This document shows positions 1 to 32,321 of a DNA stretch of 32,321 bases, piece after piece. The stretch is from a virus. Where the stretch lies: positions 1-32,321 of IMG/VR virus record IMGVR_UViG_3300032331_001188; one strand, 5' to 3'. The translations under genes and the position numbers were made by a program. The notes under the pieces are model-generated. The model was not told where the DNA came from. It ran no database searches and worked only from the letters and a program-made list of their open reading frames with translations. How positions within the stretch are numbered: position 1 is the stretch's first letter; each line of letters opens with the position of its first letter.

Positions 1-123
1 GTAGCCCTGCACCGTGCGGAGATCCTTCAGGTCGAGAATCGCGTGCGCGAAGCCCGGGAGACCGCGGAACTGGTTAATCCACTGCGGCTCGGCCAGCAGC
101 ATCATGTCGCGGGCGGTGACGTA
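1..123. repeat. Direct terminal repeat, left copy (circular join)
   Basis: Bases 1-123 are identical to 32199-32321. The repeat lies inside the portal coding sequence, which continues in frame from the right copy into the left part, so this is most simply the overlap left when a circular or circularly permuted genome is assembled. The unique genome is then about 32,198 bp. A true short terminal redundancy is possible but less likely, because the repeat does not sit at a packaging gene boundary. Confidence 0.95.
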
Positions 124-759
124 CTCACGCGCCTCGGGCAACTCCTCCTCCGCGCCTGGCTGCTGCGCCTCCTCCTCGACGTAGAATGCTACCGGGCGTC
201 CCTGAGCGTTTAGCACTACGCCATCAATGCAGCGAAGACCCTGGTAAGGCCCGGATAAAAGAATGCCTTCGCGGTCGAGTTTGTCGCTGCTCGGGTTGTG
301 GATGCCTTCGCTCGGGATCAGCTGGATCGCCGGAAATGCGGTTTCGTACTCGGTCAGGATGGCGCCCACATCGCCGTCGCGATCCACGGCGACCGACGCC
401 AGAAAGAGGCTGGTCTGGAAATCGCGGCCGCTGATGTCCGCGATCGGGTACCATTCGTTGAGCAACCATTCGCGAGCCGTCTCGCCCCAGATCTGATCTG
501 CGCCCTCGAATTTAGGCAGCCAGGAACGGCCGACCGCGTACATCGCTTTCGCATCGATCGCGCCCTTGGCCGGCCCCAGATTGGCGTATAGCTTGCGCGA
601 ATCGCTCAACAGCTGCTGGCGGTCGGTTGAATTCACCTCGCTGGAGATGCTGCCGATGGTGCGGACCTCGAGCGGGCGCCGCACGATCTCCTTGCGGTTC
701 GTGGCGTCGAAGAGAGCGCCCAGCGCTGCGCGGAATCGTTGCGGAAGTGGCGTAGGCAT
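1..759 (-). CDS. Phage portal protein, N-terminal part (gene cut by the contig join)
   Basis: This is the first 253 codons of the portal protein, the dodecameric ring at the capsid vertex through which DNA enters and the tail attaches. The start is ATG at 759 (MPTPLPQRFR...), two bases after the stop of the gpW-like gene. The frame is open to base 1 and resumes in the right copy of the terminal repeat, where it runs to a stop at 31125; joined across the circle the protein is about 610 aa. Visible stretches typical of lambda-type (gpB-like) portals are the early 'TDRQQLLSDSRKLYANLGPAKGAID' type region (about residues 40-65), where many portals name their D..R.L..N ... A..AI motif, and 'LLSGPYQGL' further on. 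Gene order terminase, connector, portal, protease supports the call. The break is an assembly artefact, not a truncation. Confidence 0.85.
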   Translation of the reverse strand, partial: MPTPLPQRFRAALGALFDATNRKEIVRRPLEVRTIGSISSEVNSTDRQQLLSDSRKLYANLGPAKGAIDAKAMYAVGRSWLPKFEGADQIWGETAREWLLNEWYPIADISGRDFQTSLFLASVAVDRDGDVGAILTEYETAFPAIQLIPSEGIHNPSSDKLDREGILLSGPYQGLRCIDGVVLNAQGRPVAFYVEEEAQQPGAEEELPEAREYVTARDMMLLAEPQWINQFRGLPGFAHAILDLKDLRTVQGY

Positions 760-761
760 GG

Positions 762-1040
762 TCAGCGAAGAAAAGCAGCGCTTTGTGAGACTGGTGCAGT
801 AAATCCGGCGTCAATCGTCTGGATGGCTAGTTCGCTCGCCGTGATTATGTCTGAAATCGTCGTCCCCGGGATAGCTTGAACCGTGATGGATTTACCATTG
901 AGCGCCGTGCCGACGATCTGACCGTTCTGGGCGCTCATGTCGGTCCACTTTGACGCCTGCAGGTCTTCGAGCCATTTCCGCGGGTTGGCCGCGTTGTTCC
1001 GCCTCGCTTGACGCAGCAGAATGGAGACGAGGATTTTCAT
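762..1040 (-). CDS. gpW-like head-tail connector protein
   Basis: This 92-aa protein sits between the terminase region and the portal, the place of gpW in lambda (Nu1-A-W-B). The middle contains NGQIVGTALNGKS and a following IPG..ISDII segment leading into a C-terminal helix, a pattern resembling small gpW-family proteins that plug the filled head and create the tail docking surface. The N-terminus is basic and helical (MKILVSILLRQARRNN). It starts with ATG at 1040 and ends two bases before the portal ATG, so the two are probably translated together. The assignment is by position and weak similarity of pattern, not by a strong motif. Confidence 0.6.
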   Translation of the reverse strand: MKILVSILLRQARRNNAANPRKWLEDLQASKWTDMSAQNGQIVGTALNGKSITVQAIPGTTISDIITASELAIQTIDAGFTAPVSQSAAFLR

Positions 1041-1058
1041 CTAGAAACGCTCGGCGCG

Positions 1059-1760
1059 TCAACGTAGCCCGGAGTGCGTTATGTCTATCGCCGAGATCTC
1101 GGGCGGCCGCATCTCGCCGGTCTTGCGCAGCGTGGAGAACTCCACGCGCAGGTTATCGCGCACGATGCAGTAGGCTTGACGCAGCGAGCCTTTAACCAGG
1201 CTTTCCGGGTGAACCGGGCAGCCAGCCTCGCGCAGTTGCTCGAGCTTGCTAAAGGTCTGGAAGTATTCGGCCGCGGCGAGTCCGCCCATGATGGCGAAGC
1301 GGTCGTTGATTCCGCCGAATCGGCCCCACCAGGGTGTCAGCGCCTCGTTGATGATCGGCGTGTAGGTCTGGTCGAATGAGTGGAAGAACAGATCCGGCCG
1401 GACGCGCACGAACAGATCGACATCGCCCACCGGGTGGTCGCTGTACAGCTTCCAGCCTTGCTCGAGTTGCCAGAGTTGGCGCAGCACGGCCTGCATCGGA
1501 ACGCTGCGCGCATACGGCTCAAACCGCACCGGCTCCACTGGATCTGGTAGCTCAGGCTGGCTTGGCTCGACCTTGCTGATCAGCGTTTTTGGCCGGAATA
1601 GTTCCTGCGTTATTTTCCAGTCGTCCGCATCTTCATCCTGCACGGTCGAGATGTAGAAGTGCAGCGGTTTCGGCAGATGTCTCGCGACATGCCACTTGAA
1701 CGTGTGCGCGCAGGTTTTCCATGTGCGCATGTGGCCGGCGATAATGATGACAGATCCCAT
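1059..1760 (-). CDS. Glycosyltransferase-like protein in the head gene block
   Basis: A 233-aa protein. The N-terminus (GSVIIIAGHMRTW) is a beta strand-turn of the type that opens a nucleotide-sugar-binding fold, and 'DLFVRVRPDLFF' (about residues 115-126) resembles the R-x-R-x-D segment of bacterial and phage proteins annotated as glycosyltransferases or capsule-synthesis-like. The product and sugar are unknown. It lies three bases after the SAM methyltransferase gene and is followed by the connector gene, so it should be made late with the capsid proteins. That placement suggests a role in decorating virion proteins, but action on host or DNA-bound sugars cannot be excluded. No signal peptide or membrane segment is seen. 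Confidence 0.55.
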   Translation of the reverse strand: MGSVIIIAGHMRTWKTCAHTFKWHVARHLPKPLHFYISTVQDEDADDWKITQELFRPKTLISKVEPSQPELPDPVEPVRFEPYARSVPMQAVLRQLWQLEQGWKLYSDHPVGDVDLFVRVRPDLFFHSFDQTYTPIINEALTPWWGRFGGINDRFAIMGGLAAAEYFQTFSKLEQLREAGCPVHPESLVKGSLRQAYCIVRDNLRVEFSTLRKTGEMRPPEISAIDITHSGLR

Positions 1761-1763
1761 AAA

Positions 1764-2300
1764 TCAGGCAGTGCGATTTAGAACAAGCAGACCCCAGTCG
1801 GAATGGTGATAACTCATCACCTGCCATTCTGGATTGTCAGCAAGGAACTCGAGGATCGGCTTGATGATACCTCCGCCGTTTTCTCCGCGGTGAGCGAACA
1901 AGTAAACATCGTGGAAAACGATGTACCTACGCACGACCGCAGCGTGTTTTAGCTCGGCCTCGACCTGGTCTGCGTTGTGCAGCGTGTCGATAAATAGCAG
2001 ATCGCACGGCTCGATCAGATCGAGCTTGGACGTGTCCGCTCGCTGAAACGTCCACTGTACCGTTGCGCTTTGCGGAACCTCGACTGATGCCGCGGCGATG
2101 TCATACGAGCGGAGCGTGCCGCCTCCGCCTGATTCCAGCCCGGCCGCCAGTGCGATGGTACTCTGACCAGTGCGCACGCCAAATTCGACGACGCTGCGGC
2201 ACATTTGCGCCAGCTGGTGCAGCTGATGCATGTGCGGGATCATGTCTTGGTGTCCGTGGGAAAGAGCGCGGCTCTCAAATACCCTCTGCAATGTGGTCAT
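1764..2300 (-). CDS. Class I SAM-dependent methyltransferase
   Basis: A 178-aa protein starting at the ATG at 2300 that overlaps the terminase stop (ATGA). Motif I is visible as EFGVRTGQS (residues 39-47), and LLFIDTLHN (101-109) followed by a VFHDV strand (128-132) matches the pattern of small-molecule or sugar O-methyltransferases of the Methyltransf_24/CmcI type. The conserved D and H could bind a metal, as in related O-methyltransferases. It adjoins a glycosyltransferase-like gene, so methylation of a sugar or glycoconjugate is a reasonable inference; the actual substrate is unknown. A longer reading from 2387 would run deep into terminase and is not favoured. Confidence 0.75.
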   Translation of the reverse strand: MTTLQRVFESRALSHGHQDMIPHMHQLHQLAQMCRSVVEFGVRTGQSTIALAAGLESGGGGTLRSYDIAAASVEVPQSATVQWTFQRADTSKLDLIEPCDLLFIDTLHNADQVEAELKHAAVVRRYIVFHDVYLFAHRGENGGGIIKPILEFLADNPEWQVMSYHHSDWGLLVLNRTA

Positions 2301-4090
2301 GTTTTTTCGGTGGTTTCGGTTTTTTCTGGTGATGGTAAAAGCTGCAGTGCGAGAGCCACGGCGACCTGCATAGCCTCGCAGTCCCACATGTGGTTAGGCC
2401 CAGTCTTCGTCCAGCGCCACTCACTGCGGCCGGTGCTCTTGCTGATGCGCTCGCGCTTTACTTCGCCGCGCAGGTGGCGTGCGTACTCTTCCCCGTGATC
2501 AGCGCCGCATTCCCACGGATGCGAGTTGCCGGCGACCAGTGCCGCGAGCACATCCTTAACTGGATCCGACGCCCAGAACATGTAGCGCGCATATCCGCCC
2601 GGCACCTGCGTCTGCTTGATGCTGGAATGGAATTTCTGGATCTTCTGGCCGTTAGGCCGAATGTGCACGAACGAGTCGTCGCCGCTGCCGTGGAGCGCAG
2701 TCCAGCCGAACCTGATACAGTCCTCGTAAACGTGCGCGGTGCTAAACTGCGCGTCCTGGAAGCATAACTGCGACTCGACGCCGAAGTGCTGGCGGATGCC
2801 ATCGGCCTGCTCGGTCGTGCTGAGTTTGCCACGCCATAGCAGCTGCGAGCCGCCGTCGCTCTTCCAGGCTCGAACGACGGCCCAAAAATGATCGCGCTGG
2901 CGGTCGATCGTCATCATGCGGCGCGCCTCGTTCTCAAGCTTCTCGCGGCCACGGGCGTGCATGTCCGCGAGCGTGTAGGTTCCGCGGAGCTCGACCGTCG
3001 TGCGGTTCAGCTGCGCCTCTTCGTTACGCCACGGCAGTGCCAGCCGTTGCATGTAGAAATCGCGCAGCGGATTGATCTGGCCGCGCTTCTTGAACTCGCC
3101 GGCCTGCAGAAACTCGACCGCCAGCTGGCCCATGTCCTCGGCAAGAATCGCGTTCCAGTTAAACGATCGGTGCTTGCCGTCGCGATCGGTCCTCGGCGCA
3201 GAGTAGCGGCCGGTGCTGTTCCAGCGTGCCCTGGTGGCGGCGCTGTTGGCGTGATCATGCGCGCAGTGCGGACAGATCCACCTGGTGGAGTTGCGCACCA
3301 GCTGCTCGTCCCACATGCCGTTCTCCTTGCGGGCGCCCTCGTCCCACACGACGCAGACGCGCTTGGCTGGATCGTCGGCAGCGCGGCCAAAGAATTCGAG
3401 CGGAACGAATCGCTGGCAGCCGAAGCATTGCACCGACCAGATTTGCGCCGTGCCCTCGTGCCAGAGCCGGTCGAAGTCATCGTCGGCGTGCGATCCCTGG
3501 CTCTCGTTTAGGATCTTGCTGATGCCGTCGCGAGCATAGGCCGAGACGCGCCGACGTGCATGCGTCAGCAGTCCCTGCTTCCAAAGCCAGCACTCGCTGT
3601 TGAGCTTCCAGCGGATCGACTTGCTCTGTAGATTGTTCAGGTTGGCCCCGTTGATGATCAGGTAGAAATCACCAAAGTAGATCTCGCAGGTGGCCGCGTC
3701 GTGCTTGTTTTTCGGCAGTAGCCTGGCGACCGGCTCGCAGTTGCGCAGCAGATTGCGGTAACGGCCTTTCACATGCTCGGCGGCGCTCTCGTCGTCCTGC
3801 TGCGTCCACATGATCGGCCCGGGCTCATTTGCGATCGCCCAGAGGCTGCAGATCTCGACGAATAGCGTTTTGAGCGTCTGAATCGCGGCCCGGCATGTAA
3901 CCTCGCGCACGCGCTCGTCGGCGACGGCCTCGAACGGCTCGAGCAGATGCCGGCAGGTGCGAATGTCGAATGCGCCCTGGCGCGCGTAGCCTCCGCCCAG
4001 CTGCACGAAGTCGCGCGCCCAGTCGTGGATCGGCCGGCGATCTGGAAGCGCCCAGCCGCGACGCCAGCCCTGCAGGATCTCCAGGCTCAT
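2297..4090 (-). CDS. terL: Terminase large subunit (gpA family)
   Basis: The 597-aa motor and nuclease that cuts concatemers and pumps DNA into the prohead. Several gpA-family traits are visible: an N-terminal FDIRTCRHLLEP segment, a P-loop-position segment CRAAIQTLKTLF (about 66-77), two CxxC pairs (CFGC 222-225, CPHC 273-276) forming the zinc-ribbon-like insertion seen in this family, and a C-terminal NHMWDCEAMQVAVAL, the usual 'NH.WD.E' signature. The Walker A and the following Walker B region (RWKLNSECWLW) are clearly degenerate compared with textbook ATPases, as is common in gpA. Start ATG overlaps the small-subunit stop; stop overlaps the methyltransferase start. Confidence 0.9.
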   Translation of the reverse strand: MSLEILQGWRRGWALPDRRPIHDWARDFVQLGGGYARQGAFDIRTCRHLLEPFEAVADERVREVTCRAAIQTLKTLFVEICSLWAIANEPGPIMWTQQDDESAAEHVKGRYRNLLRNCEPVARLLPKNKHDAATCEIYFGDFYLIINGANLNNLQSKSIRWKLNSECWLWKQGLLTHARRRVSAYARDGISKILNESQGSHADDDFDRLWHEGTAQIWSVQCFGCQRFVPLEFFGRAADDPAKRVCVVWDEGARKENGMWDEQLVRNSTRWICPHCAHDHANSAATRARWNSTGRYSAPRTDRDGKHRSFNWNAILAEDMGQLAVEFLQAGEFKKRGQINPLRDFYMQRLALPWRNEEAQLNRTTVELRGTYTLADMHARGREKLENEARRMMTIDRQRDHFWAVVRAWKSDGGSQLLWRGKLSTTEQADGIRQHFGVESQLCFQDAQFSTAHVYEDCIRFGWTALHGSGDDSFVHIRPNGQKIQKFHSSIKQTQVPGGYARYMFWASDPVKDVLAALVAGNSHPWECGADHGEEYARHLRGEVKRERISKSTGRSEWRWTKTGPNHMWDCEAMQVAVALALQLLPSPEKTETTEKT

Positions 4091-4590
4091 GCGCTCTTTG
4101 CCTCCTGGGCGGCTGCCTTGCGTCGTGCGGCTTGCTCAGTCTTCCAGTCCTCGAGCGCGTTCTGCATCGAGACGCAGACAAGATCCGCATGCTCTCGGGC
4201 CAGCCGGCGGATGTCGCTCACATCGAGCCCGGCGACCTTTGGCGGTAGCTCGGTGGTAAAACCCTGGTACATTGCTGATTTCACCCGGGCGGCGAGAAAC
4301 AGCAGGTAGTTGTCCACATCCTCGGCCGGGATCAGCTTGGCCTCGGCCTGCGCGATCTTGATCTGGTTAAGTCGCACCTCGCTGGCGAGCTTCTCGACCA
4401 GCAGTTCCTCGCGCCGCCGGCTTTTGCGCGGGCCTGCCTGGCCGAGCCCGTGCCGGTCGATGAAGTCGCGCCAGTCGGCCTCGATCCAGGCTTTAGGCGC
4501 GTCGTCGTATTCGCGCTGCCAGTTGCGAATCGCGGTCGATGAAACGTTAAGCGCTCGTGCAAGCGCCGTGTGCGTCTTATGCTCGCTCAC
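4087..4590 (-). CDS. terS: Terminase small subunit
   Basis: A 167-aa protein. It opens with a helix-turn-helix (ARALNVSSTAIRNWQREYDDAP, about residues 11-32), as in Nu1-type small terminases that recognise the packaging site, and continues as a charged helical region containing KLASEVRLNQIKIAQAEAKL that fits an oligomerisation coiled coil. It is directly upstream of and overlaps terL by ATGA. The start is GTG at 4590 (GTGA overlap with the previous gene). The last codons, encoding QEAKSA, contain the GGAGG ribosome-binding site of terL. Confidence 0.85.
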   Translation of the reverse strand: MSEHKTHTALARALNVSSTAIRNWQREYDDAPKAWIEADWRDFIDRHGLGQAGPRKSRRREELLVEKLASEVRLNQIKIAQAEAKLIPAEDVDNYLLFLAARVKSAMYQGFTTELPPKVAGLDVSDIRRLAREHADLVCVSMQNALEDWKTEQAARRKAAAQEAKSA

Positions 4591-4970
4591 TTAATTCGTT
4601 TTAGATCAAGGACCGCTTTTTCAACCTCTGGTAGATGACGTGCGATTACTGTCATAGCTCGCTCCGTTTCCTGCTGCTCGGCCTGCTTCGTGCGCGTGCG
4701 CTTTTTGCCGAGCTCTGTAAATGACCTTGTCAGTTCGCCAAGGTCTCCCGTGGACAGTCGCAGATAAAGCCACATCGCCTCGGTGCTTTCTTCATCGGTC
4801 CCCATCCGTCCAACTTGCAACATCCAACGATGTACTTTTTTACGACCATCTAGCTCGGACCATTCGATAAGACGCTCCGCGATTTCACCAACTAGCTCGG
4901 CGCGTTTTGAACGCTTAAGCTCCTGCCACGGATGCGTGGTCAGGTTCGGCGTCAGAGGCACGAAGTTCAC
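4587..4970 (-). CDS. Unknown 127-aa protein next to terminase
   Basis: Not recognised. The protein is soluble, charged and mostly helical; a stretch of KK/RTRTK residues around 88-95 could touch nucleic acid. It starts with GTG at 4970 and overlaps both neighbours through GTGA, placing it firmly in the terminase operon. Its place just before terS would suit a packaging accessory or regulator, but nothing in the residues proves that. Confidence 0.7.
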   Translation of the reverse strand: MNFVPLTPNLTTHPWQELKRSKRAELVGEIAERLIEWSELDGRKKVHRWMLQVGRMGTDEESTEAMWLYLRLSTGDLGELTRSFTELGKKRTRTKQAEQQETERAMTVIARHLPEVEKAVLDLKRIK

Positions 4971-5218
4971 TGGTACTTGGCTAGCGGACTTTCCAGCATG
5001 CGCTTCAGCTCGGGCGTTAGCGTTGACTCTAAATCAAACATCTCGAGCTGTTCTTTCGTTTGAATTGGAGAAAGTTTTAGATCCAAATTTTTAAGCGCTC
5101 TTAGATCTTCGTCGTATTCGGCGATTGCTTGCTTTCTGGCTGCTGCGATTGTGTGAAAAGCGTGCCTCGCATGGTGGAGGATCTCGCTGATGCTCTTGTA
5201 ATTTTGACCGGTGCTCAT
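4967..5218 (-). CDS. Unknown 83-aa protein, first gene of the packaging group
   Basis: Not recognised. Helical, with a basic N-terminal half (ILHHARHAFHTIAAARKQA) and an acidic C-terminal half. ATG at 5218 is chosen; a GTG twelve bases upstream would add four residues. It is separated from dnaB by a 53-base gap that may hold a promoter, so it may open the packaging and late group. The stop overlaps the next start by GTGA. Confidence 0.7.
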   Translation of the reverse strand: MSTGQNYKSISEILHHARHAFHTIAAARKQAIAEYDEDLRALKNLDLKLSPIQTKEQLEMFDLESTLTPELKRMLESPLAKYQ

Positions 5219-5271
5219 CGTGGTGCACACCGTGTAATTATTCCACGTTACGGCGCAAGTGAGGGAATGCG
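5219..5271 (-). promoter_or_regulatory. Possible promoter between dnaB and the packaging genes
   Basis: A 53-base gap with no gene in a genome where gaps are rare. Read on the minus strand it holds TGGAATAAT (5245-5237), which matches an extended -10 (TGn plus AATAAT, five of six to TATAAT). No good -35 lies 17 bases upstream. It would drive the 83-aa gene, the 127-aa gene and terminase. Weak evidence. Confidence 0.25.
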
Positions 5272-6648
5272 CTACCTTGTCACCGGAAAAAACGTCGCGG
5301 TTGATCGCTTGAAATACAGGCCAACGGATCCAGTGCCATCGTTCCGCCCTTTAGCTTGTATTGCCGATATGTAGAACCGCGGTAGCTCGTCGGCGTCAGC
5401 CGTAGGACTTTGCGGCGCCGATGTCAGCGGATCTTCAGCTGGCCGGTGTAGCAGCACGATCTTGTCAGCGTCCTGCTCGATGTCGCCCGACTCGCGGAGG
5501 TCGTGAATCCGCGGCACGCGCTCGTCGCGCTCGGAATCGCGGTTCAACTGCGCGAGCACCATCACGACGCAGTCATTGCGCAACGCGAACTGCTTCAGCG
5601 CCCGCGAGACGCGCCCGACGCTTTGCGCCCTGTTCTCGCCGCGAGCAGGTGTAGCGTCAGGCATCAGCCCGATGTAATCGACTACAACGAGCCGCGGCGG
5701 CGTCTGCCGAGCACGCAAGACCTCGGCGCGTGCCTGCATGGTTGCCAGGCTGACATTGCCGGCGGCGACGACCTCGAGCGGAGCGGAGGAAATGCGCTGC
5801 GCTGCGTCGCGAACAGCCTGCACGTCTTTCGGGTGCGTTCTCGGAGTGATTGCTCGCAGCGAGATGCCGGCGATCGTTTGCGCGAAGTTAAGCGCCAGTG
5901 TGCTGCCGATGACCTCGAGCGAAGCGAACAGCACCTGCTGGTTTTGCTTTAGCGCGACATGCAACGCGATCTGCCTGGCGAGCGAAGACTTGCCGACACT
6001 CGGGCGCGCCGCGACGACGACCATTTCGCCGCGCTGGATCAGCCCGAAGATTCGGTCCATGTCTTGAAAGCCCCAGGACAGTGCGCCTTCGCGCATTCCG
6101 TCGCGCTCACCAGAGATGCGCGCCGTGATCTCGGCGTCTGCCTTCGTGAGCGATTCCGCCCAGGATTCGTTACGCTGCTGCGCCTCGATCGCTAAGATCC
6201 GGGCGCCGGCTTCGCGCACCAGATCCTCGGCCGGTTCAGATCCGGCTTCGCGGATGTTGGTCGTGATCGCGCCGGCCTCGCGCATCAGTTGGCGGAGGAT
6301 TTCGCAATGCCGCACCCGGGTAGCAAAGAACTTCGCCCGTGCTGTCGTCGCCGTGTTGCGCGCCATTGCGATGACGTTATCCTGCGTGACCTCGAGGATC
6401 GCCTGCGTCGCTTCGCGGTCGCCCTTGGCCGCCTTGAGCTTAACCCAGACCGTCGTTTCATCGACCGGATCGCCGGCCAGGAGCATCTTGCTGATGATGC
6501 CCCAGATGGACTGCGCGATCGGATCGACGAATGATTCCTCGCGCAACTCGAAGCCCATAGCCATGCCGACGACGCCGGCAGGATCAATGAAGGCGCAGCC
6601 CACCAGTGCGCGCTCGGCGTCCTGGTCGAATGTCGGATCTGGTTTCAT
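5272..6648 (-). CDS. dnaB: Replicative DNA helicase, DnaB family
   Basis: A 458-aa, full-length DnaB-type ring helicase that unwinds DNA ahead of the phage fork. The N-terminal domain begins DQDAERALVGCAFID (about 8-22), as in DnaB proteins. The RecA-like core shows Walker A ARPSVGKSS (214-222), the catalytic Glu region FASLEV (241-246), Walker B LVVVDYIGLM (320-329), LAQLNR (365-370) and DLRESGDIEQDAD (383-395). All key residues are present. It starts at the ATG overlapping the stop of the replication initiator-like gene, so the two are coupled, and probably takes the place of a helicase borrowed from the host. Confidence 0.95.
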   Translation of the reverse strand: MKPDPTFDQDAERALVGCAFIDPAGVVGMAMGFELREESFVDPIAQSIWGIISKMLLAGDPVDETTVWVKLKAAKGDREATQAILEVTQDNVIAMARNTATTARAKFFATRVRHCEILRQLMREAGAITTNIREAGSEPAEDLVREAGARILAIEAQQRNESWAESLTKADAEITARISGERDGMREGALSWGFQDMDRIFGLIQRGEMVVVAARPSVGKSSLARQIALHVALKQNQQVLFASLEVIGSTLALNFAQTIAGISLRAITPRTHPKDVQAVRDAAQRISSAPLEVVAAGNVSLATMQARAEVLRARQTPPRLVVVDYIGLMPDATPARGENRAQSVGRVSRALKQFALRNDCVVMVLAQLNRDSERDERVPRIHDLRESGDIEQDADKIVLLHRPAEDPLTSAPQSPTADADELPRFYISAIQAKGRNDGTGSVGLYFKRSTATFFPVTR

Positions 6649-7457
6649 GCGATTCCGAACTGGCGTTTCACATCTGGCAGATCGGCCAGGATGTCAGCCG
6701 GCTCCAAGGGCTCGGCCTTGGTCGCATTCTTGATCTGCTGGCGCGTCCAGTCGTCTGCCGGCGGAGCCACGCATGCGGCCCAGTGCTTCGCCAGAGCAGA
6801 CGCCGTAAGAGCAGCGCTCGGGAACTTGCGGCCATAACGATGGGCACGACGTTCGATCTCGGCCGGCGTTACCCCGGGCGAGGCTGCGCGGATGTCGCGA
6901 AGCGCTGCGTTGAGCGCTCCGCGGCCAGATTTCGTGAGGCTACGGGCGTCGGTTCCGGTGGCTGAACATAGAGCCTCAAAAATCAGATCTTTTGGCCTTT
7001 CTGCCGCGACGGCGTCAGCCGGCGCAATAGTGTTCCCTTCCCCTTCCCTTCCCTTCCCTTCCTTAAGGCACGCGTGATGCACGCGATCGTCACGCGTGGT
7101 CAACGCGTCAAGGTCTTGAGGCGAAGGCATTTGCGGTAATTCGCTCGCTCTCTCCTTGTTGTTTATGATCTGGTGCTTTTTCCATGTCGGAATGGCCCCA
7201 AACCAGGCGTCCCTTACGCGATACTTAACGAGAAATCCACGCGTGGTCAACGCGTCGAGCACGCGTGAAAAGTCGCATTCATCGTAAGGCAGAATTTGCG
7301 CTTTTAGCCTTCTAGGCTCCCAGCGGAATCGACCCTCTCGATCTGCGGCGCACCATAGGCCGACGAAGGCTATTCTGACGGGCAGTGCTGATTCCTTTTC
7401 TAAATCATGCAGACCATCGTGCATGAAAAATTCGGGCTTAATTGTTCTGATTCTCAT
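6645..7457 (-). CDS. Replication initiator-like protein (replisome organiser)
   Basis: A 270-aa protein whose N-terminus (MRIRTIKPEFF, then IAFVGLWCAADREGRFRW) is the typical opening of phage replication proteins that carry a winged-helix DNA-binding domain. A low-complexity linker (KEGKGREGEG, about residues 122-131) separates it from a C-terminal domain that could load DnaB, encoded by the next gene with an ATGA overlap. ATG at 7457 is chosen over the GTG at 7475 because the family begins MRIRTIKP. No ribosome-binding site precedes it; instead the bases just upstream are one arm of a terminator-like inverted repeat. The gene contains five CACGCG(T)-type repeats that may be the origin, as in lambda O. 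The function is inferred from family pattern and context. Confidence 0.75.
   Translation of the reverse strand: MRIRTIKPEFFMHDGLHDLEKESALPVRIAFVGLWCAADREGRFRWEPRRLKAQILPYDECDFSRVLDALTTRGFLVKYRVRDAWFGAIPTWKKHQIINNKERASELPQMPSPQDLDALTTRDDRVHHACLKEGKGREGEGNTIAPADAVAAERPKDLIFEALCSATGTDARSLTKSGRGALNAALRDIRAASPGVTPAEIERRAHRYGRKFPSAALTASALAKHWAACVAPPADDWTRQQIKNATKAEPLEPADILADLPDVKRQFGIA
7031..7062. repeat. GGGAA/TTCCC microsatellite inside the replication gene
   Basis: Five- and six-base units of TTCCC/TTCCCC run in tandem and encode the GK-GREGEG linker of the replication protein. A change of one unit would shift the frame, so the tract is a possible length-variable or slippage site. Confidence 0.8.
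7069..7267. repeat. CACGCGTG repeats, candidate replication origin
   Basis: The palindrome CACGCGTG occurs at 7069-7076, 7091-7098, 7238-7245 and 7260-7267, with CACGCGATCG at 7080-7089 and AACGCGTC at 7102-7109 and 7249-7256. A 19-base unit (CACGCGTGGTCAACGCGTC) is repeated exactly at 7091-7109 and 7238-7256, encoding the same DALTTR both times. Clustered iteron-like sites inside the initiator gene are known from lambda O and similar phages. That these bind the initiator is inference. Confidence 0.5.
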
Positions 7458-7466
7458 AATAAAAGA

Positions 7467-7534
7467 CCCCGGCACGCCTGCGGTGAAATTTGCCCTTTGC
7501 GCTACGCACGCAGAGCAGACGCAAGCGTCCGGGG
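7467..7534 (-). terminator. Inverted repeat with U-tract, terminator/attenuator-like
   Basis: Arms 7520-7534 and 7467-7482 pair (CCCCGG with CCGGGG, then CGC with GCG and GCG with CGC, small bulges). On the minus-strand RNA the second arm is followed directly by TCTTTTATT (7466-7458) and then the ATG at 7457, so transcripts from rusA could stop just before the replication gene. The loop is about 37 bases, long for a simple terminator, which favours a conditional, attenuator-like role. Confidence 0.5.
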
Positions 7535-7569
7535 AAATAAGTTGTTAGTCATTACCGGCGAATTTCACC
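7482..7569 (-). promoter_or_regulatory. Second inverted repeat, interleaved with the terminator-like one
   Basis: GGTGAAATTTGCC at 7482-7494 and GGCGAATTTCACC at 7557-7569 are inverted copies with one mismatch in 13. One arm lies outside and one inside the 7467-7534 hairpin, so in RNA the two pairings cross and can exclude each other, as an antiterminator and a terminator do. The outer arm includes GAGGTG, the likely ribosome-binding site of the 16-codon leader ORF. Confidence 0.45.
7502..7552 (-). CDS. Possible leader peptide (16 aa)
   Basis: ATG at 7552, stop TAG at 7504-7502; product MTNNLFPRTLASALRA. A GAGGTG about 12 bases upstream could serve as ribosome-binding site. It occupies the space between the outer arm of one inverted repeat and the inner arms of the other, as leader peptides do in attenuators. 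There is no run of a single amino acid that would name a signal. It could be chance; shown because of its position. Confidence 0.3.
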   Translation of the reverse strand: MTNNLFPRTLASALRA

Positions 7570-7605
7570 TCGCCGCGCTAAACCAGAAATTTGATCAGGC
7601 TTTCG

Positions 7606-8124
7606 TCAAGTTCCCCGACGAATCGTCACCAGCACTCCTCCGCCTTCGCCCGCCTTCGCCCATTCCTTGCCAATCGCGAGCATGTCCACCTGGGCGTCGT
7701 CGCCCCAGAAACGGCCGTTGCGCGTGATGCGGTCGAGCACCAGCTTGGCGAGGTTGTCTAGATCGGGCTTGCTCGTGTGCGGCCCGGGTGCGCTTTCCTT
7801 TACCATACCATTTGTGCGCAAGTGGGATTTCGGCCGCTGAAAGTAGAACTGCAGGATCACCGAGCACCGACCGGCGAACGGCTCGAGCGAATGCGTCCTG
7901 GCGATCTCCACCAGGTGCGCATCAACCGCCGCCTTCCAGACATCGGCCGCGTGACTGTCATACATGCGCGCCACGAATCGGGCGCCCATGCGTCGAGCGA
8001 AAGCCCGCGGCCTCGGCTGGCCTTTAGGATCTCCGCGGATGTAGAACCTTAGCTCCGCGGGTAATTCCGTGGATCGTGCGCCAGACGACGGAAGAGGTGG
8101 AATCGGTAGCTCGGGCGATTTCAT
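7606..8124 (-). CDS. rusA: RusA-type Holliday junction resolvase
   Basis: A 172-aa endonuclease that cuts four-way DNA junctions made during recombination and replication of phage DNA. RusA signatures are clear: GDPKGQPRPR (31-40), KPDLDNLAKLVLD (119-131), containing the paired acidic residues, and WGDDAQV (140-146). Usual family length is about 120-140; the extra residues are a Pro/Ser-rich N-terminus. The first ATG (8124) gives a 101-base overlap with the HTH gene upstream; no later ATG, GTG or TTG precedes the first conserved motif, so the overlap appears real. It works naturally with the RecE/RecT-like pair at 11-13 kb. Confidence 0.92.
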   Translation of the reverse strand: MKSPELPIPPLPSSGARSTELPAELRFYIRGDPKGQPRPRAFARRMGARFVARMYDSHAADVWKAAVDAHLVEIARTHSLEPFAGRCSVILQFYFQRPKSHLRTNGMVKESAPGPHTSKPDLDNLAKLVLDRITRNGRFWGDDAQVDMLAIGKEWAKAGEGGGVLVTIRRGT

Positions 8125-8311
8125 CGTATGTGTAGCCAGCGGCGCGCAGCCGCATTATCTCGTTTTTCTGGGACTGGGTTAGTTCACGCCGCCGGCCCTG
8201 GGTTTTAGGCGTGGCGCGGATAGCGTCTGAAATGTCGAACAGCAGGGCATTCCGCGGGCAGTGCTTTTCGAGCAGGAACTCGATTCTGCGCATCGTCTCG
8301 CTGACGTTCAT
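8024..8311 (-). CDS. Small helix-turn-helix protein (95 aa)
   Basis: The C-terminal half (ELTQSQKNEIMRLRAAGYTY then DEIARATDSTSSVVWRTI) is a resolvase/transposase-like HTH: a helix, the turn 'AGYTYDEIA', then a recognition helix with SSVV. It should bind DNA, probably as a regulator. The N-terminal half is helical. Start ATG overlaps the stop of the upstream gene by ATGA; its 3' end overlaps rusA by 101 bases in another frame. Confidence 0.75.
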   Translation of the reverse strand: MNVSETMRRIEFLLEKHCPRNALLFDISDAIRATPKTQGRRRELTQSQKNEIMRLRAAGYTYDEIARATDSTSSVVWRTIHGITRGAKVLHPRRS

Positions 8312-8523
8312 ATGTTGATCCCTTTCCTGGCTGCGATCAGCCGCGTCCGCTCGATCGGCGAGACATACATTTTGCGCAGCTGCATGCGGGTGATGTTTTT
8401 GTAAACCTTAGCCAGCGATACGTTTTGAGCGTAGGCGACGAGCTTGGGATCGGTGCCATCCAGCACCATCTCGTTAATTGCGGCGTCGCTTGCGCGCAGG
8501 TTTCGTTTGTCCGTTTGTGTCAT
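8308..8523 (-). CDS. Small HTH protein, paralogue of the 13924-14130 product
   Basis: A 71-aa protein with DPKLVAYAQNVSLAKVYKNI as a likely helix-turn-helix and the tail YVSPIERTRLIAARKG. The same order of features, PKxxA...S...Y...YVSxxERxLIxxxRxG, occurs in the 68-aa protein at 13924-14130, so the two are probably an old duplication. The role is likely DNA binding; the target is unknown. Its first 50 bases overlap the 57-aa membrane protein gene in another frame, and no strong ribosome-binding site is seen. Confidence 0.7.
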   Translation of the reverse strand: MTQTDKRNLRASDAAINEMVLDGTDPKLVAYAQNVSLAKVYKNITRMQLRKMYVSPIERTRLIAARKGINI

Positions 8524-8647
8524 TTCGTGTGAAGGTGGAGTTGAACCATTCGCGATCTCGGCCTATCTCGATGCCAAGGTGAATTCCTAAAAGCAGAGCA
8601 AGCAGGCCGCCGCCGCCTAGCAAGATCATCGCGCTCGAGATGCTCAT
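8474..8647 (-). CDS. Small single-pass membrane protein (57 aa)
   Basis: Found by reading the minus strand: ATG at 8647 (ATGA overlap with the coiled-coil gene, and GGAGGCC just upstream), stop TAA at 8476-8474. The N-terminal MILLGGGGLLALLLGIHLG (residues 7-25) is a membrane helix, followed by a charged tail ending KPARKRRRN. Topology would be one helix with a basic cytoplasmic tail. It lies among early genes, so a role in take-over or a small lysis helper is possible; no family is recognised. It overlaps the following gene by 50 bases. Confidence 0.65.
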   Translation of the reverse strand: MSISSAMILLGGGGLLALLLGIHLGIEIGRDREWFNSTFTRNDTNGQTKPARKRRRN

Positions 8648-8832
8648 CGTCCGGCCTCCGCGAGTTGCGCCTTGAGATCGGCAATGTGCCGGTCCGCGAC
8701 GGATGCGAGCCGCACTAGCTGCGCGTTCGCCCGGGTAAGCCGTTCATTCGCGATTCGCAGATCGAGATTTTCCCGCTGCAGCCTGTCGATCTCGGCCTGC
8801 AGGTCGTCGATTATGATGTGATGCGTTGGCAT
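8644..8832 (-). CDS. Short coiled-coil protein (62 aa)
   Basis: Nearly the whole protein is one leucine-rich heptad helix (LQAEIDRLQRENLDLRIANE onward), with no other domain. It probably dimerises. The last codons (AEAGR) include GGAGGCC, the ribosome-binding site of the next gene. It overlaps the previous gene by 22 bases. Function unknown. Confidence 0.7.
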   Translation of the reverse strand: MPTHHIIIDDLQAEIDRLQRENLDLRIANERLTRANAQLVRLASVADRHIADLKAQLAEAGR

Positions 8833-9017
8833 AGTTCGTTTATTTGTAAGCGGATTTCCTCTGCCAGTTGGTCTCGGGTGATTTCGCTGCCGTATTTGAC
8901 GATCCGTCGCAGTTCCTGGTCGATGTCGTCGAGCAGCGCCCAGGCGTCTGCGGCGTGCACCGCTCGGATGTGCTCCTCGCGTTCCTCGGGCAGCTGGAAT
9001 TCAAGCGTGGCTTTCAC
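8811..9017 (-). CDS. Unknown 68-aa acidic protein
   Basis: Not recognised. An acidic helical protein (LPEEREEHIRAVHAADAWAL, then ITRDQLAEEIRLQINEL). ATG at 9017 overlaps the stop of the gene above by ATGA and is preceded by a strong AAAGGAGG-type site inside that gene. It ends 22 bases into the next gene. Confidence 0.7.
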   Translation of the reverse strand: MKATLEFQLPEEREEHIRAVHAADAWALLDDIDQELRRIVKYGSEITRDQLAEEIRLQINELCQRITS

Positions 9018-9034
9018 GGCTGCGCCTCCTTTCG
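9014..9034. repeat. 21-base gene-junction repeat, copy 1
   Basis: Identical to 11019-11039. On the minus strand it encodes the KEAQP tail, the embedded AAAGGAGG ribosome-binding site and the stop of one gene; the last bases overlap the next start. The second copy sits at the end of the RecE-like gene. Confidence 0.85.
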
Positions 9035-9253
9035 TGCGGCGTCAATAATAGCTCGTGCTTTTAGATTGAGCACCGGATGAAACCGCAATGCCTCGCGGAA
9101 TTTAGCGGCTCGCAGGTCTGGGTTTAAGATGTAGTGAGGAGCGATAAGTTCATGGCACTTTGCTTCCCACAGACCGCGTTCCTCACGCAGCGCGGCGTTC
9201 TCGCGCTCTAGAGTTTCAATGATCGTCCGCAGATGATGCTCTTGGTCGCTCAT
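9014..9253 (-). CDS. Small coiled-coil protein, duplicated cassette member (79 aa)
   Basis: An N-terminal coiled coil (TIIETLERENAALREERG, about 10-27), then an unrecognised central part and the tail ARAIIDAARKEAQP. ERENAALRE and the ARKEA tail recur in the products of 10804-11022 and 9816-10199; 26 bases (9186-9211) are identical to 10928-10953. The tail codons AAGGAGGC are also the ribosome-binding site of the next gene. Role unknown. Confidence 0.75.
   Translation of the reverse strand: MSDQEHHLRTIIETLERENAALREERGLWEAKCHELIAPHYILNPDLRAAKFREALRFHPVLNLKARAIIDAARKEAQP
9186..9211. repeat. 26-base repeat, copy 1 (coiled-coil codons)
   Basis: Identical to 10928-10953. Both encode the ERENAALRE coiled-coil stretch of two small proteins, so this marks duplication or gene conversion between the two cassettes. 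Confidence 0.85.
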
Positions 9254-9819
9254 TGGTTGGCCTCCTTGAACGGATTCTCAATCAATGTCCGAAAATGGGC
9301 GGCCTGATGCGCCCGCGCAGCATCCCCCGCAGCAGCCCACGCAGCAGCCCACGCAGCAGCCCACGCAGCAGCCCCCGCAGCAACCCACGCAGCAGCCCCC
9401 GCAGCAGCCCCCGCAGCATCCCGCGCAGCAACCCGCGCAGCAACCCCCGCAGCATTCGCAGCATCCCCCGCAGCAACCTCCGCAGCAGCCAGCTCCTGAT
9501 CAGTAGCGTTGCCAGTCGCATACTTTTCGGCGACCACCAATGCGTTTTTGCTCCGGTCGTCGGTAAGCAAGTCGAAGACCTTCCGACCGTCAGCGAGCGG
9601 TGTATCTCGCACGCACCAGACCGCGAACAGTCGCAGGGTTTTATCGTCGGGAGTGCAGCCGGTTTTTTCCGCCATCCACAACAGCCAATCGACTCGCGGA
9701 CAATTATCCCAAACAGCAGCCATGTCGGGCTGCGTCAGAGCATACTTTCGACCGTGGGAGCACGCATTGGTCATGTCGCAAAACTGTTCAGGGGTTAAGT
9801 TGAGTAGTGTGTTGTTCAT
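9250..9819 (-). CDS. Ala-rich tetrapeptide-repeat protein (189 aa)
   Basis: Residues 1-105 are an ordinary folded-looking domain that begins NLTPEQFCDMTNACSHGRKY and contains WLLWMAEKTG. The rest, about 110-175, is a near-perfect run of [G/W/R]-[D/V/A]-A-A tetrapeptides, likely a long amphipathic or coiled helix, then a short tail ending NPFKEANQ. Similar Ala-rich repeat proteins are common in phage early regions but have no known job. A GGAGGC site precedes the ATG at 9819 (ATGA overlap). The repeat length probably varies between relatives by slippage. Confidence 0.8.
   Translation of the reverse strand: MNNTLLNLTPEQFCDMTNACSHGRKYALTQPDMAAVWDNCPRVDWLLWMAEKTGCTPDDKTLRLFAVWCVRDTPLADGRKVFDLLTDDRSKNALVVAEKYATGNATDQELAAAEVAAGDAANAAGVAARVAARDAAGAAAGAAAWVAAGAAAWAAAWAAAWAAAGDAARAHQAAHFRTLIENPFKEANQ
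9314..9496. repeat. 12-base tandem repeat encoding the Ala tetrapeptides
   Basis: About fifteen copies of a GCAGCAGCCC(A/C)C unit with small changes, all in frame with the 189-aa gene. Because the unit is a multiple of three, gain or loss of copies keeps the frame. Confidence 0.9.
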
Positions 9820-10199
9820 AGCTTTGCCTCCTTCCTCGCCGCATCGATGGCGGCGCGAACATCTGCGATGTCTCCGTCATTGCACCACAGATCGTGTATG
9901 GTGTTTAACCGCTTGTCTGGCGACTGCTCAAGCCAGTCGATACGCAGTTGGTCAGCTCGTAGTCGAGCAATCTCCCGCTCGAAGAACTCCACACGGACCT
10001 TGAGGTGATTAATCTCCTCGCACGCAATCCGCAGGTGATTGCGTTTTGCCTCAACCTCGTACTCCAGTTGCCTTCTGAGGTCGATGCACTCTGCAATGTA
10101 CCAGTCGAGGTCGCGCTGGTTTGGTTTCGTCGTTGGGAGTGTCATTTTGTCTAACGCCTTCGCGTGTCGATTGGCCTCGGCGATCAGGTGGTCGCTCAC
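9816..10199 (-). CDS. Coiled-coil protein with ARKEA tail (127 aa)
   Basis: Starts at GTG 10199 (MSDHLIAEANRHAKAL), overlapping the upstream stop by GTGA. Residues about 40-85 are a long charged helix (IDLRRQLEYEVEAKRNHLRI onward); the C-terminus (DIADVRAAIDAARKEAKL) matches the tails of the 9014-9253 and 10804-11022 products. AAGGAGGC in the tail codons is the ribosome-binding site of the Ala-rich gene. Function unknown. A longer reading from 10253 is not favoured. Confidence 0.75.
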   Translation of the reverse strand: MSDHLIAEANRHAKALDKMTLPTTKPNQRDLDWYIAECIDLRRQLEYEVEAKRNHLRIACEEINHLKVRVEFFEREIARLRADQLRIDWLEQSPDKRLNTIHDLWCNDGDIADVRAAIDAARKEAKL

Positions 10200-10582
10200 G
10201 TTGGCGTTCCCCCTTGGTTGAGGTGTTGACGCATTATGGCGTCGGCTCCCCATTGTTTTTCTAGTTTTTCGCGTAGTGCAGAAGCTCGAAAGGACATCTC
10301 GTCTACGTTTACCCCCATCATCTCAAGAAATGCTAAAACCTGCTCTGGCGTCATCGCATCTACAGCATTCTGAATTTTTGCTGTTTCGACATCTTCGCAA
10401 GCACTCTCTAATTGTTCCATTGCGCGCTTAGTTTTTTCAAACGCACGCGCACGGGTGGTGGTTGTCAGTTCGTCCCAGCAGCGGATAGCGTGACGGGCGC
10501 GCACTTTCAGCAAAAGAACTGGATCAGTGGGTCCGCCCATCGTGTCATTATCGGATGTTTCGTCAGATTGGTCTTCGCTCAT
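10196..10582 (-). CDS. Unknown helical protein (128 aa)
   Basis: Not recognised. An acidic disordered N-terminus (MSEDQSDETSDND) is followed by helices; 'AVDAMTPEQVLAFLEMMGVN' is a compact helical hairpin. It lacks cysteine clusters, membrane helices or catalytic motifs. ATG at 10582 lies three bases after the stop of the next gene up. Confidence 0.7.
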   Translation of the reverse strand: MSEDQSDETSDNDTMGGPTDPVLLLKVRARHAIRCWDELTTTTRARAFEKTKRAMEQLESACEDVETAKIQNAVDAMTPEQVLAFLEMMGVNVDEMSFRASALREKLEKQWGADAIMRQHLNQGGTPT

Positions 10583-10585
10583 AAA

Positions 10586-10807
10586 TTACGCTTTTAGTTG
10601 TTCAATTATTCGGCGCAGTTCCTCATTGTCCTCCTCGAGCACTCTTTTCTCTTCGGTTAGTTCAGAGATTTGGTTGCTCAAACTGTTGATCTGTTCGTCG
10701 AGGTCCGAGATGATGTTCAGCAGATTGGTGAAACTTATTGTGATGTCGGAAGCGGCTTGTTCGGCCAATTCAATTTCACGGTCCTGCGATGCGTTTGTAT
10801 TTTTCAT
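10586..10807 (-). CDS. Coiled-coil protein (73 aa)
   Basis: ATG at 10807 (MKNTNASQDRE), preceded by AAGGAGG at good distance, inside the previous gene. From about residue 25 on, heptads run to the end (IISDLDEQINSLSNQISEL onward), so it is a single parallel coiled coil of about 45 residues. Function unknown; a partner for other coiled-coil products here is conceivable. Confidence 0.75.
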   Translation of the reverse strand: MKNTNASQDREIELAEQAASDITISFTNLLNIISDLDEQINSLSNQISELTEEKRVLEEDNEELRRIIEQLKA

Positions 10808-11022
10808 TTCTTTGCCTCCTTCATTGCGCGGCGAATGGCTTTGCGCAGGTCGCAACCATCAAACCAAACCGGCTGGCCATCCACGTTCAGCCAAATCGTG
10901 TTTGAATCGAGCAGTTCCTTGTCCTCCCGCAGCGCGGCGTTCTCGCGCTCTAGTTCGCGAGCGAAATTGATGTGGACAAAATCCCCGCGCTTTTGGGCGT
11001 CCGTTCTCGGTGTATCGCTCAC
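10804..11022 (-). CDS. Small phage protein with SDTPRTDA start (72 aa)
   Basis: GTG start at 11022 (MSDTPRTDAQKRG), overlapping the RecE-like stop by GTGA. The SDTPRTDA opening is a frequent start of small phage proteins of unknown function. It continues ELERENAALRE, as in the 9014-9253 product, and ends DLRKAIRRAMKEAKK. The tail carries the next gene's ribosome-binding site. Confidence 0.75.
   Translation of the reverse strand: MSDTPRTDAQKRGDFVHINFARELERENAALREDKELLDSNTIWLNVDGQPVWFDGCDLRKAIRRAMKEAKK
10928..10953. repeat. 26-base repeat, copy 2
   Basis: Identical to 9186-9211; encodes the ERENAALRE stretch of the 72-aa protein. Confidence 0.85.
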
Positions 11023-11039
11023 GGCTGCGCCTCCTTTCG
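11019..11039. repeat. 21-base gene-junction repeat, copy 2
   Basis: Identical to 9014-9034; here it ends the RecE-like gene (KEAQP tail, embedded ribosome-binding site, stop). Confidence 0.85.
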
Positions 11040-11855
11040 ATACCACGCCGGCACGCCGAGCTCGCGCACGACCGGGTCGATGTTAGGCCATGTGTCGCTG
11101 TCAATGCATCGCTTGAGATCGCGCAGATCCGCAACGGTCTCGTCCTGGCCGAGTGCCACGGCATCGTCGGTGAGCTTGAACACGGCCACACCAAACGGCT
11201 CGCACTTTTCGACCACGATGAACACGAAGTCGAAGACCGGCTTGGCCCAGAGTTCACTGATCAGCGGAAGGTAAAAGCCGGCCTGGCGATGGTAGCCGAA
11301 TCGGAACACGGCCCGCTCGAAGTTGCTGAACGTCTCGTCGTCCAGGCTCTCGACCGTCTTGAGATCGGCGACGTAAGGCCGGCCCTCCGTGAGTTCGCAG
11401 CCGTCTGGATTAAACCAGTCGGTGCGGCACTGCAGCGTCAGGCTGCCGCCCGTTCGCCACGTCGCCTCGGGCACGCCCCGGGCCAGCAGCTGCTCGGCCA
11501 ATGGATTCTGGCGTACGGCATCGGTCAGCTTTAGCACCGTCGCGGCCTCATCCTGGTCAATGATGATCTTGCCGGCGTGAAGCTGCTCGAACTGCGCCCA
11601 CTTCTCCTTACCCTCTTTCGTGCGCCGGTCGATGCCATCGGGCTTAACTGCGTAGCGCTTGGCCCACTCGTCCGGCTCTAGCAAAGAGCAGTGCCCAGCG
11701 GATCCGACGCGGAAGGCCGCGCTCGGCTCCTCGGCATCGATTGTCTTGGCGATATACTTCTTGTGGTAGAGCGCCGGACGCCGGCGGAAGCACTCGAGCT
11801 TCGAGTGCGAGATCGCCGGGTTCGCATGGTACTCGGCTGATGATTCCTGGATCAT
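11019..11855 (-). CDS. RecE-like PD-(D/E)XK exonuclease
   Basis: A 278-aa protein of the phage RecE/exodeoxyribonuclease VIII type (DUF3799-like). Visible features are the opening ISHSKLECFRRRPALYHKKY (15-34), FRVGSAGHCSLLEPD (about 48-62) with a conserved H and E, RTDWFNPDG (144-152) with the metal-binding Asp, and VADLKTVES (162-170), the D-x-K nuclease motif. It should resect duplex ends so that RecT (12585-13241) can load on single strands. Start ATG overlaps the upstream stop. Full catalytic set appears intact. Confidence 0.85.
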   Translation of the reverse strand: MIQESSAEYHANPAISHSKLECFRRRPALYHKKYIAKTIDAEEPSAAFRVGSAGHCSLLEPDEWAKRYAVKPDGIDRRTKEGKEKWAQFEQLHAGKIIIDQDEAATVLKLTDAVRQNPLAEQLLARGVPEATWRTGGSLTLQCRTDWFNPDGCELTEGRPYVADLKTVESLDDETFSNFERAVFRFGYHRQAGFYLPLISELWAKPVFDFVFIVVEKCEPFGVAVFKLTDDAVALGQDETVADLRDLKRCIDSDTWPNIDPVVRELGVPAWYRKEAQP

Positions 11856-12076
11856 GGCGTCTCCTCCCGCAGATCGAGCTCGTGCAACTTGTACGCGATC
11901 TCAGACAGAATGAGCTCGGAAGCACTGATGGTGCGGTAGGCTTCCCAGTAATGCCGCGCCGCGATCTGATCGGCTCCATCTGAAATCCCAGTCAGCACTT
12001 GCTGCAGCTGCTGCATCATCACGGCCCGCTCGGCGATGTCCACCGAATCGGCAACGCTGTTTTTCTTCGCGACCAT
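11852..12076 (-). CDS. Unknown helical protein (74 aa)
   Basis: Not recognised. Helical, with a basic start (MVAKKNS) and a helical hairpin (MMQQLQQVLTGISDGADQIA, AYRTISASELILSEIAYKLHE). Its place between the RecE-like and 96-aa genes suggests an accessory to recombination, without direct evidence. ATG directly abuts the upstream TAA. Confidence 0.7.
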   Translation of the reverse strand: MVAKKNSVADSVDIAERAVMMQQLQQVLTGISDGADQIAARHYWEAYRTISASELILSEIAYKLHELDLREETP

Positions 12077-12367
12077 TTAGGATCCCTCCTGCAGCGGTAG
12101 CTTCGTCTGCTCGAAGTCCACGATGTCATCGCTCTCGTCCTTAAACTTCGCGGACCAAGTGAGCCGCACCGCGACCTTAGTGCTCGGCGCCATCGCGTCC
12201 CACTCAATCAGCGCGTTCACCTTGCAGGTTGGCTCGACCGCATCGGTGTCGTCCTCGAATGAGTCAGTTGCGGCCTTGAGGATCTGCGGGTAGCGCGTCT
12301 CGAGCAGTGAGCGGAACTGCTCAACGATCGAGGATAGCACGCGCTCGCGGCGTTCGTCGGCGCTCAT
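12077..12367 (-). CDS. Unknown 96-aa protein
   Basis: Not recognised. It has a helical N-terminus (RRERVLSSIVEQFRSLLETR) and a beta-rich C-terminal half (CKVNALIEWDAM, KVAVRLTWSAKFKDE). That shape appears in small phage proteins encoded next to RecE/RecT, but I cannot name a family. The codons for LQEGS include the GGAGG of the next gene. Confidence 0.7.
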   Translation of the reverse strand: MSADERRERVLSSIVEQFRSLLETRYPQILKAATDSFEDDTDAVEPTCKVNALIEWDAMAPSTKVAVRLTWSAKFKDESDDIVDFEQTKLPLQEGS

Positions 12368-12588
12368 GATTTCACCCCTTTTTTATTTCGCGCCGAAAGC
12401 ATCGCATCAGCGAAGATGTAAGCAACGCTCGCATATTTCGTTAAATCTCTATCAAACGAATGTCGTTTTATAATAAATCCAGTTAATGCTGCCGCGGCGA
12501 AGTAATCGCGTAGGCTCATGCCATGCTGAAACGGATAGTCTTCGTGCGCATGCGGAAACGCTGGTCCGCCGTCTTCGTGCTTTTTCAT
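12364..12588 (-). CDS. Conserved small phage protein (74 aa)
   Basis: The pattern GGPAFP followed by GMSLRDYFAAAAL (about 24-36) is very common in phage genomes, in a family of unknown function. Start ATG overlaps the RecT stop (ATGA), with GGAGGTG just upstream. Confidence 0.8.
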   Translation of the reverse strand: MKKHEDGGPAFPHAHEDYPFQHGMSLRDYFAAAALTGFIIKRHSFDRDLTKYASVAYIFADAMLSARNKKGVKS

Positions 12589-13241
12589 GCTGCACCTCCG
12601 ATTTGGCTGGAAAGGCCGCCGGCCACCTTGGCCTCGAGCGGCGTGACATTGATCGGCTCGGCCGGAATGTCGCGGACCTCCTCGACGGTGCGCAGACCCT
12701 TGAGCACATCGCCGAAGAGATCCCGCAAGACGTAACCCCGGGCGCGAAAGCGGAGCATGCGTTTAGGGTAGTCAGTCCACGGGCCCGACTTTCCCCAGAG
12801 CTTCGCCCGCTTCGCGTCGCTGATCGTGAATGTTTCGATTGCCGTCTGGTCGCCCTGGCGCACCGCGGTTACCCGGTAGCCGTGCCCATCGGTACCAGGC
12901 TCGCCAACCTCCTCCTCCTTGTAGGAGACCAGCAGCCCGGAGCCGCGGACAAGCGCCAGCGCCGCGTCGCCGTAGATCGCCGGCCGGCCGTTAATCACTG
13001 CCGTATTCTGGAGTGCCGCCATCGGCGAGAGCCCGATCTCGGCGCCCAGCTGGATCGCCACCAGGACTGCCTCGGGCTTTTCCATGCCTCGCGGAGCGAA
13101 GCCGCTTGCGCATATCGCGTTCGCGAATCGGTAGGCGTCCTCGAGGCTCGCCAGTTTAACGCCCGAATCCCCGAAGGTGATAGGCGATTTATTCGCAGTG
13201 GCCTTAACCACCGCCGCGTCGGTTTCGTGTGTAGTGCTCAT
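12585..13241 (-). CDS. recT: RecT-family single-strand annealing protein
   Basis: A 218-aa protein. LVAIQLGAEIGLSPMAAL (60-77) followed by NTAVINGRPAIYGDAALALV (79-98) is the hallmark of RecT-like phage recombinases, and WTDYPKRMLRFRARGYVLRD (154-173) is the usual C-terminal core motif. It anneals complementary single strands, filling the role of Beta/RecT, and pairs with the RecE-like nuclease three genes downstream. Family proteins are often 250-330 aa; this one is short because its C-terminal tail ends soon after the core. A GGAGGTG in its last codons serves the next gene. Confidence 0.9.
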   Translation of the reverse strand: MSTTHETDAAVVKATANKSPITFGDSGVKLASLEDAYRFANAICASGFAPRGMEKPEAVLVAIQLGAEIGLSPMAALQNTAVINGRPAIYGDAALALVRGSGLLVSYKEEEVGEPGTDGHGYRVTAVRQGDQTAIETFTISDAKRAKLWGKSGPWTDYPKRMLRFRARGYVLRDLFGDVLKGLRTVEEVRDIPAEPINVTPLEAKVAGGLSSQIGGAA

Positions 13242-13248
13242 GGTGCAA

Positions 13249-13455
13249 TTATGATTTCCTTGTGCGTTCGTGTATTAACTCCTGATGTAATCTTTTAATC
13301 GTTTGTAAGAGAAAAGATCGGTTACATGTATGCAGGTTTTCAGGGAGACCGCCGTTGCGTTCAGCTAGAATCTTATTCGCTGCTTCTTTGACCAATCTTC
13401 CCGTGTTTTTCTTGATATGATAAGGCCCAGTATCGCTGGTCTGCCACGTTTTCAT
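13249..13455 (-). CDS. Unknown basic protein (68 aa)
   Basis: Not recognised. Basic and helical (KKNTGRLVKEAANKILAERN, then QTIKRLHQELIHERTRKS), plausibly DNA-binding. The ATG at 13455 has no good ribosome-binding site close by and lies right after a strong hairpin; the local DNA is more AT-rich than around it. Confidence 0.6.
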   Translation of the reverse strand: MKTWQTSDTGPYHIKKNTGRLVKEAANKILAERNGGLPENLHTCNRSFLLQTIKRLHQELIHERTRKS

Positions 13456-13480
13456 TTTTTAGGGGACTGATTTCCTGCAT
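13373..13480 (-). CDS. Possible overlapping micro-ORF (35 aa)
   Basis: ATG at 13480 lies in the loop of the hairpin 13463-13489 and has AAAGGG six bases upstream, a better site than that of the 68-aa gene it overlaps in another frame. It would read MQEISPLKNENVADQRYWAL and a hydrophilic tail ending GQRSSE. It may be a leader that couples translation of the 68-aa gene, or chance. Confidence 0.25.
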   Translation of the reverse strand: MQEISPLKNENVADQRYWALSYQEKHGKIGQRSSE

Positions 13481-13489
13481 TTCAGTCCC
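13463..13489 (-). promoter_or_regulatory. Hairpin in the leader of the 68-aa gene
   Basis: GGGACTGA (13463-13470) and TCAGTCCC (13482-13489) form a perfect 8-bp stem with an 11-base loop holding AGGA and an ATG. On the minus strand it is followed by CTAAAAAATG, not a U-tract, so control of translation is more likely than termination. A small second inverted repeat, TCATG/CATGA, lies at 13494-13508. Confidence 0.45.
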
Positions 13490-13508
13490 TTTATCATGTA
13501 ACTCATGA

Positions 13509-13922
13509 TCAAAAAGGAACTTGCTCGGTTGTGTTGATGTCATCCTTAAGAACCAGCTTGCCGGCCGGCAGAGTTCCGCGGCCCTGGTGAACGATGGTTC
13601 GCGCCGCATTTCGAAGCAGCAGATCCTCCGCCCGTGGCGGAAATGGCGTTCCGTCGGTGCGCAGCCTGGGCTCGGGCTCCTGCGCGTACCATTCAATGCT
13701 CTTGGCGCCCAAATCCGCGAGCGGTCGGCCTTTGTTCTTTCCAAAGTGCACCTGGACGGCGCCCGGGTTCTCGATGATCTCGTCCGGCGGCGGGATCTCC
13801 TTGGGCCCAAATGTGGCCGCCTTAGAAGCAGCTGCTGGTGCAGCCGGCTTGGTTCCTTGCGTGAGAGCCGAGCGGATCGCCCGGATCTCGAGGAGGAGTT
13901 CTGTGAACTGTTCGGTTGTCAT
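13509..13922 (-). CDS. ExoX-C-terminal/DUF3820-like small protein (137 aa)
   Basis: VQVHFGKNKGRPLADLGAKS (56-75), followed by IEWYAQEPEPR, is the FGK.KG..L..L....(L/I)EWY pattern found at the C-terminus of ExoX-like nucleases and in small DUF3820-type proteins, thought to be a nucleic-acid-related domain. No exonuclease domain is attached. The N-terminus is helical and an Ala/Pro-rich linker follows. ATG at 13922, one base after the upstream stop. It sits with the recombination genes. Confidence 0.65.
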   Translation of the reverse strand: MTTEQFTELLLEIRAIRSALTQGTKPAAPAAASKAATFGPKEIPPPDEIIENPGAVQVHFGKNKGRPLADLGAKSIEWYAQEPEPRLRTDGTPFPPRAEDLLLRNAARTIVHQGRGTLPAGKLVLKDDINTTEQVPF

Positions 13923-13923
13923 A

Positions 13924-14130
13924 TCAATAGCCGTCGCGTCGGAGTTGCTCGATCAGTTTGCGTTCGTAGGTTGAAACGTAGATCGACTTGAAGCCTAGAT
14001 CCCACGCGAGCCTATAAGCCCACGAGACAGAGATGCCAGCGTCATGCGCGAATTCCTTGGGCGTCTTTCCTTTACGCAGCGCCGAGTCGAGTTGCGTGCG
14101 AATATCGTAGAGTCGGATGTCGCAGTTCAT
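13924..14130 (-). CDS. Small HTH protein, paralogue of the 8308-8523 product
   Basis: A 68-aa protein. KTPKEFAHDAGISVSWAYRL (22-41) is a clear helix-turn-helix, and the tail YVSTYERKLIEQLRRDG repeats the layout of the 71-aa protein at 8308-8523. It likely binds DNA and may control early genes. ATGA overlap with the helicase-methyltransferase stop. Confidence 0.75.
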   Translation of the reverse strand: MNCDIRLYDIRTQLDSALRKGKTPKEFAHDAGISVSWAYRLAWDLGFKSIYVSTYERKLIEQLRRDGY

Positions 14131-16322
14131 GTCAGTTTGAACTCAACTTGAGACTTTGCCATCTTTAGATTGGCGCACGCCTGTTTAAAATAACTCTCCT
14201 TCAACTCGGACCCGACAAAGCGACGCCCCATCTTCAAAGCCTGATAGCCCTCGCTGCCAATTCCGGCAAAAGGAGAATAGACGAGATCTTCGGGATTAGT
14301 CCAAAGCGCCACCGCCCTCTCGATCACGTCAAGTTGGAGCGGGCAAATGTGCTTCTCGTCGGCGTGATCTCGCGCGCCCTCTCCGTTCAAGACGCGGCCT
14401 TGATCGACCGTCATCCATACCGGCGACGCAACCTCCTGCCACCAATCAACCGGGAAGGATGCAGGATCTTTTGTGACCGGCCTCGGATTTTCGCCCGGCT
14501 TGCGAAACACAAGGAGATAGTCGGCGCAGCCAACTCGCGAATCGCAGGAATCAGCTTTCAGCGTTTTGTAAAGCAGACCATGCGCCTTCGTGCGTTGCAT
14601 CTCGGTAACGGGCGATTTCCAAATGCAGATCCTAGAGTGAAATAGGAACCCGTGACGCCAAAACGCGCGAATGATTTCGCCGCTGAAGTCCTGAAACTGG
14701 ATCTTTCCGTGCTTCCATTTGGTAGAAAGCAGATCGACGCAATGGACTGCCACCTCGCGTCCCGGAACCATTATCCTCGCGATCTCTTCGATCAGGATCT
14801 CGAAGTGCTTGGTGAACTCGGACAAGTCCGAACAGTTGCCCATGTCCTGAAGGTCATCGGAATAGGTGAACAGATCGGCAAATGGCGGCGAAAAGACGGA
14901 GAAATCGACCGACTCGCTCGGCAGCGATTTAGCGACGCGCACGCAGTCTCCGTGATAAAGCCTCCAACTTTCGCCTTCGGCCTGAGATACCTCCTTCCGG
15001 ACTGAGAGCTCCTTGATCCTGTTCTCGGCGAAGACTGCCGAAGCCTGCTTCATCTGTTGCTGCATATTCTGGTGTTGTTCTATCTTGCGGTTGATCGCCT
15101 GAAGGATTGCGCCCTCGGTTCGCGCTTGAATTATGTGAGCGTTGACTTCGTGTTTTTGCCCGAACCGATAGGAGCGGCGTAACGCTTGGTAAAAATCCTC
15201 GAACGAGTAGCTCAGACCGACGAACGCGACATTGCGGCAATGCTGCCAGTTTAGTCCGTAGCCAGCGATGCCCGGCTTCGTGATGATTACTCTCGACCGT
15301 CCTTCGGTGAAGTCGGCGAGCTTGCGCTCCTTTTGCGCTGAGGTCTCGCTGCCGCGCACCTCCGTTGCGTCGGGTATCGCAGCAGTGAGCTTCTCCGCTT
15401 CATCGTTGGTATTGCACCAAACGATCCATGGTTCGCTCGATCCGTTGACGAGTTGAGCGACACGCTCCGCTCGAGCCTGACTAGTCATCCGCATCTCGCG
15501 ATGGATCGTCGTTGCCGAGAGCGTTGCGTGACGGAATAGCTCCTCACCCGAGTCGTCGCGCTCATCGACATCGACTATCTCGGTATGCATGCGAAGCGCT
15601 GGGAGATTATATTCGTCGTCAGGAAATCCGATGTCGCTCGGCTTTGATACGCAGCAGGCCCACGACGCCACCCAATGCCAAAACTGTTTCTCGGCGTGTT
15701 TTTTGAGCCGCCAGTCTCCCGTGTTAAAAGTATCGTTGACGAAGAACGTCGCGAGCATTTGAGCAGGCGAGCACACTCCGAGAAAAGCCGCGTGCTGACC
15801 AAACTCCGTATAGTCATTAGGCGATGGCGTGGCCGTGCAGCATAGCCGATAAGGCGTCTGCGCGAAGGCCTCGGTGAGCATAATCCGAGTCTTACCGGTG
15901 AATGCCTTGAGAATTGAGCTCTCATCGAGCACGACTCCGGAAAACGCCGCAGGATCGAAGTGCTCGAGCTTCTCGTAGTTGGTAATCCAAACTCCAGCGC
16001 CTGCGATGTCATCGCGTGACGATGCGACCTTGGCGAGGATGCCGAACTTAGCAGCCTCATTTGCCGTCTGGTGTGCGACCGCAAGCGGCGTCAGGATCAA
16101 AACCGGAGCGTTAGTATGGTGCGAGACCTGCCTCGCCCACTCGAGTTGCTGCGCGGTTTTGCCTAAGCCGCAGTCCTCGAAGAGCGCGGCGCGGCCATTC
16201 TTAACCGCCCATCGCACGACGCTCTTCTGCCAGTTGAACAAAGGCGCTTTGATCTCGAGCGGATCGAATCCCGACGGCCGAATCGTGCGCGATTTTTGAG
16301 CGATGAAGTCATCGTAGTTCAC
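14127..16322 (-). CDS. Helicase-DNA methyltransferase fusion (731 aa)
   Basis: Two enzymes in one chain. Residues about 25-410 are an SF2/SNF2-type ATPase: Walker A DCGLGKT (50-56), DESS (133-136), TATPSP (163-168), and QALRRSYRFGQK (379-390) as motif VI. Residues about 450-731 are a beta-class amino-methyltransferase: SPPF (478-481, catalytic; the S is typical of N4-cytosine enzymes, but N6-adenine is possible) and SPFAGIGSEG (683-692, SAM binding), followed by GSELKE. A coiled-coil linker (EQHQNMQQQMKQA) joins them. Start is GTG at 16322 (GTGA overlap with the lysozyme). It likely methylates phage DNA against host restriction, with the motor moving or opening DNA; that coupling is inferred. 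Confidence 0.88.
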   Translation of the reverse strand: MNYDDFIAQKSRTIRPSGFDPLEIKAPLFNWQKSVVRWAVKNGRAALFEDCGLGKTAQQLEWARQVSHHTNAPVLILTPLAVAHQTANEAAKFGILAKVASSRDDIAGAGVWITNYEKLEHFDPAAFSGVVLDESSILKAFTGKTRIMLTEAFAQTPYRLCCTATPSPNDYTEFGQHAAFLGVCSPAQMLATFFVNDTFNTGDWRLKKHAEKQFWHWVASWACCVSKPSDIGFPDDEYNLPALRMHTEIVDVDERDDSGEELFRHATLSATTIHREMRMTSQARAERVAQLVNGSSEPWIVWCNTNDEAEKLTAAIPDATEVRGSETSAQKERKLADFTEGRSRVIITKPGIAGYGLNWQHCRNVAFVGLSYSFEDFYQALRRSYRFGQKHEVNAHIIQARTEGAILQAINRKIEQHQNMQQQMKQASAVFAENRIKELSVRKEVSQAEGESWRLYHGDCVRVAKSLPSESVDFSVFSPPFADLFTYSDDLQDMGNCSDLSEFTKHFEILIEEIARIMVPGREVAVHCVDLLSTKWKHGKIQFQDFSGEIIRAFWRHGFLFHSRICIWKSPVTEMQRTKAHGLLYKTLKADSCDSRVGCADYLLVFRKPGENPRPVTKDPASFPVDWWQEVASPVWMTVDQGRVLNGEGARDHADEKHICPLQLDVIERAVALWTNPEDLVYSPFAGIGSEGYQALKMGRRFVGSELKESYFKQACANLKMAKSQVEFKLT

Positions 16323-16708
16323 CGCGCACCTCCCGCAAGCCTCGCGACCTTTGCGCCGTAACTGACCGTCGCCGCCTTGCGTGCGCCCGCCGGACCGCCG
16401 TTGTGAATCCGCGCCAGCGTCTCAACATCGCCCGCGGCCCATGCTTTCGGCGCATAGCGTTGCAAGTAGGCGCTGACGACGCGGCGAGCGAAGCCGAGGT
16501 CAACCACCTGCTCGTAACTGCCGGCCACGCGAGAGTCGGCGAAGTAAGCGCGGCTGATCTGCAGCGGACCGAGTGAGCGCCCGCCGTCGCCTTCGATCGC
16601 GCCCAGCCGGCCGGATGTCTCGACCTGGTGCAGCGCAGCCCAGAATGACGCTGGCGGAGCCGCGTGAGCGGCAGCGGCCAGGGTGAGGAGTAGGAGGAGC
16701 CGCTTCAT
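16319..16708 (-). CDS. Secreted i-type-like lysozyme
   Basis: A 129-aa protein with a signal peptide (MKRLLLLLTLAAAAHA, cut likely after AHA). E30 and D41 have the spacing of the catalytic pair of invertebrate-type lysozymes; SLGPLQIS (45-52) and RIHNGGP (100-106) match their conserved segments. It has no cysteine, unlike secreted animal i-type enzymes. It should cut peptidoglycan and could be the endolysin, exported by Sec, with the membrane-active proteins at 18.6-19.3 kb as helpers. Oddly it lies among early genes, not with those. GGAGGT precedes the ATG, which overlaps the upstream stop. Confidence 0.7.
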   Translation of the reverse strand: MKRLLLLLTLAAAAHAAPPASFWAALHQVETSGRLGAIEGDGGRSLGPLQISRAYFADSRVAGSYEQVVDLGFARRVVSAYLQRYAPKAWAAGDVETLARIHNGGPAGARKAATVSYGAKVARLAGGAR

Positions 16709-16950
16709 GATGCGACCTCCGCCTGGACCGTCTCTAGGATCGCCCGCATCGCGGAGCTCTTGAAGTGAGCCAGAGCGGCGTCGAAGTTCTGAAACGCTTT
16801 TGAGCGCTTGGTGCGCCGGCTTCCGGCGTTCATGCAGACCGCGGAGATAAACGAAGGATTAACGCTAACGAAGGCCTCGGTCTTGCCGCAACTAGCAGTG
16901 AAATAGACCGCGCCGTTGATCGCCTCTTTGCTCGTGATTTGGATTGTCAT
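16705..16950 (-). CDS. Unknown 81-aa protein, first gene of the early group
   Basis: Not recognised. Starts at ATG 16950 (MTIQITSKEAINGAVYFTAS); a longer reading from a GTG at 16989 adds an unlikely Arg-rich start. A beta-rich N-terminus precedes a basic segment (RRTKRSKAFQNFDAALAHFK). As the first gene after the large gap it may be expressed first, so it could be a host take-over factor; this is inference. Confidence 0.6.
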   Translation of the reverse strand: MTIQITSKEAINGAVYFTASCGKTEAFVSVNPSFISAVCMNAGSRRTKRSKAFQNFDAALAHFKSSAMRAILETVQAEVAS

Positions 16951-17357
16951 CGTGTGTTCTGGTCTCGGCCTTGATTGGCTCCGACGCACATAACTTAGCC
17001 GATCGCCCTAGTGCGTGTGAAGAAAAATCTGACGGTGCTAACGCAAGTTGCGCAGCAGCAGCGGCTTATCGCGCAAGATAGTTTGACGGCGCTTCTGGCT
17101 GGTTTTGGTTTTGGAAGTTGGGTGAATACACCCAAAATGTGCGTTTCACGCGGGTCGCCAAACCGGCGCAGCGCAACTCGCTGCAATAGATTCCTTTACA
17201 TGCGCACCGGGTGCCGGGCATCGCTGCACTCTGACCTCGAGTCTGACCTTGAGTCTGACCACCAGCAGCTGCGTGCCGCGAGATCCTCCGTCCTTTCGCG
17301 TTTAGCGCGATCGCTCGAGCGGTGCGTCGCGTGAGTCGTCAAGGATTCGTTGACCGC
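16951..17357. promoter_or_regulatory. Principal intergenic region (likely early promoter region)
   Basis: About 400 bases without a convincing gene, in a genome where most genes overlap. It should hold the promoter for the early genes below 16950 and perhaps a control site. I find no clear -35/-10 pair; TAAGTTAT on the minus strand just above 16989 is the nearest -10-like string. TCGCGTTTAGCGCGA (17295-17309) is a near-perfect hairpin. Small plus-strand and TTG-start ORFs here look like chance. Confidence 0.4.
17230..17260. repeat. 12-base tandem repeat (TCTGACC) in the intergenic region
   Basis: TCTGACC occurs at 17230-17236, 17242-17248 and 17254-17260, spaced exactly 12 bases, with TCGAG and TTGAG between. 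A regular spacing near one helical turn suggests binding sites for a regulator or an initiator. Confidence 0.65.
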
Positions 17358-17618
17358 TTAAACGCGATTGCGCGGCTGGTTTTCGCCGGCGGATCTCTCG
17401 TGGCGTGCTCGGCGATCGGCCTGGTCGGTTGGCAGGATAGCCCGGCGCCGATCGGTCCGGTGCACTAGCGCGAGCACTCTGGCTGCCAGCGGTGCGTAGG
17501 TCGCCACCTTTGTCGCGATGAGCCACCGGGTGCAGCTGCTTACTTCGCCCGGAAAAACACATACCCCCCCCTCTTGTTTTCGCGAACGGCCGATTCCGTG
17601 AATAACCCCACCCCTCAT
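17358..17618 (-). CDS. Doubtful 86-aa ORF after the winged-helix-like gene
   Basis: Begins with ATG overlapping the upstream stop (ATGA), as real genes do here, but the protein (MRGGVIHGIGRSRKQEGG...) has no convincing fold, is rich in Arg, and crosses a run of eight C (17564-17571) where an insertion or deletion would change it. Either a small real gene or part of the intergenic region. A competing frame is open over the same span. Confidence 0.3.
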   Translation of the reverse strand: MRGGVIHGIGRSRKQEGGVCVFPGEVSSCTRWLIATKVATYAPLAARVLALVHRTDRRRAILPTDQADRRARHERSAGENQPRNRV

Positions 17619-17953
17619 TTGTTTTTAACGTCGCCCCCGATCTTTTCCGATACGCCATCGATCCACCAGTGTGCCTGCGGCCTAGACAGATTGCGCCCGT
17701 TGCGCGGTCGGTACATCTTGAAGCGTGCGCAGCCGTCAGCCTCCGCCCGACGCAGCAGCTTGGCCGCGGTCCACGGCATTCTGCCGATGCGTGCCGCCCA
17801 CTCGTCGGTAGTGAGCCAGCCTGCGGGCGCATGGCCGAGCTCGTGCTGCGCCTCGACGAAGCGCGCAGCCCAGTCAGTACGTCTTGAAACTGACCGGAGC
17901 GACGAACCGGCCGTCGATCTTGCGGATCTGGTTAAGCGTGTATGTGCCGTCAT
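17615..17953 (-). CDS. Small winged-helix-like protein (112 aa)
   Basis: WLTTDEWAARIGRMPWTAAK followed by LLRRAEADGCARFKMY (about 46-82) reads as a helix-turn-helix with a wing, as in small DNA-binding proteins. The rest is basic and disordered at the N-terminus. The first start, ATG 17953, means an 80-base overlap with the metallophosphoesterase gene; no other start lies before the folded part. It is near the end of the late group, so it may be a late regulator. Confidence 0.55.
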   Translation of the reverse strand: MTAHTRLTRSARSTAGSSLRSVSRRTDWAARFVEAQHELGHAPAGWLTTDEWAARIGRMPWTAAKLLRRAEADGCARFKMYRPRNGRNLSRPQAHWWIDGVSEKIGGDVKNK

Positions 17954-18617
17954 CGTGTAGGATTCCGCTGGCCCAGCCTTGGCCCCAGCGCAATTTGCCC
18001 GTCTTGGCGTTGATGTATTCCATATCGCGCACGCAGAGACAGCCGATCGATCGAGATTCGCATGGCTCGAGCGACGGTATCGCGGCCGTCTCGATCGTGT
18101 GCGTATGACCGAAAATCACGTTCCGATAGACGTTCGCATGCGCCCTGGTAGCGCCGACGCCGGCATGGTAGCCGTGCACGACGCGAAGCTCGCCCAGCCG
18201 GAGGACGCCTAGCGCAGCATCATAAGGCAGCATCGTCGCCCGACACTTGCGCATGAGTGCCTGGACACGCTTGATGCCGTCCTGGGCGTAATCGCGCAGC
18301 AGCCCGGTCGCTGATCCCGCGAAGTGCCAGAGTCGCTCGTCGTGATTCCCGCGGAGAAAGTGGTTTTCTTTCCCGTGCTCGAAGAATCGCGCTAGGAACT
18401 CGCTGCCTTTGTCCCAGTCATCGACCAGGCTGGCCGCTTTCTCGTCATCGCTCGCACCCCGCCGCAAATTTCGGAAGTCCCAGGCATCGCCGGCATGCAC
18501 GCGGATCTCTGGCTGCCAGTCCTCGAGGAACGCGAAGAGAGCCTTCGCCACCTGCTCGTCGAGCATGTCGCCGTGCGAATCCGCGACGACGACGAACCGT
18601 TTAGATCTTGCCGCCAC
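17874..18617 (-). CDS. Calcineurin-like metallophosphoesterase
   Basis: A 247-aa enzyme with the full set of metal-binding motifs of the family: ADSHGD (12-17, D-x-H), GDAWD (43-47), GNHDE (90-94), VHGYH (147-151) and FGHTHT (169-174). It should hydrolyse a phosphoester with two metal ions; substrate unknown (nucleotides, nucleic acid ends or a lipid/wall phosphate are all possible). It starts with GTG at 18617 and overlaps the small membrane protein by 17 bases. Placement with the membrane and lysis genes is unusual and hints at a role late in infection. Confidence 0.88.
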   Translation of the reverse strand: MAARSKRFVVVADSHGDMLDEQVAKALFAFLEDWQPEIRVHAGDAWDFRNLRRGASDDEKAASLVDDWDKGSEFLARFFEHGKENHFLRGNHDERLWHFAGSATGLLRDYAQDGIKRVQALMRKCRATMLPYDAALGVLRLGELRVVHGYHAGVGATRAHANVYRNVIFGHTHTIETAAIPSLEPCESRSIGCLCVRDMEYINAKTGKLRWGQGWASGILHDDGTYTLNQIRKIDGRFVAPVSFKTY

Positions 18618-18765
18618 GGGCTTCGCGCCGCCAGCGCCAGAGAAGATAGGCGATGCCCAGCAGCGAGCCGATCATTCCGACGATCTGGTTAGCTTGTGCC
18701 ACGACCGTGGCCGATACAGTCGGTGCTGCAGCCGCGATGATGTCGCCTGGTTTCAAGGAGTTCAT
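18601..18765 (-). CDS. Small membrane protein, holin-like (54 aa)
   Basis: ATG at 18765 overlaps the stop of the 136-aa gene (ATGA). After an N-terminal MNSLKPGDIIAAAAPT segment comes QIVGMIGSLLGIAYLLW (about 29-45), a membrane helix, and a strongly basic tail (RWRREARGGK). Size and charge are like a class of single-pass holins. The role is inferred from the neighbours. Confidence 0.6.
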   Translation of the reverse strand: MNSLKPGDIIAAAAPTVSATVVAQANQIVGMIGSLLGIAYLLWRWRREARGGKI

Positions 18766-19172
18766 GCGTTTTTCCGCATGCGGACGGCCATGCGGTCGCC
18801 GAACCACCAGCCGATCGCGTTGAATGCCGCGAATTGGATCTCGCTGATCATGCCGGCCTGTTCAGTCTGGGTCACCTGAAAGAAGACGACGGCGACAAGC
18901 AGCAGCAGCAGCAAAGTGATTGCCGGCCGAAAGAGCGTGATCACCGCTGCAGCCCAGCCCGGTGTCGATGACGGCGCCGCCGAGGCATTCTGCGATGCGG
19001 TGAAAGCGTCCCAGGCTGCCTTTTCTGCCGCGATGCCGGCCATGACCTTGGCCTCCTCGAGCTTGCGCGTGTGCTCGCGGCCGGCGCGGAATTCCTCGAA
19101 GAATCCGTTAGCTATGCGCAGCAGGATGCCGGCAGCGCCTCCGCCCATTGCACTGGCGAGCCACTCGAGCAT
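18762..19172 (-). CDS. Putative holin, GTA-holin-3TM-like (136 aa)
   Basis: Two or three membrane segments: the N-terminus is partly amphipathic, VITLFRPAITLLLLLLVAVV (77-96) is a strong helix, and FAAFNAIGWWFGDR (114-127) ends with the WWFG.R signature seen in 3TM holin-like phage proteins; the basic tail follows. A charged helix (about 25-60) precedes the first membrane segment. It probably forms or helps membrane holes at the end of infection. Its ATG overlaps the 31-aa gene (TAATG). Confidence 0.6.
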   Translation of the reverse strand: MLEWLASAMGGGAAGILLRIANGFFEEFRAGREHTRKLEEAKVMAGIAAEKAAWDAFTASQNASAAPSSTPGWAAAVITLFRPAITLLLLLLVAVVFFQVTQTEQAGMISEIQFAAFNAIGWWFGDRMAVRMRKNA

Positions 19173-19267
19173 TAGGCGAACGCCAAGATCAGCGCAATCA
19201 ACGCAGCCCCGCCCGCGCAGATCGCGATCACCAGCAGGTCGAGATTATCCAGCCTTGGCCTTTTCAT
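19172..19267 (-). CDS. Tiny single-pass membrane peptide (31 aa)
   Basis: Found by reading: ATG 19267, stop TAA 19174-19172. MKRPRLDNLDLLVIAICAGG and then AALIALILAFA form a basic N-terminus plus one membrane helix. It overlaps the 50-aa gene by 23 bases and its stop shares bases with the start of the holin-like gene (TAATG). Small lysis helper or antiholin-type peptide possible. Confidence 0.5.
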   Translation of the reverse strand: MKRPRLDNLDLLVIAICAGGAALIALILAFA

Positions 19268-19397
19268 CTGGCTTGATGGCTTCCTGCACGACGCGGAATG
19301 CGCGCTCGAGCAGATCGTGATCGGCCCTGGTCCCGCGGAACTGCTGCAGTGCCTGGGCGAGTACTTCGAGACCTTGCTGCGGAGTTATCGTGTCCAT
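19245..19397 (-). CDS. Small soluble protein (50 aa)
   Basis: ATG 19397, stop TAA 19247-19245; MDTITPQQGLEVLAQALQQF and a second helix ending KAKAG. Helical, no membrane segment. It lies between the fibre-associated gene and the membrane proteins. Not recognised. Confidence 0.55.
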   Translation of the reverse strand: MDTITPQQGLEVLAQALQQFRGTRADHDLLERAFRVVQEAIKPDEKAKAG

Positions 19398-19407
19398 GTG
19401 TAAACTC

Positions 19408-19776
19408 TTAGACCCGGGTGAGACCGAGATTCAAGCAAATGCAGTCAAGCTGGTACTGCTCGTCGTCCGCATCCTCGGCCCATCCGTCCCATTGGGCCAA
19501 GCTCATGTCCACGTTGCCATTCTTGAGCATCGTCACCACCTCCTCCGTGTAGCTCTCGGTGATGGTCGGGTTGCCCTGCGCGGGAACCACGTTGCCGTCA
19601 GCGTCCACGCTCTCGGGAACATAGGCGGGATTGGGCACTTCGCGGGTCTTCTCGACCTCGGTGACGTTCTCAAGTTGGTAAAAGAAACTTGGCGGTGGCC
19701 CGAGGGTGATGGAGCGGATGTAGAGAACATTCGCCGTGCTGGGAAAAACGGAGACGGGGACGATGTTGGTTTGCAT
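19408..19776 (-). CDS. Fibre-associated protein or tail chaperone (122 aa)
   Basis: Follows the fibre gene after 13 bases. The N-terminus (QTNIVPVSVFPSTANVL) is beta-rich; an acidic C-terminus contains WDGWAEDADDEQYQLDCICL, like many small phage proteins placed after tail fibres. It may help fold the fibre or be part of it. Low-motif, so position weighs most. Confidence 0.6.
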   Translation of the reverse strand: MQTNIVPVSVFPSTANVLYIRSITLGPPPSFFYQLENVTEVEKTREVPNPAYVPESVDADGNVVPAQGNPTITESYTEEVVTMLKNGNVDMSLAQWDGWAEDADDEQYQLDCICLNLGLTRV

Positions 19777-19789
19777 GAGGATTAAAAGA

Positions 19790-22528
19790 TTACCAAGTGG
19801 CGATAGCTACGCGCTTCCAAGTGTTAGCAGCCGTGCAGACGTAAATGTAGCTGGCGTCCCAACGAATTGTTCCAGCAGTTCCAGTAGCCGAAGCAGATGC
19901 CGGCGTAGAAGCCGTTCCGCCTTGAGTTGCAATGGTTCCCGCAAATGCTGAACCGGTGCTATCAACCGACAAATAGATTGTTGATCCAGCTTGGTTGCGA
20001 ACGTTAAAGTAGTTCGCATCAACAGAAACGTTATTTCCGTACCAAATGCCGTTTCCACTTCCGGTTGCGCGGAGATAGAAGCTAGTTCCACCTCCGACGT
20101 AGAAGTAGTTTCCGGCTAACGTCGCGTTCTGACTGGTGTCGAGCGTCAGGGCGAGCGTGTTATTGGTATTAAATTGAAGGTCTTTTGCCGTCTTTGTGTT
20201 GATTACTCCAACGCCAGAAGTTGTGTAAATTTCAAGGGTTGAGGAGCCATTTTCCCGCAATGCAAGGAGAGGCAAACTTCCGCCAAGATGATCGATAACA
20301 ACTCGACCAGCCGAAATACGGTAAAGGCTCGTATCCGTCCCAAACCCTATTCCGCCCGCGCTCGTCGTGTGGGTGGCGAGTTGGAGCTTGCCGTTGCCGG
20401 AGTCGGTCGTCGTGCCGAGGAGGAGGTTGCCGGTGGTACTTCCCAGCTTCAGCAACGTGTTTCCTGCTGGGTAGGAGTAAAACTCAAAATCCTCGCCTAC
20501 GGCGTTAATTCCAACTCCCACGGCCCACTTTAGCGCACCAGCGGTCAACCAATAAAAGTTTGAGTTTGAAGACGTGTTAAGGCGATTGAGCAGAATTGCA
20601 ACAGTTCCAGATGCGTCTCCGATTTGGACCAAGTTTCCGCTGCCGTTGACCGTTAGGATTTTTGATCCGTTCAGCGTTAGATTGGAAGCAAACGTACTCG
20701 TCCCCGTCCCGCTGACGGTGAGATTGCCGGTAAACTCGCCGCTCTTCGCCTTGAAGCTGGCCCAATCGCTTCCATCCGCCAACTGCGCCGTGAGCGTTCC
20801 ACCGCTGGGAGCAATCATCGGGAAGGACGACGTGGTGCCGCCCAGCTTTAGCGTTTTGGAGGATGCAAGAACTACGTCACCTGCAAAGCTGCTCGTTCCC
20901 GTCCCGCTGACAGTGAGGTTGCCGCCGAAGGTGCCAGCGCCCGAAAGATTTACGCTGGTGCCAGTGGCCGCGCCGATATTGGGCGTAGTGAGTGTCGGCG
21001 TGTTCGCAAATACCAGCGCGCCGGTGCCCGTCTCGTCGGTAACTGCCGATGCAAGATTTGCGCTGCTGGGCGTCGCCAGGAAGGTCGCGACGTTCGTGCC
21101 AAGACCAGAAACGCCGGTTGAGATCGGAAGCCCGGTGCAGCTTGAAAGCGTGCCGCTCTGAGGCGTGCCCAGGATCGGCGTCGTTAGCGTCGGGCTCGTG
21201 GACAAGACGACAGAGCCGGATCCGGTGGAGCTCGTGACACCCGTGCCGCCGTTGGCTACCGGCAGCGTACCGCTAAAGCCGATGCTGATAGAGCCGTCGC
21301 CGTTGGTAACCGCGATGTTGCTGCCGGCAGTAATGCGGGCGTTCTTCCAGAGATCGTTTGTCTGGTCGTAAATCAGTGTCTGTCCCGCGAGCTTTGGCGC
21401 GTTGATCTGGACGTCGTGGATCTCGTCGAGCTCGTAGCCGTTCTGCACGCGGACGTAGAGTTCGCCGTTGCCCGCATTGGCACGCTCGACGATTCCGACA
21501 TAGACGAGATGGTTCGGCGCGTAGGGCTTCGTCGCCGTAACGCTGCCCGGAGTCGCTCCGAGATAGAGCGTGTCGCCGTCGTTGTAAGCGCCAAGATTCA
21601 ATCCATCGACCACACCTACGCAGGTCACCGTGCCGGTGCCATTTGCGGCGATGCTGGTGTCAGAGACGACGCCGAAGGTTTTCGCGCTGGTCGCGTCGCT
21701 GGTATTGTACGCCAGCTTGACCGATGCGAAGCCACCGGTCGCGCCGAATAGGTAAACGACCTGGCCCTTAGTGATCGCGACGCTCTCGGCGTTTTTAACC
21801 GTGGCGGTCAGGGTTTTCTGGGCGCCGCTTGCGTCGATCGTGATCGATCCGGATCCGTTCGTGACGGTAATGCCCGTGCCGGCAGTCAGCGTCGATTTCG
21901 TGAAGCCGGTGCCATTGCCGATCAGCAGTTCGCCGTTGGCCGCCGTCCCCAGCGCCGACGTTGGCACCGGGTTGGCCGAGTAGAACTGCGCCGCGGTCGG
22001 GGTCGTAAGCGTGTTTACGTTATTGACCGTAACGAAGCGGCCGCCGGTCGGGCTGGCGCTCTCGGTATTCTGGGTGTCGCTGATCGCTCGGTAGCGGACG
22101 GGCGTCCAGAACATCGCCCGCGTGATCTCGTTACCGCTGGGATCCGTGACTCGCAGCTGCTGCCAGAGATTGGTCACCGGGTACGCCTGGCCGACGCGCT
22201 TGGTGTTCAGCAAGCCCACCAGGTCGTAAGAGTTGAGCGGGAGGACGACGCTCCACCCGCCAGTGATCGGTGTCGCATTGCCGGTCGTGGCCGCCGGCGA
22301 AAAGTCCCCGGCGACGGCATCAGAGAGCGCCCAGGTCAGCGAGTAGGACGCATTGCCGGCCCAGCTGGGCCAGACGTTCGTGTTGTCCGTGAAGTAGAAA
22401 TTGAACGTCGGCGTGTCACCCAGAACAAGCTCGGGCACGGTGGCCGCGGTCATGTCCTGCTGGCCGGTCACGACGGCATCGGCAGGCGACAGTGCGTTGA
22501 TGTTAAGGTAAACGTCGTTGCGGGCCAT
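19790..22528 (-). CDS. Tail fibre / receptor-binding protein (912 aa)
   Basis: The largest gene. Residues 1 to about 160 form a folded N-terminal domain likely to attach to the tail (MARNDVYLNINALSPAD, WPSWAGNASYSLTWALSD). The long middle is Gly/Ser/Thr-rich with short repeats such as LTTPTLGTP-type and NLTVSGTGTS(S/T)FA (twice), typical of trimeric beta fibres. The end, GTIRWDASYIYVCTAANTWK, is a tip motif frequent in phage fibres; no cleaved chaperone is evident. It binds the host surface. Internal repeats (for example around 20697-20730 and 20892-20925) offer sites for recombination. Confidence 0.85.
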   Translation of the reverse strand: MARNDVYLNINALSPADAVVTGQQDMTAATVPELVLGDTPTFNFYFTDNTNVWPSWAGNASYSLTWALSDAVAGDFSPAATTGNATPITGGWSVVLPLNSYDLVGLLNTKRVGQAYPVTNLWQQLRVTDPSGNEITRAMFWTPVRYRAISDTQNTESASPTGGRFVTVNNVNTLTTPTAAQFYSANPVPTSALGTAANGELLIGNGTGFTKSTLTAGTGITVTNGSGSITIDASGAQKTLTATVKNAESVAITKGQVVYLFGATGGFASVKLAYNTSDATSAKTFGVVSDTSIAANGTGTVTCVGVVDGLNLGAYNDGDTLYLGATPGSVTATKPYAPNHLVYVGIVERANAGNGELYVRVQNGYELDEIHDVQINAPKLAGQTLIYDQTNDLWKNARITAGSNIAVTNGDGSISIGFSGTLPVANGGTGVTSSTGSGSVVLSTSPTLTTPILGTPQSGTLSSCTGLPISTGVSGLGTNVATFLATPSSANLASAVTDETGTGALVFANTPTLTTPNIGAATGTSVNLSGAGTFGGNLTVSGTGTSSFAGDVVLASSKTLKLGGTTSSFPMIAPSGGTLTAQLADGSDWASFKAKSGEFTGNLTVSGTGTSTFASNLTLNGSKILTVNGSGNLVQIGDASGTVAILLNRLNTSSNSNFYWLTAGALKWAVGVGINAVGEDFEFYSYPAGNTLLKLGSTTGNLLLGTTTDSGNGKLQLATHTTSAGGIGFGTDTSLYRISAGRVVIDHLGGSLPLLALRENGSSTLEIYTTSGVGVINTKTAKDLQFNTNNTLALTLDTSQNATLAGNYFYVGGGTSFYLRATGSGNGIWYGNNVSVDANYFNVRNQAGSTIYLSVDSTGSAFAGTIATQGGTASTPASASATGTAGTIRWDASYIYVCTAANTWKRVAIATW

Positions 22529-22546
22529 TTGTCAGAGGGTGTTACG

Positions 22547-22894
22547 TCAAGTTCTCGGCAGGACGCCGGTTGTCTGGAGATCCGTGATCAGCGCGGCGAC
22601 CCGTTCCGCCAGTTGCGCGGTCGTAACCGTTCCAGTCGCGAATGTGGTGCGCGTTAGCGTGCCGGTCGGAGCGCCGTAGCTGTTCGGGCTTTTAAGCGGT
22701 AGCGCCAGGGTGAACTGATCAGGATTCTGCAGTAGCACCTGGTCGGTAGCATTCGTGCCCGGGGCCACCAGCCGCAGATTCATCGCGTAGAGCCGATTAA
22801 CGATCATTACGAGATCGTCCGCGGCCGCTGGGTAGCGCTGCCGCCACTCGAGCAATGAATCCCCGACAAGCGGAACTGGCGCGTTCTTAGCCAT
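22547..22894 (-). CDS. Unknown tail-region protein (115 aa)
   Basis: ATG 22894 shares one base with the upstream stop (TGATG); a longer reading runs back into the 385-aa gene and is rejected. Contents: LEWRQRYPAAADDLVMIVNR and a C-terminal helix AQLAERVAALITDLQTTGVL. Possibly a fibre-attachment or baseplate part, by position. Confidence 0.65.
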   Translation of the reverse strand: MAKNAPVPLVGDSLLEWRQRYPAAADDLVMIVNRLYAMNLRLVAPGTNATDQVLLQNPDQFTLALPLKSPNSYGAPTGTLTRTTFATGTVTTAQLAERVAALITDLQTTGVLPRT

Positions 22895-24051
22895 CAGAGA
22901 TTGTCCACGTTGATCTGGATGAAGCGCTGGCGGAACATCGGGCTTGGCTCGGTCGGCCAAGCAGTAACGGGCTCGGCATCGTAATTTTGAAAGCCGGTCG
23001 CGCTTCCAGCGATCAGATTGAGCAGCTGCGTGTCATTGATGGCGACATCTGGCACTGGTATGTCGGCGCCGCTGCTGATTCCTGGCGTGACTCCCGGCAG
23101 GTAGAACTTGTCGATCAGTTTAGTAAGTGCTCGATCGGTGCCAGGTGTGTAGGTGCGCAGCAGCGTGCGATAATGCGTCGCCGTCGTTATGGTCGTCAGA
23201 GCCCATGCGAACGTAAAGTTGTCCGAATCGACGATTGAATTGACCGTTACGGCCGTCCCTCCGCCAGTGGATTGAGTGATGCGGATCGACGCAGCGTTGG
23301 ATAAACTGTGGCTGGTTTTGTTTACGTTAGGAGACGAGCGCGCAAGCTGCAGTGATGCGATGTTTGTGCTACCTCCGCCGTTTGTGCTCGAATTAACCGC
23401 CGGTGTTACTGATGCAGTGTTCCATGTGAAATCTGACCCGGTGAAGCTGAAAGCACCAGTTGCTTTAGTCAGAGTAAGCACGCCAGCGCTAGTTAAAGTG
23501 CTGGATGCTGAAACAGTGAATCCATCAGCGATAACCGACGCCAGTCCATTTACTGCAGCTGCAATCGTTGCATCCGAAGCCGTAGTGTTTATTGCAGCAG
23601 TTGTGCTGGTTTTGTAAGTTATGGTAAACGTTCCTCCGGTCGGGTACCATGTGAACGTCGCAGCGATCACGGCGCTAAACACGTTTGCGGTCGTATTCGA
23701 CGAGGTTGAATCCACCCACGCTGATCCGTATGCGTTCGTCGGGAACGCCGGCTTCGTGATCACCAGCGACGAATAATCTACCTGATCGCCTGGCACCTTG
23801 CAGTAAGTGCGCGTGTAACGTCCAAGTCCGCCTTCCACCGTCATCTCGCTTTCGGTCAGCAGGTACTGCGTATTGTCCGCCGGATCCGTGCTCAGAGCCG
23901 CGGCCGGCGTGTAGCTGGACGGCACGACGACGTAGCTGCGCACCGTGCCCTTTGTGGTCGTGTCCTTAGTCGGCGCGTTGATAAACGGGTAGAACACGCG
24001 CGCCGGGCCATCTTGGATCGCGTTGGTAAAGTTGCCGTCTTGGTACGCCAT
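22894..24051 (-). CDS. Distal tail / baseplate-like protein (385 aa)
   Basis: Comes after the tape measure and before the fibre, where distal tail proteins lie. It is beta-rich, with a Thr/Ser-rich middle (GVLTLTKATGAFSFTGSD) and no recognised Dit or Tal domain. It begins MAYQDGNF, close to MPYQDGTF of the tail tube protein, with 13 identical bases at the DNA level. It may be a ring or adhesin-like part. Function by position only. Confidence 0.6.
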   Translation of the reverse strand: MAYQDGNFTNAIQDGPARVFYPFINAPTKDTTTKGTVRSYVVVPSSYTPAAALSTDPADNTQYLLTESEMTVEGGLGRYTRTYCKVPGDQVDYSSLVITKPAFPTNAYGSAWVDSTSSNTTANVFSAVIAATFTWYPTGGTFTITYKTSTTAAINTTASDATIAAAVNGLASVIADGFTVSASSTLTSAGVLTLTKATGAFSFTGSDFTWNTASVTPAVNSSTNGGGSTNIASLQLARSSPNVNKTSHSLSNAASIRITQSTGGGTAVTVNSIVDSDNFTFAWALTTITTATHYRTLLRTYTPGTDRALTKLIDKFYLPGVTPGISSGADIPVPDVAINDTQLLNLIAGSATGFQNYDAEPVTAWPTEPSPMFRQRFIQINVDNL

Positions 24052-24057
24052 GATGAT

Positions 24058-25503
24058 TTACTTTCCGAAGCCGGCCTTGAGGAGCCGCTGGTTAATGTCG
24101 CTTAGCTGCTGGTTATTCTCGCGCTGCACGTCGGCTGTGGAGCGCGTGTCCTCGACGAAGCGCTGCACCATAGACTCGAAAATCATTGGATCGCCGGCGA
24201 AGCTAGAACGAGCGCGTTCCAATCCAAAGGTTCTGACTGAGTATTCTAGCTCGGATCTTTGCGCTAGGATCTTCCTGATATTCTCGTTTTCGGTCCTGAG
24301 CCGGGCGGCCTCGCCCATCTCGAATCCTCGAACTGCACCAAACGGGTCGGCCATTGCACCGCGGGCGCGCCTCTCGGCCTCTACGGCTGCCGCCTCGTTG
24401 CGATTGAGGATCTCGCGCAGCGTTGCGGTGCTTGCATCATTGAACGTGCCACCGCCACGAATAGGGCCAAGCACCCGGTTTTTCTGTACCTCGGCCTGCA
24501 CTGCGCGTTCAGTTTGATCGGCGGTCTCCTTCGCGATGTCAGCGCGGACCTTGGCAAGCTGGTTGCCCTTCTCTAACAGCTGAATCTCGACATCGGTAGT
24601 CTCGAGCCCGTCAGCCTTAACCTTGCGGAATTCGCGCTCGAGCTCGTACATCTCGCGCTGCAGAATCACCTCCTGCTCGGTGGCGGTCAGTGCGTCGAAT
24701 TTGAGCTTCCTGAGCTTCTCCCTGGCGGCGAGGGTCTCGTCGATGGCCTTGAATTCGGCCTCGACCGCGGCCTCGTTCTCCTTGGCGAGCTTCTCCTGGT
24801 CCTTGCGGTTCTCTGCGATCATCTCCGCCCGGGTCTTCTCGAGCTGGCCCTGTAGCTCGATCCCCTTGACCGTGCGTTCGCCGACGCGGGCGATCTCTTC
24901 CTTGATCGCCAGTTCGCGCTGCATGAGCAGGAAGACCTTGCCGACCTCGTCGGCATTCTTCATCGCCGCCTCGATGCGGGCGTCAGCCAGGCGCCGTTCG
25001 GCCTCGCGGATCTTCTCCGGGTCGTTAGCCTCGCGGGCCTTGGCGAGACGCTTCTCGGCCTCCTCGGCGGCCTTGGCGGCGCGTTCAGCGAAGACCTCCT
25101 GCGCCTCGGTAACGCCGCGAACGCGGTTGATCAGCTTTCCGATCTCGTCGCCGATCATCGTGTAGCCGGAGAGGATGAACGTCGCGGAATCGGCTCCGAA
25201 TTGCTTCGCCTGGTCGAATGCGTCGCCCAGCTTGGCGACGGATGCCGTGGCGTAGTCCAACGGCCGGCCGAGTCGCTCTGATTCCTCGCGGAGCTTCTGC
25301 GCGTTCTCGGTGGCGAGCATGAAGCCACGGATCAGCGTCGTTCCGATGCCGACCGCGGTGAGGTTTTTCCAAACGCTAGATTCGCCAAAGGTATCGCCCA
25401 GCGTGCGCTTCAGCGCCTTGCCCTCTTCGCCAGCCTGGCGCAGACCGGCGGCGAGCTCGTCGGTCTTAGCAAAGAAACGGAATCCAACGCCAAATTCGGC
25501 CAC
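24058..25503 (-). CDS. Tape measure protein (481 aa)
   Basis: A long, charged, helical protein: a short N-terminal globular region and a hydrophobic stretch (VGIGTTLIRGFMLATENAQK, 51-70), then coiled coil over about 130-350 (KAAEEAEKRLAKAREANDPE onward). Position after the chaperone and before distal tail genes fits the tape measure that sets tail length. By the usual 1.5 A per residue, the tail would be around 70 nm, short for a siphovirus. Start GTG at 25503 with GGGAGA upstream. Confidence 0.75.
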   Translation of the reverse strand: MAEFGVGFRFFAKTDELAAGLRQAGEEGKALKRTLGDTFGESSVWKNLTAVGIGTTLIRGFMLATENAQKLREESERLGRPLDYATASVAKLGDAFDQAKQFGADSATFILSGYTMIGDEIGKLINRVRGVTEAQEVFAERAAKAAEEAEKRLAKAREANDPEKIREAERRLADARIEAAMKNADEVGKVFLLMQRELAIKEEIARVGERTVKGIELQGQLEKTRAEMIAENRKDQEKLAKENEAAVEAEFKAIDETLAAREKLRKLKFDALTATEQEVILQREMYELEREFRKVKADGLETTDVEIQLLEKGNQLAKVRADIAKETADQTERAVQAEVQKNRVLGPIRGGGTFNDASTATLREILNRNEAAAVEAERRARGAMADPFGAVRGFEMGEAARLRTENENIRKILAQRSELEYSVRTFGLERARSSFAGDPMIFESMVQRFVEDTRSTADVQRENNQQLSDINQRLLKAGFGK

Positions 25504-25505
25504 GG

Positions 25506-26135
25506 TTAATTTCTCCCGGTTAGCCCGGCGAGGTAATCGCAGGCAATTTTATCGCTCTCATTCGTAAGAGCAGTGCCGTAAACCCTACGGCTCGCGAGAC
25601 GGATCAGCTGCCACAAACGCGCCAGCGGCATGTCCAGCATCTCGTCGGTCGTGATCTGGAAGCCACCGGCGGCGAGCGTGTCAGCCAGATAGGCAGGCAT
25701 GCCGGCGACGGCTTGGCCCTGCGTCTCGCCGCCCTTTGGTGCGTCCATGAATGCGTCGCGGAGGTATCGGTTGGTATCGGCTGCGAGTTGCTTAGGCTTG
25801 GTAGCAAGGTAGCGAATCAGTGCCTGCTGGCGACCGGCGATCCACGGATGGAAGATGCTGCGCGAGTAGAGCGGAGGCTTAGGTAGGTCGGACATCCACC
25901 AGACCAGCTGCGCGCAGTGCGATAGGAACTCCTCGTCGGAATCGAAGCGCCAGGGAGCAAAAAAGCCGTTCTGGAGCTCCTCGAGGATGACGACGTCGCG
26001 CATCGTCAAGACGCGGACACGGATCCCGGCGATCTCGGTGTGCGTGTGAGCCCATGCCTCCCGACGCACCGAAGCCTCGCGGCGCAGTGCGTCCGCGAAG
26101 CCCGGGATCTGCTTGAATTCAAGGACTGCGGACAT
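25506..26135 (-). CDS. Tail assembly chaperone-like protein (209 aa)
   Basis: Sits between tube and tape measure, the place of the chaperone (gpG/GT in lambda). Contains VRVLTMRDVVILEELQNGF (about 43-61) and LPKPPLYSRSIFHPWIAGRQ (about 84-103), patterns of phage tail-assembly proteins. I see no convincing frameshift site joining it to another ORF. ATG at 26135 is used; a GTG codon directly precedes it. Confidence 0.6.
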   Translation of the reverse strand: MSAVLEFKQIPGFADALRREASVRREAWAHTHTEIAGIRVRVLTMRDVVILEELQNGFFAPWRFDSDEEFLSHCAQLVWWMSDLPKPPLYSRSIFHPWIAGRQQALIRYLATKPKQLAADTNRYLRDAFMDAPKGGETQGQAVAGMPAYLADTLAAGGFQITTDEMLDMPLARLWQLIRLASRRVYGTALTNESDKIACDYLAGLTGRN

Positions 26136-26160
26136 CACGCCAGCCGGCGCGTGCCGGTCC

Positions 26161-26523
26161 TCAGTTGATCTTTTCCTGCCAGTTCAGGGTCGCCGTCCAG
26201 GGAGCATCTTTCGGCTTCGTGATCGAGACGCTGGTGATGAAGCAGTTCACGTTCGCATTATCGATCGAAGCCACGAACACGCCGGTCGTGCTGTTGTAAG
26301 CGGCGGTGGTCGGCTCAACGGTGGTGCTGGCAGCGAACTGAACCTCGGCGGTGCCGTTGCGCGGCTGCTTGAAGCTGATCGCGCCGGACGGGTCGCCGTT
26401 CTGGTCCGTGATGTTCACGGTGTTCGCCGGCTTGGTGACTGAAAAGCTGTTCGCCTTGTAGGCGACGCTGTTGATCGTGATGGTGGGCGAGCCACTCGGG
26501 AATGTGCCGTCTTGGTAGGGCAT
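26161..26523 (-). CDS. Major tail tube protein (120 aa)
   Basis: A small beta-rich protein: SPTITINSVAYKANSFSVTK at the start and NANVNCFITSVSITKP later, with PWTATLNWQEK at the end, a layout of tail tube subunits. Located two genes before the tape measure. It would stack as rings to form the tube. Family similarity is by fold pattern and position. Confidence 0.65.
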   Translation of the reverse strand: MPYQDGTFPSGSPTITINSVAYKANSFSVTKPANTVNITDQNGDPSGAISFKQPRNGTAEVQFAASTTVEPTTAAYNSTTGVFVASIDNANVNCFITSVSITKPKDAPWTATLNWQEKIN

Positions 26524-26548
26524 GGGAGTCTTTTAATTCTCGGCGGCG

Positions 26549-27046
26549 TCAACTTGCCGGCCACTGGTCTGGCTTGATGTAGAACTCGAGGTTATAGGTT
26601 ATCTGCGTGCTGATCTCGTCGTTCTCGGCGTCGCTGAGAGAAACGCAGGATCCCTCGCGCAGCGTGATCACTTGGTAGTAAGGCAGCGTGTTCGAGTTTA
26701 GCGCTGCGGTTGCCTGCAGCATGGCCTGCCGGATGTTGCCGCGGATCGTGCCGAGCGATTGCCCGGTGCCATCGCGCCGGGTGGTGCCGATCGCCTGTAC
26801 GGTGCCGAGTTTGTGCGAGTCGTAATCCTGCGACGTGCCGGCTCGGGTGCCGGTCTGATTCGCATTCGTGCCGGTAATTCCAACGACCAGGGTGATGCGC
26901 GGCGTGGTAAGAATCGGCGCGGTGCCGATCAGCACCCGCGGCGTGAGCACTTGCGTCGTTGGCAGCGTATTCTGGAAGTGGGCCTTGAGCGCGTCCTCGA
27001 TGTTCGTCTCGTAATCGAGCAGTGCGGCGATGGTGCTGGCTGGCAT
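26549..27046 (-). CDS. Tail terminator-like protein (165 aa)
   Basis: ATG 27046 follows the upstream TAG by one base; a TTG at 27067 is not favoured. ALLDYETNIEDALKAHFQN at the start, then a beta-rich core (PRITLVVGITGT) and ITYNLEFYIKPD at the end fit a gpU-like tail-terminator/minor tail fold. It lies between the head-tail joining genes and the tube gene. Confidence 0.55.
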   Translation of the reverse strand: MPASTIAALLDYETNIEDALKAHFQNTLPTTQVLTPRVLIGTAPILTTPRITLVVGITGTNANQTGTRAGTSQDYDSHKLGTVQAIGTTRRDGTGQSLGTIRGNIRQAMLQATAALNSNTLPYYQVITLREGSCVSLSDAENDEISTQITYNLEFYIKPDQWPAS

Positions 27047-27047
27047 A

Positions 27048-27848
27048 CTAGAAGAACTGCTCGGCAATCGCTTCCTGCTGGGCTTGGAATGGCGTTAGCT
27101 TTCCCTCGGCGACCATCTTGCCGATGGTGTCGAAATAGGACCGCATGGCGTTGGTGCGGCCCTTCAGTGCCGCGTTCATGATGCGCTGGGCCTCGTCAGA
27201 CTTCTTTCCCCAGCCGGTCTGATTATACGCTGCGACAAATGGATTTTCAGCCTTTCGGCCATCTTGGAAGACGCCCTTGCCCGGGTAATGCCTTTTAACC
27301 CACTCTGGCGCTCGATCTCCGCCCAGTTCGGTGTAAGCCCGGACCCAGCCAGCCTTGGCGTGGCCGACGTTCGCCTGCGAGGCTAGGATGAGCTCTTTCA
27401 GGGTAGCCTGGTCAGGCTTGAGCGTGACCATCTTTGGCCGCGGGTTGCGGTACGCCCGGCCCCGCTTGTCTCGATTCGATCGGTGCAGCCGTTCGTTCGG
27501 AATGATTGCTCTGGTCTGCGCGAGCTCGCCCTCGCGGAGCTTGCTCGAGAAGTTCTCCCACGCGATTGGATCGCCGGCACGGATCAGCTTTCGGATGCTC
27601 TCATTGCGGAACTTGTTAGGGTCCAGCGGCCGAAAGATCCGCTCGAGGTCGATGCGGACGCGATCCTTGCCCTGGCTGATCGTCTTAGGCGGCGTGAGCC
27701 GCATCACATGCTCGAGCAGCAGTTTGCCCTGCACACTGAGCGTACCGATTCCAGGATCCACCAGACCCTCCTTCGCGAGGTCTTGGATCCGCATGAGCCG
27801 ATAAGCCAGCTCGTTGTCTAGATTCTCGCGGTAATCAAACGAGATCAC
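27048..27848 (-). CDS. Minor tail / head-tail connection protein (about 266 aa)
   Basis: Lies in the connector region. It has N-terminal helices (NELAYRLMRIQDLAKEGLVD), a central LLLEHVMRLTPPKT as in HK97 gp10-like minor proteins (which carry a similar 'M...TPP(K/R)(K/R)T' phrase), a basic middle (SNRDKRGRAYRNPRPK) and C-terminal helices. GTG at 27848 overlaps the upstream stop by GTGA and is preferred to a GTG 30 bases upstream. Longer than usual gp10, so the extra part may be an added domain. Confidence 0.55.
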   Translation of the reverse strand: MISFDYRENLDNELAYRLMRIQDLAKEGLVDPGIGTLSVQGKLLLEHVMRLTPPKTISQGKDRVRIDLERIFRPLDPNKFRNESIRKLIRAGDPIAWENFSSKLREGELAQTRAIIPNERLHRSNRDKRGRAYRNPRPKMVTLKPDQATLKELILASQANVGHAKAGWVRAYTELGGDRAPEWVKRHYPGKGVFQDGRKAENPFVAAYNQTGWGKKSDEAQRIMNAALKGRTNAMRSYFDTIGKMVAEGKLTPFQAQQEAIAEQFF

Positions 27849-28180
27849 GAAAGACGCTTGAGCCGTAGCGTGTACCACGGATCACCGGCGGTGTCGGTCG
27901 CGTCGATCTTGTCGATGGCGTAGCCTATTCCGCCGTAAGTGATCGTGGCCCGGTTCGCTGGGACCGTCGCGCCCCATTGCGTCTTGCTCGTGCAACAGTC
28001 TAGCTCGACGGTCCTGCGCTGCGAGTGATCGTCAAATAGGTAGGTGCTTTCAACCTGATTGAACACGCCGACCAGCCCAGAGGTGGTCACGCCGGCCAGA
28101 GACGTGTAAGAAAACGTCTCGCCCATCGTGTCCTCGGCGAATTCGGCCGCCCGCGTGTTCAGATCGTTGAAAGCACTCAT
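27845..28180 (-). CDS. Head-tail joining protein (111 aa)
   Basis: Small beta-rich protein (VTTSGLVGVFNQVESTYLFD, TITYGGIGYAIDKIDATDT, ending WYTLRLKRL), the layout of gpFII/attachment-type joining proteins. ATG 28180 comes one base after the upstream stop. Position between the capsid and tail genes supports it. Confidence 0.65.
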   Translation of the reverse strand: MSAFNDLNTRAAEFAEDTMGETFSYTSLAGVTTSGLVGVFNQVESTYLFDDHSQRRTVELDCCTSKTQWGATVPANRATITYGGIGYAIDKIDATDTAGDPWYTLRLKRLS

Positions 28181-28181
28181 C

Positions 28182-29081
28182 CTAGACTAGCGTGGCGGGG
28201 CAATCAGGATGCTTGATGCGGCGGAGCTCGCTGACCGCAGCAAAGATCTCCTTTGGGTTAGCCGGGTAGGTCAGATCGCCTATGTGACTTAGTGCCACCT
28301 TGGTGTCGGTGTGGATCTTGCCGCCGAGCTTTCGCCACTCATGGCAAAGCATGTAATCCTCTGAAAGCCAGATAGGATTGCCTGGCTGCACTTCGCGAAC
28401 GCCCGACTTGAAGTAAGCCCGGGAGGTCTTGAGCGTGTGCACGTCTGGATCGTTCGTCCCCAGGTTGTACTCGGGCGCTAGGCCGGCCTCGCGGATCGCG
28501 TCGAATACGCTGCGATGGATCAGCATGAAGCCGGTGCCGGCGTGCACGACCTCGACCAGTCCGCGCTCGTCGATCTTGGCGCCAGCCAGCCCGTTGATCG
28601 CGAACTGCGGCACTACGCCTTTTAGAGCGTAAGGTGCAGTTACTACCTTATGGCCGACCATGCCGTGCTGCCAGAGCCGTGCCACGGCCGTGCCAGGGAA
28701 CACGATGTCGGCGTCGATATAGAGCAGCCAGTTATACTTCGTCGCGAGAAACTTGCAGGCGATCTTGTTTCGCGCCCGGTCAATGTGGCTTTCCTTGTCC
28801 AGGAACATGCTCTCGGCCACCAGCGGCTGTAGCTCGACCTCGTGCTGCTCGTTACGCACGCGGATGCGGACATGCAGCAGCGTCTCGTTGTACGATGTCA
28901 TGAAGCCCATCTTAACGTTGCCGCCGTAGCACGGCGTGCCGATCACGATGCGATCAGCATCGTCGAAGACCATAGGCGCGGGCGCGTCCTCGGTCTGGCT
29001 CGAGACCGCTGCGATCTCGGCAGCGTGGTCTGTTAATGCGTTGCCGGCATCAGCCGGCGCGTGTGCTTTTTTGGTGCTCAT
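28182..29081 (-). CDS. Glycosyltransferase, GT-A (family 2-like)
   Basis: A 299-aa protein with an N-terminal linker (about 1-44), then IVIGTPCYGG (45-54), SHIDRARNKIACKFL (98-112) and YIDADIVF (121-128), the DxD metal- and sugar-nucleotide-binding motif of GT-A enzymes. GIVP-like and HAGTGFMLIHR segments complete the usual layout of phage-encoded family-2-like transferases. It lies between capsid and joining genes, an unusual place, so modification of capsid or tail is a fair guess. The gap before it holds hairpins that may lower its expression relative to the capsid. Confidence 0.8.
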   Translation of the reverse strand: MSTKKAHAPADAGNALTDHAAEIAAVSSQTEDAPAPMVFDDADRIVIGTPCYGGNVKMGFMTSYNETLLHVRIRVRNEQHEVELQPLVAESMFLDKESHIDRARNKIACKFLATKYNWLLYIDADIVFPGTAVARLWQHGMVGHKVVTAPYALKGVVPQFAINGLAGAKIDERGLVEVVHAGTGFMLIHRSVFDAIREAGLAPEYNLGTNDPDVHTLKTSRAYFKSGVREVQPGNPIWLSEDYMLCHEWRKLGGKIHTDTKVALSHIGDLTYPANPKEIFAAVSELRRIKHPDCPATLV

Positions 29082-29115
29082 CAGAATCGTGTGGTGCTCG
29101 CGCTTATGTGGCTAA

Positions 29116-29141
29116 CCCAGCCCCCCTTTCGAGGAGCTGGG
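29116..29141 (-). terminator. Hairpin in the capsid-glycosyltransferase gap
   Basis: CCCAGC (29116-29121) pairs with GCTGGG (29136-29141). No U-tract follows, so it is either an RNA-processing or attenuation element. It is the second of two hairpins in the only sizeable gap of the head operon. Confidence 0.35.
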
Positions 29142-29155
29142 TAGCACACGATAAA

Positions 29156-29176
29156 CCGGCCGCGAGCGGTGGCCGG
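29156..29176 (-). terminator. Terminator-like hairpin after the capsid gene
   Basis: CCGGCC (29156-29161) pairs with GGCCGG (29171-29176) and, on the minus strand, is followed by TTTAT. It comes nine bases after the capsid stop. The U-run is short, so it probably acts as a partial terminator that makes more capsid mRNA than downstream mRNA. Confidence 0.55.
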
Positions 29177-29183
29177 GAGTTTA

Positions 29184-30050
29184 TTAGGCGGACTTGACGT
29201 GCGCGCCGGCGGTGTTGTCACCGAGCGCCGCGCCGAACATGATGTCAAGCGAAGCCCAGGCTGCACGGCTGGAGAGCGAGCCCCAGGTGTTCAGCTGAAC
29301 GCTGATGCCGAGATCAGGCAGCGTGATCGTGCGCTGGCCAGCGAGCATCGAGGCGACACCCGGATCGACCATCGGCAGACCGGCCGCGGCGGCGACAGCC
29401 TCGGGTCCGACCGCGAAGCCGTAGATGTTCGTGCCGGCACCATCCCAACGGGTGTTGAGAATGATGCCGTCGAAACCATAAGCGCCGGGGCGATAGCTCG
29501 AGGAGCCACCGGGGGCGATCTGGAAGTTCTCACCGCTGGTCGGCAGCAGCTGCGCGAAGGCAGTGCCATCGAGGATCAGGTGGCGGAGCGAGGACTTTGC
29601 GCAGAAACCCCAGAGGGTCTTCGCATTCGTCGCGGAGAACGAAGCCTGGGCAACGGTAACGTTGCTCGGGAAGTTCGTCGCGGTGATCGGCGCCAGCGCG
29701 ATGTCGATCAGCTTGTTAGCCAAGACCTGCGCGTTGATCGCGGCGAGCTGCTCGAGGCGGAAGCCCTGGTTGAGCTCCTGGCTCGAGATGTTGTAGCTCT
29801 TGGAGTAGTGCTTAACCTGCACCGCGACGTTGGTGACGTTCGTGTCACCCGTCTCGAAGCTGGTGGGATTGGTCTGGACCGCGCCGGCCGCGTTGGCCTT
29901 GCGAACCTGAACGTAGGCGTTCTGGTTCATCATGTCGGTCGTGAAGTCCGTGCTGAAAGCGCGGAGGGGAGCCAGGCGGTTGCCCAGCGTCGTCAGGGTA
30001 GCCTCGGCGAGAGTGTCGAGGACGAGGGAGGAGCTCAGGGAATTAGCCAT
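29184..30050 (-). CDS. Major capsid protein (288 aa)
   Basis: Begins MANSLSSSLVLDTLAEATLT, contains HYSKSYNISSQELNQGFRLE and ANKLIDIALAPITATNF, with Gly/Ala-rich beta segments, a pattern of P22-like (HK97-fold) capsid proteins. It follows the protease/scaffold gene and precedes two hairpins, as capsid genes do. Two tandem TAA stops end it. It forms the shell. Confidence 0.8.
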   Translation of the reverse strand: MANSLSSSLVLDTLAEATLTTLGNRLAPLRAFSTDFTTDMMNQNAYVQVRKANAAGAVQTNPTSFETGDTNVTNVAVQVKHYSKSYNISSQELNQGFRLEQLAAINAQVLANKLIDIALAPITATNFPSNVTVAQASFSATNAKTLWGFCAKSSLRHLILDGTAFAQLLPTSGENFQIAPGGSSSYRPGAYGFDGIILNTRWDGAGTNIYGFAVGPEAVAAAAGLPMVDPGVASMLAGQRTITLPDLGISVQLNTWGSLSSRAAWASLDIMFGAALGDNTAGAHVKSA

Positions 30051-30072
30051 GAGAGTAGTAGGTTAGTGGTTA

Positions 30073-31128
30073 TTATTTACGGGCGGAAAAAGCGGAGAAA
30101 AGAGCCTCGCGGTTCATCTTGCGAAATGCGCGCTTTTCGGATCCCTCGGGCATCGCCTCATAGGCGGCGAGCATCTCATCGGGGCTCTTGAGCGCGGCGC
30201 TCTTGCGGGCCAGCTGCGCGTGCGCGACCTTGACGGGCGCGACACCAAGCTGCCGGGCGTCGAAGGCGGCGAGATCCTCGACCTTGACCTTGAGCTCGTC
30301 GCGCTCCTTGGAGAGCTCGGCAACGGCGGCCTCGGCCTTGGCCTTGTCGGCGGTCAGCGTGGCGATAAGGGTGTCTTTCTCGGCCAGCGCGGCCTTGTGG
30401 TTCTCAGAGAGCTTGGAGAGCTCGGCAACGTGCTTCTCGGCCTCGGCCTTGAAGGTAGCGATCTCGGAATCCTTGGCAGCGAGAGCGGCGGCGTCAGGCG
30501 CGGCGACGGTCTCGGGCTTGGTTTCGGTGGTCATGATGGGAGTCTGTAAAGTCGCGGGCGCGTCAACGGCAGAGAGCAGGCCGTTGGGATTCGCCGCTGG
30601 TCGCTGCACCAGATCGGCGGACATCACGTTCGCGATGCGCATGCTGGGCGACGAGCGAAGCGCTCCGCTGGGCGCCGAATCGCCAAGAGCAGCTGAGATC
30701 TCGCTCCCATCAGCCAGAACCCAAACTGGCCGATACTCGAGCACGAGCGAGACCCCAAACTGATCGGGCACTTTCTGGGCGAGCTCGACCAGCTTTTCAT
30801 AAGTGGCGCCCGCCTCGCGCTTGAAACTCTCGAGGAACTCGAAGGACTTGGCCTTGATCTTGTTTCCCTCGCGATAAATGCCGCTGAAAAAGCCGATTTC
30901 CTGGCCGAGCCGATCGGATCCGGCGCCGTCGTGCTTCAGATAGGCGCGCAGAGACTTGCCAAGCAGCAGCCGCATCGCGTCATCAATGCTCTTGTCATCG
31001 ATGTAAAGCCCATGGCCAGCAGCCTCGATCCCGCCAGTGATCAGCGAGACGTTAGCGAAGCCGCTGGCATCAGCGGAGAATTCCTGGAGGCAGACGCGAT
31101 GGCTCATAATTGGTTCGGAATTCGTCAA
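30073..31128 (-). CDS. Prohead protease-scaffold fusion (gpO-like)
   Basis: The N-terminal about 170 residues form a protease-like domain; counted from the inner ATG (31107), H59 in YLKHDG and S120 in DQFGVSL are spaced as in the P2 gpO serine protease (His-Ser separation about 60). The C-terminal half is a long coiled coil (KDSEIATFKAEAEKHVAELS onward) that fits a scaffold, then a basic end (RKMNREALFSAF). So one chain would assemble and mature the prohead. The TTG at 31128 overlaps the portal stop in the NTGA style of this genome; the ATG at 31107 is an equal alternative. Neither has a clear ribosome-binding site. Confidence 0.75.
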   Translation of the reverse strand: MTNSEPIMSHRVCLQEFSADASGFANVSLITGGIEAAGHGLYIDDKSIDDAMRLLLGKSLRAYLKHDGAGSDRLGQEIGFFSGIYREGNKIKAKSFEFLESFKREAGATYEKLVELAQKVPDQFGVSLVLEYRPVWVLADGSEISAALGDSAPSGALRSSPSMRIANVMSADLVQRPAANPNGLLSAVDAPATLQTPIMTTETKPETVAAPDAAALAAKDSEIATFKAEAEKHVAELSKLSENHKAALAEKDTLIATLTADKAKAEAAVAELSKERDELKVKVEDLAAFDARQLGVAPVKVAHAQLARKSAALKSPDEMLAAYEAMPEGSEKRAFRKMNREALFSAFSARK

Positions 31129-32321
31129 CTTTCGCGCTCAATCTCGAGCACCTTGCGCTCCGCCCAGGCATAGCCCGGATCGCCGCCCCAGAGCGCCCAC
31201 GCGATGCGGCCGGCGGACGGATAGCCCGGCTCGCCCGGGTTGAACCCCTCGCCCTGCTTGTCCACCTCGTGCCGGCGGAAAAACGACTTCATGCGAAAGA
31301 TCGTTTCCGTCGAAAGTGATCTGCCGTTGGAAATGTCGCGTGCACGGGCCACGCCGACTGCAGTGCCTCCGCGGTTAAACTCCTCGCGCCAGCGTAGCCC
31401 GCGGGCTGCCTCCTCGCGCATGGCGTCAGTCGGCTCGGTGTTCACCTGCAGCGCAGCCTGGGATAGCGCGGCGGCGTCGCTCGGGATCTGGACCGGCACC
31501 GGGATCGGCTCGTTAGCAGTCGGCGACAGATCGCCACGGAGCCCGGGCACCGGCAGCCCGGCATCCTCGAGCGCTTGGTTCTCAGCGGCGCGCCCGGCGA
31601 TGTGACTCTTGAGATCAATGCCACGCTCGGCGCAGATGTCGCTGAGATTGATGATGCCGGACAAGTAATCCTCGCGCTGGGCGGCGGCATCGCGGCCGAA
31701 ATCCACGGTCAGCCGTGGCGGCATCGTGAAGGACCATTTCCACCAGTCCGCATTCGCCGGCAGCCGGCCGTTCTTGATCGCCTTTGCGATCGCGTAACCC
31801 ACTGCGCGCCGGGCAAACGGCTTGAGCAGATCCTGCCGATCCTCGACGCTGCGCATGGCGGTCGAGATCACGAAGCGGGTGTTTGCCCCGCCGAGTGCGC
31901 TAATGTCCCAGGCGAGCTCGAACGGCCAGTTAATGCCGGCCATCGCGTTGCGCAGCAGCCGGTCCATGAACTTCTGCCAAGCATCGCCCGGGCGATCATT
32001 CTTGAACGCCTCGAGCTTTGAGCCGCTGCCAGCCTTGAAGTGTCGGACCATGCCGCCGAAAAACTCCTTGGCGGCGACATCTTGGCCGGAGAACTGAGCG
32101 CCGGAAAGCGCCACGGCTGGGTCGCTGGTGTCTGCCAGCCCGCTTTCGTTGTATTCGATCAGGCCGATGCTCGAGGCGAGTGCGGACGCCATCTTCTCGT
32201 AGCCCTGCACCGTGCGGAGATCCTTCAGGTCGAGAATCGCGTGCGCGAAGCCCGGGAGACCGCGGAACTGGTTAATCCACTGCGGCTCGGCCAGCAGCAT
32301 CATGTCGCGGGCGGTGACGTA
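31125..32321 (-). CDS. Phage portal protein, C-terminal part (gene cut by the contig join)
   Basis: The 398-aa C-terminal part of the portal, in frame across the circular join with the 1-759 part. GSGSKLEAFKNDRPGDAWQK and a later AWDISALGGANTRFVISTAM fit the lambda-type portal core, and WAERKVLEIERES closes it. The long low-complexity tail (about residues 240-330 of this part) is the usual variable end. Stop TGA at 31127-31125 overlaps the start of the protease-scaffold gene. Confidence 0.85.
   Translation of the reverse strand, partial: YVTARDMMLLAEPQWINQFRGLPGFAHAILDLKDLRTVQGYEKMASALASSIGLIEYNESGLADTSDPAVALSGAQFSGQDVAAKEFFGGMVRHFKAGSGSKLEAFKNDRPGDAWQKFMDRLLRNAMAGINWPFELAWDISALGGANTRFVISTAMRSVEDRQDLLKPFARRAVGYAIAKAIKNGRLPANADWWKWSFTMPPRLTVDFGRDAAAQREDYLSGIINLSDICAERGIDLKSHIAGRAAENQALEDAGLPVPGLRGDLSPTANEPIPVPVQIPSDAAALSQAALQVNTEPTDAMREEAARGLRWREEFNRGGTAVGVARARDISNGRSLSTETIFRMKSFFRRHEVDKQGEGFNPGEPGYPSAGRIAWALWGGDPGYAWAERKVLEIERES
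32199..32321. repeat. Direct terminal repeat, right copy (circular join)
   Basis: Exact second copy of bases 1-123. It ends in the middle of the portal gene, whose reading frame continues at base 123 of the left end. Confidence 0.95.

Follow-up and report, generated by a model that had tools for sequence, protein, structure and literature searches.

We uncovered a structured RNA element directly ahead of the replication-initiation gene of a 32,321-base virus record (IMGVR_UViG_3300032331_001188; this whole stretch is the window below), and sequence comparisons indicate that it is one member of a phage RNA family, not a one-off. The family architecture comprises a hairpin (P1), a pseudoknot between the P1 loop (strand a) and a downstream strand (a′), a long stem (P2), an inner hairpin (P3) and, in most members, a further crossing helix (b/b′) that pairs the linker after P1 with the P3 loop. 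In types I and III of the family P2 is followed by a U-tract; in type II it is followed, or overlapped, by a Shine–Dalgarno sequence (SD). On balance, these comparisons lead us to regard the element as probably a cis-acting leader switch of the replication operon, acting by attenuation combined with translational coupling.

The element and its flanking operon lie on the minus strand, where the genes run in the order RusA-like resolvase, element, replication-initiation gene and DnaB-like helicase (Table 1). The stop codon of the replication gene and the start codon of the helicase gene overlap as ATGA (6645–6648); hence, the coupling probably carries on down the operon. Within the replication gene, a polypurine/polypyrimidine TTCCC repeat (7033–7062) encodes a charged linker, which is paralleled by a similar charged linker at the related locus L023, and the repeat could be an origin feature. 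Elsewhere in the window, a 12-nt tandem repeat (GCCCCCGCAGCA, about 15 copies) lies within a coding frame at 9311–9490, and a weak match to our type II model (E 0.12), probably due to chance, is seen on the plus strand near the end of the record (32097–32194).

Table 1. Features of the window element and its flanking operon.
Feature	Position	Strand	Evidence
RusA-like Holliday junction resolvase, upstream gene	7606..8124	-	Pfam RusA E 3.8e-20
P1 hairpin GGCGA[GGTGAAAT]TCGCC, 5′-most part; holds SD-like GAGGTGA (7565-7571)	7557..7574	-	sequence, fold, relatives
Pseudoknot strand a = P1 loop GGTGAAAT	7562..7569	-	paired with a′ in 9/9 relatives; 3/8 pairs changed on both sides
Leader ORF, 16 codons + TAG, MTNNLFPRTLASALRA; starts in linker, stops in P3 region; peptide not conserved	7502..7552	-	sequence
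P2 5′ arm CCCCGGACGCTTGC	7521..7534	-	fold, relatives
P3 inner hairpin; outer stem TGCTCT (7517-7512) / AGGGCA (7496-7491)	7491..7517	-	2/6 pairs changed on both sides in relatives
Pseudoknot strand a′ ATTTCACC, between P3 and P2 3′ arm	7482..7489	-	unpaired in nested MFE fold
P2 3′ arm GCAGGCGTGCCGGGG; contains the replication gene's only SD-like sequence, GGGG (7467-7470)	7467..7481	-	fold, relatives
U-rich tract TCTTTTATT, immediately 3′ of P2, touching the ATG at 7457	7458..7466	-	sequence
Phage replication-initiation protein, 270 aa, start ATG 7457, downstream gene	6645..7457	-	PHROG 16167 E 8.5e-43
DnaB-like helicase, next after replication gene	5272..6648	-	Pfam DnaB_C E 2.1e-53

The first-pass annotation of this stretch, made from the sequence alone, had described two interleaved inverted repeats with crossing pairings, and both the sequence and the computed fold bear this out: the arms follow one another in the order a, P2-5′, a′, P2-3′. 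One is a 13-nt repeat (7482–7494/7557–7569; 92% complementary), and the other is P2 (7467–7481/7521–7534), a 14-bp stem with one bulged G that forms the main stem of the fold. The annotation was also right that the U-rich tail after P2 touches the replication ATG, that the other repeat covers the likely ribosome-binding site of the leader, with GAGGTGA (7565–7571) overlapping strand a (7562–7569), and that a 16-codon ORF runs from ATG to TAG (7552–7502). Its claim that the replication gene has no ribosome-binding site of its own needs a minor amendment: a weak SD-like GGGG (−6.6 kcal/mol) lies 9 nt upstream of the start, inside the P2 3′ arm; the GAGGTGA before the leader ATG has an anti-SD pairing energy of −11.8 kcal/mol. 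The nested fold of the 118-nt element, with the pseudoknot not counted, reaches −50.5 kcal/mol versus a shuffled mean of −36.6 (z −4.05), and none of 200 shuffles is as good. This fold leaves both a and a′ single-stranded, and since a′ is thus free inside P2, the a/a′ and P2 pairings need not exclude each other. The GC-rich P2 followed by the U-tract presents the layout of an intrinsic terminator before the replication gene; P2 escaped a terminator scan, its loop region exceeding the length that the scan accepts. A consensus scan of 7350–7750 revealed no sigma70-like promoter near the element on either strand.

Comparison with relatives carries the argument for the crossing pairing. Five contigs at about 97% (L002–L006) retain the element, and in one of these, L004, the crossing stem reads GGTAAGAT/ATCTTACC versus GGTGAAAT/ATTTCACC in the window, with two compensatory changes. 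It is likewise retained at more distant loci with other replication genes, as GGTGACAC/GTGTCACC at L023 and L136 and as GGTGAGAC/GTCTCACC at L024 and L133. The pattern used to search for the window-type loop fixed the a side only, and hence the complementarity of a′ was not built into the collection. In the nine-sequence alignment A5 the 32 pairs are 99.3% paired and six have changed on both sides, as against none or one when the partners are slid; three of these fall among the eight a/a′ pairs, one in P2 and two in P3. Thus, the absence of covariation that the annotation had named as grounds for giving up its proposal was looked for, and both stems instead proved to covary.

Further versions of the crossing stem at such distant loci with other replication genes are GTAGAAA/TTTCTAC (L007), GTGGAAA/TTTCCAC (L030) and GTGACAGG/CCTGTCAC (L031). 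A pattern combining the loop CGTRGAAA with AATTTCYAC 50–80 nt later matched 56 viral contigs, a figure that includes many near-identical copies and some non-members (e.g., the coding matches L255 and L276), and a slightly stricter form of it matched two genomes, both Verrucomicrobia MAGs. The reverse-order control pattern, although slightly looser, yielded 7 matches, none of them structured but L032/L308. In this last record (IMGVR_UViG_3300014208_000009), at about 2548–2720 on the minus strand of L308, a TTTCCAC is followed by a long stem enclosing a hairpin with a GTGGAAA loop, and the arrangement precedes a nuclease-like gene and a replication gene; we considered a permuted form of the family here, which this single sequence does not confirm. 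A loose scan for a hairpin with a 7-mer pseudoknot was too unspecific, and a stricter descriptor with a shuffled control was used instead: approximately 14 distinct members score above 28.9, the highest value among the shuffles, and the others, including the window clade, fall in the noise range, so that the evidence for the latter is their homology and covariation, not the scan.

In the alignment of 18 type I and III sequences (A2), 25 of the 35 pairs have changed on both sides, and the covariation is 0.462 versus 0.157 in shuffles; in that of 11 type II sequences (A3), 12 pairs, b/b′ included, have done so versus 4.7. The structures were derived from members of these same alignments, which favors them in the slide control. 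As the invariance of a/a′ in A2 and A3 stems in part from the search pattern, the evidence for this helix rests on A5, L031 and L312. The helix b/b′, which the first-pass annotation did not contain, shows a mean complementarity of 5.53 in type I versus 3.74 (sd 0.17) for shuffled linkers (0 of 2000 as high), and three of its pairs have changed on both sides in type II; no such helix was found in the window clade. Cells with G.U outnumber those with A.C by 18:1, 58:12 and 45:8, and this excess means that the structured molecule is the sense-strand RNA, not the DNA or the antisense strand.

A model built from type II alone finds type I and III members, and the reverse holds as well, both sets sharing the pattern with which they were collected. 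The type II model also uncovered a divergent member in the isolated Acinetobacter phage vB_AbaS_Silvergun (E 1.1e-4 in 3.3 kb, 0.0041 in 120 kb). Here both crossing helices have been replaced, the counterpart of a/a′ being GGCAA/TTGCC and that of b/b′ GGTAGGAG/CTCCTACC; these were read from the sequence, neither helix being part of the model. Among the known phages with homologous replication proteins that were checked with the model, only Silvergun has the element. The family is thus represented in contigs of unknown hosts, two Verrucomicrobia MAGs and an Acinetobacter phage. A search (R1) recovered few members in Verrucomicrobiota genomes (5 of 388); being blind to the window-type loop, it is uninformative as to the absence of that form from these genomes. 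Rfam 15 at gathering score gave only tRNA matches, and none over the element, in the window and 21 related loci, and relaxing it to E ≤ 10 added nothing meaningful over the element. No related element was recovered by blastn of the window and related elements against annotated phages, or of one type II element against plasmids, and the literature searched, the coverage of which was incomplete, contained no description of it.

Where the family of the downstream product could be recognized, it is a replication-initiation, primosomal or helicase protein, and several unrelated families are involved; genes without a family match follow the element at L253, L254, L044, L133, L283, L245, L048 and L292. 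Autoregulation by the Rep protein was considered and judged unlikely, as the RNA is retained across differing Rep families. At L265 (4861–5033, minus strand), an element nearly the same as that of L246 precedes a DEAD-box type helicase and not an initiator, which suggests module swapping at the element. A −10-like hexamer stands 6–7 nt before P1 in 10 of 12 cases (type II plus L283), at which spacing the type II transcript would start at P1. In the L283 member (IMGVR_UViG_3300022542_000219, about 3735–3834), P1 is preceded by a perfect TATAAT, the tail is terminator-like and the genes on either side resemble tail genes by eye; hence, the RNA may also occur away from replication genes. L245, situated after a tRNA, and L257 look like stand-alone RNAs with a terminator. 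The attenuator or RNA-switch logic proposed in the first-pass annotation is supported by the U-tract after P2 of types I and III and by the covering of the SD by P2 in type II; its 16-codon ORF turned out to be peculiar to the window clade.

Indeed, in the other type I relatives a frame of about 28–37 codons traverses the whole element to the replication start. Every type I element examined has an ATG in the linker, and in 15 of 16 elements outside the window clade the end of the frame opened by it falls at −4 to +20 relative to the replication start, mostly as an ATGA overlap; the exception, L270, has a leader frame running in frame into the gene. Three elements outside this count (L136, L116 and L151) were read by hand and fit as well. 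Unlike those of the relatives, the ORF of the window stops 44 nt before reaching the replication start. Openness of the leader is by itself weak evidence, since several members have a second open frame, and it could in part come from the general scarcity of stops in this GC-rich RNA; the ATG and the point where the frame ends are more telling. We rejected a conserved leader peptide, since the differences between close relatives are mostly amino-acid-changing and the relatives use different frames. Thus, it seems to be the position rather than the peptide that matters. As type II lacks a leader ORF, coupling cannot be what unites the family as a whole.

From these features, the leader switch that we favor might operate as follows. 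P1 would fold first and its loop would pair with a′ inside P2 to form the pseudoknot, while in most relatives b/b′ would add a second helix joining the linker to the P3 loop. P2 would then be the expression platform, which, with a U-tract, would terminate transcription just before the replication gene and, in other members, would hide the SD of that gene. Most likely, ribosomes starting the leader ORF in the linker hold P2 open. In most type I relatives they would stop at the replication start codon (ATGA), which would couple initiator synthesis to leader translation. For the window clade, the stop would be the TAG in P3, where the ribosome would cover part of P2. The pseudoknot would cover the leader SD in the window, or the start codon in most type I relatives, and the crossing helices may thus constitute the control point at which a signal could shut off leader translation. 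The sequence comparisons show the structure, the strand on which it forms, its position before replication genes and the geometry of the ORF; termination and coupling, as well as the direction of control and its signal, we infer.

The nearest precedents are the IncI, IncB and IncL/M plasmids, whose repZ/repA genes are under pseudoknot control according to the references given in PMC10724649 and are coupled to a leader peptide (PMC12365149, PMC10286972). In an equivalent positive control of the phage genes, translation of the leader ORF would open P2 and release a′ for pairing with the P1 loop, and the replication gene would then be translated because the pseudoknot itself activates it; we consider this unlikely, though likelier than the other alternatives. 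The repY-repZ (repB-repA) leaders of IncIα, IncB and IncL/M resemble our element in having the same parts in the same order: a 5′ hairpin loop, a short leader ORF, which in the plasmids ends close to or at the initiator start (here in 15 of 16 elements outside the window clade, the window ORF stopping 44 nt upstream of it) and a stem masking that start, to the 3′ side of which the loop is complementary; a/a′, the corresponding pairing here, covaries. However, P2 leaves a′ unpaired in our fold, and a/a′ could therefore form with P2 still closed. Moreover, the present element occurs in phages, before unrelated initiators (phage replication-initiation PHROGs), has a U-tract after P2 and lacks the ORF in type II. 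To our knowledge, its P3 and b/b′ have no counterpart in those plasmids. Given that we found neither an antisense promoter opposite the 5′ hairpin (consensus scan, 7350–7750) nor homology of the initiators nor any sequence relation (one type II element searched against plasmids), we regard the element as similar in logic to these plasmid leaders but not a member of them. It shares with trp-type attenuators the short ORF, the crossing pairings and the U-tract-terminated stem before the gene; unlike them, it has no run of codons for a sensed amino acid, conserves neither the peptide nor even its frame, and uses a pseudoknot, not an antiterminator hairpin. Ribozymes (HDV, pistol, hammerhead), compared by topology only, were not supported.

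Somewhat less probable than the plasmid-type control is that the double-pseudoknot core is a riboswitch or protein-binding leader that recognizes a metabolite, an ion or a host protein, with P2 as its platform (terminator in types I and III, SD masking in type II). A single core common to the types serves two kinds of expression platform, the type II transcript probably starts at P1, and the unrelated replication genes downstream speak against autoregulation by one Rep protein, all of which would suit such a sensor. The SAM-II and preQ1-II riboswitches and the Sinorhizobium meliloti metA leader are likewise compact pseudoknot leaders with a terminator or SD masking; they differ from our element, which lacks an Rfam match, has another topology and presents no conserved aptamer core. 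Few of its unpaired positions are invariant, and its crossing helices are replaceable (L031, L312, the window clade), unlike a typical aptamer core. The metA leader, whose SD is reported to act on a start 74 nt downstream (PMC9373788), also provides the precedent for an improbable alternative, in which the replication start would draw directly on the strong SD in P1, P2 bringing both into proximity. That the leader ATG has a strong SD and the replication gene only a weak one is as this would have it, yet many type I relatives (CGTAGAAA loops) lack a strong SD in P1 and type II has an SD of its own. Covariation cannot separate pairing within a molecule from pairing between molecules, and the stand-alone appearance of L245 and L257 might suggest that the element is a small RNA or that its loops pair with a second copy or with an antisense RNA. 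The c4 antisense RNA of phages P1 and P7 is of this kind, its hairpin loops being complementary to leader sequences in the vicinity. We consider this very improbable here: the order a, P2, P3, a′ is constant within one transcript, types I and II continue into the gene start, no antisense promoter was found in 7350–7750 and Rfam gave no match, c4 included; unlike in c4, the partners lie within the same element and the genes are replication initiators, not ant. That the pattern reflects a DNA-level structure (an origin or recombination site) or plain chance is hardly credible: the element does adjoin replication genes, but the excess of G.U over A.C is explained only by sense-strand RNA, the covariation exceeds that in shuffles and slides, and the reverse-order pattern is far rarer than the forward one, with structure only in L032/L308.

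Beyond the leader switch of this one operon, we tentatively propose a class of double-pseudoknot phage leader RNAs, common to phages with unrelated initiators, that may gate the start of replication on a general host or infection signal, with a terminator or SD masking as the output. Plasmids are well known to control the synthesis of their replication initiators by RNA, and here we find a candidate for such control before phage replication genes. The conservation of a structured leader alongside genes belonging to unrelated families suggests that the decision to replicate is governed by a regulatory device that is portable. The family comes with a testable model and has a member in an isolated phage, the Acinetobacter phage Silvergun.
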